The position numbers and the translations under genes are program-made. The notes beneath the pieces were generated by a model. The model did not search any database and was not told the origin of the DNA. It saw only the letters and a program-made list of their open reading frames with translations. A stretch of 64,000 nt of DNA from contig NZ_CP045491.1 in NCBI RefSeq assembly GCF_009392895.1, positions 62,001-126,000 of the forward strand, in the 5' to 3' direction. This DNA is from Natronorubrum aibiense (lineage in GTDB: Archaea > Halobacteriota > Halobacteria > Halobacteriales > Natrialbaceae). The stretch's first letter is position 1. Each line of letters opens with the position of its first letter. Positions 1 through 64,000 of the stretch are shown piece after piece.

Positions 1-467
1 GCGACGAACGCATTTTCGCCGATCGTTACGCCGGGCAGCAGCGTCGCATTGGCACCGATCGAGGCACCGTCCTCGATCGTCGGTCCCTCGAGGCCGTTGT
101 CCGTCCTGACCGGATACTCGTCGTTCGTCATGACTGCTCCCGGTCCGACGAAGACGTTGCTCCCGATCGTCGTTTCAGTCGGAACGTACACATTCGTTTG
201 CAGACTGACGTCGTCGCCGATCGTCGTTTGGCCGTCGATAACCGTCTTGGTCCCGACGAGAACGTCGTCGCCGATCGTCGTGCCCTCTCTGACCAGCACG
301 CTGTGTCCAGTCGTGAACTCGTCACCGATCGTGACGTCGCCGTAGACGATCGAACCGGCTCTGATCGTTGCGTCGTCACCGACTCGTGTCGGTTCGTCGA
401 ACGATCCGTAGCCGACCGTCGCATCGTCGTCGACGACACAGTCGTCGCCGTGTACGAACCGACTCAT
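1..467 (-). CDS. Hexapeptide-repeat acyltransferase (WlbB/WbpD-like), 3' end outside window
   Basis: The reading frame starts at ATG 467 (GAGGTG sits 7 nt upstream) and is still open at the left edge, so 155 codons are visible. It is built of hexapeptide turns such as TTIGDD, TTIGSN, TIEDGA and VTIGEN, the signature of the left-handed beta-helix acyltransferase fold. The stretch FVGPGAVMTNDEYP followed by GASIGANATLLPG matches the loop and coil order of sugar N-acetyltransferases of the WlbB/WbpD type, which acetylate amino groups of nucleotide sugars for surface glycans. The acceptor cannot be read from the sequence. A TATA-like AT tract at about 525-540 lies upstream on the same strand. Fold call is firm; substrate is inference. 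Confidence 0.85.
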   Translation of the reverse strand, partial: MSRFVHGDDCVVDDDATVGYGSFDEPTRVGDDATIRAGSIVYGDVTIGDEFTTGHSVLVREGTTIGDDVLVGTKTVIDGQTTIGDDVSLQTNVYVPTETTIGSNVFVGPGAVMTNDEYPVRTDNGLEGPTIEDGASIGANATLLPGVTIGENAFV

Positions 468-886
468 CGGGTCACACCTCTATTGGTACTCGTTACGTCC
501 GTCTCAGACAGCCGAAACCGCACGTGTAATTTATACATCATTTGTACGCGATACCCGTGTGGGCAATCATCCTGACACAACTGGTAACACGGCTTTGTTA
601 TCCCTGTCCTGACGCATCTGTAGTCGGAAACTACACCGCCAGCGACCCCGGAAAACGAAAACAGCGGTGAAACGGCGTCTCACACCCGCGTTCGGATGGT
701 CCAAGCAGTTATTCGCCGAGAAATAGTCGACTAGACGTCAGTCATGAACGCCAACTGGTACAATCTCCTTTCGATCGGGTAGCCGAGCGATAGTAAAGTG
801 ATACAGTCTGGCATTCGGTGACGTGAGGTATCCGAATACACCCGATAATCGGGAACGGGAGCCGATTCGGGAACGCGAGGACGCTT
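468..886. other. Intergenic region between divergent genes
   Basis: This is the divergent spacer between the acyltransferase (minus) and the DUF7344 gene (plus). I see no supported gene. A TATA-like tract (TATAAAT on the minus strand, about 527-535) could serve the acyltransferase with a leader of roughly 35 nt. Confidence 0.5.
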
Positions 887-1423
887 ATGCCTGAACACGA
901 ACTGACACAAGCCGAACTGTTCGACGTATTCAGTAACGCTCGAAGACGACGAACGGTCCAGTATCTCAAACAGCGAGGTGGGGTAGCCGACCTGGCCCCG
1001 CTCGTCGAGCAAGTCGCTGCCTGGGAGAACGAGACCGACCCCGACGAGGTCACGCGCACACAGCGCCGGCGAGTCTATATTTCGCTGTACCAGACCCACC
1101 TCCCGATGCTCGAGGAACACGGCATCGTCGATTGGGATCCAGACGACCACGCCATCGAACTGCTTCCCGGCGACGACGTCTTCGAACCATATCTCGATCA
1201 CCGACTCGAGGACGACCGTCCGTGGCACCGACTCTACATGACGGTCACGTCACTCGGGCTCCTCGCGCTCGTGTTGTCGTGGCTCTCGGTCGGCCCGCTG
1301 ACGACGGCCGCCGCGCCGGCGATCGCGCTGGCGCTGTGTCTGCTCGTCCTGGCCGTCTCGGTCGCACAGCACGTCTCGCGACGACCCAGATTCGACTCCC
1401 CGCTGTCCTTTGCGAGCCGCTAA
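887..1423 (+). CDS. DUF7344 winged-helix protein with C-terminal membrane segments
   Basis: The protein has 178 residues. Residues 1-105 form a winged-helix-like DUF7344 domain: LFDVFSNARRRRTVQYL is the usual opening, and VYISLYQTHLPMLEEHGIVDWD is the second helix and wing. Two hydrophobic helices follow near residues 118-155 and the tail is short and basic. The family is haloarchaeal; members are thought to be membrane-tethered DNA-binding regulators, but targets are unknown. The start is supported by GAGG just upstream of ATG 887. It is the first of three DUF7344 proteins in this window (others at 5016 and 16589) and stands alone rather than in an operon. Confidence 0.85.
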   Translation: MPEHELTQAELFDVFSNARRRRTVQYLKQRGGVADLAPLVEQVAAWENETDPDEVTRTQRRRVYISLYQTHLPMLEEHGIVDWDPDDHAIELLPGDDVFEPYLDHRLEDDRPWHRLYMTVTSLGLLALVLSWLSVGPLTTAAAPAIALALCLLVLAVSVAQHVSRRPRFDSPLSFASR

Positions 1424-1874
1424 CGACCGGCTCGAGTTTTCACCGTCACCGCTCGCCGGTCGCTGCCGATCCGACGTACCATCCCTATCACGTTTCCAGA
1501 TCGGTTCGCATCCAGCAGACCGAACTGCGACACCCGCTCCGAGCGACTATCTCTCGCCGTGAGTGTCGACCTCGAGCGAACGTGAACAGAGCTGTGGGGC
1601 CTCGCGTTGGCGACGAACGACAACGACGGCGCGTCAATCCGGGTTGAAGATCGCTACAACGGGACAGAGGATCACGGAGGTCCGTCTCCGCTACTCATAC
1701 TGCCAGACAAACAGCCAGTAAACGCCCGATCGAACGCGAACGGTCGTCGCTGGAGGCGACGAGCCGTGAGACGCGATCGATTCGTGAATCGTTTTGTCCG
1801 GCAGTATCACCACCGCACAAGAACGTGTTACTCGACAGTCGGCTCGACACTCGGCCTCGTGTCGCACCGACGCG
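1424..1874. other. Intergenic region, no gene seen
   Basis: This spacer separates two convergent genes. Short open frames exist on both strands, but none has a recognisable domain or a credible start. Nothing else is evident. Confidence 0.5.
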
Positions 1875-2870
1875 TCACTCGTCGGTCGATTCCTCGGTCG
1901 TCACCCAGACGAACGTATCTTCTTCGGCATTTTCGTTCGTCGGCTCAGCTGGTGGGTCTCCCTGGTACAACAAGACACTGATGCGAACGGATTCTCCGTC
2001 CTCCAGCGTCGGCGTGACGTTCACGTCGCTGGTCTCCGTCGTGTTATCGGCGAGTGTCGTCCCAAACTCCTCGAGTTGCGTTCGCTCGACGATCTCCCCG
2101 TCCTCGATCCGTTGTTGCTGGACGACGACCGTGTACTCGGTTTCTTCGCCTTCCTGGTTGTCGACCGAGACGGTCATCGGAACCGATTCTCCCGGTTCGA
2201 TCGCCGAGTCGACCTCGCCGGCGACCAGTTCGCCGTCCTCGTTTTCACCGTACAGCGCCAGTTCAGTGAACCCGCCCGTCGACACCGGAGCGAGAAAGCC
2301 GACGAGCAATGCCCCGACCGCCAGCCCGACCGCGAGGACGAGCACGGCCGACGAGAGGGTTATGCCGGTCTCATCACCGCGGAGTCGCGTGAGCGACGCG
2401 ACAGGAGAGACGGTGAATCGCTCCGTCTCCGGGGTTCGGAGTCGACGAACGACACCCATCTGAGCCAACACGATTGTGACGAGTGCAAGCGTTGCAGCAG
2501 TCGAGACGGTGGTGAATCCCAACTGCGTAACCGGCAGTACGAGGGCGACGATCGGCACGATCGTCAGCGAGAGCGCAACTGACAGCCCGAGTCGTTCGAC
2601 GACATCGATGCCTCGAGGTCGCGTGTCGACCGAGGTCGATGTCGCATCTTGGACGTTCCGCGCTGTTGCCGGAAACAGCACCGAAACCAGCGCATAGCCG
2701 GGCAAAAAGAGAGCGAGCGGGAAGGTTACCAACAGGCGCAATCCGCTGCCCTCCTGAAACGACGTGACGATCGCATAGGCCACGGCTGCGCCGATCGACA
2801 CGGCCGCGAGGTCGGCCGGATAGTTCCGGACGGCCCCGAACCGAGTCAGTGTACTCGTTCCGTGGCTCAT
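1875..2870 (-). CDS. DUF1616 family membrane protein
   Basis: The protein has 331 residues. The N-terminal half carries four or five hydrophobic helices, with the DUF1616 opening FPLALFLPGYALVSVLFP near residues 49-66. A further helix near 200 is followed by an extracytoplasmic beta-rich part with the conventional elements EPGESVPMTVSV and DNQEGEETEYTVVV, then an acidic tail. The architecture (membrane domain plus CARDB-like outer domain) is typical of haloarchaeal DUF1616 proteins, often found near surface glycosylation or S-layer genes. The molecular function is unknown. The nearby acyltransferase and epimerase suggest a surface-biogenesis neighbourhood, but no operon links them. Confidence 0.85.
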   Translation of the reverse strand: MSHGTSTLTRFGAVRNYPADLAAVSIGAAVAYAIVTSFQEGSGLRLLVTFPLALFLPGYALVSVLFPATARNVQDATSTSVDTRPRGIDVVERLGLSVALSLTIVPIVALVLPVTQLGFTTVSTAATLALVTIVLAQMGVVRRLRTPETERFTVSPVASLTRLRGDETGITLSSAVLVLAVGLAVGALLVGFLAPVSTGGFTELALYGENEDGELVAGEVDSAIEPGESVPMTVSVDNQEGEETEYTVVVQQQRIEDGEIVERTQLEEFGTTLADNTTETSDVNVTPTLEDGESVRISVLLYQGDPPAEPTNENAEEDTFVWVTTEESTDE

Positions 2871-3104
2871 CGCTTGGATACCAGAGATTGCTGGTCAGTC
2901 GTCGATCTAACTACTAGCGACACGAAAGTCATTCTCGAATCATTGGCACAGTATACTCTCTCGTGCTTTGTTATGGCCGTATTACATCTCCTCGAGTCGA
3001 AGAACACGTGTCTGCGGTCGCGACTGCACCCAACGCGACCACATCATCGACGAACCCGTGACTGACGATGCGGCTGTCCCCGGTTCGATCGGATCAGTTC
3101 CCGC

Positions 3105-3380
3105 CTAGAAATCGACGTACTGTTCTTCCCACTCGCGCCGTTCGTCGATTCGCTCTCGACCGGCATCCGTGATCGCGTAGTAGTTCGTTCGTCTGTCGAG
3201 CTGTCCTTTCTCGACGAGCTCCTTATTCACGAGCGTATCGAGATTCGGATACAGCCGACCGTGGTTGATTTCCGAACTGTAGTACTTTTCGACCTCGTCT
3301 TTGACGGTCTGTCCTGACGGTTGATCAGCCCCTGCGATCACATACAGGAGGTCGCGTTGGAAGCCGGTCAGATCGTGCAT
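3105..3380 (-). CDS. PadR family transcriptional regulator
   Basis: The protein has 91 residues, a single winged-helix domain without the C-terminal dimerisation extension of long PadR proteins. The sequence TGFQRDLLYVIAGADQPSGQTVKDEVEKYY, SSEINHGRLYPNLDTLVNKELVEKG and the wing TNYYAITDAGRERI are the classic PadR pattern. It should be a soluble DNA-binding regulator; the ligand and target are unknown. It is transcribed alone. Haloarchaeal genomes encode many of these short PadR proteins. Confidence 0.92.
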   Translation of the reverse strand: MHDLTGFQRDLLYVIAGADQPSGQTVKDEVEKYYSSEINHGRLYPNLDTLVNKELVEKGQLDRRTNYYAITDAGRERIDERREWEEQYVDF

Positions 3381-3609
3381 TGCTCAATCACAGTGACCAT
3401 TCCAGTGAGTAGATATTTGTTATCCGTACCATACAACAGTGTTAGAACTCCTTTCAAAATATGTTCCACGAACTAAACTGATCGTTCCGGCGACCCTCTC
3501 TCGTAGTGGCACGTTAGCAGCGATGAACGTGTCCGTGTCGGTACAAGTTGTGTCGTACTGGCCATCATCGTGTACGCGGCCAGTCTCCACCGGCAATCGG
3601 ACGATGGCG

Positions 3610-3942
3610 TTACTCGTCGGTCTGGGAGACCGAGACGTCGATTCCCTCTGCGCCGATCTGGACCTGAAGCGTCTCGATCGTCGCCTCGTACGCCGTGGTA
3701 TGTGAGCCATCATCGTCGAAGCGAACACACTCCGCCAGCAGTTCGCTCTCGAGGAGATTATTGATCCGCCGATAGACCGTTGCCGACGAACTATCCGTTC
3801 GCTTCGTCAGTTCTTTTGCCGTCTTTGGTCCATCACTCGTAGCAACCAGAATCGTTCGTGCACATTCGTCTCCGAGCACGTCGAGCTGAGCGGCTGCATC
3901 AGGGGTTGATTCCGATCGCGTGTTACTTGTTTGCATGGACAT
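3610..3942 (-). CDS. Winged-helix (ArsR/MarR-like) transcriptional regulator
   Basis: The protein has 110 residues. Residues 20-75 form a helix-turn-helix: LDVLGDECARTILVATS, then TAKELTKRTDSSSATVYRRINNLLESELL. The tail is a short acidic domain. ATG codons at 3942 and 3936 are both possible starts. The same family member occurs at 39643, where it is paired with a DUF7521 membrane protein; no such partner is present here. The target is unknown. Confidence 0.85.
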   Translation of the reverse strand: MSMQTSNTRSESTPDAAAQLDVLGDECARTILVATSDGPKTAKELTKRTDSSSATVYRRINNLLESELLAECVRFDDDGSHTTAYEATIETLQVQIGAEGIDVSVSQTDE

Positions 3943-4486
3943 TGTCGTAGTTTCCTGTTTGTGACCGCGTGGTGGTAGTCGCTCTCCGACGAGAGGGGCC
4001 GGGATAGATCAACTCGAAAGACGGTCCATCCCGATTTTGGGCACCACCAGTACGTTCCAGCACAACGATCGGTAAGCGATAGTGGTATTTTATAACGATG
4101 TACCTTATCCAGAGAAATAAGATCGTTCTTCTGCGAAACTACAGATTTCTATCTGGAAATGCCTGCTTTCGTGCCGTTGCATAGGAGGCAATATTGAATT
4201 TGAGCCCCAAATACAAGCCAATACAGCTAAATTCGACGCAGTAGCGATGGTGTTGAAACAGCGTTCACTGTCGCTACAGCGCCACTGTCGCACCTGCTGG
4301 ACGGAAACTACGTATTTCGCGGTTCCCATACCACGCTGCTGAGTAAACAGTCTACGTCCTTTATTCTCGTTTGCCCCCCTCGGTAGGACGATGCTCGGAT
4401 GGGTGTGGCAGCGTCGACGGTGATCGATCGCGATCGCCGCTGAGAGGCGCTCGCCACACCGTGTCCGCGTACCACCCCCACCAACC
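3943..4486. other. Intergenic region with an AT-richer, unexplained segment
   Basis: The segment from about 4080 to 4330 is clearly lower in GC than its surroundings. The frames across it are rich in Cys and rare codons, unlike haloarchaeal coding DNA. One plus-strand stretch (about 4255-4325) can be read as a zinc-ribbon-like CRTCW motif, which might be debris of an insertion sequence, but this is too weak to call. A TATAAAAT element lies on the minus strand at about 4087-4096. Confidence 0.4.
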
Positions 4487-4678
4487 ATGAAATCCACACA
4501 ACACGATTGGAAGCCCATGGAATCGTCGACGGCAGGCGCACGCTGTCAAAACTGCGGCACGCACGTCACCCAGCAGTTCGCCCGTGTGTTCGGCGACAAC
4601 GGCGATATCGTTCATGGATGTCCAGCCTGTACGACCTATCGCGAAATGCAGTCCGGCGGTCACCTGCCGGGCAAGTGA
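4487..4678 (+). CDS. Small DUF7563-type zinc-finger protein
   Basis: The protein has 63 residues with CQNCGTHV near residue 20 and CPAC near residue 47, giving one CxxC...CxxC zinc site. The core HVTQQFARVFGDNGDIVHGCPAC matches the small haloarchaeal DUF7563 family. An internal ATG at residue 11 would also give a family-like length, so the start is uncertain. The function is unknown; such proteins are usually monocistronic and abundant in these genomes. Confidence 0.75.
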   Translation: MKSTQHDWKPMESSTAGARCQNCGTHVTQQFARVFGDNGDIVHGCPACTTYREMQSGGHLPGK

Positions 4679-5015
4679 GCGCGAACGTCCTGACAGTCAC
4701 TGACGATTGTCGTTGCGATTGTTTTTCACGGCCATCCGACGCCGAGTAGCCTACCCACAGCGGACTCGAGAAGACTTGCATCACACACTGCGAGCAGTCG
4801 ACCGCTTCGAAGGCACCTCGCGGCAGTCGAATAATCGGCAGCCGGTTCTGCCAGTTGTATCCCTCACCTACCCCGTACAGCTCACGTCGATTTGTTCAGC
4901 GGCGGGCTAATGGCTAGGGGTTAGCCTGCAAAAGTTAAAGTTAGTGGTGTGCGAAACCCGATTGTACATGGTAGCTGGTGGACTATCCCTCAATGACTTT
5001 CGCTCTTCTTGATCG
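4679..5015. other. Intergenic region, promoter side of the 5016 gene
   Basis: No gene is seen. The AT-rich tract AAAAGTTAAAGTTAG near 4929-4943 is the most promoter-like element upstream of the DUF7344 gene at 5016. Confidence 0.4.
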
Positions 5016-5519
5016 ATGTCTGTTCAAACTAATCGTACCGAGTCACTCGCTGAAAGTGAGGTGTTTCACATCCTCGGTAACGACAGACGTCGGTCGATCG
5101 TCCAGTTACTCGCAGACGAAGCCGGACAGGTCGACGTCTCAGATGTCGCCTCCGAAATCGCCGCCAGCGAAGCCGACACTACCCCCGTTCCGAACAATCT
5201 CTACAAAAGTGTCTACGTCTCCTTACAGCAGACACATCTCCCCCAACTCCAAGAAGACGCCGTGATCGAGTACGACTCCGATGCAAAGACGATTCAACCG
5301 GGACCCCACTTTGCCGACGTCTTGCAGTATATCGACGGCCACCAGGAACGGCAATCGTCGATTCTCAAACTACACTTAGCCCTCTGTGTGCTCGGGCTCG
5401 CAGTGATTGCCCTCGCTGGATTAGGCATCCCCCTGCTGTCGGCCATCGATCCCGTCCTCTCGAGTGTACTCGTGTTACTCGTCGTTGCCGCGAGCAGTCT
5501 CTATCAGCTACTGGGCTGA
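5016..5519 (+). CDS. DUF7344 winged-helix protein with C-terminal membrane segments
   Basis: The protein has 167 residues. SEVFHILGNDRRRSIVQLLAD opens the DUF7344 winged helix, and SVYVSLQQTHLPQLQEDAVIEYD completes it by residue 90. Two hydrophobic helices near 117-165 end the protein with almost no tail. Layout and spacing are the same as in the 887 gene, with which it is clearly paralogous although divergent. It is probably a membrane-anchored DNA-binding regulator; the target is not known. Confidence 0.83.
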   Translation: MSVQTNRTESLAESEVFHILGNDRRRSIVQLLADEAGQVDVSDVASEIAASEADTTPVPNNLYKSVYVSLQQTHLPQLQEDAVIEYDSDAKTIQPGPHFADVLQYIDGHQERQSSILKLHLALCVLGLAVIALAGLGIPLLSAIDPVLSSVLVLLVVAASSLYQLLG

Positions 5520-5698
5520 CCACCGCTTGCGACAGGCTGCCGTGAGCTCGCAATCGAGGACGATCCGTCCTGTGATCCCACGGCAGTGGCGCACGGGAAC
5601 CGTCTGAGCAACAGTCGTCTCAGTCGTGAAACACGCTCTCGAGTCGCTCGAGTCGCGAAAAAAGCCGCCTGTCCGTTGGACTGGTCCGAAAGGACCGA

Positions 5699-7630
5699 TT
5701 AGCGTGCGCCAGCAGCGCCGATTACCGGCTCGGCATCCGTGGCGTTTTCGGTGTCTTCGGATTCGGTAGTCGCTTCGGTGTCGTCAGTGTCGTCAGTGTC
5801 TTCGGATTCCGCGTCAACCGGTTGCTCTGCGGTATCGTCGGACTCCGTGTCAGCCGACTCCATGAAGTCTTGAAGGACTTCGTCGATGTTTTCGATGAAC
5901 ACGTACACGGTGACTTCTTCGATGACGATTTCGCCGTCTTCGGCGATCGCGTCCGTCATTTCACCGTTCACAGCCATCGAATCGTCACCGGTCGATTCGT
6001 CTTCGCTGGCGTCGTCCACAGTGGAGTCGTTCTCACTGGTGTCATCCACAGTGGAGTCGTTCTCACTGGTGTCATCCACAGTGGAGTCGTTCTCGCTGGC
6101 GTCATCCACAGTGGAGTCGTCCATAGTGGAGTCGTCGTCGAGGCCGTCAGTTTCGTCACCGTGGTCGCCTTCCATTCCCACGTCCTGTGGGTCATCGACC
6201 GGGATGATCGTTAGCTCGTTGATGACGATATTGAGTTCGACGTTCTCGAGAGTGACGGTCTCTTCATGCATGGCATCGTCGTCGGCCATGTCATCACTCT
6301 CGTCGACACCAGTCTCGCTATCGGTGTCGTTTTCAGTCACGTCATCGCTCTCGTCGACACCAGTCTCGCTATCGGTGTCGTTTTCAGTCACGTCATCGCT
6401 CTCGTCGACACCAGTCTCGCTATCGGTGTCGTTTTCAGTCACGTCATCGCTCTCGTCGACACCAGTCTCGCTATCGGTGTCGTTTTCAGTCACGTCATCG
6501 CTCTCGTCGACACTGGACTCGTTGTCAGTGTCGTCAGCCATGTCATCACTCTCGTCTAAGCCGGAGTCGCTATCAGCGGCATCATCGGTGGTACCGACAT
6601 CGGACTCGCCGTTATCGACCGACATATCGTCCGGGAGATCACCGACGTAGACGTAGACAGTCATCTGTTCGATGACGACATCGATCACGTCATCTGCAGC
6701 TTCAGGCCCTTCGTCAACCGGTTCCTCGGTTGGTTCTTCATCAACTGGCGCTTCGGCAGATTCGTCATCGACCGGTTCGTCAGCCGCTTCTTCGTCAACC
6801 GACTCGTTATCCACCGATTCGTCGGCCGCTTCTTCGTCAACCGACTCGTTATCCACCGGTTCGTCGGCCGCTTCTTCGTCAACCGACTCGTTATCCACCG
6901 GTTCGTCAGCCGCTTCTTCGTCAACCGACTCGTTACCGACCGGTTCTTGAGCAGGTTCCGCTTGTCCGTTCGCAGCGGACTCCGAAGCGTCGCCGACAGT
7001 GACGACCGCTTCGTCAGTCACCGGTTCGCCGTCAGCCGTCAGGTACGGGCCGTCTTCTGCGCCCTCCGTCTCGACGAAGTCGTACTTCTCGTTGTGGTTC
7101 GTATCGCGATGTGGCATCGCGATCAGCGTCTCGTCTTCCTCGAGCGGCTCATCGAGCGTCACTTCGACGTTCTCGTGAGTGCCTGGCTCGAGATATTCGG
7201 AGGTGCCGATAACACTCCCGACCGCATCGTCAACGAGCAGGTTACTATCGTGGATCGTGACGAATCCGCCGCTTGCCATCGTGACCTCGTCGACGACGAC
7301 GGCCTCGCCGTCAGTCGTCTGATCGGAGAACGTCACGTAGGCGTCCTGTTCTGCGTCCTCGTCGTCGACAGGAGCGGTTTCGTTCGGTTGCTCTTCATCA
7401 TCGGGAGCTGTATCGTTCGCTTGCTCCCCGTCGTCAACCGCCCCGTCCTCGTCCGGTTGGTCGTCCGGAGCGGTGTCCGCCTCATCGTTCGGTTCGTCGT
7501 ACTCGCCCTCGCTGTCAGCTGTGTCCTCGTCGACGGTCGCAGCCGGTGTCGCACCGGCGACCATCGCCCCGCTCGAGCACACGAGCATCAGCGCGGTAAG
7601 TACCACGAGTAGCTGATTGCGTGCAGTCAT
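5699..7630 (-). CDS. Secreted acidic repeat protein with DUF7282 domain
   Basis: The start is taken at ATG 7630, which puts a typical Sec signal (MTARNQLLVVLTALML...GATPAA) at the N-terminus; a start further upstream would add a non-signal extension. The protein has 643 residues. After an Asp/Glu-rich linker comes one DUF7282 domain (about residues 95-215: YVTFSDQTT, VTIHDSNLL, IAMPHRDTNHNEKYDF). The rest is very acidic and low-complexity, interrupted by three short beta-like segments (VIEQMTVYVYVGDLP, LNIVINELTIIPV, VIEEVTVYVFIENI). It contains three different tandem repeat families. No C-terminal sorting motif is seen. It is probably exported; its role is unknown. Confidence 0.82.
   Translation of the reverse strand: MTARNQLLVVLTALMLVCSSGAMVAGATPAATVDEDTADSEGEYDEPNDEADTAPDDQPDEDGAVDDGEQANDTAPDDEEQPNETAPVDDEDAEQDAYVTFSDQTTDGEAVVVDEVTMASGGFVTIHDSNLLVDDAVGSVIGTSEYLEPGTHENVEVTLDEPLEEDETLIAMPHRDTNHNEKYDFVETEGAEDGPYLTADGEPVTDEAVVTVGDASESAANGQAEPAQEPVGNESVDEEAADEPVDNESVDEEAADEPVDNESVDEEAADESVDNESVDEEAADEPVDDESAEAPVDEEPTEEPVDEGPEAADDVIDVVIEQMTVYVYVGDLPDDMSVDNGESDVGTTDDAADSDSGLDESDDMADDTDNESSVDESDDVTENDTDSETGVDESDDVTENDTDSETGVDESDDVTENDTDSETGVDESDDVTENDTDSETGVDESDDMADDDAMHEETVTLENVELNIVINELTIIPVDDPQDVGMEGDHGDETDGLDDDSTMDDSTVDDASENDSTVDDTSENDSTVDDTSENDSTVDDASEDESTGDDSMAVNGEMTDAIAEDGEIVIEEVTVYVFIENIDEVLQDFMESADTESDDTAEQPVDAESEDTDDTDDTEATTESEDTENATDAEPVIGAAGAR
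6011..6125. repeat. 30-bp tandem repeat inside the acidic protein gene
   Basis: About 3.5 copies of a 30-nt unit (6021-6050, 6051-6080 identical; 6081-6110 variant) encode the decapeptide ENDSTVDDTS and close variants. Identity at the DNA level indicates recent expansion. Confidence 0.9.
6299..6502. repeat. 51-bp tandem repeat, four identical copies
   Basis: Units at 6299-6349, 6350-6400, 6401-6451 and 6452-6502 are identical at the DNA level. On the coding (minus) strand each encodes 17 residues of the form DESDDVTENDTDSETGV. Diverged partial units follow on both sides. Confidence 0.95.
6778..6930. repeat. 42-bp tandem repeat inside the acidic protein gene
   Basis: Roughly 3.6 copies of a 42-nt unit encode the 14-residue repeat DNESVDEEAADEPV. 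Copies differ by single bases only (for example ATT versus GGT in one codon pair). Confidence 0.92.
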
Positions 7631-7789
7631 GTCTATGCCGTGAAGGCACTGGCTAATCGTGAGTTCACCGCATAAACTGACACAATGCTTTCGTCTCGTA
7701 ACCAAATACTACGGTCTCGAGTCCTGTCTCAGTCGTTCATTCCCCGACAGGAAAGCAACAGTTGTTGACAGATGGCGGTTGCTGTCTCG

Positions 7790-8293
7790 TTACTCACTCT
7801 TCGGTTGTTCGGGCGTCTGGGAGGCCGTTGGTTCATGCCCCGGCAAACAAACGAGATTCTCGCGCCCGAGACGAAGCTTCGTGATTCGACCGTCATCCTC
7901 GAGTTCAGCGAGCAGTCGGCTGACTTTAGCTTTCGACCAATCAACCGAGTCGACGATCTTCGACTGTTTCATTCGACCGCCGTTTTCACGAACGAGCTGT
8001 TGGATCTTCTCCCGATCGGTCAGGAACTCCTCCGTGTGCGGCGTCGGTTGAGCAACGAATGCGTTGTGGTCGGCAAACCGGTTCCGTGCGGTCAACACAC
8101 CTCCAAGAAGAATGAGTACCAGAATACCAACGAGAGCTGCGAGGTGTGGACTCCATTCGAGTTGAATTGGATACATGTGGCTGCCAAAACTGACGACTGC
8201 CTCGAGGCTGTTCCCCGTACGGATACCACCACTCCCGCTCGCGATGTCGGTGACAGTGGCTGCCATGTCGGAAACTCGTGCGTGACTACTCAT
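7790..8293 (-). CDS. Membrane-anchored winged-helix regulator
   Basis: The protein has 167 residues: a short N-terminal part, one transmembrane helix near 52-71 (AALVGILVLILLGGVL), then a winged helix at about 88-155 (EKIQQLVRENGGRMKQSKIVDSVDWSKAKVSRLLAELEDDGRI). The helix order fits the MarR-like, DUF7343-type domain common in haloarchaeal membrane regulators. It lies 159 nt upstream of the acidic DUF7282 protein gene on the same strand, so regulation of that gene is a reasonable guess. No ligand domain is visible. An AT-rich tract at about 8355-8405 may hold its promoter. Confidence 0.8.
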   Translation of the reverse strand: MSSHARVSDMAATVTDIASGSGGIRTGNSLEAVVSFGSHMYPIQLEWSPHLAALVGILVLILLGGVLTARNRFADHNAFVAQPTPHTEEFLTDREKIQQLVRENGGRMKQSKIVDSVDWSKAKVSRLLAELEDDGRITKLRLGRENLVCLPGHEPTASQTPEQPKSE

Positions 8294-8742
8294 GGAGATG
8301 TGCTAGGTCGGTTGTACTCACACTGCTCTGTACGGTCAACATCACACATGAAAGTGTTTTTTATCGATCATTTATTGGTGAGTATCTATAATTCGACATA
8401 ATTGATGTGTCACTCAGTTTGATCCCCGTTTTGAATCGACCGCACCGGTTCGCTCACTGACCGTCATCATCGTGGCTGTGGTGGTTGCGCGAACGCTTCG
8501 GCACCAATGACGGGTCAGTGTGACTTCGAAACGACGTATGCTGGGTATATGAATAAACGCAGTCGGACGTTCGACACGACTAGCGCGGATTCTCTTCGAT
8601 TCAGTCGGTAAGAGCGTATTTCAGTGAGTATTCTAGAGCAGTGACTACTCGGTGGGCGAGGAGGTCCACACAGTAACGAAGAAGATGAACGTTCGATTCG
8701 GCCGAGATTCAGTTCCGCTGGCCGAACTCAGCTCAGCTGGGT
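8294..8742. other. Intergenic region, no gene seen
   Basis: Apart from the AT-rich tract at about 8355-8405 near the start of the HTH gene, nothing is recognised. A short plus-strand open frame at 8652-8840 has no domain and overlaps the next gene. Confidence 0.45.
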
Positions 8743-9096
8743 TTACACGCCCGGCACGCCGACGGCGTCAAATCCAGTTGCGCCGAGAAGTGCGAGGACG
8801 TAGAGAACGACGAGCACCGAGAGCCACGCCACGATCGTGATTGCAGCGGCATCGACCCAGCCGCCGGGATATCGAGCGTGGATTACGGCGAGGTAGGCAA
8901 CGAAGACGAGCAGCGGACCGAGCAGCGGGATCCAGCCGAGAAAGAACCCGACGATACTCCAAACGATCGCACCGAGAAGGGCCGTGACGATGGCGTACGT
9001 GTAGTTTTCAGCGTCGACGATGACCTTGGCTCCGGCATAAATTCCGACGGCACCGATCAGCAAGCTCACGGCGAAGACGACGAGGTTATCGATCAT
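8743..9096 (-). CDS. Small four-helix membrane protein
   Basis: The protein has 117 residues and consists almost entirely of hydrophobic helices near 4-25, 32-52, 55-72 and 84-108. Pro/Gly-rich turns (GWIPLLGPLL, HARYPGGWVD) separate them. It resembles the generic small haloarchaeal membrane proteins with no assigned function. It is transcribed alone. I can support the coding call from codon bias and the clean membrane topology, but not a role. Confidence 0.75.
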   Translation of the reverse strand: MIDNLVVFAVSLLIGAVGIYAGAKVIVDAENYTYAIVTALLGAIVWSIVGFFLGWIPLLGPLLVFVAYLAVIHARYPGGWVDAAAITIVAWLSVLVVLYVLALLGATGFDAVGVPGV

Positions 9097-9285
9097 ATGT
9101 CACGTTGAGGCTGTGCCTACCGTTAGTTATCTTTCACCTACACTCACGGAAACGGTGTACTGCAAGCCTGTAACGTAAGTTTTCATGAATGTATCCGAGT
9201 ACGACACAGACACAATTCCGTCGGCCCCCAGAGAACTCTGCTCGGCAGTAACCGACGAAATACCTCCAAAGCGGATACGACCATG

Positions 9286-10275
9286 TCAGTGAGCAGAGCG
9301 CCCCTCGCCTACCGGATCGAGAAGGGACCCTGCATCGTCGTGTATCGGAGACAGTCGCGTCCCCTCGACGAGCGATCGGATACCACACTCGAGGCTGATT
9401 CGCGGATCGAAACCGAGCGTTCGCTTCGTTCTCGAGATATCCGCGCCGCTGTGTCGAATGTCGCCCTGTCGAGACTCCCGGTGGACGATGGGAGAGGACG
9501 ACTCAGTTGCATCGCGGATGATCGTCGCCAACTCGTTGATCGACGTTCTGGTTCCAGTTCCGACGTTGTACGCGTTGCCGACGGCGTCAGTCGTCGCTGC
9601 CCGCAGATTCGCTCGAACGATATCGCTCACGTGAACGAAGTCCCGCGTCTGCTCGCCATCGCCCTCAACGGTGATCGGTTCGCCCGCGCGCGCTTGCTCG
9701 AGAAACGTCGAGATGACGCCGCTGTAGGGCCCTTGTTGGCGCGGCCCGTAGGCATTGAAATACCGCAAGGCGACCGTCGGCAGGTCGTACAGCTCCTCGT
9801 AGAGCCGGGCGTACTGATCGAGTGCGAGTTTCTGGACGCCGTACGGTGACGTCGGGTCGGTCGCCGCCGTCTCCGGAACTGGCAGCTCCGACGGATGACC
9901 GTAGACCGCTGCACTCGAGGCCACGACGACTCGTGCATCTTCTTGTCGGGCCTGTTCTAAGACGAGCAAACTCGCATCGAGGTTCGTTTCGTTACTCGCA
10001 CGAGGGGCATCGACGCTTTGGGAAACGCTGACGACCGCAGCGTGATGAAAAATGATATCGACCCCACGGGCTGCCTCCTGGAGGGCGATCGGATCGCGAA
10101 CGTCCCCCTCGACGACGGTCACGTTATCGGGTACGTTCGAACGGTCACCCGACGAGAAATTATCGAGAACGCGGACCTCGTTGTGTGGCGCCAGCGCGTC
10201 AGCGAGGTGACTGCCAATAAAGCCCGCCCCACCGGTCACGAGTACCGTCTTATCGCAGATCGCTTGCGAGTCCAT
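9286..10275 (-). CDS. NAD-dependent epimerase/dehydratase (UDP-glucose 4-epimerase type)
   Basis: The start at ATG 10275 gives 329 residues, the usual length of this extended short-chain dehydrogenase family. The NAD-binding GGAGFIGSHLADAL is at about residues 12-25, the catalytic pair YGVQK (Tyr-x3-Lys) near 140-144, with an upstream SSAAVYG Ser and the substrate-loop RYFNAYGPRQ. Such enzymes epimerise or dehydrate nucleotide sugars for surface polysaccharide or S-layer glycan assembly. The specific sugar cannot be assigned. No glycosyltransferase is adjacent, so it is probably a single-gene unit. Confidence 0.93.
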   Translation of the reverse strand: MDSQAICDKTVLVTGGAGFIGSHLADALAPHNEVRVLDNFSSGDRSNVPDNVTVVEGDVRDPIALQEAARGVDIIFHHAAVVSVSQSVDAPRASNETNLDASLLVLEQARQEDARVVVASSAAVYGHPSELPVPETAATDPTSPYGVQKLALDQYARLYEELYDLPTVALRYFNAYGPRQQGPYSGVISTFLEQARAGEPITVEGDGEQTRDFVHVSDIVRANLRAATTDAVGNAYNVGTGTRTSINELATIIRDATESSSPIVHRESRQGDIRHSGADISRTKRTLGFDPRISLECGIRSLVEGTRLSPIHDDAGSLLDPVGEGRSAH

Positions 10276-10459
10276 TGCCTCGAGCCACCACCTCGCCACC
10301 GTTTAGTATAGCACTCGTACCGCGGAGATACTGCGTTCCTAGCGCGAGTATGTACGGGCTACTGCCGTGAGGCAGGCGACGGAACTGGCGCGATGAGGCC
10401 GACTACCGTGCTATCGGACAACAGAAGGTATTATGCACGACGGTTGGCAACTCCCGGCA

Positions 10460-11833
10460 ATGAGTGTCGACCTCGTCGTACGCAACTGCACCGTCGTCAC
10501 CCCCGCCGGGCGAACGCCCGATGCGGGCGTCGCCGTCGAGGACGGAACCATCGTCGCCGTCGGGAAAAGCGATCGGCTGCCCGACGCGGATCGCGTCCTC
10601 GACGGCGAGGGGAAAGTCCTGGTCCCTGGCATCGTCGACGGCCACATCCACAACCGCGAACCGGGACTCGAGTACAAAGAGGACTGGGAGTCGGCCACGC
10701 GCGCAGCAGCCGCCGGCGGCGTGACGACTGTCGTCGGGATGCCCAACACCGATCCGGTGATCGATCGGCCGGAACACCTCGAATTGAAGTTCGACCGCGG
10801 GGAGGCGTCGGCCCACGTCGACTTCCAGAGCTACGTCGTCGTTACGTCCGAAAACATAGCGCTGATTCCGGAGTTAGACGAGGCTGGTGCGATCGGCTAC
10901 AAGATCTTTCTTGGCTCGACAGTCGGGGACGTCCCGCCGCCGAACGACGGCGAGATCCTCGAGGCGATGGAAAAAATCCGAAAGACGGGCAAACGCCTCG
11001 GCTTCCACGAAGAAAATGGCGAGATCATCGACCACTACACCGAACAGTTCAAAGCGGCCGGGAAGAACGACCCAATCGATCACTCCCACTCGCGACCCGT
11101 CATCGCCGAGCAAGAAGCCGTCGAGCGGATGCTCACCTTCGCCGAGGAAACCGGTGCCAAGATCCACATGTTCCACGTCTCCTCGGGCTCGGCTGCCGAA
11201 GCCGTCGCTCGCGGGAAGGACCGCGGTATCGACGTCACCGCCGAAACTTGCCCCCACTATCTGTGGTTTACCGAGGACGTCATGCGCGAAAAAGGGAATC
11301 CAGCGCGGATCCAGCCCCCGATCCGAGACGCTGAAGAGCAGGCAACACTCTGGGAAGTCGGCATCGACGAGGGCGCGATCGACAGCATCGCGACCGACCA
11401 CGCACCCCACACCCCCGAGGAAAAGAAAGTCGACGACCCCTTCGGCAACACCTGGGACGCGATCTCGGGCTTCGTCGGCCTCGAGACCGAAGTGCCGGCG
11501 CTGCTCACCTTCGTCAATGAGGGCCGACTCACCCTCGAGGAGTGGGTCCGTCGCCACTCGACCCGTCCCGCCCAGATCTGGGGGCTGTACCCCAAGAAGG
11601 GCTCGCTGCAGGTCGGCACCGACGCCGACTTCACGATCGTCGATCCCGACCTCGAGTGGACGCTCGAGGACAGCGACGACCTCCACTCGAAAAACTGCGT
11701 GACGCCGTTCGTCGGCGAATCGTTCACCGGAAAGGCGGTGTCCACCGTCGTCCGTGGCGAGGTAGTGTACGAAGATGGAGACGTGGTCGGCGAGTCGGGA
11801 TACGGGACTCGAGTCGACGTAGACGACGTATAA
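10460..11833 (+). CDS. pyrC: Dihydroorotase
   Basis: The protein has 457 residues from ATG 10460. A TATA-like GGTATTATGC about 30 nt upstream suggests a leaderless transcript. The amidohydrolase metal ligands are all visible: DGHIHNREPG at the first strand, the carboxylated Lys in GYKIFLGST, HEENGEI, KIHMFHVSSG, and the terminal Asp/His in IATDHAPHTPEEK. Dihydroorotase closes N-carbamoyl-aspartate to dihydroorotate in de novo pyrimidine synthesis. The next enzyme, dihydroorotate dehydrogenase, is encoded 5.4 kb away at 17237. The C-terminal SKNCVTPFVGESFTG is the usual end of archaeal PyrC. Confidence 0.95.
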   Translation: MSVDLVVRNCTVVTPAGRTPDAGVAVEDGTIVAVGKSDRLPDADRVLDGEGKVLVPGIVDGHIHNREPGLEYKEDWESATRAAAAGGVTTVVGMPNTDPVIDRPEHLELKFDRGEASAHVDFQSYVVVTSENIALIPELDEAGAIGYKIFLGSTVGDVPPPNDGEILEAMEKIRKTGKRLGFHEENGEIIDHYTEQFKAAGKNDPIDHSHSRPVIAEQEAVERMLTFAEETGAKIHMFHVSSGSAAEAVARGKDRGIDVTAETCPHYLWFTEDVMREKGNPARIQPPIRDAEEQATLWEVGIDEGAIDSIATDHAPHTPEEKKVDDPFGNTWDAISGFVGLETEVPALLTFVNEGRLTLEEWVRRHSTRPAQIWGLYPKKGSLQVGTDADFTIVDPDLEWTLEDSDDLHSKNCVTPFVGESFTGKAVSTVVRGEVVYEDGDVVGESGYGTRVDVDDV

Positions 11834-12142
11834 CTGAACTGAACCGTTTTCAGCCGCTGTCTTCGATGGGTATGGCGAGTAGTGACGGTACTCGAGCGGT
11901 CGCGTTCGGCATCGGTAGCCCGTCGTTGACACGCTCGAGAACAGTCAGGAAATCTGTAACGAGTTGACTACTGTTTGTCGAGTTCCTCGAGACTCTCTCT
12001 AGCGGTTCGCATGGCTGTGTATATATACACCCCTTCATCCGGTCGATTGAGATGACTCACTCGGAGCCGGGCGTCGTCGGCAGTGCCGACGGCTCGCCGC
12101 GGCGAGATATCGTGTCGCGGTGATCCGGCTCCGTAGTGGGGG
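11834..12142. other. Intergenic region upstream of the SipW-type protein gene
   Basis: No gene is seen. The region holds a perfect TA-rich palindrome at 12017-12030 and ends immediately before a G-run (GTGGGGG) next to the start codons at 12143/12152, which may act as ribosome binding site. Confidence 0.45.
12017..12030. promoter_or_regulatory. Palindromic TATA-containing element
   Basis: GTGTATATATACAC is a perfect 14-bp palindrome 113 nt ahead of ATG 12143. It can serve as TATA box for the downstream secreted-protein gene with a leader of about 85-100 nt, and its symmetry would also suit a dimeric regulator. Function is inference. Confidence 0.4.
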
Positions 12143-13732
12143 ATGACAACCATGACAGACGAAATGAATTCGATCTCGAGGCGTAACGTGCTCGCAGGAC
12201 TCGGTACCATCGGTGTCGGTGGGGCACTCGTGGGCGCAGGTACAGGTGCGTTCTTCAGTGACAAGGAGACGTTCAAAGACAACAGGCTCGTTGCAGGCGC
12301 ACTCGATCTTAAAGTCGACTGGCAGGAACACTACAGCGACTGGAGTGACGACGAGCTCGATGATGGTGACGACGGCGAGTTGGACATCACGATGGAAGAC
12401 CCCAGCGACGACAGCTACGTCGGCTTCCCGACGCAGGCTGAGGAGTATCTCCTCTGGGTCCACGAGAGCGACGTCGACCAGTTCATGATGAACACGGCCA
12501 TCGAGGCGTTCCCGGACACGAACAACGACGGAATACAGGATCTCCCGAGTGGGTGGACTAATCCGGACTCCGACAACTACTTCTGTAATGTAGCGGCCGA
12601 CATCCCCAACGTCCTCGAGTCAAGCTGGCGGACGAACAACACGATCGGCGGCGAACCGAACCCACAGACAACCAATCCCGGCGACCCACTGATCAACATC
12701 AGCGACGTCAAGCCTGGTGACTTCGGCGAGTTGACGCTCAGTTTTCACCTGTGTGATAACCCCGGCTACGTCTGGTTGACCGGAAAGCTACGGGACGCCG
12801 CAGAGAATGGGCTCACGGAGCCCGAGGAGAAAGATCCCGACGAAATGGAAGGCGTCGTCGAACTCCTCGACGAAATCCTGGTCCAGTTCTGGCTGGACAA
12901 CTCCGACGAAGGCGATGCTGAACCGGGTGATAATATCTATCAAGACGAGGAGCCACTGCTCTTCCCCGAACCGCTTACGCTACGGGAAGCGCTCGCGCTT
13001 CTGGAAAATTCCAACGACGGGCTCGGGATTCCGATCGGACCTGAAATGGACAGCACCGGGAATGGTGGTATCCTCACGCCAGGAATCTGTCCCGAAGAGC
13101 CCTACGACAGTGTGGAGAACAGTCAAGACGTGTTCTCAGACGGGACAAATCGCCAACGGGTGAACCCGTTCTGCTCGGACTTCGGTCTCGTTGAGGCACT
13201 CAGAGTCGAATCCGAAGACCTTCCGGACGAGGGGACCGAGACGTACACGACGCCGTACGGCGACATCCAGATCACGACATCGGATACGGGTACGATCACG
13301 TCCTGGGAAACCGACGCGACGCCCGACGGCGAACTCGACGACGAGGACGGATTCTGCGTCTCCAAAGTCATTGTCAAAGGTGGGCAACCGAGCGCGGGGA
13401 GCGCAAATATCTACAGTTACGACGCCGACAGCGACGGCAGTAGCGGCGACGAGGGAATGTTCACGACGCCCAGCGAACAAGACATCAGCAACGTCAAGTT
13501 CTGCGTCGACCTGCGAGAGCAACCCAATGGTGACGGTGGCCGAGAGTGCTACGAAAACTCCACGACCCAATACGTGGGCTTTTCGTGGTGGCTGCCGGTC
13601 GACCATGCCAACGAGATCCAGACTGACTCCGTGGAATTCGACATCGGCTTCTACACCGAACAGTGCCGCCACAACGATGGCACTGGAATGCGAGAGAGTC
13701 CGATCGGCGTCGAAGGACAGAAAGACGAGTAG
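12143..13732 (+). CDS. SipW-dependent-type (TasA/camelysin-like) secreted protein
   Basis: The protein has 529 residues (or 526 from ATG 12152). The N-terminus ISRRNVLAGLGTIGVGGALVGAGTGAFFSDKETFKDNRLVAG is the SipW-type signal, a hydrophobic stretch ending in a FFSDxET motif just after cleavage. The body has the camelysin/TasA-type beta blocks, such as ISDVKPGDFGELTLSFHLCDNPGYVWL and, near the end, YVGFSWWLPVDHANEIQTDSVEFDIGFYTEQ. Seven or more Cys residues could pair outside the cell. In bacteria TasA and CalY form matrix fibres after SipW cleavage. Here a candidate dedicated signal peptidase lies in the convergent operon. Secretion is well supported; fibre formation is inference. Confidence 0.85.
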   Translation: MTTMTDEMNSISRRNVLAGLGTIGVGGALVGAGTGAFFSDKETFKDNRLVAGALDLKVDWQEHYSDWSDDELDDGDDGELDITMEDPSDDSYVGFPTQAEEYLLWVHESDVDQFMMNTAIEAFPDTNNDGIQDLPSGWTNPDSDNYFCNVAADIPNVLESSWRTNNTIGGEPNPQTTNPGDPLINISDVKPGDFGELTLSFHLCDNPGYVWLTGKLRDAAENGLTEPEEKDPDEMEGVVELLDEILVQFWLDNSDEGDAEPGDNIYQDEEPLLFPEPLTLREALALLENSNDGLGIPIGPEMDSTGNGGILTPGICPEEPYDSVENSQDVFSDGTNRQRVNPFCSDFGLVEALRVESEDLPDEGTETYTTPYGDIQITTSDTGTITSWETDATPDGELDDEDGFCVSKVIVKGGQPSAGSANIYSYDADSDGSSGDEGMFTTPSEQDISNVKFCVDLREQPNGDGGRECYENSTTQYVGFSWWLPVDHANEIQTDSVEFDIGFYTEQCRHNDGTGMRESPIGVEGQKDE

Positions 13733-13989
13733 CGGTCGAACCCTCGTCTCGAGTCCCCTCTAACTCACGTCGACGAGGAGCCGACGACAGTATTTTTGCG
13801 CACGCGTGTACTATTGTATTGGTCTCGAGGATGACAGGGACGGATAGATTCCCTGAGAAGCTGTCTCTTGTCACCAGTACATCAGGCTGAGAGCGGATCG
13901 AATGTGCTGCCTATACAGAACAGGCCAACCCGAGAGCGACACGCACGGACAGTCAGCACGCAGTACCAGAGACGGTATCACGTTCTTAC

Positions 13990-14157
13990 TCATTCGACGG
14001 AAGACGTGAGAGACCGTCGTCGCTCAAACTCGCGCCGCTCCCGCGCGTTCGTGTTCGTCTCCATGGCAATTGGAGGATAGACGGACGGCATGCCCGGCTG
14101 CCACCGGTCGACGAATCGATCGGCCATCACGGACGGTTTCCGGTTCGCGACCGCCAC
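13990..14157 (-). CDS. Possible small protein of unknown function
   Basis: The frame encodes up to 55 residues from a GTG at 14157, or 45 from ATG 14127 (MADRFVDRWQPGMPSVYPP...). Third codon positions are G/C-rich in the haloarchaeal manner, unlike other frames here. A TATA-like TTAATATAG about 35-40 nt upstream on the minus strand would fit a short leader. There is no recognisable domain. It may be a real small gene or a chance frame next to the repeat element. Confidence 0.3.
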   Translation of the reverse strand: MAVANRKPSVMADRFVDRWQPGMPSVYPPIAMETNTNARERREFERRRSLTSSVE

Positions 14158-14220
14158 ACCGGCGTTGATGATTCCGGTGACACTAAGTGATACTATATTA
14201 ACAGTTAAAGGGAGTGATAC

Positions 14221-14258
14221 ATGCATCGCACAGTTGTCGTGCGATGCGGTATGCATCG
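14221..14258. repeat. Stem-loop with nested ATGCATCG copies
   Basis: GCATCGCAC at 14223-14231 pairs perfectly with GTGCGATGC at 14239-14247 around a 7-nt loop AGTTGTC. ATGCATCG recurs at 14221 and 14251. The core CAGTTGTCGTGCGAT resembles CAGCTGTCGTGCGAT of the repeat at 42592, so this may be a diverged member of that family. Confidence 0.65.
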
Positions 14259-14581
14259 ACGTTCAGTTACTATCTTCAGTGCGTGCCTCCTGCAGAATTG
14301 GCGTGGAACAGCAGTGGTGCCGTTCGGCTCCATCACCTCGTCACGGTTCTCTCACTCGCGATCGCGTTCGTGCCGCCGGTTCCGTTCGTTGTACGATACG
14401 TCCGGCGCGTTCATCATACAGTCCGTCGTATTCGTCGCTGCGTTTTGTTCTTGCTGGCACACTACGGAAGGCCGGATTCGAGCAACGAAACTGAGAGCGC
14501 TTCTCACTGGGCTTGTCGAAACAGCACAACGGAAAGCCGTCGTGGAGACGAAGAAAAACTTAGGTATTGCGAACAACAGCT

Positions 14582-15301
14582 TCACTCACTGTCAGCGTCG
14601 ATCTCATCCGCGTCACTGCTGGTGTCGCTGCTCTCATCGTCGGTACCTGTGTCGTTCGTCTCGTCGGCCTCGTCGTCCGTCCCATCTTCGCTGCTGGAAT
14701 CGCTGGTCTCATTTTCACTGCCGTCATCTGTCCCATCTTCGCCGTCAGAATCGCTGGTCTCGTCTTCATTGCCATCGTTCGTCTCGTTCCCACCACCGTC
14801 GTCTGTCTCGTCCTCGCTACTCGAGTCGCTCGTCTCGTCGGTGCTTGCGGTAGTCACCCCAGCTGTCCCAGCAGAATCCTCAAGAACGGATAGCGTTCCG
14901 TTCTCGCTGTCACCGTTGGCAGTGACTTCCCAGTCGATGTCGTCCGCCGTCGTGGTGTCGAACTCGTGGCTCGTAGTCCACGTCTCACCGCCCTCGAGGA
15001 CGCCCGACTCCGTTTCGACGGTCTCGTTGTCGACGACCACCTCGTACTCGGTCCAGATCGGCCCATGACCGTCGTTCTCGACGGTGACCTCGAGCGTCGC
15101 CGTCTCGTTACGGGTGACGTTGGCCGGGGCGTCAGCGGTGACGGAGACGCGGTCCCACTCCTCGGCGGCGCTGACGGAGTTGTCCTCGAACGTACTCGCA
15201 TCGCTGAAGAGTGCTATCGTGGGTGTGAACGTGACCGCCGTCACGAGCAGTCCGAGAATCGCGATCCCGACGAGGAACGCGACACCGTGTTTCCCCATCA
15301 T
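14582..15301 (-). CDS. SipW-type secreted protein with CARDB-like domain and acidic Ser/Asp tail
   Basis: The protein has 239 residues. The N-terminal hydrophobic stretch ends in ALFSDASTFEDNSVSA, the same SipW-type post-cleavage motif as in the 12143 protein. Residues 50-140 are a beta-sandwich with CARDB features (VTRNETATLEVTVENDGHGPIWTEYEVVVDN, LEGGETWTTSHEF). The last 90 residues are almost only Ser, Asp, Glu, Asn, Thr and Gly, a flexible extracellular tail. Its ATG overlaps the stop of the signal peptidase gene by 4 nt (ATGA), so the two are co-translated. It is a plausible dedicated substrate of that peptidase. Confidence 0.8.
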   Translation of the reverse strand: MMGKHGVAFLVGIAILGLLVTAVTFTPTIALFSDASTFEDNSVSAAEEWDRVSVTADAPANVTRNETATLEVTVENDGHGPIWTEYEVVVDNETVETESGVLEGGETWTTSHEFDTTTADDIDWEVTANGDSENGTLSVLEDSAGTAGVTTASTDETSDSSSEDETDDGGGNETNDGNEDETSDSDGEDGTDDGSENETSDSSSEDGTDDEADETNDTGTDDESSDTSSDADEIDADSE

Positions 15302-15996
15302 CGTTCCGCCTCCGAATCGGTACCGTCGTCGAGTGCTGGGGCGTGCCCAGCCGTCTCGTCAGCGGCGGGCTCCAGCGCTGGCGTCTCGTTCGTCGTCCCC
15401 TCGAGTTCGGGCTGTCCACCGTCGTCCGTTGGACCGTCTGGATCGAGGATGGACTCGAGCAGCGCTTCACCGTCGTCAACGTAGCCGAACTCCCGAAGCA
15501 ACTGCCAACTGCCCGATGCGACGAGTGCAAGTCCCGGCCCGATCACGAGAACGAACAGGCCGAGACTCGAGCGAGCGAACAGGAGCAAGTGGCCCAGATA
15601 CGGAATATGCCAGTGGAGTTCGCCCTGTGCGTACTCGGCCGGGACGAGTCCCTCGTCCGGGTTGTCGTTGGCATCACCTTTTAGCTCGAAGTACCGTTCG
15701 CCGTCTTCCTCGACGACGTCGACGACTCTGTGCGTGACATAGCCCGAATCATCGCTGCTCCCATCGTGGAAGGTGACGACATCACCAGTCTCGATCTCGT
15801 CCGGTGAGACGTCCTGCGTAACGATGACGTCACCCGACTCGATCGTCGGGCTCATGCTCCCGGATGTGACGATGTATGTATCGTCGCCACCGACGAGCCC
15901 CGGAACGGCGATTATCCCCACGAGCAACAGCAGGATCAACAGGCCGCCGCCGAGGAGGACAGTGAGCCCGGTTTTCACGCTCGAGGGCACGTTCAT
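15298..15996 (-). CDS. Signal peptidase I (archaeal/SipW type)
   Basis: The protein has 232 residues: a transmembrane helix near 8-32, the catalytic Ser in SGSMSPTIESGDVI (about residues 46-59), and a His in place of the bacterial Lys base in YVTHRVVDV. This Ser/His pair is diagnostic of archaeal and SipW/ER-type signal peptidases. ELKGDANDNPDEGLVP is the conserved box E region. A second hydrophobic segment near 140-165 and an acidic cytoplasmic tail follow. It overlaps the upstream DUF7344 gene and the downstream SipW-type gene by 4 nt each. It probably processes the SipW-type precursors encoded on both sides. Confidence 0.93.
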   Translation of the reverse strand: MNVPSSVKTGLTVLLGGGLLILLLLVGIIAVPGLVGGDDTYIVTSGSMSPTIESGDVIVTQDVSPDEIETGDVVTFHDGSSDDSGYVTHRVVDVVEEDGERYFELKGDANDNPDEGLVPAEYAQGELHWHIPYLGHLLLFARSSLGLFVLVIGPGLALVASGSWQLLREFGYVDDGEALLESILDPDGPTDDGGQPELEGTTNETPALEPAADETAGHAPALDDGTDSEAER

Positions 15997-16589
15997 GCTC
16001 CCTCACCTCCGATTTCGTTCGGCGGTTCGCCACTCGTCCCGAGTCGCATCCGACTGTCGTGGCGGACGTGGACCACGGCTGAGAGGGTAAACAACGCCGT
16101 CACCAGAGATGTCCCGGCCAGTGGTGGAATCAGCGAAAACGGGAGGAGTCCAGCCCACATTCCTACGACGAACCCGGTACAGAGGACGCCCAGTCCGACG
16201 TAGTACTTGCTCCACGGGATGTCGTCGTGTGGAACGACGTCGAGATACACCTCGAGTTCCGATGCAGCGTCGGTGAGGGCGACGATCCCACGGCCGGCGT
16301 CGAACGAGACGACACCGCCATCGTCCAGTTTCGGCAGGTGTGACTGCCGTAACGCGGTGTAGACACGCGTTCGCTGCTCGTAGGTGACCTCCGCTGTGGA
16401 AATGCCGTTCTCCCAGGCAGCGACGTGTGAGACGAGTTCACGGAGGGTGGCAACACCGTCGGTCTGTTTGAGGTAGTGTAAGACGTACCGGCGTCGTCGA
16501 CAACTCAACAGTTCGAAGGCGACGTCTTGAGACAGCGCCGGTGTGCGGGCTGTCGACGCAGTGTCCGCTCGTGAAACGCTCGTTGACAT
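15993..16589 (-). CDS. DUF7344 winged-helix membrane protein, first gene of the signal peptidase operon
   Basis: Translation from ATG 16589 (16592 is equally possible) gives 198 residues. FELLSCRRRRYVLHYLKQTDGVATLRELVSHVAAWEN and RVYTALRQSHLPKLDDGGVVSFD form the DUF7344 winged helix. Two helices near 125-165 anchor it in the membrane. Its stop overlaps the signal peptidase start (ATGA), so it is translationally coupled to the SipW module and is the best candidate for its regulator. It is the third DUF7344 paralogue in the window and the only one tied to an operon. Confidence 0.85.
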   Translation of the reverse strand: MSTSVSRADTASTARTPALSQDVAFELLSCRRRRYVLHYLKQTDGVATLRELVSHVAAWENGISTAEVTYEQRTRVYTALRQSHLPKLDDGGVVSFDAGRGIVALTDAASELEVYLDVVPHDDIPWSKYYVGLGVLCTGFVVGMWAGLLPFSLIPPLAGTSLVTALFTLSAVVHVRHDSRMRLGTSGEPPNEIGGEGA

Positions 16590-16822
16590 CATCGCCCCGA
16601 ACATGAAACAAGCGCATTCGTTGCCGGAATAGACACCCTCCAGCGCGAATAGACGGCGGTTGCAGTGGCTGTACAGATACACCGGATCGATCGCACATTT
16701 CTGCCCATATTGCGGCCATCACGTCAACTATGGATAGTTATGGGCGAGATAGAACGTCAGCTACTGTGACGTAATCGCGTTTGATCACGGTTAAAGACGG
16801 TTTCGAGACCATTACTGTCACT

Positions 16823-17038
16823 ATGAACGATACATTCAACAGCGAATCGACGTGGCAGCGTGACACCACCCATCGTCGAAAGCGCGTCACCGGTACTCAG
16901 ATCCGACGGATTAGACGTTGCGAGGTCGCAACCAGAATCCCACAGGTAGACTGGTGGCAGTTCTCAGTTCGTGAAGTCGCCGATGGGATTATATTCACCC
17001 CCGATACAACCGAATTTCGTAAAATTATAGATGAGTGA
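16823..17038 (+). CDS. Small hypothetical protein
   Basis: The frame from ATG 16823 encodes 71 residues (MNDTFNSESTWQRDTTHRR...FTPDTTEFRKIIDE). The C-terminal half reads like a short globular unit (QVDWWQFSVREVADGIIFTPDTTEF) and I do not recognise the family. Base use is AT-richer than in neighbours. An in-frame start 14 codons earlier (16781) exists but looks less natural. It is divergent from the DUF7344-signal peptidase operon and may share its promoter region. Confidence 0.5.
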   Translation: MNDTFNSESTWQRDTTHRRKRVTGTQIRRIRRCEVATRIPQVDWWQFSVREVADGIIFTPDTTEFRKIIDE

Positions 17039-17236
17039 GAGGGTCAATCCCCAGCGACTCCGGTCCCGTCGTCGAACCCCGGCGAGAGGATTCAACACCT
17101 CGAGAAATTCGGACGGAACGCACCGATAGAACCGTCGACCCAGCGGAACTGCACGGCCTCGACGATGCGAGCGACGGCCCCGAATCCGGCGGCTAACGGC
17201 ACAGACCGGCCGACACGGTCACATCGTGTCTGATGA

Positions 17237-18307
17237 CTATTCGAGGTCTGCGCCCACCGCGTCTTCGATCGAGGCAAAGCCATCCCGATCGAGCAGCGCC
17301 ACGAGTCCCTGATTGATCCGTTTCGCCGTCGAGGGACCCTGATAGACGAACCCGGTGTAGAGTTCGACCAGCGATGCGCCGGCGCGGATCTTTTCGTACG
17401 CCGCCCCAGCCGAATCGACGCCGCCGACGCCGATGATCGGCACGTCGCCGTCGGTGTACTCGGCGATCGTTCGGATGACCGCAGTGGATCGATCCTCGAC
17501 CGGTTTCCCGCTGAGGCCGCCCCACTCCTCCCGGTTCGGGGACTCGAGGCCCTCACGGCTCGTCGAGGTGTTCGTCGCGACGATCCCGTCGAGGTCGAAC
17601 TCCCGGACGATATCCACGAGATCCAGAATCGAGTCGTCGGGTGAGTCGGGGCCGATCTTCACCAGAATGGGTTTGTCGGCGTCGTTTTCGGCCTCGAGCA
17701 TCTCGAAGATCGCGCGAAGATGCTCGGGCGAGCCCTCGTCGAACTCCTCGGGCGTGTTCGGACAGGAGACGTTGACGACGACGTAGTCGGCAAACGGTGA
17801 CAGACGGTCGAACACCCGCCGATAGTCTTCGATCGCTTCCGACTCGCTCGAGGAGTTCATCTTCCCGATATTCACCCCAAGCGGGAATCTGGGCGTGCCG
17901 TCGGTCTCGAGTCGCGATTTCACGCGTTCCATCCCCTGCCCGTTAAATCCCATCCGGTTGACCATGGCTTCGTCCTCACGCAGGCGAAACAGCCGGGGCC
18001 GGTCGTTGCCCGGTTGTGGGTAGGGCGTGACGGTGCCGATTTCGACGAAGCCGAAGCCGAGTGCCTCGAGCGCGTGGGTCACCTCGGCGTTCTTGTCGAA
18101 GCCAGCGGCGATTCCGATCGGGTTCGGAAACGTGGTGTCGAACAGTTCGACCTCGAGTGCGGGATGATCGTACTGATACGCAGCCGAGAGCGCTTTTCGT
18201 GTCGGCCACGTCGACTGAGCTACCCGGAGCGTCCGCTTTCCGAGGTTGTGGGCCGTCTCGGCTGGAAGTTTGAACGCGAGCGGCCGAACCCGCGAATAGA
18301 GCGTCAT
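17237..18307 (-). CDS. pyrD: Quinone-dependent (class 2) dihydroorotate dehydrogenase
   Basis: The protein has 356 residues. The N-terminal amphipathic helices (MTLYSRVRPLAFKLPAETAHNLGKR) that dock class 2 enzymes on the membrane are present. The FMN barrel follows: NPIGIAAGFDKNAE, GFGFVEIGTVTP, NRMGFNGQG, NVSCPNTPEE, VKIGPDSPD, VATNTSTSREGL, IGVGGV, and GASLVELYTGFVYQGP. The residue immediately before PNT, a Ser in E. coli PyrD, is Cys here. The enzyme oxidises dihydroorotate to orotate and passes electrons to the quinone pool. It lies 73 nt downstream of the PrpD-family gene on the same strand. Confidence 0.95.
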   Translation of the reverse strand: MTLYSRVRPLAFKLPAETAHNLGKRTLRVAQSTWPTRKALSAAYQYDHPALEVELFDTTFPNPIGIAAGFDKNAEVTHALEALGFGFVEIGTVTPYPQPGNDRPRLFRLREDEAMVNRMGFNGQGMERVKSRLETDGTPRFPLGVNIGKMNSSSESEAIEDYRRVFDRLSPFADYVVVNVSCPNTPEEFDEGSPEHLRAIFEMLEAENDADKPILVKIGPDSPDDSILDLVDIVREFDLDGIVATNTSTSREGLESPNREEWGGLSGKPVEDRSTAVIRTIAEYTDGDVPIIGVGGVDSAGAAYEKIRAGASLVELYTGFVYQGPSTAKRINQGLVALLDRDGFASIEDAVGADLE

Positions 18308-18380
18308 TGGCAGTATTCGGACCGGCGGCTAGGTAAACGTCTCGAAGCTGTCGAACGACTGGGGCATCCAGACGAGTGGG

Positions 18381-19739
18381 TTACAGTTTCTCGAGGAGGC
18401 GACTCACGTCTGAGAGCGTGCGGAGCGCATCGAGGTCGGCACACGCGCCGTCGATATCGACAGCGTCGGGTGCATGCTCGGCACACAGCCGGAACTTCTC
18501 GTGGAGTTCGTCGTCGGAAAGCGGGTCATCGTGCGTTCCCGGCGGCTGCGCCTGGAACTGCTCGTAGCGCTCACCCGAGCGCGTCGCGATCTCCACGGCG
18601 GCGGCGTTCGAGTCGTAGGGCAACTCGTCGTCGACAGTCAGTGACACCCGTTCGCGAACGGACTGGACCGCCCGATCGTCGATACGCTCGTCGTCGAACG
18701 CAGCGAGATCGACGCGCTCGCGAGCAATGGCACTCGCGATGAGATACGGCATCGAAAACTTCGCCTCGAGTCCCGTCGACGGATCGTCGTGGGCGAGCGC
18801 GTCGGCCGCACCCTGTGAGGCCGTCACAGTCACCTCGTCGATCACCTCGGCCTTGAGTCCATGGGTGTCCGCGAGCTCGCTTGCAGCGTAGATTGCAGCG
18901 TGGGTGTAGTAACAACAGGGGTACTTTTTCACGTCGATACCGTCCTCGAGCAGCGACCATCGCGTTCCCAACTCGGGGAGCCGCTCGAGATCCGGTCGTC
19001 CATCGCCGCAATAGGAATCGAAGAAGCCGCGCTCGCCGTCGATCGCCGTTGGGTCCGCGGTTGCGCCCTCGGCGGCGAGCAGCGCCGCAGTCATCCCGGA
19101 CCGTGCCGCCTGACCCGCGTGGATCGGTTTCGTCGTCGAGCCGAAGTTGCGTTTAAGGCCGGCCGGCATCGAGGCAGCGATCCCGAGTGCGTGTTCGACG
19201 CGCGCCCGTGGTAGCTCGAGTAGTGTCGCCACGGCCGCAGCAGCGCCAAAGACGCCCATCGTCGACGTCGCGTGCCACCCGCCTTCGTAGTGGCCGGGAC
19301 TGATCGGTCTTGAAAGGTAACACTGGGTCTCGAAGCCAGCGACGAAGGCCGTCAGGATGTCCAGTCCCGACGCATTCTCCCGTTCACCAACGGCAAGCAG
19401 CGGTGCGACCATCGGCACGCTCGGGTGGCCGTCCATCGCTGCGAGTGCGACGTCGTCGAAATCGAGCGCGTGGCCAGCGGTCCCGTTGATGAAGACGGCA
19501 TCCGAGAGCGGACGCGTTTCGTTTCGTCCGAGCAGCGTCGTCTCACCGGTACCGTCACGAACCGCCGTTACGGCCGTCTCGCCGGCGTCGGCGGCCGCCC
19601 CCGCGAGCGTCACCCCGACAGTGTCCAGAATCGCCCGTTCGGCGAGCCGAAGCGCCTCCTCGGGAATATCGTCGGCCGACAGCGACGTGACGAACGTCGC
19701 GAGTTCAGTGCCAGCCCGTCCCGTGTCTGCATCGGTCAT
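18381..19739 (-). CDS. MmgE/PrpD family protein
   Basis: The start is set at ATG 19739 (452 residues); a start 7 codons upstream is also open. The N-terminal all-helical MmgE/PrpD domain is clear: ERAILDTVGVTLAGAAADAG, NGTAGHALDFDD, HPSVPMVAPLLAVGE, GWHATSTMGVFGAAAAVA, GSTTKPIHAGQAARSGMTAALLA, and KKYPCCYYTHAAIYA. Family members include 2-methylcitrate dehydratase, cis-aconitate decarboxylase and others, so the substrate cannot be named. It follows the thiolase gene by 63 nt on the same strand, linking it to the acyl-CoA gene set upstream. Confidence 0.9.
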   Translation of the reverse strand: MTDADTGRAGTELATFVTSLSADDIPEEALRLAERAILDTVGVTLAGAAADAGETAVTAVRDGTGETTLLGRNETRPLSDAVFINGTAGHALDFDDVALAAMDGHPSVPMVAPLLAVGERENASGLDILTAFVAGFETQCYLSRPISPGHYEGGWHATSTMGVFGAAAAVATLLELPRARVEHALGIAASMPAGLKRNFGSTTKPIHAGQAARSGMTAALLAAEGATADPTAIDGERGFFDSYCGDGRPDLERLPELGTRWSLLEDGIDVKKYPCCYYTHAAIYAASELADTHGLKAEVIDEVTVTASQGAADALAHDDPSTGLEAKFSMPYLIASAIARERVDLAAFDDERIDDRAVQSVRERVSLTVDDELPYDSNAAAVEIATRSGERYEQFQAQPPGTHDDPLSDDELHEKFRLCAEHAPDAVDIDGACADLDALRTLSDVSRLLEKL

Positions 19740-19802
19740 GCTCGTCCTATCTGCCCGCATCGGTATATACTGTCGGACGGGACGCGAAACCGTCGGACGA
19801 AC

Positions 19803-20990
19803 TCAGCGCTCCTCGAACAGCGCCATGATCGCACCGCCGCCGCCGACGCTCATACCGACGAGTCCGCGTGAAACGTCGGGATCGTCTCGCAGCTGATAAC
19901 CGATGCTGGCAGTGAGCATCCCCCCCGAGGCACCGATCGGATGGCCGAAGGCGATCGCACCACCGCAAGGATTCATCGTCTCGCGTGGGATCTCGAGGCG
20001 GTCCATGACGTACACTGACTGGGCGGCGAACGCCTCGTTGATCCAGAACGCGTCGATATCGTCGACCGTAAGGTCGTTTTGCTCGAGCAGTTCGGCGACG
20101 ACGTCACCGACGGCTTCGTTGAACTCGTCCGGATTGCGGTAGACGAGGTCGTAGTCGACGAGCGTCGCCATCGGCTCGAGGCCGCGGTCGGCGGCCGTCT
20201 CGCCGTCGGCCAGCAACACCCCGCCCGCACCATCGCTGAGCTTCGACGCGTTTCCGGGCGTGATAGTGCCGTCCTCGCGAAACGACGTCGGCAGGTCGGC
20301 CAGATCCGACAGCGTCGAGTCGGGTCGCGGGCCTTCGTCCCGCTCGACGCTGCCCGAGCGCGTCTCGACGGGGACGATCTCGTCGTCGAACGCGCCGGAT
20401 TCGATCGCATCGGCCGCCAGTTGGTGGCTTTTCATGGCGTACTCGTCCTGTGCTTCTCGAGAGACATCCTCGCGGTCGACCAGTCGTTCGGTGATCTCGC
20501 CCATATGAATGTCGAGGTTGACGTCCCACAGCGAGTCCAGGATCATCGAATCTTTGAGTTGGACGTCGCCGTGGCGTCGCCCCGTCCGGTAGTCGGGAAG
20601 AATCCACGGGGCGTTCGACATGGACTCGAACCCGCCAGCGATCGCGAAATCTGCGCGACCGGCTGCAATCCGGTCCGCTGCGAGTGTAATCGCACGTAGC
20701 CCGGAGCCGGAGGCTTCGTTGACCGTCGTCGCCTGGGTCTCGTTCGGCAGACCCGACTCGATGACGGCCTGCCGTCCAGGCACCTGTCCGATCCCGGCCT
20801 GAATTGCGTTGCCGAGGCTCACCCAGTCGACGTCCGCGCCGTCGATCGCGACGCGCTCGAGCACGCCATCGATGGCCGTACAACCGAGCTCGACGGCCTC
20901 GACGTCCGCGAGCGAGCCGAGTAGCGTTCCGTGTGGCGTGCGCGCACCGTCGACGAGGACGATGTCGCTGCCGGGTTCAGTGTCGGACAT
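19803..20990 (-). CDS. Thiolase-family protein with Ser in place of both catalytic Cys
   Basis: The protein has 395 residues and a complete AtoB/FadA-type thiolase fold, including the loop domain (DSMILDSLWDV...MGEITERLV). The nucleophile motif reads VNEASGSGLRA, so Ser94 stands where Zoogloea thiolase has Cys89. The C-terminal motif reads GLVGMSVGGGG, so Ser381 stands where Cys378 is expected. NEAFAAQ and GGAIAFGHPIGASG, carrying the other active-site Asn/His residues, are intact. It may be an active Ser-dependent thiolase (a Ser-His-His triad has been described, as I recall, for haloarchaeal PHA ketothiolases) or a repurposed CoA-binding protein. Part of the acyl-CoA gene set. Confidence 0.9.
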   Translation of the reverse strand: MSDTEPGSDIVLVDGARTPHGTLLGSLADVEAVELGCTAIDGVLERVAIDGADVDWVSLGNAIQAGIGQVPGRQAVIESGLPNETQATTVNEASGSGLRAITLAADRIAAGRADFAIAGGFESMSNAPWILPDYRTGRRHGDVQLKDSMILDSLWDVNLDIHMGEITERLVDREDVSREAQDEYAMKSHQLAADAIESGAFDDEIVPVETRSGSVERDEGPRPDSTLSDLADLPTSFREDGTITPGNASKLSDGAGGVLLADGETAADRGLEPMATLVDYDLVYRNPDEFNEAVGDVVAELLEQNDLTVDDIDAFWINEAFAAQSVYVMDRLEIPRETMNPCGGAIAFGHPIGASGGMLTASIGYQLRDDPDVSRGLVGMSVGGGGAIMALFEER

Positions 20991-21015
20991 GGTGGGCCGT
21001 CAACGCGAGTCCGCA

Positions 21016-21270
21016 TTAATGTTGTTCCAAGGACATACTCGGTTGGAGATGGGGTGCTCGAGTCTCGAGTTCCTCATCGAACGGTCGCCATGTCTTGGAG
21101 TCAGTTGCTGAGGCATACTCGCCAGTCCCGGGGACAACTGGGACCTTCCTTGCCTTCCCATCACGGTCCTTGACACGCCAGTAGATCCACTGGTCGGACT
21201 CCTGTAGAGTCTCAGGAATACCGCTCGTGTCGATCAAATTTGTCTGGATATTTTTTATATATTCCAACAC
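21016..21270 (-). pseudogene. N-terminal fragment of an NrS-1/primase-like replication protein
   Basis: The frame of 84 residues contains IPETLQESDQWIYWRVKDRDGK and KVPVVPGTGEYASATDSKTW, the standard opening of haloarchaeal plasmid and virus primase-polymerase proteins of the phage NrS-1 polymerase type. These proteins are normally many hundred residues long. After about residue 66 the homology-like text ends and the frame stops near the thiolase gene start. A TATA-rich tract (ATATATAAAAAAT, about 21249-21261) lies at the expected promoter position. It is a truncated remnant. Confidence 0.65.
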
Positions 21271-21404
21271 CGCCGTAGCGCCGTGCTACTGTGCTGCCAG
21301 CACATTATCAGCGGCACGATAGAATTCCAATAGCTCCCCCACCCTGCTTCGCCACTGTTTGCGGCGGCAACCCTCTCTATACTAGTTGGTTTTTGACCCT
21401 CTTT

Positions 21405-21415
21405 TACCCTGGACA
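21405..21415. repeat. Iteron-like repeat 1
   Basis: TACCCTGGACA on the plus strand, preceded by TTT. It is one of four copies with start-to-start spacing of 32, 42 and 76 bp. Confidence 0.75.
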
Positions 21416-21436
21416 GAAACGCAATCTTGCGATTTT

Positions 21437-21447
21437 TACCCTGGACA
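21437..21447. repeat. Iteron-like repeat 2
   Basis: TACCCTGGACA, preceded by TTTT; 32 bp from copy 1, about three helical turns. Confidence 0.75.
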
Positions 21448-21478
21448 CCGAGACGAGCATATATCCTGAACCGAGATT

Positions 21479-21489
21479 TACCCTGGACA
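21479..21489. repeat. Iteron-like repeat 3
   Basis: TACCCTGGACA, preceded by ATT; 42 bp from copy 2, four helical turns. Confidence 0.75.
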
Positions 21490-21554
21490 ACTCGATCCAA
21501 ACTGGAAGGATAGCGTGTCAAAGACGGTTTTCTGGGGGAATTCTGATTCGGAAA

Positions 21555-21565
21555 TACCCTGGACA
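21555..21565. repeat. Iteron-like repeat 4
   Basis: TACCCTGGACA, preceded by AAA; 76 bp from copy 3. Confidence 0.75.
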
Positions 21566-21598
21566 CGAGCGGATCCTGAAACGTAGACACATCAGTCA

Positions 21599-22149
21599 TC
21601 ATTCTGAGTGATTTACCTCCACAAGGAGACGAGAACCAGCGTCGGTCAGTTCAATTCCAGTATGAGAAGTGATACGTTCACCATCTTTCCGACGTCGGTC
21701 GCCACCGATCTCGAGACGGTCACTCAGTTTTCGTCCAAACCAAACATCGTTGGTGTAGTCGAGGTCAGTCTCTCTGCCCACGCCACATAGACCTGATAGA
21801 GATCTTTCTTCGGGACCGATCCCTCGGTATCGGCAACGAGGAACTGATCGACGAAGACAGCAACACCATCTCCATCAGGGTCCAACTCGGGAGTATCATC
21901 AGCCGTCTGCTGATCTTGGTCAGTTGCTGTCGAGGTGTCCGTGTCCTCTTGTAGAGACTCTTGACTAGCTTTCAATAGTCTCTCAAGATTGTCTAGCAGG
22001 GGTGCTGTTTCACTTTCCACATAGAGTTGTGGCGATGCGTCTTCTGGTAGGATCACCACGGCATAGCTGGCTCGGTCGTATTCTGGATCCGGTAGATCAG
22101 TCCCAGGAACTAGGTGTTGTTTTTTATTGAAAATCAGGGATGTCTCAAG
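21599..22149 (-). pseudogene. C-terminal fragment of a plasmid/virus primase-helicase, frameshifted
   Basis: The frame open from about 22149 contains GTDLPDPEYDRASYAV, an acidic linker and VAVFVDQFLVADTEGSVPKKDLYQVYVAWAERL. The last part is the C-terminal winged-helix pattern of P4/D5-type primases (KxxLYxxYxxW). It then stops at 21724, but the expected continuation FGRKLSDRLEIGG...GIELTDAGSRLLVEV is found in another frame down to 21599. The shift is explained by a tandem duplication of 5 bp (CCAAA twice at 21735-21744). There is no start and no ATPase domain. Confidence 0.65.
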
Positions 22150-22174
22150 TTATGCAGTCCAGCTACCACAACGC

Positions 22175-23353
22175 TCAGATCACATCGTCGGCCCGCAACT
22201 GCTCGATCTCCGCACTCGAGTAGCCAAGCGCTGCCAACACGTCGTCCGTATCCTCTCCGAGGTCGGGCATCGGGTCAGCTGCGAACTCGAGCGTATCCGA
22301 ATCGATCGGGGTGTCGACGTACGGGAGCGACCCGTCGTCGGTCTCGAGGTCTTTGATCAGCCCGAGATGCTCGGTCTGTGGATGCTCGAGGACGTCGTCG
22401 AGCTGATTGACGTCGCCCCACGGAATGCCGGCCTCGTCGAGCCGGTCAGCCCAGTAGTCCCGAGGCTGGTCGGCAATGAGCGACTCGATCGTTGGCTCGA
22501 GGACATCGCGGTTTTCGACACGGGCTTCGTTGGTCGCGAATCGCTCGTCATCGAGCAGGTCGGATCGCTCGAGGACGGCGTCACAGAGCAGTTCCCAGTG
22601 GGCCTCGCTGAGGATCGCGAAGTTGATGTATCGGTCGTCGGCCGTCTCGTGGGGGCCGTAGGGCGTCAGCAGATGATGGCGCATGCCGATTCGCTCCGGA
22701 AGCTCGTCGTTGTGCCAGTACTTCTGTGGGAAGTAGCCGAGCCACGAGAGCATCCCGCCGAACATCGTGACGTCGAGTTCCTGGCCCTCGCCGGTGCGTT
22801 CGCGGTGGAAGAGCGCGAGCAGCGTCGAGATCGTCCCGTAGGTCGCGGCGTTGATGTCACAGACGCTCAGCGGGATCTTGGCCGGAGCGTCCGGTGAGCC
22901 GTTCATCAGGATCAGTCCGGTTTCGCCCTGCATGACCATATCGTAGGCCTTGCGGTCGCTGTAGGGCCCGTCCCGACCGTAGCCGGAAATGTTCAGATAG
23001 ATCACGTCCTCGGTGATCTCGCGAACGTCCTCGTAGCCGACCCCGAGACGGTCGACGACGCCCGGCGAGTAGTTCTGGACGACAACGTCGGCCTCGTCGA
23101 CGAGTTCGTAGAAGATTTCGGTTCCCTCGTCGCTCTTGAGGTTCAACTCGACACTCAGCTTGTTGCGGTCGACCCAGACGTGCGCCGAGGAATCCCCATC
23201 GACGACCGAATCCCAGTGGCGATTGACGTCGCCGACGCCGGGGCGTTCGATCTTGATGACTTCGGCACCGAAATCGCCGAGCAGCCGCGTACACAGCGGC
23301 GCGCTAATCCCGCTCTCGAGACTAACGACCGTGATATCCTCGAGTGCGAGCAC
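22175..23353 (-). CDS. CaiB/BaiF family CoA-transferase
   Basis: The protein has 392 residues from a GTG start, one base after the MaoC stop. Family III features are present: LCTRLLGDFGAEVIKIERPG, the VVVQNYSPGVVDRLGVGYEDV segment, ISGYGRDGPY, and YDMVMQGETGLILMNG with the catalytic Asp of YD. These enzymes move CoA between carboxylic acids. Together with MaoC and acyl-CoA dehydrogenase it could activate an unsaturated or branched dicarboxylate, but the substrate is not determinable. Translational coupling to MaoC is strongly implied by the spacing. Confidence 0.92.
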   Translation of the reverse strand: MLALEDITVVSLESGISAPLCTRLLGDFGAEVIKIERPGVGDVNRHWDSVVDGDSSAHVWVDRNKLSVELNLKSDEGTEIFYELVDEADVVVQNYSPGVVDRLGVGYEDVREITEDVIYLNISGYGRDGPYSDRKAYDMVMQGETGLILMNGSPDAPAKIPLSVCDINAATYGTISTLLALFHRERTGEGQELDVTMFGGMLSWLGYFPQKYWHNDELPERIGMRHHLLTPYGPHETADDRYINFAILSEAHWELLCDAVLERSDLLDDERFATNEARVENRDVLEPTIESLIADQPRDYWADRLDEAGIPWGDVNQLDDVLEHPQTEHLGLIKDLETDDGSLPYVDTPIDSDTLEFAADPMPDLGEDTDDVLAALGYSSAEIEQLRADDVI

Positions 23354-23354
23354 G

Positions 23355-23945
23355 CTAGAGTTCCTCCGGCTGCGTCCCGATGCCCTCAGGCCAGCCCGGG
23401 GGCTCCGCCGCCGAGGGCTCGGCGTGGCTGCGTTTGAGAACCATCGGGGTTCGCTCGAGTGAGAGTACGAGGTCGCCGTGTTGGTTGTACGCTCGGAGTT
23501 CGGTTTCGACGATCCCGACGTGGTCGCGGGACTCGAGTTCGCGTTTGTGCAGGACCTCGCTTTCGGCGAAGATCGTATCGCCGTGGAAGACGGGATTGTG
23601 GTGGCGGATATCGTCGTAGCCGAGGTTGGCCGTGGCGTTGACCGAGATGTCGATGACGCTCATTCCGACTGCGAGCGCGATGACGAACGTCCCGTCGACG
23701 AGCCGTTCGCCGAACTCTGTTTCGGCCGCGTAGGCCTCGTTGAAGTGCATCGGATTGAGATTCATCGTGACGTTCGTCATCCAGACGTTGTCCGTCTCGG
23801 TGACGGTGCGCCCGAACGGATGTTTGTAGATATCGCCAACCTCGAAGTCCTCGTAGTAGCGGCCGTGCCAGCCGGAGACGAGTTGCTTTTCGGTCGATTC
23901 GTCGTCAGTAGCGTCTGTATCGGTGGTGTCGTCTGTATCGGACAT
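23355..23945 (-). CDS. MaoC-like hot-dog dehydratase/hydratase
   Basis: The protein has 196 residues. An acidic Asp/Thr-rich N-terminal tail of about 25 residues precedes the hot-dog domain: YYEDFEVGDIYKHPFGRTVTETDNV, TMNLNPMHFNEAYA (the active-site helix with the conserved His), and VFHGDTIFAESEVL. Such enzymes hydrate enoyl-CoA or mesaconyl/itaconyl-CoA type substrates. It is 37 nt downstream of the acyl-CoA dehydrogenase gene and directly coupled to the CoA-transferase gene, so the three probably act in one pathway. Confidence 0.9.
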   Translation of the reverse strand: MSDTDDTTDTDATDDESTEKQLVSGWHGRYYEDFEVGDIYKHPFGRTVTETDNVWMTNVTMNLNPMHFNEAYAAETEFGERLVDGTFVIALAVGMSVIDISVNATANLGYDDIRHHNPVFHGDTIFAESEVLHKRELESRDHVGIVETELRAYNQHGDLVLSLERTPMVLKRSHAEPSAAEPPGWPEGIGTQPEEL

Positions 23946-23982
23946 GGTTCGTGGTGTGGTTCTGAGAGCAGTTAGTGACGAG

Positions 23983-25236
23983 TCAGTACGAGCGCGGGAG
24001 TCCGAGCACGTTCTCGCCGAGATAGTTCAACGCCAGCTGCTGAGTGATCGGCACCAGCCGCGTCAGGCGGGCTTCTCGGAAGTAGCGTTCGACGTCGTAC
24101 TCCCGCGCGACGCCGAATCCGCCGTGAGTCTGGACCGCCGCATCGGCCGCTTCGTAGGCCGCGTCCGCAGCGAGGAACTTTGCTGCGTTCGCGTACGCAC
24201 CCAAGTCGACGTCTTCGTCCGAGGCCGCACGATCCGCAGCGTTGTAGGTCAGCTGTTTTGCGGCCTGCAGGCGAGCGTAGGCTTCCGCCAGCGGATGCTG
24301 GATCGCCTGATTCGAGCCGATGGCACGGTCGAAGACCTTGCGGTCGGTGGCGTACTCGACCGCTCGCTCGAGTGCCAGTCGCCCGAGCCCAATACACTCG
24401 GCGGCAATGACGAGTCGTTCCTCGTTCAGCCCGTCGAGCACCTGGTAAAAGCCCTCACCTTCGACGCCAATGAGATTTTCCGCGGGCACGCGGAGGTCGT
24501 CGAACCAGAGTTCGAACGAGTGGACGAACTCGCTGGCCGATTTGGGGATCGGCTCCATCTCGAGTGCGCCCTGTTCGTGGGCGTCCTCGAGGTCAACGAG
24601 GAACATCGAGATGCCGTGGGTCCGTTTCTCGACCTCGGCCCGCGGCGTCGTCCGAGCAACGACGACGACGTAATCCGAGACGTCGACGCGAGACGTCCAG
24701 ATCTTCTGGCCGTTGATGACGTACTCGTCGCCGTCGTTCTCCGCGGCTGCGTCGCTCCGTGCCGAGGCGCGTCGCGCCTCGCTCTTTTCGGCACGCGTCT
24801 CGATCGCCGTCGAATTCGAGCCGGCGTTTGGCTCCGTCAGCCCGAAGGCCTGAATCGACCGCTCACCGTTTGCGACGTGCGGGAGGAGATCCGCCTTCAG
24901 TTCCTCGCTGGCGTACTCGACGATCGGAACGGAGTTGTAGACACCGCCGTGGACGGCCTGTGCGGCGCTGAAGCCGCCGCCGTTGGCAGCGATTTCCTCC
25001 ATCATGACGACGGTTTCTTGGGTCCCCATTCCGGCCCCGCCGTACTGTTCGGGGACGAGAATCCCCATCCAGCCGTGGTCCGCGAGCGCGTCGACGAACT
25101 CGTGTGGGTACTCTCCGTCGGCAGCGCGTCGACGCCAGTACTCGTGGTCGAAATCCGAACAGATCTCACCGATACTCGAGCGAACGAGCTGTTGGCTCTC
25201 GGTGAGTGCAACCGCATCACGCAGGAGTCGGGCCAT
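23983..25236 (-). CDS. Acyl-CoA dehydrogenase
   Basis: The protein has 417 residues. The standard three-domain fold is visible: GWMGILVPEQYGGAGMG, the FAD motif QAFGLTEPNAGSNS, the strand INGQKIWTSRVDVSDYVVVVAR, and the C-terminal QTHGGFGVAREYDVERYFREAR with the Glu base expected in the AREY region. A highly charged insertion (residues about 145-165, AEKSEARRASARSDAAAEND) is unusual but lies in a surface loop. It oxidises an acyl-CoA to the enoyl-CoA with ETF as acceptor. It is the first gene of the acyl-CoA set. Confidence 0.93.
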   Translation of the reverse strand: MARLLRDAVALTESQQLVRSSIGEICSDFDHEYWRRRAADGEYPHEFVDALADHGWMGILVPEQYGGAGMGTQETVVMMEEIAANGGGFSAAQAVHGGVYNSVPIVEYASEELKADLLPHVANGERSIQAFGLTEPNAGSNSTAIETRAEKSEARRASARSDAAAENDGDEYVINGQKIWTSRVDVSDYVVVVARTTPRAEVEKRTHGISMFLVDLEDAHEQGALEMEPIPKSASEFVHSFELWFDDLRVPAENLIGVEGEGFYQVLDGLNEERLVIAAECIGLGRLALERAVEYATDRKVFDRAIGSNQAIQHPLAEAYARLQAAKQLTYNAADRAASDEDVDLGAYANAAKFLAADAAYEAADAAVQTHGGFGVAREYDVERYFREARLTRLVPITQQLALNYLGENVLGLPRSY

Positions 25237-25334
25237 CGGGTAGTGGTCGTCAGGTCAGAACAAAAGCGTTGCGTCGCCGGCTATCGATTTCCGTACTCAC
25301 GCACGGCCATTCGACCCGAGTGTAGCCGTGGGGC

Positions 25335-25673
25335 TCACCGCTCGTACTCGTCACCGACGCGGTCGGCGTTTGGACCGAACTCGGACTCGAGGAGGTCCGG
25401 AACGTCCTCGGGTTGGACGTCGGAGTACCACTCGTTTCGCGGTTGGATCGCAATCGCGGTCCCGCCCTCGCTGCAGAGCCCCAGACACTGCGTCTCCGTC
25501 ACCGAAATCGGCGACCAGAACGCATTGCGCTCGCGGAGCCACGACTTGATCGCCGCCACAGTTTCTGTTCCGCCAGCATCGGCACAACAGGCGTACTCAC
25601 CGTCGCGGTCGGTCGTACAGACGAACACCTGTGCCTCGAGTCGCGACCGTTGTTGATCGGTTCGGCGTTTCAT
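25335..25673 (-). CDS. Thioredoxin-like [2Fe-2S] ferredoxin-domain protein
   Basis: The protein has 112 residues. Cys residues sit at VFVC (18-19), ACCADAGG (29-30), and ETQCLGLC (63-66), matching the thioredoxin-fold [2Fe-2S] ferredoxin family (C-x10-C...C-x3-C). It starts 3 nt after the CbtA stop, so it belongs to the cbtB-cbtA operon. Such ferredoxins recur next to cobalamin genes in haloarchaea and may donate electrons for cobalt reduction; that role is inference. Confidence 0.85.
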   Translation of the reverse strand: MKRRTDQQRSRLEAQVFVCTTDRDGEYACCADAGGTETVAAIKSWLRERNAFWSPISVTETQCLGLCSEGGTAIAIQPRNEWYSDVQPEDVPDLLESEFGPNADRVGDEYER

Positions 25674-25676
25674 CTG

Positions 25677-26423
25677 TTATGGACTCGCCAGGAGGGGGTC
25701 GCTCGAGTCGTCAGTCTCGGCAGCCGGTCTCGCACGTCGTCGAAGTCCGTTGAACGTCGCTGCGAGCAACAGCCAGATCGCTGCCTGGCTCAGCGCAGCC
25801 AGCGCCTGATACGTCGAGTAGAGCGCGACGGGGAGGTCCGGATGGGTTACAATAGACGGACTGACCAGCGGAACGACGATCACGATCGAGACGATCGGAA
25901 TCGCGCCGGCAAGTACCCCGAGTGCGCGATGTCGCGGGGCAATCTGCGTGTACCCACTGATCGCTGCCGCCGAGACGAGCGCACCGAGCGCGACGAGCCC
26001 GACGTAGATCGCCAACCGAGTCTCGATGCCGTAGAGTTGTTCGGCCCCCGGTGCAGCAGGTGGCAGAGCGAGCCACGGCGTCACCGACACGGTCAGATAG
26101 CCAGCGCCGGCAAGAATGTACGACTTGACAGCGTCGCTGCCGGGAAGTGCCGGCTCGAAGAGATACAGCGCGAGGGCGAAGAGACCGCCGAGGAAGATCG
26201 CCCAGAGAACGCCACTACCGGCGCTCACGATGGCTGTCGTCGCTTCCGAGACCGTCTGTGAGGATTCGTGAACGTGACCGTGATCATGTCCGTGGCCGTG
26301 TTGCTGTTGTGAGTCGTGGATGTACTCGCTGAGCGGGTTCGCCACGACGGCCATGTAGACCCCATATGCGAGCCCAGCGACGACGCCCGCGAGAACGCCA
26401 CGTTGGAGATAGTCGTAGATCAT
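25677..26423 (-). CDS. cbtA: CbtA family predicted cobalt transporter subunit
   Basis: The start is at ATG 26423, which overlaps the CbtB stop by one base (TGATG); an upstream extension of the frame runs antisense through cbtB and is rejected. The protein has 248 residues: MIYDYLQRGVLAGVVAGLAYGVYM opens the family fold. A His-rich loop follows near residues 40-52 (alternating His/Gly, likely metal-binding), then about five more helices. CbtA/CbtB are predicted cobalt importers, often cobalamin-controlled. No B12 riboswitch was recognised upstream. Confidence 0.88.
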   Translation of the reverse strand: MIYDYLQRGVLAGVVAGLAYGVYMAVVANPLSEYIHDSQQQHGHGHDHGHVHESSQTVSEATTAIVSAGSGVLWAIFLGGLFALALYLFEPALPGSDAVKSYILAGAGYLTVSVTPWLALPPAAPGAEQLYGIETRLAIYVGLVALGALVSAAAISGYTQIAPRHRALGVLAGAIPIVSIVIVVPLVSPSIVTHPDLPVALYSTYQALAALSQAAIWLLLAATFNGLRRRARPAAETDDSSDPLLASP

Positions 26424-26608
26424 CAGTGACACGCGATGCCGGCGGCGTGCCGGAAGTTGTGCATCGCGTCGTGTGCGAGCGGTTCCTGTAAGAACACGAG
26501 CGTAAACGCGATTCCGGCGGCGAATAGCAGGCCAGCCGCAATCTGTGTCGCAGTCAGTTGAGTGCGTGCGGTTTCGATTCGGGTCGAGACGGTTTCGTTC
26601 GTCGTCAT
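26423..26608 (-). CDS. cbtB: CbtB domain protein
   Basis: The protein has 61 residues with one transmembrane helix (TATQIAAGLLFAAGIAFTLVFLQEPLAHDAMHNFRH). The C-terminal HDAMHNFRHAAG with conserved His residues is the CbtB signature. It is the first gene of the cbtB-cbtA-ferredoxin operon and overlaps cbtA. It is expected to act in the membrane with CbtA in cobalt uptake for cobalamin synthesis; cobyric acid synthase is encoded at 44905. Confidence 0.9.
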   Translation of the reverse strand: MTTNETVSTRIETARTQLTATQIAAGLLFAAGIAFTLVFLQEPLAHDAMHNFRHAAGIACH

Positions 26609-26908
26609 AAACTCGACTTTCTCTACTGAAAGTCAGATTGTAAAGGTTGTGGTACATCCCGATTCTCCTACTCACGATGACCGGCCGAACGGCCGATGGC
26701 TCGCGTCAGATCGTCCAGAATTTGATATATAGGATCTAATCCGACCTCTTTCGACATGCTTGTTTTGATAATCCGACGATTAGTGGGAATATGCTTCCAG
26801 ACCGGGCCAACTGCCGGATAACGAAATTGTTTTCCTACGGGTACCGCATGACTCGACTATCAACGAGTTCCATGAATATCCAACAACGGTCACCACGGGG
26901 GATGCGCC
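26609..26908. other. Divergent promoter region between cbtB and the Mrp operon
   Basis: The tract TTTGATATATAGG near 26720-26732 is TATA-like on the plus strand, but it lies about 175 nt before the mrpE start. No structured cobalamin riboswitch element was recognised. No gene is seen. Confidence 0.4.
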
Positions 26909-27946
26909 GTGGCGGCTAATCGAATACTCGTACCGCTGTCGGATACGGTGACCGTCCGACAGACGGTCGGCTACGCGGTCCGCTCCGGCCTCGAGCGCGA
27001 CGACGACCTCGTCGTCCATCTCGTCGTCGCGCTGCCCCACGAGGCAGACTTACCAGAGAGTCGCCAGCACACGGCGGACGCCGAAGAGCTGCTCTCGAAG
27101 GCCGAAAACTGGGTTCGAGAGGACGCTGGCAGTGCGTCGGTGACGACCGAAACGGCGCTGCTGGGAACTGACGAATATCTCTTCGGGCCGCGAGACTTCG
27201 CCGACACGTTCAGCGACTACGCACAGCAACACGATATCGACCTGATCGTGCTCGACCCGGAGTACCAACCTGGATCGACGGCCCAGATACTCCAGTCCGT
27301 CGAACGCGAACTCGAGGCGGTCGGGTTGGCCTACGACGAGGCACCGGTCGAACGACCGGCCCGTCACCAGCGGTTGGTCGGTGACGTGAGCGAACGCTTC
27401 GATCGGTTGTTCGCGATGTTCTGGATCTCCTACGGCTTCTATCTCGTTCTCGGAGATCCGACGTACTGGTTCGATCTCGTTACCGGCGCGGCAGTCGCCG
27501 GCATCGTCTCGCTGTCACTTGCGAACGTTACGTTCACGTTCCCGCTCGATCGTGTCCAATCACCGATCCGAGCGATTCGATTCGGACTCTATATCCCCTA
27601 TCTCATCTGGGAGATCGTCAAGGCCAACATCGCAGTATCAGCCGTTATTCTGCGACCCTCGATGCCCATCGAACCCACGATGACGCGGATCAACACCCGC
27701 GTCAGGGGCGGGCTCCCGTTGCTCGCGTTAGCCAACAGCATCACCCTCACACCGGGCACGCTGACGGTCCGAGCCGACGACCAGCGGCTGATCGTCCACA
27801 CGCTGATCCCGTCCGCCCGCGACGATCTTTTCGATGGCGGCCTCGAGCGGGCCATCAGGTTCGTGTTCTACGGCCGTGAATCGGCGGCGATTCCGACGCC
27901 GCGCGAGCGCGGTGACACGGAGATCATCGGAGGTGACGACCAGTGA
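26909..27946 (+). CDS. mrpE: MrpE-type Na+/H+ antiporter subunit with N-terminal Usp-like domain
   Basis: The protein has 345 residues from a GTG start; a nearby ATG at 26902 is out of frame. Residues 1-145 form a universal-stress-protein-like Rossmann domain (RILVPLSDTVTVRQTVGYAVR, HDIDLIVLDPEYQPGSTAQ). Residues 165-320 are the MnhE domain (FWISYGFYLVLGDPTYWFDL, PYLIWEIVKANIAVSAVILRP, NSITLTPGTLTVRAD). MrpE is needed for assembly of Mrp antiporters. Bacterial MrpE is only about 160 residues, so the fused domain is an archaeal elaboration. First gene of the Mrp operon; it overlaps mrpF by 4 nt. Confidence 0.93.
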   Translation: MAANRILVPLSDTVTVRQTVGYAVRSGLERDDDLVVHLVVALPHEADLPESRQHTADAEELLSKAENWVREDAGSASVTTETALLGTDEYLFGPRDFADTFSDYAQQHDIDLIVLDPEYQPGSTAQILQSVERELEAVGLAYDEAPVERPARHQRLVGDVSERFDRLFAMFWISYGFYLVLGDPTYWFDLVTGAAVAGIVSLSLANVTFTFPLDRVQSPIRAIRFGLYIPYLIWEIVKANIAVSAVILRPSMPIEPTMTRINTRVRGGLPLLALANSITLTPGTLTVRADDQRLIVHTLIPSARDDLFDGGLERAIRFVFYGRESAAIPTPRERGDTEIIGGDDQ

Positions 27947-28230
27947 TTCCGAACGGGATGGCCATTGAAGAGGTGTTTATCGCTGCAGCCGCGCTGTTCG
28001 TCGTCCTCGCGATCATGATGTTCTACCGTGCTGTCGCGGGACCGACGACGCAGGATCGGCTGCTCGCGGTGAACGTCCTCGGGACGAACACGGTCGTCAT
28101 CCTCGCCCTCTTAGCGGCGGGCTTGGATCAGGCGTGGTTCCTCGACGTGGCGCTGATCTACGCCCTGTTGAACTTCCTGATGGCGGTTGCCATTTCGAAG
28201 TTCACCGTCGAGCGAGGTGGAGTCCTGTGA
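27943..28230 (+). CDS. mrpF: MrpF-type antiporter subunit
   Basis: The protein has 95 residues from a GTG start overlapping the mrpE stop. Three helices are visible with the family core FYRAVAGPTTQDRLLAVNVLGTNTVVILALLA and VALIYALLNFLMAVAISKF. MrpF is a small membrane subunit of the multi-subunit Na+/H+ antiporter. Confidence 0.93.
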   Translation: MIPNGMAIEEVFIAAAALFVVLAIMMFYRAVAGPTTQDRLLAVNVLGTNTVVILALLAAGLDQAWFLDVALIYALLNFLMAVAISKFTVERGGVL

Positions 28231-28559
28231 TCGAGACGATCCGATTCTGGGTGGTCGTCGCCCTCCTCGGACTGGGCGTGTTCTTCACGTTCGTCTCGAC
28301 GGTCGGCGTCATCCGACTGCCGGACATCTACGCGCGGGCCCACACCGCATCCCAGACGGACACGCTCGGAGCAGGTTTCGCACTTGCTGGCGTCGCGGTG
28401 GCGTTCGGCTGGCAGCACGCGGCGGTCTACACCGTCTTGCTGCTCTTTTTCGTGTTTATCACGAACCCAACGGCCGCACACGCGATCGCCCGCTCTGCCG
28501 CAGAAAGCGGTATCGAGCCGTGGACCAACGACGCCGACGAAGACGGTGATTCACAATGA
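28227..28559 (+). CDS. mrpG: MrpG-type antiporter subunit
   Basis: The start is the GTG at 28227, which overlaps the mrpF stop (GTGA). The protein has 110 residues with three helices; TVGVIRLPDIYARAHTASQTDTLGAG is the MnhG signature. The C-terminus is acidic and cytoplasmic. It overlaps the next gene by 4 nt. Confidence 0.93.
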   Translation: MIETIRFWVVVALLGLGVFFTFVSTVGVIRLPDIYARAHTASQTDTLGAGFALAGVAVAFGWQHAAVYTVLLLFFVFITNPTAAHAIARSAAESGIEPWTNDADEDGDSQ

Positions 28560-29095
28560 ATCTGTTCGCCCTCACGCTCGTGGTGTTCATCCTCGCGACA
28601 GCCGTCGCCACGGCGCTGTTTCGCGACATCCTGTCGGTGATCGTTGTCTTCGGTGCGTACAGTCTCGGGATGGCGATTCTCTATACGTTCCTGCTAGCAC
28701 CCGACGTCGCCATGACCGAAGCCGCAATTGGAGCCGGCGTCACCACCCTCTTGCTCCTGTTGACGATCGCACGGACGACACGCCCCTCTGCTGACCAACT
28801 CAACGAGCGAATTCACATACCGGCAGTCGTCGTCGTCGGTGCGTTCGTGTTGCTGCTGGGAACCACGGTCCTTCCCGAGATGTACCAAGTCGGCATCCAA
28901 CAGACGCCGGTCTGGCAGCACCCAGAAGTGACTCAACACTACATCCAGCAGACGTACAACGACACGGGCGTCGAAAACGCGGTGACAGCCGTCCTCGCCG
29001 CCTATCGTGGCTTCGACACCTTCGGCGAGGCGGTCGTCGTCTTCGCCGCCGGCATCTCGACGCTGCTCGTCTTGAAACGCGAGGTGTTCGCCTAA
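28556..29095 (+). CDS. DUF4040 (MbhD/MrpA C-terminal-like) antiporter subunit
   Basis: The protein has 179 residues. The first 80 match DUF4040: DILSVIVVFGAYSLGMAILYTFLLAPDVAMTEAAIGAGVTT, which in bacteria is the C-terminal part of MrpA and in Pyrococcus-type complexes is MbhD. A further helix, an outer loop and a last helix (FGEAVVVFAAGISTLLVLKR, resembling the MbhE-like end) complete it. In haloarchaea MrpA is split, and this is its C-terminal piece as a separate gene. The next gene starts immediately (29096). Confidence 0.9.
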   Translation: MNLFALTLVVFILATAVATALFRDILSVIVVFGAYSLGMAILYTFLLAPDVAMTEAAIGAGVTTLLLLLTIARTTRPSADQLNERIHIPAVVVVGAFVLLLGTTVLPEMYQVGIQQTPVWQHPEVTQHYIQQTYNDTGVENAVTAVLAAYRGFDTFGEAVVVFAAGISTLLVLKREVFA

Positions 29096-29614
29096 ATGTC
29101 CGACTCCTACGACGATACCTACACCGAGAGTCAAGTGATCATGACTGCCGTAAAGATCATCGCACCGTTTACGCTCACCTACGGGCTGTTCATGACCTTC
29201 CACGGAGGCGACGCCCCGGGCGGCGGGTTCCAAGGCGGAACGATCGTCGGCGTAACGGTCCTCATGATCGCCTTCGCATTCGGCATCGAACCGACCCGGC
29301 GGTGGCTTCGAAATTCGTTCCTCGTCGGCCTCGTCACCGGCGGCGTCGTCATCTTCGGTGCTGTCGGGCTCGGGATGGTCGCCCTTGGCGGGGACTTCCT
29401 CGAGTTCTATAAGCTCAAAGACGTATTCCACATCAAACCGAAGTGGGGGCTCGAGGCCGTCGAAATCGGCGGCATCGCGCTGATCGTGTCGGGGGTCATT
29501 ATTACCCTCTTTTTCGCGATGGCGGCCGGATTTACGCCGGAGCGCCCGAGCGGGACCGGCGGCCACAGCGGCCGGCAGCGCCCGACAGATCGAGAGGTGG
29601 GTGACGATGATTGA
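29096..29614 (+). CDS. mrpB: MrpB-type antiporter subunit
   Basis: The protein has 172 residues. TAVKIIAPFTLTYGLFMTFHGGDAPGGGFQGGTIVG is the MnhB hallmark, with four helices in all (the last near 130-150, IALIVSGVIITLFFAMAAGF). The tail is basic and Arg-rich. It overlaps mrpC by a few bases, so translation is coupled. Confidence 0.94.
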   Translation: MSDSYDDTYTESQVIMTAVKIIAPFTLTYGLFMTFHGGDAPGGGFQGGTIVGVTVLMIAFAFGIEPTRRWLRNSFLVGLVTGGVVIFGAVGLGMVALGGDFLEFYKLKDVFHIKPKWGLEAVEIGGIALIVSGVIITLFFAMAAGFTPERPSGTGGHSGRQRPTDREVGDDD

Positions 29615-29978
29615 ACTCTTGGCGAGCCGGTATACGTACGTGTTGATGTTCGTACTGCTGGGTATCGGGCTCTACATGGTTATTGCCAGTCAGAACCTCG
29701 TCAAGAAGCTGATCGGCGTGAGCCTCTTTCAGACGTCGATCTTCCTGTTTTTCGTCTCGATGGCCTACGTCGAAGGCGGGTCAGCACCGATCGTCCCACC
29801 CGAGTCGGACCCCGGAGAGCTGCTGGTTGCGAGTCCGCTCCCACAGGTCATCGTGCTGACTGCCATCGTCGTCGGCATCGCACTGACAGCAGTCGGTCTC
29901 GCACTCGTGATACGGATCTACTCGGAGTACGGGACGCTCCGCGAAGATACCCTTCGGGAGGTGCGTGCCGATGAGTAA
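29607..29978 (+). CDS. mrpC: MrpC-type antiporter subunit
   Basis: The preferred start is ATG 29607 (MIELLA, 123 residues); a GTG two codons earlier is possible. It is a NuoK/MnhC homologue with three helices: YVLMFVLLGIGLYMVIASQNLVKKLIGVSLFQTSIFLFFVSM and PQVIVLTAIVVGIALTAVGLALVIRIYSEYGTL. It overlaps mrpB and mrpD. Confidence 0.94.
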   Translation: MIELLASRYTYVLMFVLLGIGLYMVIASQNLVKKLIGVSLFQTSIFLFFVSMAYVEGGSAPIVPPESDPGELLVASPLPQVIVLTAIVVGIALTAVGLALVIRIYSEYGTLREDTLREVRADE

Positions 29979-31569
29979 CATCGACCTGCTTCCGGCGCTG
30001 CTGATCGTCGCCCCCATCCTCGCGGCGACGCTCCCGATCGCGCTCGGACTGCGGTACGAACGAACGGGCTGGTCGGTCGCTGCGATCACGTCGACCGGGC
30101 TGTTCGCCGCCGCGCTCGCCCTCGCCAGCGTCGTCTACACCAGCGGCGAGGTGATTCACACGCTGGGTGGGTATCCCCGAACGTACGGGATCCAACTCGT
30201 CGCCGACGAGTTCTCGACGCTGATCGCCCTCCTCATAACCAGTGTCGCTGTCGGCGTCCTCGCGTATACGCGGCGTGGTGGCCCGCGAGGGAACACGTTC
30301 TACACCGCCTACTTGCTGTTAGTTGGCGGGCTGCTCGGTATCTCGCTGACCGGCGACGTCTTCAACCTATTCGTCTTCCTCGAGATTACGAGCCTCGCGA
30401 CCTATGCACTAGTCGCAAGCGGCGACGGCCCCGAGTCGGCAGTCGCCGCGCTGAAGTACCTGATCTTGGGGACCGTCGCCGCGTCGATGTACCTCATCGG
30501 CGTCGCCTTCGTCTTCATGGCGACGGGGACGCTCAACATGGTCGAACTCTCGATAGCGATTCCGGCGGCGGAACGACCCGTGCTGATCCAGACCGGCTTT
30601 GCGTTCATCGTTGTCGGGTTCGCCGTCAAGGTCGCACAGTGGCCGCTGCACACGTGGCAGCCGAGCGCCTACCAGCAGGCCCCCGACGGCGTGACGCCGC
30701 TGATCGCGGCGCTCGTCTCGACCGCCTCCGCGTATGCGTTCGGACGGCTGATCGTCACCGTCTTCGAGGTCGACTACCTCGCCGCCATGCCGAACGCGGC
30801 TGCAATCGTCCTCACTATCGGCTGTGTGAGCGTGCTCGCAGGCACGGTTCTGGCCGTAATCCAGACCGAAGTCAAACGCATGCTCGCGTACTCGTCAGTC
30901 TCGCAGTTTGGCCTCGTGATTGCGGCCTACGGGGTCGTCATCGCCGGTAACTCCGAAACGGCGCTCACCGGCGCTGTGATTCACCTCGTCGGCCACGGGC
31001 TGTTGAAAACCGGCCTCTTCCTCGGTGCAGCCCTCGTCGCAGCCAGCTACGGGGCTCGAACTGTTGACGAGTACGCCGGCTTAGCCACCGACCGGCCGAT
31101 AATGGCCGGCTTGATGGCCATCCTCCTGTTCTCACTCGTCGGCATCCCGCCGAGCGTCGGCTTCGTCGGCAAGTGGTACATCGCTCTCGGTGCCGTCGAG
31201 TCCCAACTCTGGCCCGTCGCCGCCGTGATCTTCCTGAGCACCATGCTCACGCTGGCCTACGCGGCTCGCCTGCTCGAGAAGATGTACTTCACGCCGGCGA
31301 CCGTGGTCGAACGGCCACACGCACGAGGGCCGGTGGCGACGGACGGCGGTGACGCCGATCGTGACGACGCCAGCACACTGGACTCCGAAGTCGAGACCGA
31401 CGACGGGAGTGCAGCCGCGGCGCTCCGTGGCGCAGATGCTCGAAACCCCGTCTCGGTCGGGATGATCGCCATCGTCGTCGTCGTTGCGCTCGGCGCTGTC
31501 GCGCTCGGTTTCGCGGGCGGGGCGATCGCCGAACTGCTCGAGCCGTTCCTCACTGAGGTGATTAACTAA
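29971..31569 (+). CDS. mrpD: MrpD-type (NuoN/M-like) antiporter subunit 1
   Basis: The start ATG 29971 is favoured over GTG 29965; 532 residues. It is a proton-conducting membrane subunit with about 14 helices and the conserved charged residues of this family in FVFLEITSLATYALVA, VKVAQWPLHTWQPSAYQQAPDGVTPLIAAL, KRMLAYSSVSQFGLVIAAYG and HLVGHGLLKTGLFLGAALV. An acidic insertion (about 455-490) precedes the last helix. The first of three antiporter-core proteins in the operon; it overlaps the next gene by one base (TAATG). Confidence 0.93.
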   Translation: MSNIDLLPALLIVAPILAATLPIALGLRYERTGWSVAAITSTGLFAAALALASVVYTSGEVIHTLGGYPRTYGIQLVADEFSTLIALLITSVAVGVLAYTRRGGPRGNTFYTAYLLLVGGLLGISLTGDVFNLFVFLEITSLATYALVASGDGPESAVAALKYLILGTVAASMYLIGVAFVFMATGTLNMVELSIAIPAAERPVLIQTGFAFIVVGFAVKVAQWPLHTWQPSAYQQAPDGVTPLIAALVSTASAYAFGRLIVTVFEVDYLAAMPNAAAIVLTIGCVSVLAGTVLAVIQTEVKRMLAYSSVSQFGLVIAAYGVVIAGNSETALTGAVIHLVGHGLLKTGLFLGAALVAASYGARTVDEYAGLATDRPIMAGLMAILLFSLVGIPPSVGFVGKWYIALGAVESQLWPVAAVIFLSTMLTLAYAARLLEKMYFTPATVVERPHARGPVATDGGDADRDDASTLDSEVETDDGSAAAALRGADARNPVSVGMIAIVVVVALGAVALGFAGGAIAELLEPFLTEVIN

Positions 31570-33491
31570 TGGTTGCAGATATCCGACCGCTCGCTGCCGT
31601 GTTGGTGTCGGCGGTCGCCATCGTCCTCATCATCGCGTCGCATCGCCGTCCGAACCTCCGAGAGAGCTGGTCCGTCGTGGCCGCCCTCGCGAAGTTCGGA
31701 ATCATCGTCAGCATGCTCCCCGCAGTCATCAACGGGACCGTCTTCGAGTGGAGCCTCTACGAGAGTACCGGGATCCAGTTCCTCGAGGGCATCGACTTCG
31801 CCCTGCGGGCCGATCCGCTGGGGATCTTCTTCGCCCTGCTCGCGAGTTTCCTGTGGATCTTCACGTCGTTCTACGCCACGGGCTACATGCGCGGGCTCGA
31901 CGAGCACGCCCAGACCCGGTTTTTCGCGTCGTTTGCGGCCAGCCTCTCGACCGCCGTCGGGATCGCCTTCGCGGCGAACCTCGTGACGATCTTCGTCTTC
32001 TACGAACTGCTCTCGCTGGTCACCTATCCGCTGGTCGCGCACAACGAGGACGACGAGGCCCGCATCGCTGGCCGAAAGTACCTCACCTACACGTTCTTCG
32101 GGGGTGGCGTCTTCCTGCTCGCCGGCACGGCGATGGTCTACTGGTTGACCAGTCTGGTCGAAGGCGGGCCGACGCTGGCCTTCGAAGCGGGCGGCATGGA
32201 GGCACTCGCCGCGGCCGCACAGGCAGAACCGGTCTACGCACAGGCCGCGTTCTTCCTGCTGATCGCCGGCTTCGGCGTCAAGGCCGCGCTGATGCCGCTT
32301 CACTCCTGGCTCGCCGACGCGATGGTCGCGCCGACGCCGGTGTCCGGATTGCTCCACGCGGTGGCAGTCGTCAAGTCCGGTGCCTTCGGCGTCGCGCGGG
32401 TCATCCTCGAGGTCTACGGTCCCGGCCTGATCCACGACCTCCCGCTTTCCGTTCCGGGAATCGGCGAGGTCGGGTTGAACATCCCCGTCGCGATCGTCGC
32501 CGCGTTCACGCTGACTGCGGCGAGTATCATCGCGATGCGGAAAGACCACCTCAAGCGCCGGCTAGCCTACTCGACGACGGCGCAGCTTTCCTATATCGTG
32601 CTCGGGCTCTCGATGCTTCACCCCTATGCGATCGTCGGAGCGTTGTTCCACATTCCCGCACACGCATTCGCGAAGCTCACCCTGTTCTTCTGTGCCGGCG
32701 CGATCCACGTCGAAACCCACACCGACTACATCAGCGAGATGGCCGGCATCGGCAAGCGGATGCCGCTGACGATGACCGCCTTTACCGTCGGTGCGGCCGG
32801 GATGGCCGGCCTGCCGCCGATCGCCGGCTTCGTCAGCAAGTTCTACATGCTGATCGGTGCCGGCGACGTCGGCGGCAGCTACTGGCTGTTCGCTGCCGCG
32901 CTGTTGCTCTCGGCCGTGCTCAACGTCGGCTACCTCTGGCCGGTCGTCTACACCGCCTTCTTCGAAAGCGAGGACCGACACGACGCCAAACCGTTGCTCG
33001 AGTTCCCTCGTGGGGGGCTGGTGCAATCCTACAGTACCGGATCGGACGACGACCACGTCGCCACGGACGGTGGAGAGCGAGCCAACGGCACCGAGACAAC
33101 TGACACAACGGAGACGGACGACTCGGACGAAGCGTTCGAGTACGCCGTCGACAAGTACCCGAGCGATCACACGGTTCCAGACGACGTCGACACCGACGAT
33201 CACGGCGAGCACGTCAGTAGCGTCGACCACCACGGGAACCACGACGATCACCTCACCGGCGGTCCGCCGGCCGCCGGCTGGCAACGCCACTCACCGTTCA
33301 CCGAGAGCACATGGCTGATGCTCGCCCCGATCGCCGTGATCGCGACTGGAGCGGTCGTCCTCGGGATCGGCCCTGACTACGCGGTCTTCCTCGATCTGGC
33401 GACCCAGATCGTCGAGGGCGTCTTCGGAATGTCGTTCGAGGAGTTAGGTGACGTTCCGTTCGACGAACTCATGACGGAGGTGACAGAATAA
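31569..33491 (+). CDS. Mrp antiporter core subunit 2 (MnhD/NuoL-like)
   Basis: The protein has 640 residues. The family core reads RADPLGIFFALLASFLWIFTSFYATGYM, FYELLSLVTYPLVAHNE, KAALMPLHSWLADAMVAPTPVSGLLHAVAVVKSGAFG and KRRLAYSTTAQLSYIVLG, the pattern of ion-pumping antiporter subunits. A cytoplasmic His/Asp/Glu-rich insertion (about residues 485-560) carries several HxxH-type clusters and separates the last helix. It sits where MrpA would lie in a bacterial operon. It overlaps the next start (TAATG). Confidence 0.92.
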   Translation: MVADIRPLAAVLVSAVAIVLIIASHRRPNLRESWSVVAALAKFGIIVSMLPAVINGTVFEWSLYESTGIQFLEGIDFALRADPLGIFFALLASFLWIFTSFYATGYMRGLDEHAQTRFFASFAASLSTAVGIAFAANLVTIFVFYELLSLVTYPLVAHNEDDEARIAGRKYLTYTFFGGGVFLLAGTAMVYWLTSLVEGGPTLAFEAGGMEALAAAAQAEPVYAQAAFFLLIAGFGVKAALMPLHSWLADAMVAPTPVSGLLHAVAVVKSGAFGVARVILEVYGPGLIHDLPLSVPGIGEVGLNIPVAIVAAFTLTAASIIAMRKDHLKRRLAYSTTAQLSYIVLGLSMLHPYAIVGALFHIPAHAFAKLTLFFCAGAIHVETHTDYISEMAGIGKRMPLTMTAFTVGAAGMAGLPPIAGFVSKFYMLIGAGDVGGSYWLFAAALLLSAVLNVGYLWPVVYTAFFESEDRHDAKPLLEFPRGGLVQSYSTGSDDDHVATDGGERANGTETTDTTETDDSDEAFEYAVDKYPSDHTVPDDVDTDDHGEHVSSVDHHGNHDDHLTGGPPAAGWQRHSPFTESTWLMLAPIAVIATGAVVLGIGPDYAVFLDLATQIVEGVFGMSFEELGDVPFDELMTEVTE

Positions 33492-35317
33492 TGGAACTCG
33501 ATATCTTGTCCGTGGCCTACCCGCCGCTTATCATCCTTGCGGCAGCACTGCTCGTACTCGTCCTCCCGCGACTCGCGGGCTTCGCCGTCGGCGCACTCAG
33601 TCTCGCGGCCGTTCTAGCGATATCACTGCTCGCACCGGAGGGCCAGCACTTAGCCGGCACCTTCCTCGGGTTCGAGGTCGTCCCGTACTACGTCGACGAT
33701 TTCTCCCGCATGATCGGACTCGGACTCGGCTTCCTCGGGATCTGTAGCGTTATCTACGCCTACTCGAGCGACGCCAGCGAGACGCTGACGGCCTTTGCAC
33801 TCGCCTACGTCGCCTCCTCGATCGGGGCGGCCTTCGCCGGCGACTGGCTCGTGCTCCTGTTCATGTGGGAGCTGATGGCGGTGACCAGCACGCTCGTGGT
33901 CTGGCACTACGGCGGCGAGGCGGTCCGGGCCGGCTTCCGGTACGCGATCTTCCACGGAACCGGCGGCGTGCTCGTGATGATGGCAGTCGCGGTCCACTAC
34001 GTTCAGACTGGGACGTTCATCTACACCGAAGCCGGCATCGCCGACGGCATTCCGGCGCTGCTCGCCGTGCTCGGGATGGGCGTCAACGTCGCTTTCATCG
34101 GCTTCCACACCTGGCTGCCCGATACTTACCCGCGGCCCCACATCGCGGCGTCGGTGTTCCTCTCGGTCTATACGACGAAGACGAGCGCGTTCGTCCTCTA
34201 CCGGGCGTTCCCGCTCGAGGGAACGCACGATCTCTCGATCTACGTCGCCTACATGGGTGGCCTGATGGCCGTCTACGGGGCGACGTTCGCCCTGCTGCAA
34301 CACGACATGCGGGCGCTGCTGTCGTATCACATCCAGGCCCAACTCGGCTACATCGTCGCCGCAATCGGGATCGGCACACCCCTCGCGACTGCCGGCGCGA
34401 TGAGCCACCTGTTCAACAACATCCTGTTCAAGAGTCTGCTGTTCATGGCCGTCGGGGTCGTGATCTACCGCACCGGGGAAGAAGACCTATACAAACTGGG
34501 CGGTCTCTGGCGAGAGATGCCGCTGACAGCCGTCGGGTTCGGCCTCGGCGCGCTTTCGATCACGGCGATTCCGGGCTTCAACGGCTACGTGAGCAAAGGC
34601 ATGATCTTCGACGCCGCCGATCCGGGCTACTACGGCCAGCCCGAGTACCAGGCGCTGTACTACCTGCTCTGGCTCGGCGCGATCGGGACGCTGCTCTCGT
34701 TCATCAAACTCGGCTACTACGTCTTCTTCCACGGCGAGAGCGATATCGAGGTCGCCGACGCCAAACCCGGACAGACGGTCGCGATGCTCGGCCTCGGCGG
34801 TGCCTGTCTCCTCTTCGGCGTCTGGTGGCAGGGACTGGCCGACCTCGCGCCGACGATCCACGGGAGCGACTTCGCGTTCTCCTACTATGGCGGCGAGAGT
34901 CACCTCCACCCCTACAGCTTGAGCCACCTCGAGACGGCCGGCATCCTGACCGGGGTCGCAGCCGTCACCTTCGTCGTCGTCCGGAAGCCGCTGTCGAAAC
35001 TCGATCTCGGCGATCCGGCGATGGTCGTCTACCCCGCGACCTACTACGTTAGCCGCTGGACGATGCTCGCGGTGACGGAGACGTACGCCGCCGTCGACGC
35101 GGCAGTCGTCGGTGCTGTCAAACGCTGCTACTGGGTCGGGAACAACCCCGTCCTCGCCGTCGACGCCGCCGCCCGACGGCTTCCGATGGTCGATGTCGAG
35201 GACCGCCAGCCAACGGACGGCGGCCGCCCATCGACGATCCATCTCCGAACGAGCATCGGCACGACCGTCCTACTGTTGACGCTCCTCCTGACGATCGTGC
35301 TCTGGTTGCTGCTCTAA
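33491..35317 (+). CDS. Mrp antiporter core subunit 3 (MnhD-like)
   Basis: The protein has 608 residues. It has the same antiporter fold: YYVDDFSRMIGLGLGFLGICSVIYAYSS, FMWELMAVTSTLVVWH, GFHTWLPDTYPRPHIAASVFLSVYTTKTSAFVLYRAF, MRALLSYHIQAQLGYIVAAIG and MSHLFNNILFKSLLFMAVG. The C-terminus keeps a final helix (TVLLLTLLLTIVLWLLL). Three such subunits in one operon, plus the separate DUF4040 gene, is the split-MrpA/D arrangement seen in haloarchaea. The complex should expel Na+ in exchange for protons. Confidence 0.92.
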   Translation: MELDILSVAYPPLIILAAALLVLVLPRLAGFAVGALSLAAVLAISLLAPEGQHLAGTFLGFEVVPYYVDDFSRMIGLGLGFLGICSVIYAYSSDASETLTAFALAYVASSIGAAFAGDWLVLLFMWELMAVTSTLVVWHYGGEAVRAGFRYAIFHGTGGVLVMMAVAVHYVQTGTFIYTEAGIADGIPALLAVLGMGVNVAFIGFHTWLPDTYPRPHIAASVFLSVYTTKTSAFVLYRAFPLEGTHDLSIYVAYMGGLMAVYGATFALLQHDMRALLSYHIQAQLGYIVAAIGIGTPLATAGAMSHLFNNILFKSLLFMAVGVVIYRTGEEDLYKLGGLWREMPLTAVGFGLGALSITAIPGFNGYVSKGMIFDAADPGYYGQPEYQALYYLLWLGAIGTLLSFIKLGYYVFFHGESDIEVADAKPGQTVAMLGLGGACLLFGVWWQGLADLAPTIHGSDFAFSYYGGESHLHPYSLSHLETAGILTGVAAVTFVVVRKPLSKLDLGDPAMVVYPATYYVSRWTMLAVTETYAAVDAAVVGAVKRCYWVGNNPVLAVDAAARRLPMVDVEDRQPTDGGRPSTIHLRTSIGTTVLLLTLLLTIVLWLLL

Positions 35318-35399
35318 GCGCCGACCGTTTTCCGAGTCCACTCCGTTCTCGAGTTCTTCCCGAGCGACGCCAGACGAGACTCCGACATAATAAGCGCTG

Positions 35400-36539
35400 C
35401 TAGCTGTTTTCCGACCGCTCGTCGCGCCCGCTCGAGTCGACGTCGACGACCGGCGGATACACTTCCGGAACGGCGAGCGTGCCCTCGAGCGGCGACGTTC
35501 GCAACGCCGGTTTCGAGGCGGTCGCGTCGCGGCGGTAGCTGTCATCGTGGTCGCCACGGACGCCGCGTGGCGTCAAGTAGTTCCCATCGACGTCGACGTT
35601 AGCCTCTTTGCAGAGTCGCTTGAGGACCGAGCGTGCGCCTTCGGTGGTTATCGCCGGCGGCGAAATCGATCGGTCACGGGCGAGTTGGCTCGCCGTGGTG
35701 TTCGAACACAGCGTTTCGATCTCTTCGTCGTCGTAGCCGCGCTCTGCCAACACGGTCTTGACGCGGCGGGCGATCGAGGGTGCGTGACGGGTTGGAAACA
35801 GCGGCCAGTCGTTACTCGGCGGGTCGAGAACGACCCTGTACCGCCGCAGCGGCGTCCGAGCCGGGCCGGGCAGCGGCACGTCCTCAAGACGCTGGGATTT
35901 GCCGAGGACGCGGATCGTCCCTGTATAGAAGTCGACGTCGTCCCACGTTGCCCCGTTCCGGCGCTCGTCGTCAGGTACGCTGAACAGTTCGGAGCCCCGC
36001 ACGCTCGAGTGAGCGAGCAGCGCAACAATCGCGTACTCTCGCAACCGATTGCACCGCTCGTCGCGGTGATCGGAGTCCATTGATACCTCGAGTGTCCGTT
36101 CTTGAACGTACGTCTGGAGTCGTCGACGCTGTCTCGATGTCCAGTACTCGCTGTCCGGTCGGTCGTCCGGAATCGGGAGCGCGGCTTCGGCCTCGTCGTC
36201 GACAGCCGGGTTCGCCTCGAGAATGCCGCCGCGAACGCACCACGAGAGAAACGCGCGAACGACCGCGTAGTAGGTCCCGGCGGTCGAGGCCGTGTACTCG
36301 CCGCGTTCGACTCGAGCGTGAAGTTCGGTCGCGTAGGCGCGCATGTGTTCGACCTCGAGTGAGAACAACGAACGGCGGTCGTGTTCGGCCTCGAGCCAGT
36401 CGGCCCACCGTCGCAGAATCGATTCGGCGTTGGACGCGTACGTCCCTGCACCCGAGCCGTCGGGGTCGCCGACGGCTTTCCGCTGGAGATACGCGTCGAC
36501 CGCATCGACGACGGCGACGTCCGTCTCTGAATCGGTCAC
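35400..36539 (-). CDS. Tyrosine recombinase/integrase-family protein with degenerate active site
   Basis: The start is taken at GTG 36539 (379 residues); the frame is open further upstream but without family-like sequence. The N-terminal core-binding domain is a four-helix SAM-like unit (YLQRKAVGDPDGSGAGTYASNAESILRRWADWLEAE). The catalytic domain keeps the first Arg (LLAHSSVRGSELF) and a beta-hairpin Lys (IRVLGKSQRLEDVPL). In box II the HxxR motif reads LTPRGVRG and the following His position reads ALRTSP, so both His residues are lost; the only candidate nucleophile is the Tyr in PEVYPP. Activity is doubtful. It runs convergent to the Mrp operon. Confidence 0.8.
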   Translation of the reverse strand: MTDSETDVAVVDAVDAYLQRKAVGDPDGSGAGTYASNAESILRRWADWLEAEHDRRSLFSLEVEHMRAYATELHARVERGEYTASTAGTYYAVVRAFLSWCVRGGILEANPAVDDEAEAALPIPDDRPDSEYWTSRQRRRLQTYVQERTLEVSMDSDHRDERCNRLREYAIVALLAHSSVRGSELFSVPDDERRNGATWDDVDFYTGTIRVLGKSQRLEDVPLPGPARTPLRRYRVVLDPPSNDWPLFPTRHAPSIARRVKTVLAERGYDDEEIETLCSNTTASQLARDRSISPPAITTEGARSVLKRLCKEANVDVDGNYLTPRGVRGDHDDSYRRDATASKPALRTSPLEGTLAVPEVYPPVVDVDSSGRDERSENS

Positions 36540-37027
36540 GGTTCGATCACCCTGCCGTTCGTGCCGGCGTCGACGCCGCTGATCATCTACTCGTACGGTA
36601 CTGGTCCAGCACCCTAAATCTGTGTTTCGGAATTTCGACCCCGGAAAGAAACCGCGTCCGGATTCGCCCCTCAGACCGGACGGGAACTCTCCAATCTCCA
36701 ACAATGTCATACCGATCTAACGGTTCTTCATCGGCTGCTGTCGATGAGCAGTTATTCGGGAGGAAATGGTATGGAGAGTGTCGCACGCGTCGGCACTGAC
36801 GTGAAAGCGGCAATTCAGTGGAGGAAGAAAGATCAGAATACGTAACTAAGAGTTAACACGTTTTGCGTCCATCTAGTGATAGACAGCGGACACGCTCTCG
36901 GACGACACATGACGATCGATACCGCCTCCACAGGAACACGACTGCGGTATCCACACCGTGATAACGCCGACGGACTCCGTCGAGTCGCTAGGACGGCACC
37001 CGAAAACCGTTTCGAGATGATCGACTC
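36540..37027. other. Intergenic region between divergent genes
   Basis: No gene is supported. The plus-strand tract AACTAAGAGTTAACACG near 36845-36861 is the most AT-rich part and could belong to the GAP-family gene promoter. Confidence 0.4.
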
Positions 37028-37645
37028 GTGAAGTTTCTCGAGGTGTTGCCGCTGGTGTTCGTGATGATCGCGGGGCCACAGATTCTGAGTGCCATCTTCC
37101 TCGCGACGAGCGAAAACTGGCGACGAAACTCCGCCGCGTTCGTCGGGGGGGCGGCCATCTCGATCACCCTCGTCGTCACGATCGCGTTTAGTTTCGGCAT
37201 CGGTGCGGTCGGTCAGGGTGCGTCACACACGACGCTCAGCGCGATCGTCGTCGTCGCGCTCTCGTTTGCGATGATACATACCTACCGAACGAGAGCCGAA
37301 TCGGAGCCGCCGCGGTGGATGGGGACACTCGAGAGCGCAACGCCGCGATTTTCGTTCCGACTCGGCTTTCTGCTCATGGGATTTTTTCCGACAGACATCC
37401 TCACGTCGACTGCTGTCGGCTCCTATCTGGCGGCTCGCGGTGCCTCGCTGACGGAGGCGATCCCGTTTATTGGACTGACGCTCCTGATTTTGGCGCTCCC
37501 GTCGTTGATTTTAGCTGCGTTCGGTGAACGGGCGGAAATCGCGCTTCCGAAAGCCCGCGAGTGGATGAACGCGAACGCATGGCTCGTCAACGAAATCGTC
37601 CTCCTCTTGTTTATCGGAATGGCACTCAACAACCTCCTTGGCTAA
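37028..37645 (+). CDS. GAP-family (Sap/LysE-like) membrane protein
   Basis: The protein has 205 residues from a GTG start. Six hydrophobic helices, with VFVMIAGPQILSAIFLATSENWRRNSAAFVGGAAISI at the N-terminus and RLGFLLMGFFPTDILTSTAVGSYLA in the middle, match the GAP family (Sap, sulfolipid-addressing protein, in the LysE superfamily). These are putative small-solute or lipid exporters. The substrate is unknown. It stands alone. Confidence 0.8.
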   Translation: MKFLEVLPLVFVMIAGPQILSAIFLATSENWRRNSAAFVGGAAISITLVVTIAFSFGIGAVGQGASHTTLSAIVVVALSFAMIHTYRTRAESEPPRWMGTLESATPRFSFRLGFLLMGFFPTDILTSTAVGSYLAARGASLTEAIPFIGLTLLILALPSLILAAFGERAEIALPKAREWMNANAWLVNEIVLLLFIGMALNNLLG

Positions 37646-37786
37646 GACTCGACCGGCGACGACCGCAGTTAGGTCCCAGTCCTCGAGTGACGGACGTATC
37701 CTCAGCCATCCAGTCTGAACGATTGTACTCTCCGAGAATCCTGAGAAGAGCGTTATCATGTCTGGCAGCGTAGTAGACGATTGGTC

Positions 37787-38191
37787 ATGAAACTACATTG
37801 GATAGCAATCGTAACCGGATTCGTCGTCGCGTTCGTCCTCGCCGTCATCAGCGGACTCCTGATCGCGGGAACGGACGCCGCGACGCTTGTAGCATCGTGG
37901 GCGATGATCGGTATCGTCGGTGGCCTCGTCGCCGGCCACATGGCCGGCGGTACGGTGGGCACCGGGGCCGTCCACGGTGGCATCGCGACCGTTCTCGGAT
38001 CGCTCATCACGTTGGCAGTCGTGACGTTTACCACACTGCTCTTCGCGGGCGTCGTCGCGACGTTTGGCGTGCTCGCCGTCGGCCTGCTGCTGCTCGCGTT
38101 CTACGCGATTCCCGGTGCGCTCGGTGGCGCGATCGGCTCGTGGGCGAAGGGCCGTCGGGCTGCCCGGAAGACAACCGGGGCCCGCGCCTAA
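37787..38191 (+). CDS. DUF5518 membrane protein
   Basis: Translation from ATG 37787 gives 134 residues (a TTG two codons earlier is less likely). It has four helices rich in Gly/Ala: WIAIVTGFVVAFVLAVISGLL, MIGIVGGLVAGHMAGGTVGTGAVHGGI and FAGVVATFGVLAVGLLLLAFYAIPGALGGAIGSWAKGRR. The Gly-rich GGLVAGHMAGG motif is typical of DUF5518. The function is unknown. Confidence 0.85.
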   Translation: MKLHWIAIVTGFVVAFVLAVISGLLIAGTDAATLVASWAMIGIVGGLVAGHMAGGTVGTGAVHGGIATVLGSLITLAVVTFTTLLFAGVVATFGVLAVGLLLLAFYAIPGALGGAIGSWAKGRRAARKTTGARA

Positions 38192-38446
38192 AATATTGCC
38201 CGGCGTTTCTCGTCCGCGCCAGAGGTTTGTATAGCAGTATAAAATTTACAGATGTCGTGATTTTCGAACGTGCAAGACAGCACCCTCGAGCGAACGGGAT
38301 TCGGCAATCCAGCGACGCACAGATGGTACTTTGAATTAGTCCAGTAATTACAAGTACATGGTTTGACCGTGACGCCGTCGGGTCATCGACGCCACTGCAG
38401 TCGAGCGATTTCGGGCTGACCGAGAAAACCCACGGGAGCGGGGCGC

Positions 38447-38611
38447 TCAGGACGGGTGCTGGTGGCTAACCTTTTCGCCGATCTGTCCGGGGACCGGCGT
38501 CCCACACTGCTTGCACTTCCAGCGTCGCGTCGTGAGACCGGACTCTTTCTCGAGGTCCTGTTTGAACTCCACCAGCGCACCGCAGGTGCATCGATAAGTC
38601 GTCCGGGCCAT
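38447..38611 (-). CDS. Small zinc-ribbon protein
   Basis: The start at ATG 38611 gives 54 residues; the longer frame upstream is not family-like. Two metal half-sites are visible, RCTCGALV and WKCKQCGTPVPG, as in rubredoxin-like or Zn-ribbon peptides. The sequence MARTTYRCTCGALVEF is similar in style to other small haloarchaeal zinc-ribbon proteins. It is divergent from the hydrolase at 38706. The function is unknown. Confidence 0.65.
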   Translation of the reverse strand: MARTTYRCTCGALVEFKQDLEKESGLTTRRWKCKQCGTPVPGQIGEKVSHQHPS

Positions 38612-38705
38612 ATACGACAGACGGGCGAGCTGGTGGTAAATGGTGTGCCAGCGACGGCTACCTCGGGCACAACGACTACAACCGTGTGATCCGTGGGTGG
38701 AGCCA

Positions 38706-39413
38706 ATGACTGCGACGCCGCATCGAATTCCGGTCGCCAACGGTGAGTCCGTCGCTGCGGTTCACCACGAGGCACCCGGCGACGACTGGCTCGTGTTCTG
38801 TCATGGCTTTCTGAGCGACAAACAGGGGAGCTACGAGCACCGCTGTCAGCGAGCCGTCGAGCAAGGGTACAACGCCGTACGGTTCGATTTTCGCGGCTGT
38901 GGCGACGCTGACGGGCGGTTCGTCGACCAGACACTCAGCGCCAAACTCGAGGATATCTACGCCATCGTCGACTATTTCGACCCTGACTCGTACGCGGTTT
39001 TCGGCTCGAGTTTCGGCGGGAAAGTCGCGTTCCACGCGACGGCACAGGATCCGCGGGTCGACGCCGTCGTGACGCGAGCGCCCGTCACGTACAACCGTGC
39101 GTTCGAGGGGTATCGAACGACCGTCGAACGCGACGGCGAGTGTCAGTTCGAAACCGGCGATCGAATCGATCATCGGTTTTTCGACGATCTCGAGACACAC
39201 CCGTTCGCCGACGTCGAAGCGTCACTCGACGTGCCGGTTGCGATCTTTCACGGGCGAGAAGACGAGTCCGTCGACGTCACCGACAGCCTCGAGGCAACTG
39301 CTCGACTCGAGACGGACGTCCTGCTCGAGACGTTCGCGACCGAAGGCCATCGGTTTTCGAGGGTGGCCGAAGCTCGACTTCTCGAACGGCTGTTTCACTG
39401 GCTCGAACAGTGA
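38706..39413 (+). CDS. Alpha/beta hydrolase
   Basis: The start ATG 38706 gives 235 residues. The serine-hydrolase triad is visible: GSSFGG carries the nucleophile Ser (near residue 102), GREDESVD the acid, and EGHRFSR the His near the C-terminus. DWLVFCHGFLSDKQGSYE supplies the oxyanion-hole loop (HGF). It resembles uncharacterised dienelactone/acyl-esterase-type hydrolases. The substrate is unknown. Confidence 0.9.
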   Translation: MTATPHRIPVANGESVAAVHHEAPGDDWLVFCHGFLSDKQGSYEHRCQRAVEQGYNAVRFDFRGCGDADGRFVDQTLSAKLEDIYAIVDYFDPDSYAVFGSSFGGKVAFHATAQDPRVDAVVTRAPVTYNRAFEGYRTTVERDGECQFETGDRIDHRFFDDLETHPFADVEASLDVPVAIFHGREDESVDVTDSLEATARLETDVLLETFATEGHRFSRVAEARLLERLFHWLEQ

Positions 39414-39642
39414 CGATCGTCTACTCAGTGTGTTGTGTCTGTGCGTGGACTCGAAGGCACTGCTATCCAATAAATCATATTTCGATATATAATATACAGA
39501 CCAGTGCCGAACGTGAACCAGTCGCGATGCGTGGCCATCCGGAGCCGACCGATACAGCCGCGATCAGAAAGCCAAAACCGGATTTTCTCGTTCAGAAAAA
39601 CCGGACCGTTTTTCATAGCGATGCCGGAACGATGAGACAGCA

Positions 39643-39990
39643 GTGAGTGAGGAGACTGATCTATCGACTGTACTCGCCATACTCGACGACGAGTATGCGC
39701 GCGAAATCCTCACCAATACGAGTATCGAACCAATGTCAGCCAGTACCCTGAGCGAGCGGTGTGATGCGTCCCTGCCAACGATCTATCGGCGACTCGAGCG
39801 CCTCGAGGAATGTCATCTCGTCACCGAAGAAACGGAGCTCGCACCCGACGGTAATCATTTCAGCGTCTACAGCGCGAACCTCGATCGGCTCGAACTCTCC
39901 CTCGAAGACGGCTCGTTCGCCCTCGAGCTAACGTATCGGGACGAGGACGTCGCCGACAAGTTCACCCGGCTGTGGGAGGGGATGCGATGA
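39643..39990 (+). CDS. Winged-helix transcriptional regulator paired with a DUF7521 protein
   Basis: The protein has 115 residues from a GTG start. The helix-turn-helix is LAILDDEYAREILTNTSIEPMSASTLSERCDASLPTIYRRLERLEEC, similar to the regulator at 3610. Residues 75-115 form a beta-wing and dimer tail. Its stop overlaps the start of the DUF7521 gene (ATGA), a recurrent pair in haloarchaea. It probably controls its own operon or a membrane-stress response; the target is unknown. Confidence 0.86.
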   Translation: MSEETDLSTVLAILDDEYAREILTNTSIEPMSASTLSERCDASLPTIYRRLERLEECHLVTEETELAPDGNHFSVYSANLDRLELSLEDGSFALELTYRDEDVADKFTRLWEGMR

Positions 39991-40298
39991 GCCAGCACGT
40001 CGTCCGGATCGACGAAGCGCCACTGTTCGAACTGTTGACCGTCGCAAGCCTCTTTCTGGTGGCCCTGTTCGGAACCGTCATCGCCTACCAGGCCTACCGC
40101 GGCTATCGACGGAACGACGCTCGATCGATGCTGTATCTAGCTGTCGGCTTGCTTCTGTTGACACTCTGTCCGTTCTTGATCAACGTGACGGTCACGACGG
40201 TGTTCAGCCCGAGACAGCTCGTGACGGCGTTTCTCGAGAACGTGAGCCGCCTCGTCGGGTTGGTAGCGATCATGTACTCACTGTACGGCCACCACTAA
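39987..40298 (+). CDS. DUF7521 family membrane protein
   Basis: The protein has 103 residues from ATG 39987, overlapping the upstream regulator gene. Three helices are visible: LFELLTVASLFLVALFGTVIAYQAYRGYRRND, MLYLAVGLLLLTLCPFLINVTVTTVF and LENVSRLVGLVAIMYSLY. The family is specific to haloarchaea and is nearly always next to an HTH gene like the one here. It may sense membrane state for its partner regulator; that is inference. Confidence 0.83.
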   Translation: MSQHVVRIDEAPLFELLTVASLFLVALFGTVIAYQAYRGYRRNDARSMLYLAVGLLLLTLCPFLINVTVTTVFSPRQLVTAFLENVSRLVGLVAIMYSLYGHH

Positions 40299-40730
40299 CA
40301 CAGTCTGCTGAATCAGGGTCTGGATCGAACGAAGCCGTCAACGTGTCGTGTCTCTGGGCCGGTTCTCGAGTTCGAGTGCCAAAGACGAAATCAGTACACG
40401 GGTCCGTGGGCCGAAGCGAGCGTGCAGGGACCAACTGCGGGCCCGGGAGCCGAGTGGAACGGCCGCAGGTGGGAATGCGGCCGCCCGTGGGCAGAAGGGC
40501 GAGATAACCGATGGGGACTCAGATTCGGGTGGCCACGCCGTGCGGGGTTGGCTGCGCGTCCCCAGACGCTGCTTTCGGCTGTCACCTAATAGTGCTGGGA
40601 GCGCATTTTCTGGCTCGGAAAATCCAGCCCGAAAGCCAGACTGACTCGCCGGGTCGTAAGCGCACTCGAAGCAATCAGCCGCCGATCGCAGCACCCACAG
40701 CTTCTTTGAAGCACCGTTCGAGGAGTCGGT
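40299..40730. ncRNA. GC-rich structured intergenic region, possible non-coding RNA
   Basis: No credible protein frame fills this 432-bp gap. Perfect inverted repeats are present: CGGCCGCA at 40460-40467 with TGCGGCCG at 40476-40483 (8-nt loop), and TCTGGCT at 40609-40615 with AGCCAGA at 40634-40640. Other short GC-rich pairs lie near 40424-40440. I looked for RNase P and SRP RNA signatures and did not find them. The RNA call is only a hypothesis. Confidence 0.3.
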
Positions 40731-41120
40731 ATGCACTATCTCGTCGGTACTGCGTCCGTCCACACGACGGCAGCGATCTGTGACTACCTCGAGACGCGAG
40801 CGACGGCTGCAGACACGGTGACGGTCGTCGCCGTCGTCCCCCCGTCAGATGCGACGGCACACCGAGACGCCACGGAGGCGTTGAACGTCGCTCGCGTCAG
40901 GCTTGGAACAGTCGACACGGTGCGGACGGAGTGTTACGAAGACGACGGCGAACCCGCCGAGAGGCTGCTCGAGGCGGCGACGACCGTCGATGCCGACGAA
41001 CTCGTCATCGCGGCTGTCGACGGCCTGCCCGATGGGTCACCGACGGTTGGCTCGAGTGCACAGGCGGTACTCGAGGAAGCGACGCTGCCAGTGGTCGTCG
41101 TTCCAAGCCCGACACTGTGA
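40731..41120 (+). CDS. Universal-stress-protein-like protein
   Basis: The protein has 129 residues with a UspA-like alternation of strands and helices: MHYLVGTASVHTTAAICDYL, TVTVVAVVPPSDAT, EDDGEPAERLLEAATTVDADELVIAAVD and GSSAQAVLEEATLPVVVVPSP. The canonical ATP-binding GxxGx9G motif is only partly kept (GLPDGSPTVGSSA), so nucleotide binding is uncertain. It is convergent with the Usp gene at 41157. Confidence 0.82.
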   Translation: MHYLVGTASVHTTAAICDYLETRATAADTVTVVAVVPPSDATAHRDATEALNVARVRLGTVDTVRTECYEDDGEPAERLLEAATTVDADELVIAAVDGLPDGSPTVGSSAQAVLEEATLPVVVVPSPTL

Positions 41121-41156
41121 TCAGCCACGTGATAGCATCGGCGAACGACAGATCGA

Positions 41157-41558
41157 CTATTCGACGACGAGAACGGACGTCGGAGCCGCTCTCGAGACCT
41201 GTTCGGAGACGCTCTTCCGGAAGAACCGCTCGATACCGCGGTTGCGCCCCATCACGATCAGATCGACGTCGTGCTCGGCGGCGTAGTCGAGGATCGCCTG
41301 ATGGCGAAGCCCGTGGGTAACCGTCGTTCGAACGTCGTCGATCCCGGCGTCCGCCGCCTGCGTTGCGACGTGGTCGACGGCTCGCTCCCCGATCGGCTCG
41401 AGGTCCTCGAAATCCATTCCGGGAGCGATTTCGGCGGAGTTGATGACGTACAATGCGTGGACGGACGCATCGTGAACGCGTGCGAGTTCGATCGCCTCCT
41501 CGATCGCTCGCTCGGTGTTGGGTCGACCGTCGGTCGGGACCAGAATCGTGTCGTACAT
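41157..41558 (-). CDS. Universal stress protein
   Basis: The start at ATG 41558 gives 133 residues, a normal single-domain length; the upstream open frame is not family-like. MYDTILVPTDGRPNTERAIEEAIELAR, ASVHALYVINSAEIAP, HDVDLIVMGRNRGIERFFRKSVSEQVSRAAPTSVLVV show the Usp fold. The nucleotide-binding G-2x-G-9x-G loop appears as GRNRGIERFFRKSVSE, with the final Gly replaced by Val or Lys, so the usual pattern is modified. It is a cytoplasmic stress-related protein of unspecified target. Confidence 0.9.
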   Translation of the reverse strand: MYDTILVPTDGRPNTERAIEEAIELARVHDASVHALYVINSAEIAPGMDFEDLEPIGERAVDHVATQAADAGIDDVRTTVTHGLRHQAILDYAAEHDVDLIVMGRNRGIERFFRKSVSEQVSRAAPTSVLVVE

Positions 41559-41745
41559 CGAGTCGTGCTTTGACGACGACCGAGAAAAACGTCCCGTCCA
41601 CGTCACTGGCAGTTCAGCGCATCGAGACGCCGTCGGTCGATACGAGACGGTCCTCCGAGCAACCGCTCGAACTCGAACGCTGGAGACAGTCTGTGGAACG
41701 AACAAACCGTCACTTAATATCAGTTCAGCACAAAGAGACAGTCGG

Positions 41746-42561
41746 ATGAGTGGGGACCAGGATCGATTCAACGGTGACGCAAGGATTTTGCACCAAAAGG
41801 CGGTTCGAACACCGCTTCCCGATCTTGAGGCCGAGCGAGTGTTTCACGAAAACATGATGACCGTTGCTGAGGGTCGAGAGCGGAAGGCAGAGCTCCTCGC
41901 TGACCCGGACGTGCCGCTGTTGCAAGCCTACGAGATGGAGTTCGAACGCGTCGCCGAGAGTTTTAAACGCCGCCTTCGTCGTATCGCTGGCGAGAATTAC
42001 GAAGACGTTGCGATGGCGTACTTCCGAGGCAAACGAGACGATCGCATCGGAGAGTTGAGTTCGTACTATTTCGAGGCGCTTTGGCGGATCCAACAGCGGA
42101 CGACCGTTACGGACATGATCTTCTTCCCGCTTATTTTGCGCTATCCCGATAGCTTCACGATGAACGTTCGGTTCGCCACTGGTTACACCACACCGGAATC
42201 AGTCCGCTACGAGTCGCCGGAGCATCTCGTCGAGGAGTTCGCGGACGAACACAAACAAACGTACTACGAAGAAAGCAGCTACTCACAACAGGAAGCAGCG
42301 GCGTATCTCAAAGAGACGGCACAGATTATCCGCGAGGAGTTCCCCGACCCCGATACCACCCCGTTCGACGAGCGCAAATACGGCGGCATCGTCTCGGCCG
42401 GCGGACGGAGAGGAACGACGTTCTCGTCGCTGCTCGAGCGCGTCGAACCGGACCGGGAACGATTCGACACGCCGGTCACCGAGCCGACGTTAGTCGACGC
42501 AGGTGAGGAGGCGAGACGAACGGAGCGGGAACTGCTCTGTGGCGGCGAAGTCGTCCTTTGA
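41746..42561 (+). CDS. Hypothetical protein
   Basis: The frame from ATG 41746 encodes 271 residues and is clearly coding by codon use. I recognise no domain. It is soluble and charged, predicted mainly helical in the first half (ERVAESFKRRLRRIAGENYEDVAMAYFRGKRDDRIGELSSYYFEALWRIQQR). The central part has a short aromatic segment (IFFPLILRYPDSFTMNVRFATGY). The remainder has acidic helices and a disordered C-terminus. It has no operon partner. Confidence 0.75.
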   Translation: MSGDQDRFNGDARILHQKAVRTPLPDLEAERVFHENMMTVAEGRERKAELLADPDVPLLQAYEMEFERVAESFKRRLRRIAGENYEDVAMAYFRGKRDDRIGELSSYYFEALWRIQQRTTVTDMIFFPLILRYPDSFTMNVRFATGYTTPESVRYESPEHLVEEFADEHKQTYYEESSYSQQEAAAYLKETAQIIREEFPDPDTTPFDERKYGGIVSAGGRRGTTFSSLLERVEPDRERFDTPVTEPTLVDAGEEARRTERELLCGGEVVL

Positions 42562-42871
42562 CGGTGCTTCCAACCGGCGACGCAGACAGTCGCCACTGAA
42601 AATCAATGCACACCAGCTCGTGCAGCTGTCGTGCGATCAGTGTGTCTGTGAGAGTCGGGTCGAGTGGTATAACCACGACCGTAGCCGGCAGCCGAACACG
42701 TTGTTGGTTCCGTGGTGCTACTCCACCGTTGCTATCGAGACCATCAACCTACTGCTCGGCCGGGAACGTGGACACAGGTCCCACCGAAGTCTATATGTTT
42801 CCATTCAACTATATTACACGTGTGCACACCAGCGAACGATCCGACACTCGTCTCCGCCAGTACGTGAGCCC
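42562..42871. other. Intergenic region containing a palindromic repeat copy
   Basis: The segment 42592-42645 matches the repeat at 51207-51260. AT-rich text near 42790-42815 may hold the promoter of the downstream serine-hydrolase gene. Confidence 0.5.
42592..42645. repeat. Dispersed palindromic intergenic repeat, copy 1
   Basis: These 54 bases align without gaps to 51207-51260 with 41 identical positions by hand count. Shared blocks are GCCACTG at the start, ATGCACACC or GTGCACACC in the middle, and GTGCGATC followed by GTGTGT at the end. Confidence 0.75.
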
Positions 42872-44824
42872 GTGAGTCGAGACGGTACCGTAACACGGCG
42901 ATCGGTACTCGCAGGCATCGGAGCCACAGGTGCGGCAGCAGTTGTCCCTCGAGTGGCGAACGCACAGGAAGGCACGGAGCCGACAGACGAAGCGACCCGG
43001 CCGCTTGCAGACTCCGATGCGTTCGAGGCGTTTCTCGACGGCGTAATGGAAACACACCTCGAGACCTACGACATTGCTGGCGCGACGGTCGCCGTCGTCG
43101 ACGGCGACGACGAGTTCGCGAAGGGGTACGGCTACGCCGATCTCGAGGCGGAAACGCCGGTCGATGCAGCGGAAACGCTCTTTCGGACCGGGTCGGTGTC
43201 GAAGCTGTTCACCTGGACTGTCGCCATGCAGGCAGTCGAGCGAGGCGCGCTCGCGATCGACGAAGACGTCGGCGCGACGCTCAAGGCAGTCGAGCTCCCC
43301 GAGACGTACGACGAGCCGATCACGCTCGAGCACCTCGCGACGCACACCCCCGGCTTCGAGGAACGCGTTCGAGGCACGTTCGTTCGCAACGAGTCGGAGC
43401 TACAGCCGCTCGAGGAGATGCTTCAGACGGAACAGCCGTCACGGGTGCGGCCGCCGGGGGAGTTCGCGGCCTACTCGAACTACGGCTCGGCGCTCGCCGG
43501 CCAGTTGGTCGCCGAGACCGCTGGTTCGTCGTTCGAGACGGTCGCTGAGGACGGGATCTTCGAGCCGCTCTCGATGGAACGAAGCACGTTCGCCCAGCCG
43601 GTTTCCGAGACGTTCGCGGGCGACCTCTCGAAAGGGTACAAGATCGGTGGTAACGACCCAATCGAGGGCGAGTTCGAGTACGTCGGCATTCCGCCGGCGG
43701 GCGCGATGAGCGCCACGGCAACCGACATGGCGTCGTTTGTGCGGGCGTTCCTCCAAGACGGTTCGGTCGACGACGGGCAGATTCTCGAGTCGGAGACGGT
43801 CGACGAGATGCACCGTCGACGATTCGGCCACGACGAGCGACTCAACGGGATCGCCTTCGGCTTCTACGAAATGAGCAGAAACGGCGTCCGTGTGCTCGGC
43901 CACGGCGGCGACACTGAACTCTTTCACAGCCTCCTGTTTCTGGTTCCCGACCACGATGTGGGCGTGTTCGTCTCCTACAACAGCGTCGGCGGCCTCAAGG
44001 CGAGACCAGAGTTCGTCGACGCGTTCTTCGATCGGTACGTCCCGCAGTCGGAGGCAGAGACGCCCACGCCGAACGGATCGCCCGAGCGTGCGGACACGAT
44101 CACCGGCACGTATCGCTCGAACCGGATCCCGTACACGACTTCCGAGAAGTTCACCGGGTTTCCCTCGACAATCACCGTCTCGGTCGACGGTGAGGGGCGA
44201 CTCGTCACCGAACCACTCGGCGGAGAGGCGACGCAGTGGGTCGAAGTCGAACCGCTCCTGTTCGAGGACGTCGACGGCGCGGACCGACTCGCGTTCCGCG
44301 ATGACGACGGCGAGATCACGCACCTCTTTCTCGACAGCACGCCAGTCACGGCGTTCGAGCGACTCTCGAGACGCGAATCGCCGGGCGTCCAACTCGGTCT
44401 GCTCGCGGTCTCGCTGCTGGTCTTGCTGACTGCGGCGGTCGGCTGGCCGCTGGCTGCGGGCTGGCGACGGTATCGGGGAACGACGTCCTCGCTCGAAGGA
44501 CTCAACTCGCCGCTCCGGTATGCTCGCTGGGTTGCGGGTGCGACCAGCGTGGCGTTTCTCGCCTTCGCCGTCGCGTTCGCGGCCATCCTCGCGATCGATC
44601 CCACCTGGCTCCTACTCGGCGATCCGCTCCGATTCCGCCTGCTGCTCGCCGTGTCGCTGCTCGGGGCGATCGGTACGGTCTTGACGGTCGGACTGACCGC
44701 TTGGGTGTGGTACGACCGGCAGTGGGGACTGCCAGCACGGCTTCACTACACGACCGTCGCCGTCGCCGGCGCCGTCCTCTGCTGGGTGCTCGCCTACTGG
44801 AACCTGCTATGGTACCAGCCGTAG
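42872..44824 (+). CDS. Tat-exported class C beta-lactamase-like serine hydrolase with C-terminal membrane helices
   Basis: The GTG start at 42872 places the twin-arginine signal TRRSVLAGIGATGAAAVVP at the N-terminus; the longer open frame upstream lacks sense. The protein has 650 residues. The penicillin-binding fold has the Ser-x2-Lys pair in TGSVSKLFTW, the YSN triad in AYSNYGSALAG, and HGGDTE in place of KTG. A beta-rich part (about 415-515) follows, then four hydrophobic helices (about 525-650). This layout of a beta-lactamase-type domain plus C-terminal membrane bundle suggests a surface peptidase or esterase, not antibiotic resistance; haloarchaea lack peptidoglycan. Confidence 0.87.
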   Translation: MSRDGTVTRRSVLAGIGATGAAAVVPRVANAQEGTEPTDEATRPLADSDAFEAFLDGVMETHLETYDIAGATVAVVDGDDEFAKGYGYADLEAETPVDAAETLFRTGSVSKLFTWTVAMQAVERGALAIDEDVGATLKAVELPETYDEPITLEHLATHTPGFEERVRGTFVRNESELQPLEEMLQTEQPSRVRPPGEFAAYSNYGSALAGQLVAETAGSSFETVAEDGIFEPLSMERSTFAQPVSETFAGDLSKGYKIGGNDPIEGEFEYVGIPPAGAMSATATDMASFVRAFLQDGSVDDGQILESETVDEMHRRRFGHDERLNGIAFGFYEMSRNGVRVLGHGGDTELFHSLLFLVPDHDVGVFVSYNSVGGLKARPEFVDAFFDRYVPQSEAETPTPNGSPERADTITGTYRSNRIPYTTSEKFTGFPSTITVSVDGEGRLVTEPLGGEATQWVEVEPLLFEDVDGADRLAFRDDDGEITHLFLDSTPVTAFERLSRRESPGVQLGLLAVSLLVLLTAAVGWPLAAGWRRYRGTTSSLEGLNSPLRYARWVAGATSVAFLAFAVAFAAILAIDPTWLLLGDPLRFRLLLAVSLLGAIGTVLTVGLTAWVWYDRQWGLPARLHYTTVAVAGAVLCWVLAYWNLLWYQP

Positions 44825-44904
44825 CCTCTCGCGGTACCTTATCGCCGCGTGTCGCGCGGTCGAACCGATACGCCGAAAGCACTCGCGGGTGACGTCTCGA
44901 GCGA

Positions 44905-46557
44905 ATGACGCGGACGATCCTGATCGCCGGAACTGCGAGCCACGTCGGCAAGTCGACGGTCGCGGCCGGCCTCTGTCGAGAACTCGCCGATCGAGGCCAC
45001 TCGGTCGCCCCATTTAAAGCACAGAACATGAGTAACAACGCCCGCGTCGTCGTCCAGCCCGAGGCTATCGCGGACGACAGCAGCGGCCACGCGGACGGCT
45101 CGAGCACCGACCAGTGGGGCGAGATCGGCGTCTCCCAGTTCGTGCAGGCGCGAGCGGCACGGTTGACTCCGACGACCGACTGCAATCCGGTGTTACTCAA
45201 ACCCCGCGGCGACGGCGAGAGCCAACTCGTCGTCCAGGGTCGAGCCCGCGAGCACGTTCCCGCGGGCGCGTACTACGATGAGTACTGGGACGAGGCACGC
45301 GCCGCAGCCGAGGCGTCCTACCGACGACTCGCAGCCGAGCACGACATCGTTATCGCCGAGGGTGCCGGCAGCATCGCCGAGATCAACCTGCACGACCGCG
45401 ATCTGGCGAACGTCGAGACTGCCCGGTTCGCCGACGCCGACATCCTCCTGCTGGTCGACATCGAGCGCGGCGGGGCCTTCGCCAGTCTCTACGGGACGAT
45501 CGAACTGCTGCCCGACGCGCTGCGAGAGCGCATTGCAGGGGCGATCATCACCAAATTCCGGGGCGATCCGACGCTGCTCGAGCCCGGAATCGAGAAAATC
45601 GAATCGAAGACCGGCGTTCCCATCCTTGGCGTGCTTCCATACGACGACCCCGGCCTCCCCGAGGAGGACAGCGTTGGGCTGCCGTCGACGAGCGAACGCG
45701 GCGTAGTAGGCGACGACGACGGCGTTCCCGACGACCAGCGGATCACGGTCGCCGTCCCGCGGCTCCCTCGCATCTCGAACGCGACAGACCTCGAGGCGCT
45801 GGCTGGCGAGCCGGGCGTCTCGGTCGTCTTCGTACCCATCGAAGCCGACCCGACGAGCGACGACGGAGCCTCGGCGGACGATCCGCTCAAGGCCGTCGAC
45901 GCGGACGCAGTCGTGTTACCGGGAACGAAAAACACCGTCGACGACCTGCTCGCGCTCCACGAGGCCAACTTCGGCGACGCACTCGCCGCGTTCGACGGGC
46001 CAATCGTCGGCATCTGTGGCGGCTACCAGCTACTAGGCGAGCGGATCACGAACGCTTCCCTCGAGGGAACCGGCGGGGACGACAGCGTCGACGGACTGGG
46101 ACTGTTACCCGTCGAGACGCGGTTCGAAGGCTCGAAGCACGTCGAACAAACGACGGTATCAGTCGATGGATCGGCGTCGCCGTTGCTCGCGGGCGCAGAC
46201 GGCCCCGCCTCGGGCTACGAAATCCACGCCGGGCGAACGCAAGCGCTCGAGACCGTCTGCCGACCACTAGGTGAATCGAGCGCGGCTCAGGGACGACTTT
46301 TGGGGACGTATCTGCACGGGCTGTTCGACAACGAATCGGTTCGAACGGCGTTTCTCGAGGCCGTCGCTGCGGACGCGGGTGTGAACTGGCCGCTCGGGCG
46401 CGGGGCCGAATGTGAGGTGAAATCTGACGACGAGTCCGACACAACGAGCGCTGGCACGACGCCGTACGACCGCGCCGCGACACTGGTCCGCGAACACGTC
46501 GACCTCGAGGCGCTTGGCGGTCCGTTCGAATCGAACGGCGAACAGAGTAATCGATAG
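44905..46557 (+). CDS. cobQ: Cobyric acid synthase
   Basis: The protein has 550 residues. Residues 5-240 form the P-loop-like ligase domain: [65 protein letters not shown] and [11 protein letters not shown]. The C-terminal glutaminase domain has [11 protein letters not shown] (nucleophile Cys) and the late His in [11 protein letters not shown]. The enzyme amidates four side chains of adenosylcobyrinic acid a,c-diamide in cobalamin synthesis. It is not adjacent to other cob genes here, but cbtAB lie 18 kb away. Confidence 0.95.
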
Positions 46558-46577
46558 CGCGCAGTCACACGAGACGG

Positions 46578-46967
46578 CTACGCGGGCTGTTGTCGATAGG
46601 TTCCGAGCAGTTCCTCGAGGATGATACACTCCTGGTCGGTCGGATCGTAGTGGGTGTCGATGAACCGTTCTGCGGATTCGAAATCCCCGCGAAGGCCGTG
46701 TTTCCGGACCGTGATCACGGCGTCGAGAAAGAAGGTTCCACCGTCGGCACCTAGGGCTTTGGCGTGGTCTTCCTCGGTAATGTCGAGTTCGGATTTGATC
46801 TCCTCGAAGTTGAACGTCTTCACGTCGTGATCGCCGTTGATCAGCGTGAGGACATACTCCGCGGAGAAGCGGTAGAACTCGGATTTGCTCTCGAACATAC
46901 CGTCGTCGACGAGGGTATCGATCTCTTCGACGACCTCGTCGGGATATCTGACGGTATCTTTCGCCAT
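46578..46967 (-). CDS. Ribbon-helix-helix transcriptional regulator
   Basis: The protein has 129 residues. The N-terminal RHH domain is DTVRYPDEVVEEIDTLVDDGMFESKSEFYRFSAEYVLTLING, with the beta strand TVRYP that forms the DNA-contacting ribbon in the dimer. Residues 60-129 form an uncharacterised helical extension containing ALGADGGTFFLDAVITVRKHGL. The length exceeds that of typical short CopG proteins and of the haloarchaeal cell-division regulator CdrS. It is convergent with cobQ; the target is unknown. Confidence 0.8.
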   Translation of the reverse strand: MAKDTVRYPDEVVEEIDTLVDDGMFESKSEFYRFSAEYVLTLINGDHDVKTFNFEEIKSELDITEEDHAKALGADGGTFFLDAVITVRKHGLRGDFESAERFIDTHYDPTDQECIILEELLGTYRQQPA

Positions 46968-47230
46968 ATCGTCATACTGCTTGCTGCGAGTACATTATTG
47001 TTTCGAAGAGTTGTCATTCCTAATACGTGTTCGTCGGCCGATTCCGACGGAATCCGGAACTCGTTGCTAGACACGGCGGCACTTACTGACTTCACAGGCT
47101 CTCGCCGCATGAACGCCTGAATACGCTGTAGAAGGCCTCCAACGCGTTTTATCGTCGTCGTGACGGAACGAACCAGATTGTAGCAACTACCTGCAAATTT
47201 ATTATTTATCGTGCGCAAGTAGAGCGCGCA

Positions 47231-47482
47231 ATGGTAAACGAAGACGAACTCCGCGAGCAGATGATCGACGCGTTCGAAGGAGCCGACTATCCGATCTCGA
47301 GTCCGATGGACCTCGTGCCGGCGCTGCCGAACGGCCCCGGAACGAAGTTCGAGTCCGGCGACTTCTCGGTGACGGCAATGGAACTGAACACGAAAACCTC
47401 CGGTGGTGACTTCCCGTACGACGATCCCGAGACGTTCGTCGACGACATCATCGCAGACCTCAAAGAGCAGGGCGAGCTGTAG
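47231..47482 (+). CDS. MTH865 family protein
   Basis: The protein has 83 residues and matches MTH865 throughout: LREQMIDAFEGADYPISSPMDLVPALPNGPGTKFESGDFSVTAMELN and FVDDIIADLKEQGEL. MTH865 is a small EF-hand-like helical archaeal protein of unknown function. A TATA-like tract (AAATTTATTATTTATC, about 47195-47210) about 28 nt before ATG 47231 supports a leaderless transcript and this start. Confidence 0.9.
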   Translation: MVNEDELREQMIDAFEGADYPISSPMDLVPALPNGPGTKFESGDFSVTAMELNTKTSGGDFPYDDPETFVDDIIADLKEQGEL

Positions 47483-47784
47483 TCCGGTTCGCCACCCGCG
47501 GACAGACTGACCGTCGACAACCCGATCGCCGCACTGCTTCGTTCCGACGTACCACCGATCGCAAGCTACCGCCACACAGTGTACACATTCTACACAGTGT
47601 AAACATTTCACACCTTCTAAACAGTTCGTGCAGTGCGATCGGACGCTGCGATAGACTCCCGTCGATGGAGCAACCGTGACGGCCGAATCGATTGATCAGT
47701 AGTCTTTTGGTCCGTCATTGTGTTGGTTTCGAGAGACGCAGCCGACTAATTACGATTGGCAACCACGCCAGTTTGGATTATTCC
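47483..47784. other. Intergenic region with palindromic direct repeats
   Basis: Between the MTH865 gene and the Bat-like gene lies an AT-rich block of repeats at about 47573-47625; the rest shows no gene. Confidence 0.5.
47573..47601. promoter_or_regulatory. Two palindromic sites 18 bp apart (operator-like)
   Basis: The palindrome TACACAGTGTA occurs perfectly at 47591-47601 and with one change (CACACAGTGTA) at 47573-47583. A weaker third relative may lie near 47607-47625. They stand about 180 bp before the Bat-like regulator gene and about 90 bp after the MTH865 stop. A dimeric DNA-binding protein is the likely ligand; which one is unknown. Confidence 0.45.
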
Positions 47785-49815
47785 ATGCCTGATGAGAACC
47801 GCCCTGGATCGATCCTCCACGTGACGACGACCGACTCGAGCGACCTCGAGAGACGACTCCGGGAGGCGACGTCGCTCGACGTTCGATCGGTTCCACCGGA
47901 GACCGTTGAGGTCATGGTCGGCTCCGATTTCGAACCGACGACCGAAACCGAGACCGAACGAGCACCCACACAGCCCGTCGGCCTCGTTATCGAACTCGAG
48001 TGTCCAGACCAAACGACCGCGGTTCTCGAGCACGTCGACACGGCGTTTCCGGCGATATCGACGGTCGTGGCGCCCCCGTCCGGGAGCGAAGCCCTCGCAG
48101 TCGCTGCGCTACGGGGAAACGCAGACGACTACGTTACCGCCGACCGCGATTCGGAGGCCGTCGAACGGATCGCCGAGACGATCACCGCGAATCTCCCTGT
48201 CGACGGGGCGACCGAACGGACGGATCGAAAGTACCACCACATCCTCGCGAACGAACTGCCCGACGAGGCGTTCGTCATCGCCGACGATGGGACCTACCTC
48301 AAATCGAAGGTCCGCCCGGGCACGGCCGACCGCTACTCGGTCTCGGCCGACGAGTTGACCGGGCATCGGCTCAGAGACGTGTATCCGGACGAGACCGCGA
48401 CGAAGTTGGAAGGCTGCATCGACGAAACGCTGGCGACCGGTGACATCCAGTCGATCGAGTACACTGTCGAGGCGACCGACGGCCGAAGACGATACGAGGG
48501 ACGGGTCGTCCCGATCGACGAAGCGATCGAGGACCGACGCGCCGTCGTCTGGCTCGCACGGGATATCACCGAACGGGCCAGACGCGAGCGCAGACTGCGC
48601 TCGCGACAGAACCAACTCGAGACGCTCAACAGGATCAACGCGGTCGTCAGCCAAGTGATCGAAACGCTGGTCGAAGCCCATTCGAGAGACGCGATCGAAC
48701 ACGAAGTCTGTGCCCAACTCGTCGACTCGGAGCTCTACTGTGGCACCTGGATCGCCGAACGAACGGGTGAGGGGACGCTCGCGTACCGAACCGGCGCTGG
48801 CAGTGCCGAAACGTATCTCGAGTGTGTCACCGACCCAGACATCGATCAGGGATGGCTGGCACGTCGTGCCGTCCAGACGGGTGAGGTCCAGACACAAACG
48901 GCGATTGCGGAGAGCGACTCGGTTCCCGACCGACTTCGAGACGCCGCGTTCGAAGACGGGGTTGGCTCCGCGATCGCCGTCCCGATCAGCCACAACGACT
49001 CGGTCTACGGCGCGTTAATCGTTCTTTCGGACCGGGAGGAGGCGTTCAGCGAAGGAGAGCGAGCGGGATTCGAACTGCTCGGCGAGACGATCGGCTTCAC
49101 CATCATGGCCGTCAAAAACCGGCAACTGCTGTTTGCCGATACGGTTATCGAACTCGAGTTCTGGATCGAGAACGGTGACACTGTCCCGTTCGAACTCTCG
49201 ACGACGTATGACTGCACGTGCTCGCTCGAGTGGGCCGGGACGACCGCCAACGGATACGCCGTCCAGTACGTCACGATCGACGGGGTCGACTGCGAGACCG
49301 TGCTCGAGGCGGCAACCGCCTACGAATCGGTCGAGGAGTGTCGACGGATCCACGACGGAGGAGACGGGTGTACGGTCGAGTTGCGCCTGTCGGAGTCGGG
49401 CGTCCAAGCGCTTGCAAATCACGGTGCGACGATCAAGGATATCACCGTCGAGGATGGCAGCGGGACCTGCCTGATCGAGGTGTCACAGGATGCGGACATC
49501 CGAGAGATTGCGGATACGCTGGCTGTCATCTACGAGGATGCCGAACTCGTCGCTCGTCGAGAAGTCGATCGGCCGGTACGAACGGCAGCTGAACGCTGCG
49601 ATCGGATTCTCGATCAACTCACCGATCGACAGCTAACGACGCTGCGACTCGCGTACTACGGCGGCTTCTTCGACTGGCCACGCGAGAGTACGGGTGAGGA
49701 GATCGCCGACGCGATGGACGTCTCACCGCCGACGATGCACCAACATCTGCGGAAAGGACTCAAAACGGTTCTCGGCGAGTTCTTCGAGACGGACGAGGAA
49801 ACAGGGCAGCTGTAG
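47785..49815 (+). CDS. Bacterio-opsin-activator-like PAS/GAF/HTH_10 regulator
   Basis: The start is set at ATG 47785 (676 residues); the upstream open frame has no homology-like text. Residues 1-140 look like a degenerate receiver domain without the phospho-acceptor Asp (PVGLVIELEC). A PAS domain spans about 150-270, a GAF domain about 285-440 (VGSAIAVPISHNDSVYGALIVLSDREEAFSEGERAGFE), then the Bat GAF/HTH-associated beta domain and the HTH_10 at the C-terminus (LTDRQLTTLRLAYYGGFFDWPRESTGEEIADAMDVSPPTMHQHLRKG). In Halobacterium, Bat activates the bop regulon under low oxygen and light; this paralogue's signal and targets are unknown. Confidence 0.92.
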   Translation: MPDENRPGSILHVTTTDSSDLERRLREATSLDVRSVPPETVEVMVGSDFEPTTETETERAPTQPVGLVIELECPDQTTAVLEHVDTAFPAISTVVAPPSGSEALAVAALRGNADDYVTADRDSEAVERIAETITANLPVDGATERTDRKYHHILANELPDEAFVIADDGTYLKSKVRPGTADRYSVSADELTGHRLRDVYPDETATKLEGCIDETLATGDIQSIEYTVEATDGRRRYEGRVVPIDEAIEDRRAVVWLARDITERARRERRLRSRQNQLETLNRINAVVSQVIETLVEAHSRDAIEHEVCAQLVDSELYCGTWIAERTGEGTLAYRTGAGSAETYLECVTDPDIDQGWLARRAVQTGEVQTQTAIAESDSVPDRLRDAAFEDGVGSAIAVPISHNDSVYGALIVLSDREEAFSEGERAGFELLGETIGFTIMAVKNRQLLFADTVIELEFWIENGDTVPFELSTTYDCTCSLEWAGTTANGYAVQYVTIDGVDCETVLEAATAYESVEECRRIHDGGDGCTVELRLSESGVQALANHGATIKDITVEDGSGTCLIEVSQDADIREIADTLAVIYEDAELVARREVDRPVRTAAERCDRILDQLTDRQLTTLRLAYYGGFFDWPRESTGEEIADAMDVSPPTMHQHLRKGLKTVLGEFFETDEETGQL

Positions 49816-50161
49816 TCAGACGCAACCGTCCCGCCGCGAGTCGACGTCTCCGAGTAACGGGTGCGGTGTGAGAGATGCGGTAGGTGGTTGTGTTTCGAAT
49901 GGCGTTGCCCACACCGACGGCCTTCGGAAACGCGAAGGCGGGTACTGATACGGACTCGAGGCTCATAACAGTACTCAATGGCAAGTAGTTATCAGATCGG
50001 AGGCGAGACGCCGATTGTCGTGGCCACGAGACCGATCGACGGTCAGGAACAGGAAGACGGTGGCGAGCGATCGGAGCCGAAACCCGACGTAGGACGACCA
50101 GTTTGACAGAAACGGATATATCCTCAAAGTAGACACTCACGAGATAATAACTGTCCACTAT
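49816..50161. other. Intergenic region, no gene seen
   Basis: This spacer follows the Bat-like gene and precedes the hypothetical gene at 50162. AT-rich text near 50125-50160 (CAAAGTAGACACTCACGAGATAATAA) may be its promoter. Confidence 0.4.
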
Positions 50162-50530
50162 GTGAACCCAAACGTCGATACAGAACAATCGACACCGTCC
50201 GAGTGGAATGCAGATGGTGACCGCGTGGGCGATGGGTGTCGGCACTCGGTGGGAGGGGACGCAGCCGTGAGAGCGGACCTTCCCGTCGACGCGCTCTACG
50301 AGGGGTCAGACGGCCGCTACTACACAGATTGGCAACTAACGAGACGACTCCGGACGGACCGATGGTCGCTGTGTATTCGACAGCGAGATCTGGATCGACA
50401 TCTGGTCGAGACGAGCGATGGGCAGTTGCTGCTGTTGACACCAACCGATGACCTCCCCGAATGGGCAGAGCTCCGCATCGACGAGCGTGGTGCTCGAGTC
50501 GTCGATACGCGAGGACCGCTTCCGGAGTAG
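50162..50530 (+). CDS. Hypothetical protein
   Basis: The frame encodes 122 residues from a GTG start (the ATG two bases earlier is closed at once by TGA). The N-terminal 40 residues look disordered. The remainder (YEGSDGRYYTDWQLTRRLRTDRWSLCIRQRDLDRHLVETSDGQLLLLTPTDDLPEWAELRID) reads like a small beta-rich domain. I do not recognise it. Codon use is haloarchaeal, so a real gene is likely. Confidence 0.55.
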   Translation: MNPNVDTEQSTPSEWNADGDRVGDGCRHSVGGDAAVRADLPVDALYEGSDGRYYTDWQLTRRLRTDRWSLCIRQRDLDRHLVETSDGQLLLLTPTDDLPEWAELRIDERGARVVDTRGPLPE

Positions 50531-50666
50531 ACAGACGGCCGCGACGAGATCTCCACAATCGGAAGCGGGAGTGTCCCCACAAGCGTTCAGCAGCGTCTGC
50601 GCGACGGTATCCGAAGAATCCGATCCGCGGCGGCTGGACAGTATCGGCTAGCGACAAGAAAAGCGG

Positions 50667-51020
50667 TTACTCGTCGTCGTCAGACTCGTCCTCTCCGCGG
50701 ACGAAACTGGCCTGCGTATCGCCGCCCTGCTCGAATTCGTCCGCATTCGGTCCTTCGATAAGCGCTTCGAAATCGTCGACGTCGTCGTACTGATCGCGGT
50801 AGACGAGCGCCGCCTGCCCCATCGACGTGAGCTCGTACAGTCCGGATCGTTCCGCCGGTCCGATCTTTCGAACGAGTCCGTAATCTTCGAGCACGGGAAG
50901 TCGAGTGTTGATGTTCTTGCGACTCTTGCCGGTGTGTGCAGCGAGGTTCGTTGCGACGTTTCGCCCCTTGTCCTCGAGTTCTTCGAGAATCAGGAAATCA
51001 GTTGGCTGGCGGAGTTTCAC
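50667..51020 (-). CDS. Winged-helix regulator (PhiH1 repressor-like)
   Basis: The protein has 117 residues. The winged helix is TDFLILEELEDKGRNVATNLAAHTGKSRKNINTRLPVLEDYGLVRKIGPAERSGLYELTSMGQAAL, similar to the phage PhiH1 repressor-like family widespread in haloarchaea. The C-terminal 35 residues are an acidic disordered tail. It probably dimerises and represses a nearby or own promoter; the target is unknown. Confidence 0.83.
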   Translation of the reverse strand: MKLRQPTDFLILEELEDKGRNVATNLAAHTGKSRKNINTRLPVLEDYGLVRKIGPAERSGLYELTSMGQAALVYRDQYDDVDDFEALIEGPNADEFEQGGDTQASFVRGEDESDDDE

Positions 51021-51358
51021 TATCGTTCACTCTCATGGAACACTATATTTCCAGTGGTAACTAATACTTTCGACTTCATTGGTTGTGTTTTATGCCATAC
51101 CAGTCACTGAAACTACGTGTCTCAGACCGGATCGAGCCAGCAATACTGGCACACCCAGCCGGTCTCGAGCCGGCCGGCCGATCAGTTCCCGGTCGACCCT
51201 ATAGTAGCCACTGGAAGTCAGTGCACACCCGATCGAACGACGGCTGTGCGATCGGTGTGTAAACCGTTCCAGTTGTTACTATAGCGGCTGATTCCAGCAG
51301 TCGACCCTGGCGGCCGGTTCCAGTAACTGAGCCGTTTCGGAGCCTCGATCTCGAGGCG
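51021..51358. other. Intergenic region carrying a long imperfect palindrome
   Basis: Between the winged-helix gene and otsB lies the 86-bp palindromic repeat (51199-51284); otherwise nothing is recognised. Confidence 0.5.
51199..51284. repeat. Dispersed palindromic repeat, copy 2 (86 bp)
   Basis: Arms pair in order: CTATAGTA (51199-51206) with TACTATAG (51277-51284); a 3-nt spacer; ACTGGAA (51210-51216) with TTCCAGT (51267-51273); then CACACC..CGATCG (51224-51235) with CGATCGGTGTG (51249-51259). The centre is about 13 nt. The inner part, 51207-51260, matches the copy at 42592-42645. It could be a MITE, a transcript-ending hairpin or a protein-binding site. Confidence 0.8.
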
Positions 51359-52210
51359 TCACTCGAACGACGAAGTGTCCACCGAACTCAGTTCGGAGGT
51401 GTCGGACTCGAGCAAGTCGACACCGACCGATCCGAGCCAGTCTAACACGGTTGCTACTTCTGTGGGTGACTCGACTCGACAGGAAGCGGCGGACGGTTCG
51501 TCGCCGCCGACCCGGATGCCGATCCCGTCGGGCTCGACGATTCGGAACGCCGATTCGTCGGTGACGTCATCGCCGATGTAGATCGGCACCGTCTCGGACG
51601 GCAGATCAGCCGCGATCAACGCGACCGCGTTCCCCTTACCCCAGGGAATCGACGGTCCGATTTCGAAGATGCGTTTGCCGGTCGAGACTTCGAGGGCGTC
51701 GTTGCCGAATCGGTCGACGACCGCGTGCGTGTGCCGTCGGACGACCGGTCGAAGACGGCGCGGGACGGATCTAACGTGGACCGTCCCCGTCAATCGCTTG
51801 TTCTCGATCCGACAGTTCGGCACCGGCTCGAGAACCGTCTCGAGCGCCGTACACACCGCCTCGAGTCGCGACGTCCGTTTGCGAGCGACCGGGTGGACGG
51901 CAACCAACCCGTGTCGGGACAGTTCGAGGCCGTGGTTGCCGGCGTACGTCTTCGGCCCGTCGATGCGGTCGCGAACGTCGGCCAGCGCGCGGCCGCTGAC
52001 GATCGCCGTCGAGACGGCGGACGCCGACACGAGCGACGCCAGCGCAGCCTCGTTTTCCGGCGTCGGCGACGCCTCGTCCGGTTCCTCGACGATCGGGGCG
52101 AGCGTCCCGTCGAAATCCAGACAGAGCAGGAGCTGTGACGCGTCCGCAAGCGTCGAACGGAATCGGTCCCACTGATCGTCGATCGGGTGGGGTGCAGTCA
52201 TCGACGACAT
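51359..52210 (-). CDS. otsB: Trehalose-6-phosphate phosphatase
   Basis: The protein has 283 residues of the HAD superfamily. LLLCLDFDGTLAPIVEEPDEA carries the nucleophile Asp (DxDGT), IVSGRALADVRDRIDG and NHGLE are the conserved sugar-phosphatase motifs, and GKGNAVALIAADL plus YIGDDVTDESAF complete the metal site. It dephosphorylates trehalose-6-phosphate to trehalose, a compatible solute and stress protectant. The gene follows otsA with a spacing of 3 nt, so the two form an operon. Confidence 0.94.
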   Translation of the reverse strand: MSSMTAPHPIDDQWDRFRSTLADASQLLLCLDFDGTLAPIVEEPDEASPTPENEAALASLVSASAVSTAIVSGRALADVRDRIDGPKTYAGNHGLELSRHGLVAVHPVARKRTSRLEAVCTALETVLEPVPNCRIENKRLTGTVHVRSVPRRLRPVVRRHTHAVVDRFGNDALEVSTGKRIFEIGPSIPWGKGNAVALIAADLPSETVPIYIGDDVTDESAFRIVEPDGIGIRVGGDEPSAASCRVESPTEVATVLDWLGSVGVDLLESDTSELSSVDTSSFE

Positions 52211-52213
52211 TGG

Positions 52214-53992
52214 CTACACTGACGACGGTCGTTCGTACGGATCGAACGTCGAATCCGACCGCGAGTCAGAGTCGGTGGCGTCGCGGCCCGTTTCCTGCTC
52301 GGCGGCGTCCGACTCCCGTTCAGACTCCGACGCTCGAGTCACACCAGTACGACGTCGCTCGGTTCGAACGGAGCGCATCCAGTCGAACTGGGTTTTCATC
52401 CACCACTCGAGGTCGCCGTCGAAGACGCGGGTTCGAAGGGTGTTCATCCGGCGCTTGCGTTCGTGGGGTGGTATCGAGACGGCCCGCTCGAGTTGGCGGG
52501 CGAAGTCGTCGATATCGGTCGGGTCGATCGTCAGCGCGTGGGAACCGAGCGTCTCGTGTGCCCCAGTCTCACGGCTCAACACCAACGAGCCGTCGCCATC
52601 GACGCTCGCTGCAACGTACTCCTGAGCGACCAGATTCATCCCGTCGGTCAGCGGGCTGACGACCATCAGGTCCGCCCGCCGGTACAGCGCACAGAGCTCC
52701 GCTCCCGAGAGGTAGTCTTCGGTGTAGACGATCGGAGACCACGCTCGCGTACCGAATCGCTGATTGATCCGTTTGACTTCGCTTCGAACGAGGTCGCCGT
52801 GTCGTTCGTACGCCCGAATATCGGTTCGGGAAGGCGTAGCCGTCTGGATGAACGTAAACTCGCCGTGCCAGGTCGGGTTTCGCTCGAGAAACCGTTCGAT
52901 CGCAGCCAGCCGTTCGGGAATGCCCTTCGTGTAATCGAGTCGGTCGACGCCGAGCCCAATGACGTTCTCGCGGTCGATATCGTAGCGGTCGAACAGCGAC
53001 GAGAGCTGCGAGGCAGAAATCGACCGCGCATCCCGATCGTACGACTCGGCGTCGACACCCATCGGTGTCGCGACGACGCGGGTCACGTTTCCATCGTAAG
53101 AGACCGTCTGCCGTGTCCAGTCGACGTCGGCAGCGGGGAGAAACCGGTGGACACAGTCGAGAAAGCGCTCGGCGTATCGACTGATGTGAAAGCCGAGCAT
53201 ATCGTTCCCGAGCAGTCCCTTGAGAACGTGTCCGCCGGCAGGGCAGTGTCGAAACGTCGCCGACGTCGGCCACGGGATATGCCAGAACTGGGCGACGGTC
53301 GTCGACGGCGGGACGTCGTCTCGGATCATCTGCGAGGCGAGGGCGAAGTGATAGTCCTGGAGCCAAACGACCGAATCGGCTGTCGCGTGTTCGCGTACTG
53401 CTTCGGCGAAGCGCTCGTTGACCGTTCGGTACCACTCGAAATCGTTCGACTGGTGGTCGACGAGATCCGTGAACCCGTGACACAACGGCCAGAGAACGCG
53501 GTTGCTGAACCCGTAGTAGTAGGAGTCGACGGCCTCGTCGGAGAGATCGATACGCTGGAGCGTATAGGACGGGTCGTCCGGCGGGACGGCTACGCAGTCG
53601 CGCTCGTCGGCGACGTCGAAGTCGGCATCCCCGTCACCCCAGGCGATCCAGGTTCCTGCAGACTGCTGGAGCACTGGATCGAGTCCGGCGGTCAATCCGC
53701 CAGTCGGTTCGTCGACCGTGATCGCACGGTCGTGGGTCGCCTCGGTCGATTCGGAAATCGCCTCGTCGGCTCGCGTCTCGATACCCGAGGGGGCCGTCGA
53801 CGGGTCGTCATCGGCCGACGTCTCGTCGTCGTATTCGTGTCGGTATGGTTGCCGGTTCGAAACGACGATCAGGGAGTTCGGACAGGTCGGACCGTCAGCG
53901 CGTGACTCGGCTGTCTTCCGACCATCGCCATCGGTTCGTACCGGTCGATTGCTCGGAGACGTCAACGACAATCGCTCGTCGGGAATTCGCAT
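52214..53992 (-). CDS. otsA: Trehalose-6-phosphate synthase
   Basis: The protein has 592 residues, longer than bacterial OtsA (about 470) because of an acidic N-terminal stretch (to about residue 110) and a C-terminal low-complexity tail. The GT20 core is clear: SLIVVSNRQPY, GGLTAGLDPVLQQSAGTWIAWG, VWLQDYHFALASQMIR, VVATPMGVDAE, GLGVDRLDYTKGIPERL and PLTDGMNLVAQEYVA. It joins glucose from a nucleotide sugar to glucose-6-phosphate. It is the first gene of the otsA-otsB operon and is divergent from the M24 peptidase gene. Confidence 0.94.
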   Translation of the reverse strand: MRIPDERLSLTSPSNRPVRTDGDGRKTAESRADGPTCPNSLIVVSNRQPYRHEYDDETSADDDPSTAPSGIETRADEAISESTEATHDRAITVDEPTGGLTAGLDPVLQQSAGTWIAWGDGDADFDVADERDCVAVPPDDPSYTLQRIDLSDEAVDSYYYGFSNRVLWPLCHGFTDLVDHQSNDFEWYRTVNERFAEAVREHATADSVVWLQDYHFALASQMIRDDVPPSTTVAQFWHIPWPTSATFRHCPAGGHVLKGLLGNDMLGFHISRYAERFLDCVHRFLPAADVDWTRQTVSYDGNVTRVVATPMGVDAESYDRDARSISASQLSSLFDRYDIDRENVIGLGVDRLDYTKGIPERLAAIERFLERNPTWHGEFTFIQTATPSRTDIRAYERHGDLVRSEVKRINQRFGTRAWSPIVYTEDYLSGAELCALYRRADLMVVSPLTDGMNLVAQEYVAASVDGDGSLVLSRETGAHETLGSHALTIDPTDIDDFARQLERAVSIPPHERKRRMNTLRTRVFDGDLEWWMKTQFDWMRSVRTERRRTGVTRASESERESDAAEQETGRDATDSDSRSDSTFDPYERPSSV

Positions 53993-54179
53993 TCGCTGCT
54001 ATTGGACAGCCTCGTCCCGGGTTGATTCGCGGCCTGCATCCGCAAGGACATCTAATAGCGCCCGATACTGGCCGAAATCGGGAGATTGTTTCGAACTCGT
54101 GACACTCAGACGATCGTTACACTCGGACGAGAGGCGGGCTGGACCAAACGTTCTTTCCTCGGTCGTCCGAATCGACGGT

Positions 54180-55367
54180 ATGAACACGCCGTTCGAGACC
54201 CGGATTCGAAACTGCCAGCGGCGACTCGAACGCGCCGACGTGGCGCTTCTGGTCTGCTTTCCGAGTCCGAATCTGACCTATCTCACCGGCTTCGACGAGA
54301 CGCCGTCCGAACGCCACCTGCTGTTGTTCGTCCCCCGGACCGGTGCCCCAGTCGTCGTCGCACCGACGATGTACGATCAACAGCTCACAGCGCTGCCGCT
54401 CGAGGATCCGCCACTCGAGTGCCGACTATGGGCCGACGACGACAATCCCGTCGAACTCGTCGATAGTGTCCTCGAGGAACTGCTCAGCCGAAGCGACCGC
54501 GACGGGCAATCGACAGCAGACGAGACGACCGAGATCCTTCTCGACGATCGGCTCTGGGAGACGTTCTCACAGGATCTGCGAGCGTGTGTGCCGAACGCGA
54601 CGTTCGGACTCGCAAGCACCGTCCTCGCGGAGTTGCGTCTCCGAAAGGACGACCCCGAACTCGACGCGCTCCGACGAGCGGGGGCGATCGCCGATCGCGT
54701 CTCGCTCGAGATTCGCTCGCGCGGAGAGGATCTTATCGGTGTGAGCGAAGCGCAACTGGCAAGCGAGATAGAACGGCTCCTCGCGACCCATGGCGGCGGC
54801 GAACCGGCGTTTTCGACGATCGTGGCGTCAGGACCGAACGGCGCGCGGCCACACCACCACAGCAGCGACCGAACGATCGAGTCCGGTGACCCGATCGTGC
54901 TGGATTTCGGCGCGTTCGTCGGGGTGGATCTCGGAGGCGCAACGGGACGGTATCCCGGCGATCAGACGCGAACGATGGTCGTCGGCGAGCCGCCGGCCGA
55001 GTACGAACGGGTACACGAAACTGTAACGAACGCACAGCAAGCCGCTATCGATGCCATCGAACCCGGCGTCACCGCCGGCAGCATCGACCGCGCGGCGCGG
55101 TCGGTCATCGAGGACGCCGGCTACGGCAATACCTTCGTCCACCGAACCGGTCACGGCGTCGGCCTCGAGGTCCACGAACCGCCCTACATCGTCGATGGAA
55201 ACGACCGCAAACTCGAGCCAGGGATGGTGTTTAGCGTCGAGCCCGGTATCTATCTCGGAGGAAAATTCGGGGTCAGAATCGAAGACCTCGTCGTCGTCAC
55301 TGACGACGGCGCCGACCGACTCAACGACTCGCCGCGTGGCTGGGCCACTGGCGCCGAACTCGAGTAG
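54180..55367 (+). CDS. M24 family Xaa-Pro peptidase (PepQ-like)
   Basis: The start is ATG 54180 (395 residues); the frame upstream runs antisense to otsA and is rejected. The creatinase-like N-terminal domain (RADVALLVCFPSPNLTYLTGFDETPSERHLLLFVP) is followed by the pita-bread domain. All five metal ligands are visible: VLDFGAF (Asp), YPGDQTRT (Asp), GHGVGLEVHEPP (His), FSVEPGIYL (Glu) and VRIEDLV (Glu). It should cleave X-Pro dipeptides or related amides in the cytoplasm. It stands alone, upstream of and convergent with orc1. Confidence 0.93.
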   Translation: MNTPFETRIRNCQRRLERADVALLVCFPSPNLTYLTGFDETPSERHLLLFVPRTGAPVVVAPTMYDQQLTALPLEDPPLECRLWADDDNPVELVDSVLEELLSRSDRDGQSTADETTEILLDDRLWETFSQDLRACVPNATFGLASTVLAELRLRKDDPELDALRRAGAIADRVSLEIRSRGEDLIGVSEAQLASEIERLLATHGGGEPAFSTIVASGPNGARPHHHSSDRTIESGDPIVLDFGAFVGVDLGGATGRYPGDQTRTMVVGEPPAEYERVHETVTNAQQAAIDAIEPGVTAGSIDRAARSVIEDAGYGNTFVHRTGHGVGLEVHEPPYIVDGNDRKLEPGMVFSVEPGIYLGGKFGVRIEDLVVVTDDGADRLNDSPRGWATGAELE

Positions 55368-55381
55368 TGAGCCACGCCGAG

Positions 55382-55402
55382 GACACCGAGTTTCCGGTGA
55401 AA
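55382..55402 (-). repeat. ORB-like origin repeat downstream of orc1
   Basis: GACACC, AG-type spacer and TTTCCGGTGAAA: the 21-bp ORB unit in minus orientation, in the 71-bp gap between the M24 peptidase stop and the orc1 stop. It is 1.25 kb from the next unit. Confidence 0.75.
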
Positions 55403-55438
55403 CCTCGAACCAGTTCGCAGCGTGACTTGGAAGCCCCG

Positions 55439-56644
55439 TTACGTCTCGTCCGTCTCGACGAGCACCTTTCGGACGACATCCGGGTCCTCGAGCAACTGGT
55501 GTTCCGTGTAGCTACCCTCCGCGCTTCCGCCGCTCTGGCGGGACTGCTCGATGATATCGAGGAAGGCGTGTTCTTTCAGTAGATCCCGAACGCGGCGCAA
55601 CGAGAGCGTGTCGGAGCCTTCCTGGCGACAGATCTCCTCGTAGACGTCATAAATACGAGTCGTCCGGAACCCGTCTTCGTCCGCGCTGTTGAGTGCGAGC
55701 ACCGCAAGCGCCTGTAAGACGTATCGCGAGTGCGGCGTCGAGCCTCGGATGAGTTCCCGAAACCGATCGGTTTCGGCCCGTTCGCGCGCCTGCACGACGT
55801 ACTCCTCTCGGACGACTTCGTTTCCGGTCGACTGTGCGATTTCGCCTGCGTACCGAAGGATGTCGATCGCCTTCCGAGCGTCGCCGTGTTCTCGAGCGGC
55901 CAGCGCCGCCGCCCGCGGAATCACCGACGAATCGAGGACCCCGTCTTTGAACGCGTCGCTTCGGGCCTGCATGATCTCTCGAAGTTGGTTAGCGTCGTAC
56001 GGCGGGAAGACGAACTCGCGTTCGCAGAGACTGGATTTGACGCGCTCGTCCATCCGATCTTTGTACTTGATCTTGTTGCTGATCCCGATCACACCGATCT
56101 TACACGACTCGAGTTTTCCGGCTTCGCCCGCACGCGACAGTTGCATAAGAATGTCGTCGTCGTCGAGTTTGTCGACTTCGTCCAAAATGATGAGCACGAC
56201 CTCGTACTGGGTATCAAGCACCGTCCAGAGGCGTTTGTAGTACGTCGATGTGCTGAGTCCCTTGTCGGGGATCTTGATATCGGTGACAGCCGAATCGTTC
56301 AACGAATGGGCGATCGTCTGGACGGCTTGCGTCTCCGTGCTGTCCTGAGCACAGTCGACGTACGCGAACTCGGCCGTAACGCCTTCTTCTTTCGCGACAC
56401 GGACGAGCCGTTCGGAGATGTGTTTGGCACAGAGGGATTTTCCAGTGCCGGTTTTCCCATAGATGAGGAGATTGCTCGGGCTCTGCCCGAAGATCGCTGG
56501 ATTAACTGCGTTCGCGAGATCTGCGATCTCGTCGTCTCGACCGACGATTCGACCCTCTTCCGGGAGGTGGTTGATCTCAAGCAGCTCTTTATTCTCGAAG
56601 ATGGGATCATCACGGGTGAAGAGGTCGTCGCCGGAACTCGACAT
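55439..56644 (-). CDS. Orc1/Cdc6 replication initiator
   Basis: The start is ATG 56644 (401 residues); an earlier ATG at 56695 would extend translation through an ORB site and is less likely. The AAA+ domain has Walker A YGKTGTGKSLCAKH, Walker B VLIILDEVDKLDDDD and sensor 1 IGVIGISNKIKY, followed by the sensor 2 Arg in AREHGDARKAID. The C-terminal winged helix begins near residue 310. It binds ORB repeats next to its own gene to start replication. A TATA-like AAAGATATTTC (about 56671-56681) lies 30 nt upstream, with an ORB between it and the start. Confidence 0.95.
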   Translation of the reverse strand: MSSSGDDLFTRDDPIFENKELLEINHLPEEGRIVGRDDEIADLANAVNPAIFGQSPSNLLIYGKTGTGKSLCAKHISERLVRVAKEEGVTAEFAYVDCAQDSTETQAVQTIAHSLNDSAVTDIKIPDKGLSTSTYYKRLWTVLDTQYEVVLIILDEVDKLDDDDILMQLSRAGEAGKLESCKIGVIGISNKIKYKDRMDERVKSSLCEREFVFPPYDANQLREIMQARSDAFKDGVLDSSVIPRAAALAAREHGDARKAIDILRYAGEIAQSTGNEVVREEYVVQARERAETDRFRELIRGSTPHSRYVLQALAVLALNSADEDGFRTTRIYDVYEEICRQEGSDTLSLRRVRDLLKEHAFLDIIEQSRQSGGSAEGSYTEHQLLEDPDVVRKVLVETDET

Positions 56645-56652
56645 AGATGGTA

Positions 56653-56673
56653 GACACCACGTTTCCGGTGAAA
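56653..56673 (-). repeat. ORB repeat between orc1 TATA and start
   Basis: GACACCACGTTTCCGGTGAA plus A, minus orientation, one base short of the full CACACC start. It begins 9 bp upstream of ATG 56644 and touches the TATA-like tract. Confidence 0.88.
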
Positions 56674-56793
56674 TATCTTTACTGTTTGGACTCACAGCCT
56701 GCGAACCGCTGAGAGTGAGTTATTTGCGGGAGAGAGACGCTCTCGAGAGGATGGGTGAGAAAACGATGAACGACGGGATCGATGGAGCACACA

Positions 56794-56814
56794 CACACCA
56801 CGTTTCCGGTGAAA
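56794..56814 (-). repeat. ORB repeat, perfect unit
   Basis: CACACC, AC, GTTTCCGGTGAAA: a full-match unit in minus orientation, followed by a second element with the opposite orientation at 56836 and 56859. Confidence 0.92.
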
Positions 56815-56835
56815 CGGGAAAATGGAGGGAACGGG

Positions 56836-56854
56836 TTCCAGTGGAAACGGGGGT
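56836..56854 (+). repeat. Canonical-type ORB with G-string
   Basis: TTCCAGTGGAAAC followed by GGGGGT matches the general archaeal ORB (dyad plus G-string) better than any other copy in the window. It lies 5 bp before the variant unit at 56859. Confidence 0.75.
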
Positions 56855-56858
56855 TTGT

Positions 56859-56879
56859 GTTCACCGGAAACTCGGTGTG
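56859..56879 (+). repeat. ORB repeat (variant type)
   Basis: GTTCACCGGAAAC, TC, GGTGTG in plus orientation. It is the only plus-oriented variant unit on the orc1 side of the AT-rich tract. Confidence 0.88.
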
Positions 56880-57056
56880 CAGCTCATCACAATTATGGAA
56901 TAACGGAGTAAGAGATGATCTCTTAAGGAAATTCGGTAGTTTCAGTGAAAGAGATGTAGTCGTCCGATCGGTCCGAAACGGACTATTTCACAGGAAGAAA
57001 AAATCAAAAAAGATGCATCGTTTTCTACACCTTGTCGAAAGGGATCTCGAGAGCGA

Positions 57057-57068
57057 TTTCCGGTGAAA
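57057..57068 (-). repeat. ORB core, partial
   Basis: TTTCCGGTGAAA only; the CACACC arm is missing. It borders the AT-rich tract on its left side. Confidence 0.65.
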
Positions 57069-57330
57069 TCTCCGGTATTGACTTACGTCAATATCCTATT
57101 TCTTTTTAGGACTTAATGGACTTTTGATCTTGGAGTGACTTATACATATCTATCTGGTAGCTGTAGATAGTCTTCGCTAGGAGGAATCTGCTGTCAATCG
57201 AAGGCTTATTCACGGAATGGTATTTGAGAAGTTCTGTCCAGTACTTCCGCGAGAGAATGTATTTTATACTAATTTAACCAGTTATTTTGGGTATCCGTAG
57301 GTATTCCTTGACGTTCACTCTTTCTCGTTG
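57069..57330. other. AT-rich tract, candidate duplex unwinding element
   Basis: The most AT-rich stretch of the origin region (for example TATCCTATTTCTTTTTAGG near 57090 and TATTTTATACTAATTTAACC near 57258). It lies between the two opposed ORB groups. Confidence 0.65.
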
Positions 57331-57379
57331 TTCGATTCGTCTTCTTCAAGCGCTGCCCCTCCCTACCCTCCTCGAGGTG

Positions 57380-57400
57380 TTTCACCGGAAACCCGGTGTG
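57380..57400 (+). repeat. ORB repeat, right cluster unit 1
   Basis: TTTCACCGGAAAC, CC, GGTGTG: full match, plus orientation. Confidence 0.92.
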
Positions 57401-57458
57401 TGTGTCTGGCGACTGTACTGACACGTTCCACCAGTCTTCCCCACCCAGTGTTTTCCCG

Positions 57459-57479
57459 TTTCACCGGAAACGTGGTGTG
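57459..57479 (+). repeat. ORB repeat, right cluster unit 2
   Basis: TTTCACCGGAAAC, GT, GGTGTG: full match, plus orientation, 79 bp from unit 1. Confidence 0.92.
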
Positions 57480-57663
57480 CGCGCGCATCCTCGTAACCAC
57501 TGAACGTCACTCCATACTTGATCGCGCGAACCTGATTACGCGATGGCGTTTCGATCTATGTGAATCGGTTCAGTTGTCACTACAATAGCCCCGTGCACCA
57601 GCGACTTCCCGCTCGAGTCCGGTTTCAATTGATTACCCCTTCCCGTTCCGATTGCCCTTTCTT

Positions 57664-57684
57664 GTTCACCGGAAATCTGGTGTG
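57664..57684 (+). repeat. ORB repeat, right cluster unit 3
   Basis: GTTCACCGGAAAT, CT, GGTGTG: two substitutions, plus orientation. Confidence 0.88.
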
Positions 57685-57701
57685 TTCTTCCGGATGATCT
57701 A

Positions 57702-57722
57702 TTCCACCGGAAACCCGGTGTG
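57702..57722 (+). repeat. ORB repeat, right cluster unit 4
   Basis: TTCCACCGGAAAC, CC, GGTGTG: one substitution, plus orientation, 38 bp from unit 3. Confidence 0.88.
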
Positions 57723-57791
57723 CCTGCGAGTAAGCGTTCGACGATGGTTACACTTCAATCGCTGTCGACGATTCCGTTGTCGGCCTGTCAC

Positions 57792-57812
57792 GTTCATCGG
57801 AAACCCGGTGTG
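57792..57812 (+). repeat. ORB repeat, right cluster unit 5
   Basis: GTTCATCGGAAAC, CC, GGTGTG: two substitutions, plus orientation. Confidence 0.86.
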
Positions 57813-57890
57813 TTCCTCGTCGTGCTGGCCGACTTCTTTCGTGTGGCTCGTATGGAACGTGTTTTCCAAAGACAGTCCTCCCGCGATGTA

Positions 57891-57911
57891 TTTCACCGGA
57901 AACGTGGTGTG
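57891..57911 (+). repeat. ORB repeat, right cluster unit 6
   Basis: TTTCACCGGAAAC, GT, GGTGTG: full match, plus orientation; outermost unit. Confidence 0.92.
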
Positions 57912-58002
57912 GGTCAACCCTCGTGATCTGTTCGAAAACCGGGGTCCCAAACCCATCCGTCCCACAGTTCGCGTCGGCCTCGCATCAGTAGTAGGCCTCG
58001 TC

Positions 58003-58179
58003 TCAGTAGTAGTAGAGCTCGACTTCGTGTCCACAGTTTCGACACACTGTTTCCGTCCCCTGGAGTCGATTCGAGTCGCTCTCCTCGTCAATCCCTGGTC
58101 CCGGTGGAAGGTTCGCAGTCACTGCCGCATCACACTCCGGACAGCCGATATGCATCTGTGGTTGCTCTGATCGAGACAT
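58003..58179 (-). CDS. Small zinc-ribbon protein
   Basis: The frame from ATG 58179 encodes 58 residues (a GTG six codons upstream is possible). Two metal half-sites are visible, GCPECDAAV near residue 14 and CRNCGHEVELYY at the end, giving a CxxC...CxxC ribbon. Small proteins of this kind are common next to haloarchaeal origins and elsewhere. The function is unknown. Confidence 0.7.
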   Translation of the reverse strand: MSRSEQPQMHIGCPECDAAVTANLPPGPGIDEESDSNRLQGTETVCRNCGHEVELYYY

Positions 58180-58318
58180 CTCTCGAGGATAGTCCACTGT
58201 CTGGGTTAGTTATACCAACCGTACGATCGACCGCGCGACCGTTTCGGTCTGTTCCAGCAGGGTAGGGGCGTCTTTCGGCTTCGGTGGGGGCACGAAAACC
58301 GAGAGCCAAACTTCGAGT

Positions 58319-59464
58319 CTAGTGGTACTCGTACGTTACAGTCTCGAACTCGAAAAACGCCGTCTCGTAACCGTCGTGTCTCGAGACCTGTGGCGGGGCG
58401 TCGACGGTGATCGCTATCTCGTCACCGGACTCGAGTGAGTCAACCTCGAGGCCGTAGTGATGGCCGAACTCGTGGTCGAGCGTCTCGACCAGCGATTCGT
58501 CCTCGAGGACGACCGAGCCGTCTCGCTCGACCGTTGTGCTCAGTCTCGCAAGCGGGAGGACGACGTCGTTGTACGGCGTTCGGCTGCAGACGATAAGATA
58601 CTCACCGTCCTCACTCATTCGGTCAGCATCGCTGACGAGGGCTGAGAGTTCGGCATCGCCGCTCCGCTCGGTACCGAGCAGTGTGCCGGGTAACGCGTCG
58701 ACCGGTGGCCCACCCGACGTAGGCGGATGGCCGAGTTCGTTGAAACTCTCGGGAGTCTCGATTCCGCCGTGATCGTGGTTTCCGTTGCCGTCGTGTGTCG
58801 CGTGCTCGCTGTGGTCCATCAGCGATAGCGCATCGCGACTGCCACGGCGATCATCGGCAACCAGTTCGTACTCGAGGTCGTGGATGTCCGAGCGCTCGAA
58901 CTCGAAATCGACCTCGAGCGTCGCCGCGCTCTCGAATCGGTTTTCGAAGGCCCCGCTGTGTGCGACCTCAAGCGGGCCGACCCGGATTTTGGCCGTGTAC
59001 GATCCTTCTTCTGGAAGGTGGATGTTATCGCCGTAGTGAAACCCCATTCGCTGGGAGAGCATCGGCCAAGGAGAGAACTGGCCCCCGACCGAGTCGCCGT
59101 CGTGGAGCAACTCGAGGCTGACGTTCACCGGAAGGACGGTGTCCGTCTCGGCGTCCCAGACGGTTACCATGAGGTGCATACTGTCGTCGGCCTCGACGTC
59201 GACCCGTTCGGTGTCGCCGGCGACGAGCCAGAAGCGGTGTGGCATCGTGTAGCTCAGATCGACGGCGTACTCGCCGTCGGTTGCTCGCCCGTAGCTCCGC
59301 ATCTCCTCGCTGCCCGCTGGAAGGTAGACGGCATCCGGCCGGTTCTCGACGAGCGGTGGATTCGACCAGGCTGATTGCTCTTCGAAGCCGAACCGCTCGA
59401 GACAGCCAGCGACGCCGACGCTGCCGGCGACGACCGTGCCACGCAGGAACCCCCGACGATCCAT
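58319..59464 (-). CDS. Tat lipoprotein of the P19-like Fe2+-transport type
   Basis: The start ATG 59464 puts RRGFLRGTVVAGSVGVAGC at the N-terminus, a Tat signal ending in a lipobox Cys; 381 residues. Residues 60-190 resemble the P19/Tp34 metal-binding beta-sandwich (DSMHLMVTVWDAETDTVLPVNVSLELLHDGDS, LSQRMGFHYGDNIHLPEEGSYTAKIRVGP) with a Met/His set suited to Cu or Fe. A His-rich linker (DHSEHATHDGNGNHDHGG) separates a second beta domain (220-380). It is divergent from the thioredoxin/CcdA operon. A role in periplasmic iron or copper handling is inferred from the family and neighbours. Confidence 0.78.
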   Translation of the reverse strand: MDRRGFLRGTVVAGSVGVAGCLERFGFEEQSAWSNPPLVENRPDAVYLPAGSEEMRSYGRATDGEYAVDLSYTMPHRFWLVAGDTERVDVEADDSMHLMVTVWDAETDTVLPVNVSLELLHDGDSVGGQFSPWPMLSQRMGFHYGDNIHLPEEGSYTAKIRVGPLEVAHSGAFENRFESAATLEVDFEFERSDIHDLEYELVADDRRGSRDALSLMDHSEHATHDGNGNHDHGGIETPESFNELGHPPTSGGPPVDALPGTLLGTERSGDAELSALVSDADRMSEDGEYLIVCSRTPYNDVVLPLARLSTTVERDGSVVLEDESLVETLDHEFGHHYGLEVDSLESGDEIAITVDAPPQVSRHDGYETAFFEFETVTYEYH

Positions 59465-59707
59465 TACGAGCGAGTTGGGGAGGCAGTCCCAAAACGCCTG
59501 TTGGTTCAGCAATCGAATGCGTTCCGAACACCTGTCCTGTTTGTGTTGGTGCCTGCTGGATCGGTCCGACTCAGTCCTATCGGACCGCCAGCGTTCGGCG
59601 GCAACCGGCTCGACGTATCAGACACGGTGGCGACGTATCAGACATCTCACCACTCATTCGGTTGCTGAACCAACGGACATTTTATCGATCACTCCTAGAT
59701 GTCGCGT

Positions 59708-59878
59708 ATGGAACGGCGGACATCTCTTCACGTGCTTGGGCTCGCCGGTATCGCTGGTAGTGCTAGCTATCTCACTAGTCTCGACCGCGAGAGTGGTACC
59801 GACCGACCGACGCTTCCGCCGCTGGACGTCAGTTTGCCGGACGCCGAGAGTTCAGAACCGACTATCGGGGTGGCATAA
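59708..59878 (+). CDS. Small Tat-like secreted peptide upstream of the thioredoxin gene
   Basis: The frame encodes 56 residues and is too short for most gene callers. It starts MERRTSLHVLGLAGIAGSASYL, a twin-arginine-style signal, and continues with a short Pro/Asp-rich mature part. The start is supported by the TATA-like CATTTTATCG at 59678-59687, about 25 nt upstream, implying a leaderless transcript. It ends 3 nt before the TlpA-type gene, so it is the first gene of that operon. The function is unknown. Confidence 0.6.
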   Translation: MERRTSLHVLGLAGIAGSASYLTSLDRESGTDRPTLPPLDVSLPDAESSEPTIGVA

Positions 59879-59881
59879 ACT

Positions 59882-60463
59882 ATGCGCCGACGAGATTTCC
59901 TCGCTGGAGTCGGCAGTGTCGGCGTCGTCGCCGGTGCTGGCGCGGTCGCCGTCTACGGCGTTCCGTCCCCTGAATCGCTTCGTGACGGTGGTTCCGAAGG
60001 TGAGACCTACGAGCCACTTGAGATCGAGACGATCGAGGCGCCGGGAAGCGAGGCTGGGTCGGTACTGATTCCCGATCCTGACCGGCCGACGTTCATCGAT
60101 TTCTTCGGGACGTGGTGTGCGCCGTGTATCGAACAGATGCCGGCGCTCGCCGAGGCCAACCAGCGTATCGGCGATGAGGTCCTGTTTTGTTCCGTCACCA
60201 GTGAGGACGTCGGCGAAGACGGGGCGCTCACCGAGGCAGATCTCGTTGAGTGGTGGGAGGAGAACGATGGTAACTGGACCATTGGGCTTGATCCAACAGC
60301 CGAGTTGACCGCGAACTATCTCCAGGGTGGCTACCCCTCGGCCGTCGCGATCGATGCCTCGGGACGCGTCCAGTGGGGCGACTCCGGGGTCAAAACCGCG
60401 GACGAACTCGTCGGCGGGATCGAACAGGCGATCGAGGCCGGTGACGGTGACGAGCTACTATGA
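59882..60463 (+). CDS. TlpA-type thioredoxin with Tat-like signal
   Basis: The protein has 193 residues. MRRRDFLAGVGSVGVVAGAGAVAVYG is a Tat-type signal or anchor. The thioredoxin fold has the redox motif FFGTWCAPCIEQMPALAEAN and the cis-Pro loop GGYPSAVAID. It should act outside the membrane as a disulfide reductase, receiving electrons from the CcdA protein encoded by the next, overlapping gene. P19-like metal-uptake loci in bacteria also carry thioredoxin-like proteins. Confidence 0.92.
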   Translation: MRRRDFLAGVGSVGVVAGAGAVAVYGVPSPESLRDGGSEGETYEPLEIETIEAPGSEAGSVLIPDPDRPTFIDFFGTWCAPCIEQMPALAEANQRIGDEVLFCSVTSEDVGEDGALTEADLVEWWEENDGNWTIGLDPTAELTANYLQGGYPSAVAIDASGRVQWGDSGVKTADELVGGIEQAIEAGDGDELL

Positions 60464-61128
60464 TCGACGGCTCGCTGCCGCTCGCGTTCGCGTTAGGTGC
60501 GGGCGTTGCGACGTTCTTCTCGCCGTGTGCGTATCCGCTCTTGCCGGGGTACGTCGGCTTCTACGTCAGTCAGACTGAAGGCGAGGAAGCGTCCCTGACG
60601 GGTGCGCTAAGCCGCGGCTTGATCGCCGGCACCGGCGCACTCGTCACGCTCGGAGTGTTGCTGGTCGTAGCCTATCAGATCGGCCACTCCACGCTGTCGA
60701 ACATCACGCTGTTCGAGCCGATCGTCGGCGCACTGCTGGTCGTCTTCGGTCTCTTGATCGTGTTCGACCGGGCCCCGTCGCTGTCGATTACACTCCCGAA
60801 ACGTCGCTCGAGCGTGCTCGGCTTTGGGATTTTCGGGGCTGGCTACGCGCTGGCGGCTGCAGGCTGTGTTGCGCCGCTGTTCGTCGCCGTGATCGCACAG
60901 GCGCTTTCGATGCCGCCGCTGTCGGCAGCGCTCGTTATCGGCACCTACGTCGGCAGCATCGTGCTACTGATGGTCTCGCTGACCGTCGCGACGGGAATGG
61001 GCCTCGTTGCCAGTGCTGGCCGGTTGGCAGCACACAGCGGGACGCTCAAGCGAGTCGCGGGTGCGATCATGATCGTCGCTGGTCTCGGACAGCTGTACCT
61101 CTCGATCGTCATTCTCGACGTTCTCTGA
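60460..61128 (+). CDS. CcdA-type transmembrane thiol-electron carrier
   Basis: The protein has 222 residues with six hydrophobic helices. The two conserved Cys are in FFSPCAYPLLPGYVGFYVSQ and LAAAGCVAPLFVAVIAQ, the CcdA/DsbD pattern that carries reducing equivalents across the membrane. Its ATG overlaps the thioredoxin stop (ATGA). The pair probably reduces extracytoplasmic thiols for cytochrome maturation or metal handling. Confidence 0.93.
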   Translation: MIDGSLPLAFALGAGVATFFSPCAYPLLPGYVGFYVSQTEGEEASLTGALSRGLIAGTGALVTLGVLLVVAYQIGHSTLSNITLFEPIVGALLVVFGLLIVFDRAPSLSITLPKRRSSVLGFGIFGAGYALAAAGCVAPLFVAVIAQALSMPPLSAALVIGTYVGSIVLLMVSLTVATGMGLVASAGRLAAHSGTLKRVAGAIMIVAGLGQLYLSIVILDVL

Positions 61129-61192
61129 GTCTGCACACCGGCTTTCGTTCACAAGGCGGTCGCTTGTTTTGCTCTCTGTCGTACTGCCACTG

Positions 61193-61321
61193 ATGGACTC
61201 GAAACGACCCGACGTCCGACTGGACGACTCACCTAACGAAGACGGACTCGTGACGAAATGCGGTAACTCGAGTGACGACTCGTCGCTGCTCGGGCGGCTT
61301 CGTTCCTATCTGCGGCGGTAA
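61193..61321 (+). CDS. Possible small protein after ccdA
   Basis: The frame encodes 42 residues (MDSKRPDVRLDDSPNEDGLVTKCGNSSDD..LRSYLRR) from ATG 61193, 64 nt after the CcdA stop. Amino-acid use is plausible for a haloarchaeal protein, with an acidic middle and basic end. There is no recognisable domain. Confidence 0.35.
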   Translation: MDSKRPDVRLDDSPNEDGLVTKCGNSSDDSSLLGRLRSYLRR

Positions 61322-61384
61322 GTGCCTCTGCTGACTGTTTCGATTCACAGTACGCCGCCCCGGTCGAAGTGGGTCGGTTTCAGC

Positions 61385-61606
61385 CTACTCCTGATCCTCG
61401 AGCAGTCCGAGATCGGTCGCGACGAGATCGGCGATCCGGTCGGCGATGTCGGGGTCGACCATGGCGATGGTATCGCCGTCGTGGAGCTGTTCGTTGTGCC
61501 GTTCGAGCGCGTCAGCCACAGCGTCGAGTGGCACACGCGATGTCGTTTCGCATTCGGAGCAGACGATTGGGACTCCGGGATCGTCCGACTCGGTTCCGGC
61601 TGTCAT
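61385..61606 (-). CDS. Small hypothetical protein with one CxxC motif
   Basis: The frame from ATG 61606 encodes 73 residues. VPIVCSECETTSRVPLDAVADALERHNEQLHDGDTIAMVDPDIADRIADLVATDLGL contains one CxxC near the N-terminus and a helical remainder. The family is not recognised with certainty. It lies 129 nt downstream of the PGF-CTERM protein gene on the same strand's far side and is probably monocistronic. Confidence 0.6.
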   Translation of the reverse strand: MTAGTESDDPGVPIVCSECETTSRVPLDAVADALERHNEQLHDGDTIAMVDPDIADRIADLVATDLGLLEDQE

Positions 61607-61735
61607 TGGTGGGCACTCTCGAGTGGAGTGTGAAAGACCCACTGATCGGACGCGATCCAGTCTCAGAAAATGGTGCTCGACTGTGCCGTTCGAGCGCGTA
61701 GTTCGAATATCGGTGCTCGAACCGTTCGGCTCCGG

Positions 61736-62677
61736 TCAGCTCCGCTGGCGATGGGCACTGACGAGTGCTGCGAGCGCCAGCGCGACGAGCGCAACAGAGA
61801 CGCCGAATCCGGGGAGTTCGTCGCCGGCCCCTTCCTCGTCGTCGGTGTCGTCCGTCTCGTCCGCACTCGAGGTCGATGAGTTATCGTCCTCGTCGGGAAC
61901 TGGTTCACCGTCGGCTCCGGTCACTTCGCTATCGAGTTGGAGGACGGCGGTGACCTGTCCGTGGGAGCCGTCGGGGTAGTAGGTCCAGCTACCGCCGGCC
62001 TCCTCGTATGGTTCGGCGGCCTCGATTGGATCGATGTCGGTATCCCACGTGTCGTGTGCCTGTTGAATGTAGCCGACGGTCTCGATTTTGTCGGCGTGCT
62101 CGCCCTCGATCTGGATTTCGCCGTATTCGACGGTTCCGTCCTCGGGCAGGCCGTGCAGTTCGATGCAGTGGCTGTCCATGTAGCCGTTCCCCTGTGGAAG
62201 GTCGTCGGTCGTTCCGAACTGGTCGGCATCGAGTGGTCGGTCGTAGTTCTCAGTCAGCGGGTAGGTGACGGTCATCGGGTCGGCGTGGCTGTGCCACGAC
62301 GTCGAATCACCAGTTGGGAGCGTCACTGTCGTGTTCGGGACGGTCTCACCGACGATGGGGTCACCCGCCTCGTTGAGGAGTGTGACACAGATCTTCGCGG
62401 ACCCATCACCGAGATACGGCTCTCGGTACTCGTCGCGTGGGTTGACGTAACTGACCCAGTTGCCGTCACTGGCTTCGTAGTATTCGTCGTCCGGACCTGG
62501 CGCTTCTTCGACGTATGCGTCTTCGGAGACGTTCAGTTCGGTATCCGAATCGGGAGGTGTGAGGGCCGGATTCGTCGCCGAATCGGCGCTTGCGCCACCG
62601 ATCGCAACGAACCCGGCGAATGCGATGCAGACCACGGCGAACAGACCGGCCGCGACGACCGTTCGCGATCGAGTCAT
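61736..62677 (-). CDS. PGF-CTERM-anchored surface protein
   Basis: The protein has 313 residues. The N-terminal signal is TVVAAGLFAVVCIAFAGFVAIGGASA. The C-terminus is an acidic Ser/Thr stalk followed by LPGFGVSVALVALALAALVSAHRQR, the PGF-CTERM archaeosortase signal with its basic end. The mature domain (about 70-250) contains DGSAKICVTLLNEAGDPIVGETVPNTTVTLP, SWHSHADPMTV and YMDSHCIELHGLPEDGTVEYGEIQIEGEHADKI, with clustered His suggesting metal binding. Neighbours (P19-like lipoprotein, TlpA, CcdA) hint at a shared role in metal acquisition. The exact function is unknown. Confidence 0.83.
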   Translation of the reverse strand: MTRSRTVVAAGLFAVVCIAFAGFVAIGGASADSATNPALTPPDSDTELNVSEDAYVEEAPGPDDEYYEASDGNWVSYVNPRDEYREPYLGDGSAKICVTLLNEAGDPIVGETVPNTTVTLPTGDSTSWHSHADPMTVTYPLTENYDRPLDADQFGTTDDLPQGNGYMDSHCIELHGLPEDGTVEYGEIQIEGEHADKIETVGYIQQAHDTWDTDIDPIEAAEPYEEAGGSWTYYPDGSHGQVTAVLQLDSEVTGADGEPVPDEDDNSSTSSADETDDTDDEEGAGDELPGFGVSVALVALALAALVSAHRQRS

Positions 62678-62928
62678 ACTCAGACGTCACCTCGCGTCAG
62701 CGTCCAGTTCGACCGAGTACGCCGGAGACAGTGTCGCTCAAGGCAATCGTCAGGTCGTCTTACGGACACCGACTGCTGCATATGTGGTAATCGATGTGTC
62801 ATCGGAGATGACTTTCATACATTAGTTTGTAACTATGGACTGTCTACTAGAAAACAACACACTATTACGGTGCAGTAATCAGTGATTATTGTATCCTAAA
62901 GACGGACTCTCTGATACTCGCGTCGCAA

Positions 62929-63420
62929 TCAATCGAGGTCCGACGTGGTCTCGATGAGTGTCTCCAACTCGAAGTCGTTGAGCGGATGTGGCTCGTTCTT
63001 TACCGTTTCGACGACGAACTGCGAACTCGTTCGGACGACCTCGTTGATGCTTTCGTAGTCGCTGATGAGCCGGTGGACCATTTCACGACCGGCGAGGTGT
63101 GCGATCACGACGAAGTCGGTCTCACCCATCGTGAAGTAGACCTGATTGACACCCTCAATTTCGGCGAGTTTGTCGCCGACTTGCGTGTGGTACTGTTCAT
63201 CGTACTCCGCGATGACCTCCGTGATGACCGTAATCTCGAGGCCGAGTTTCTCGAGATCGATAGTGAACAGGTCGTCTAGCACGATCCCCTCTTCTTTGAG
63301 TTTCGTGATCCGATAGTGGACCGTCGACTTCGGGATTCCGGTGTGTGCCGAGATTTCGTCCGGGCTCCCGGTGCCGAGTGTGGCGATCGCCTGGAGAATG
63401 CGAATGCTACGCTCGTCCAT
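62929..63420 (-). CDS. Lrp/AsnC family transcriptional regulator
   Basis: The protein has 163 residues. The N-terminal HTH is DERSIRILQAIATLGTGSPDEISAHTGIPKSTVHYRITKLKEEGIV; the RAM (ligand) domain is LEITVITEVIAEY...VGDKLAEIEGVNQVYFTMGETDFVVIAHLAGREMVHRLI. A TATA-like tract on the minus strand (GAATAGTGTTTATCC, about 63441-63455) lies about 28 nt before ATG 63420. It is divergent from the biotin carboxylase gene and may bind the palindromes between them. Confidence 0.94.
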   Translation of the reverse strand: MDERSIRILQAIATLGTGSPDEISAHTGIPKSTVHYRITKLKEEGIVLDDLFTIDLEKLGLEITVITEVIAEYDEQYHTQVGDKLAEIEGVNQVYFTMGETDFVVIAHLAGREMVHRLISDYESINEVVRTSSQFVVETVKNEPHPLNDFELETLIETTSDLD

Positions 63421-63552
63421 ACGTCACGAAAGGCGGCGACTGGATAAACACTATTCGAACGAACGGCAGATATCCGAACGGAAATCGAATCGAGCGAGAA
63501 ATCTCGTCACATGGGTCGTTACGTTCGGTTCGACGATCACGTTTTGATATGA

Positions 63553-63569
63553 ATTGTGTTCAACACAAT
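63553..63569. promoter_or_regulatory. Palindrome upstream of the biotin carboxylase gene
   Basis: ATTGTGTT, C, AACACAAT is a perfect 17-bp palindrome. A half-like copy ATTGTGTTCGAA recurs at 63613-63624 over the start codon. It could be the operator of the divergent Lrp/AsnC regulator. Confidence 0.55.
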
Positions 63570-63571
63570 CT

Positions 63572-63588
63572 GATAAGTTAGACTTATC
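63572..63588. promoter_or_regulatory. Palindrome overlapping the carboxylase TATA box
   Basis: GATAAGT, TAG, ACTTATC is a perfect 7-3-7 palindrome. Its right arm overlaps the TATA-like ACTTATC that lies about 28 nt before GTG 63616, so a bound protein would block the promoter. Confidence 0.55.
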
Positions 63589-63615
63589 TGCCAATAGTTC
63601 CCAAACCACTATATT

Positions 63616-64000
63616 GTGTTCGAAAAGGTGCTGATCGCGAACCGCGACGAGATCGCCGTTCGAGTCATCCAGGCGTGTTCGGAACTCGGTGTCGAAGCGG
63701 TGGCCGTGTACAGCGATGCCGACGAAGACGCCAAACACGTCCGGTTAGCCGACGAGGCCTACCACATCGGCAACTCGAAGGCCAAAGAGAGTTACCTCGA
63801 TCAGGATGCCCTCCTCGAGGCTGCACGCGCCGCTGACGCCGACGCGATCCATCCGGGCTACGGCTTTCTCGCCGAAAGCGAGTCGTTCGCTGCGACCGTC
63901 GAAGCGAGCGAGTTCGAGTGGATCGGGCCACCGAGCGACGTGATGGCCGACTTCGGTGAGAAGACCAAAGCCCGAAAAATCATGGAGGCTCCATGATTTT
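63616..64000 (+). CDS. Biotin carboxylase subunit of an acyl-CoA carboxylase, N-terminal part only
   Basis: The frame starts at GTG 63616 and is read to KIMEAP, where it meets TGA at 63994-63996 (126 residues). The sequence [47 protein letters not shown] and [14 protein letters not shown] is the biotin carboxylase N-terminal domain of acetyl/propionyl-CoA carboxylases. A complete subunit has about 450-600 residues. The stop arises inside a perfect fold-back palindrome at the very edge of the window, so it may not be real. Note NRDEIAV in place of the usual NRGEIAV. Confidence 0.88.
63976..64000. repeat. Perfect fold-back palindrome at the right edge
   Basis: AAAATCATGGAG (63976-63987), G, CTCCATGATTTT (63989-64000) is a perfect 12-1-12 inverted repeat. 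The right arm is the exact complement of coding sequence just read and continues to the last base, so its true length is unknown. Confidence 0.9.

Follow-up and report, generated by a model that had tools for sequence, protein, structure and literature searches.

In the text of Wu 2012 (PMC3528665), origins of the oriCb family are divided into two types: one is linked to rRNA genes, with that of H. volcanii orc5 among its members, and the other is mostly extrachromosomal, with H. turkmenica, N. magadii, H. xanaduensis, and H. jeotgali as hosts. The initiator of H. volcanii oriC2, an active origin, is Orc5, and H. mediterranei cdc6G, a relative of this Orc5 with more than 90% identity, also serves an active origin. 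At H. hispanica oriC2, an ORB-rich region downstream of the initiator gene restrains initiation, likely via titration (PMC3936714), and Sulfolobus oriC2 is bound by two initiators, Orc1-1 and Orc1-3 (PMC6742236). Such origins bear on how haloarchaea coordinate the several origins and replicons present in each cell.

The origin described here was found in a window of 64,000 bp that comprises positions 62001–126000 of contig C4 (207,310 bp) of Natronorubrum aibiense. It is an origin of an ordinary kind, well formed, and belonging to a family known since 2012, on a replicon that resembles a plasmid; of note are the lack of a G-string in the ORBs of this widespread family and an oriC1-like element present across origins with different initiators. 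A pattern scan of the window with the 21-bp ORB TTTCACCGGAAACNNGGTGTG located ten copies with two or fewer mismatches at 55382–57911, compared to 0.01 copies expected from shuffles even when three mismatches are allowed, which bears out the earlier note in its count of at least ten copies near an orc1/cdc6 gene. An eleventh copy in the window, with three mismatches, is found at 11722 within open reading frames. In the whole genome (4.35 Mb, four contigs), the single copy outside the cluster with two or fewer mismatches is C4:165529, within a 538-aa frame; the same note had expected clustering here only. A reversed-pattern control search of the whole genome gave no matches. The idea that ORB copies elsewhere form a regulon was rejected, since both extra copies that were checked fall in coding frames.

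The ten ORBs flank an AT-rich tract. Three of them are on the minus strand, namely the one downstream of orc, between its stop codon and a peptidase gene (55382–55402, one mismatch), the one immediately before the start codon of orc (56653–56673, one mismatch), in a placement conserved in close relatives and in most anchored family loci, and an exact copy at 56794–56814. The last of these is the gene-proximal member of a divergent pair, its partner (56859–56879, one mismatch) being on the plus strand though still on the gene side of the tract; both members are supported by the pattern scan and by the alignment of relatives. Six distal ORBs, all on the plus strand, follow on the far side, three of them exact (57380–57400, 57459–57479, and 57891–57911), one with a single mismatch (57702–57722), and two with two mismatches (57664–57684 and 57792–57812). 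The proposed arrangement of minus copies on the gene side and plus copies on the far side is thus correct for nine ORBs and fails for the copy at 56859.

The tract itself (56880–57379, 58.4% AT) is a candidate unwinding region by its base composition, and the 300-bp stretch with the highest AT content in the window (56995–57294, 62.3% AT compared to 39.3% for the window) is located between the two arrays, in the position proposed before. It includes a dyad-only half-ORB, TTTCACCGGAAATC, which has no GGTGTG and is kept in eight of nine aligned loci (57055–57068, minus strand). This is followed by an inverted repeat, ATTGACGTAAGTCAAT (57077–57092), the arms of which covary among close relatives (TTGAC/GTCAA or TCGAC/GTCGA), still pairing while the sequence changes, and by AAAAGTCCATTAAGTCCTAAA (57105–57125, minus strand), conserved in the alignment of relatives. 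Within the latter segment, inside the AT tract, AAGTCCATTRAGTCC is conserved. The half-ORB, the inverted repeat, and a G-rich element at 56837–56855 are absent from the earlier note. An AT-rich tract between inverted ORBs, a GAAAC core in the ORBs, and an initiator with the Orc1/Cdc6 fold are features in common with oriC1 of haloarchaea and crenarchaea.

The orc1/cdc6 gene that adjoins the origin (55439–56644, minus strand) encodes an initiator of 401 aa with AAA+ and winged-helix domains (TIGR02928, E 6e-131; Cdc6_lid and Cdc6_C winged helix). Its start is placed at ATG 56644, and its end at 55439. A longer frame of 418 aa, starting with GTG, was rejected, since it would translate the promoter-proximal ORB; the 401-aa start is preferred both because the 418-aa frame crosses this ORB and because several relatives begin later, their Orc proteins aligning only from residue 18 of the 418-aa frame, which corresponds to ATG 56644. 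Just upstream of the ORB at 56653–56673, the segment CCAAACAGTAAAGATA (56674–56689, minus strand) is conserved in every one, or almost every one, of the nine loci aligned and may represent a basal promoter. A scan for sigma-70 promoters was set aside as having no relevance to archaea. Among the family loci with a usable anchor (about 20 had none), most show a nearly constant distance between the ORB immediately upstream of orc and the start codon, and on the basis of this spacing we suggest that the ORB would mediate autoregulation of orc.

ORBs are also found downstream of orc in 61 of 90 family loci, as in N. aibiense, where the downstream copy might titrate the initiator. H. hispanica oriC2, with its oriC2D (PMC3936714), likewise has ORBs to either side of its initiator gene, although the downstream region there is an ORB-rich cluster, whereas a single downstream copy is present here. 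Beyond this copy, genes for trehalose-6-phosphate synthase and trehalose phosphatase (51359–53992) are located beside the origin and are kept with it on several related plasmids.

The genome contains 14 strong Orc genes, and the only one on C4 is that adjacent to the origin. The closest named relatives on complete records are carried by plasmids of about 160–240 kb, among them those of N. bangense (214 kb) and N. daqingense (203 kb), as well as H. turkmenica pHTUR04 (172 kb), and in several of these relatives the neighbouring genes for trehalose synthesis and the peptidase are present as well. Natrinema-like genomes encode the same initiator on chromosome-sized contigs. The GC skew of C4 has no clear turning point, and the ends of the contig have no overlap that would indicate circularity. 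As C4, of 207 kb, has no second strong orc gene and plasmids carry the closest named relatives of this one, the locus is probably the main (primary) origin of a 207-kb plasmid-like replicon; the label "secondary" given to it earlier does not suit the only Orc-linked origin of a contig with such relatives.

Taken together, the ORB cluster and its restriction to one place in the genome, the AT core, the domains of the initiator, and the activity of related origins make it very likely that the locus is an Orc1/Cdc6-dependent replication origin of a plasmid-like replicon of ~207 kb, belonging to the oriCb family. The 401-aa Orc would bind the ORBs as oriented monomers, with the divergent pair on the gene side, the array on the far side, and the AT tract between them; the tract would unwind, and the helicase would be loaded there. 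Haloarchaea do have predicted origins that are inactive, as well as an ORB-rich region without origin activity, so that the array could in principle serve to titrate the initiator or have a regulatory role, or be an origin that lies dormant, in a replicon that starts elsewhere. The complete origin anatomy, the presence of the only strong orc on C4, and the active relatives make this very improbable.

Membership in the oriCb family was assigned by the initiator and its context only; the ORBs depart from the G-string described by Wu. Of 292 Halobacteria genomes sampled, 144 encode an Orc with at least 72% identity (counted by eye), the next identities being 59% or less. In one genome, a second Orc, 59% identical, is encoded on a 4-Mb contig about 3.5 kb from the oriCb-type Orc. 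Both oriCb types are represented in the family, the rRNA-linked chromosomal one and the plasmid-borne one: a search for RNA genes in ten Haloferacaceae-like stretches found 16S rRNA, 23S rRNA, and a tRNA within 13 kb of orc in eight. The 401-aa Orc is 95% identical to the only family member detected on H. turkmenica pHTUR04 and 81–82% identical to those of the rRNA-linked Haloferacaceae-like loci, proteins that may correspond to, or be relatives of, Htu_5222 and Hvo_orc5 of Wu. Identity of ~80% or more among most members of the initiator family, and ORBs located upstream and at times also downstream of orc, would agree with oriCb as characterized in the text of Wu 2012 (PMC3528665). The same text, with which the comparison was made, gives a G-string for all predicted ORBs, unlike the GGTGTG found here.

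The GGTGTG form is a property of the whole family. At all family loci scanned, which came from collections of genomes and plasmids and from 20 additional stretches, ORBs of the same type were present, amounting to 706 copies at 90 deduplicated loci with the consensus TTTCACCGGAAACNNGGTGTG. Position 18 is T in 99% of the 706 ORBs, and GGGG is found nearby in only 28 of them; the search pattern for these copies favours the GGTGTG form, and unbiased GAAA-anchored clustering gave the same consensus. In the Haladaptatus/Halorussus branch of the family, the ORB is TTTCACTGG. The view of the earlier note that the initiator probably reads an ORB dialect of its own is supported, as the G-string-less ORB is conserved together with the initiator family, whereas calling the consensus unusual is not, as it is family-wide and the family is the published oriCb by initiator and context. 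The literature search yielded no paper with the 21-mer ORB, and the G-string-less ORBs of the family were not found described in the searchable literature, which excepts supplementary files and subscription papers. The existence of a large origin family with such ORBs is a test of the rule that a G-string is required by the AAA+ domain.

Comparison with other origins of the same genome defines the dialect further. Its oriC1, at C1:1257 kb, has a 573-aa open frame and ORBs of the form TCCANNNGAAACNNNGGGGT; the C4 origin has neither a long Orc1 nor TCCANNNGAAACNNNGGGGT ORBs, and the prediction that it is not of the oriC1 type was therefore accurate. A perfect oriC1-type ORB, TCCATGTGAAACGAAGGGGT, is also present at C1:1074469–1074488, far from oriC1 and with no orc within 1.5 kb. 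De novo ORBs at other own orc loci are clear at oriC1 and C1:1856 kb and weaker at C3:54 kb and C1:2484 kb, the GAAA-anchored method giving no convincing ORBs at the remaining own orc loci. With GAAAC as the alignment register, positions 17–20 read GGGG in oriC1 ORBs (74 ORBs, for which the search pattern required GGGG), the ORB family of C1:1856 kb has GGGGT at positions 16–20, and the oriCb-type family has GGTGT at the same positions. Because GGTGT and GGGGT differ by one base in this register, GGTGT is, on these alignments, better termed an interrupted G-string than an unrelated sequence; the view that GGTGTG replaces the G-string holds in so far as no GGGG run is present and needs amending in this respect. 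The proposed comparison of Orc winged-helix residues was also informative, as both the wing and the ISM differ from those of oriC1 initiators, which are longer: the wing is SGGSAEGSY here and KGRYGRT or RGRYGKT there, and the ISM is IPDKGLSTSTYY here and VPMTGWP or VPFTGLS there. The wing and ISM were assigned in these initiators to residues that we take to be equivalent to those in published structures. As judged from the residues, their distinct character fits a specific pairing of Orc and ORB.

Within the divergent pair, a G-rich element, TCCAGTGGAAACGGGGGTT (56837–56855, plus strand), looks like an oriC1 ORB in which the G-run is compacted, and is a further conserved component of the origin at a fixed spacing. 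The pattern TCCANNNGAAACNNNGG matches exactly in 30 of 90 family loci and within one mismatch in 53, a few of the matches being misplaced or overlapping an ORB; no exact match was found in 249 control stretches. At the right place, the element is found within one mismatch in 49 of the 90 loci and within three in 72 (the looser matches being weak evidence); the loci are related, so the counts are not independent, and several Halobacteria families are included. Its distance to the plus ORB is 38–40 bp in nearly all the better loci, and half or more of the family members have it ~39 bp away from the gene-proximal ORB. The element was not found described at such origins in the searchable literature, again with supplementary files and subscription papers excepted.

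It is possible, if rather less than probable, that the cognate Orc itself has in this element an additional site, one that bears a G-string, so that the origin would use a G-string once, in the core. It abuts one cognate ORB, keeps the fixed spacing of 38–40 bp to the other, and has GAAAC in common with the ORBs, although its TCCA half is unlike their TTTCAC, and the same element is present at C3-type origins with a different initiator and different ORBs. In the genome of N. aibiense, TNCANNNGAAACRGRGGTT is found exactly at only two places, the C4 origin and the C3 plasmid origin, the initiator and ORBs of which differ from those at C4. At the origin of the plasmid-like contig C3, the same element takes the form TGCAGATGAAACGGGGGTT (C3:56191–56209), beside a different ORB type and an Orc of 53% identity.

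The element might instead bind the chromosome-encoded Orc1, acting as a common factor for plasmid and chromosome, so that two initiators would operate at the origin, a reading that we regard as rather unlikely. It matches the oriC1 ORB at the conserved dyad positions and is common to origins that differ in ORBs and initiators, among them one oriC1. In H. hispanica, deletion of cdc6A is difficult whereas that of oriC1 is not, and the authors of that work suggest a common-factor role; against this, the origins of that species require cdc6 genes of their own. Sulfolobus oriC2 (PMC6742236) offers a possible parallel and precedent for an oriC1-type site within the origin of another initiator, with the difference that binding of two initiators was shown there and the present case is a resemblance of sequence. 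The G-run of the element is, however, shorter and 3 bp nearer to the dyad than in oriC1 ORBs, the TCCA half has decayed to TGCA or TGGA in many members while GAAACGGGGGTT is retained, and 18 of 90 loci lack, at the right place, any match with three or fewer mismatches.

The shared element offers a concrete DNA target for the Orc1/Cdc6A common-factor idea, testable in Haloferax. Haloarchaeal plasmid and secondary origins may even be bipartite, with the cognate initiator on G-string-less ORBs and one conserved oriC1-like element, at its fixed spacing, recruiting the chromosomal Orc1; we consider this doubtful, and if true, it would couple all replicons to one common initiator. With a stricter pattern, ten of 13 exact matches in 79 genomes had an orc gene no more than 1.5 kb away, five of them in the oriCb-type family, four in the C3 family, and one in an oriC1. 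The three exact matches in other genomes with no orc within that distance may be orc-less sites or may have arisen by chance.
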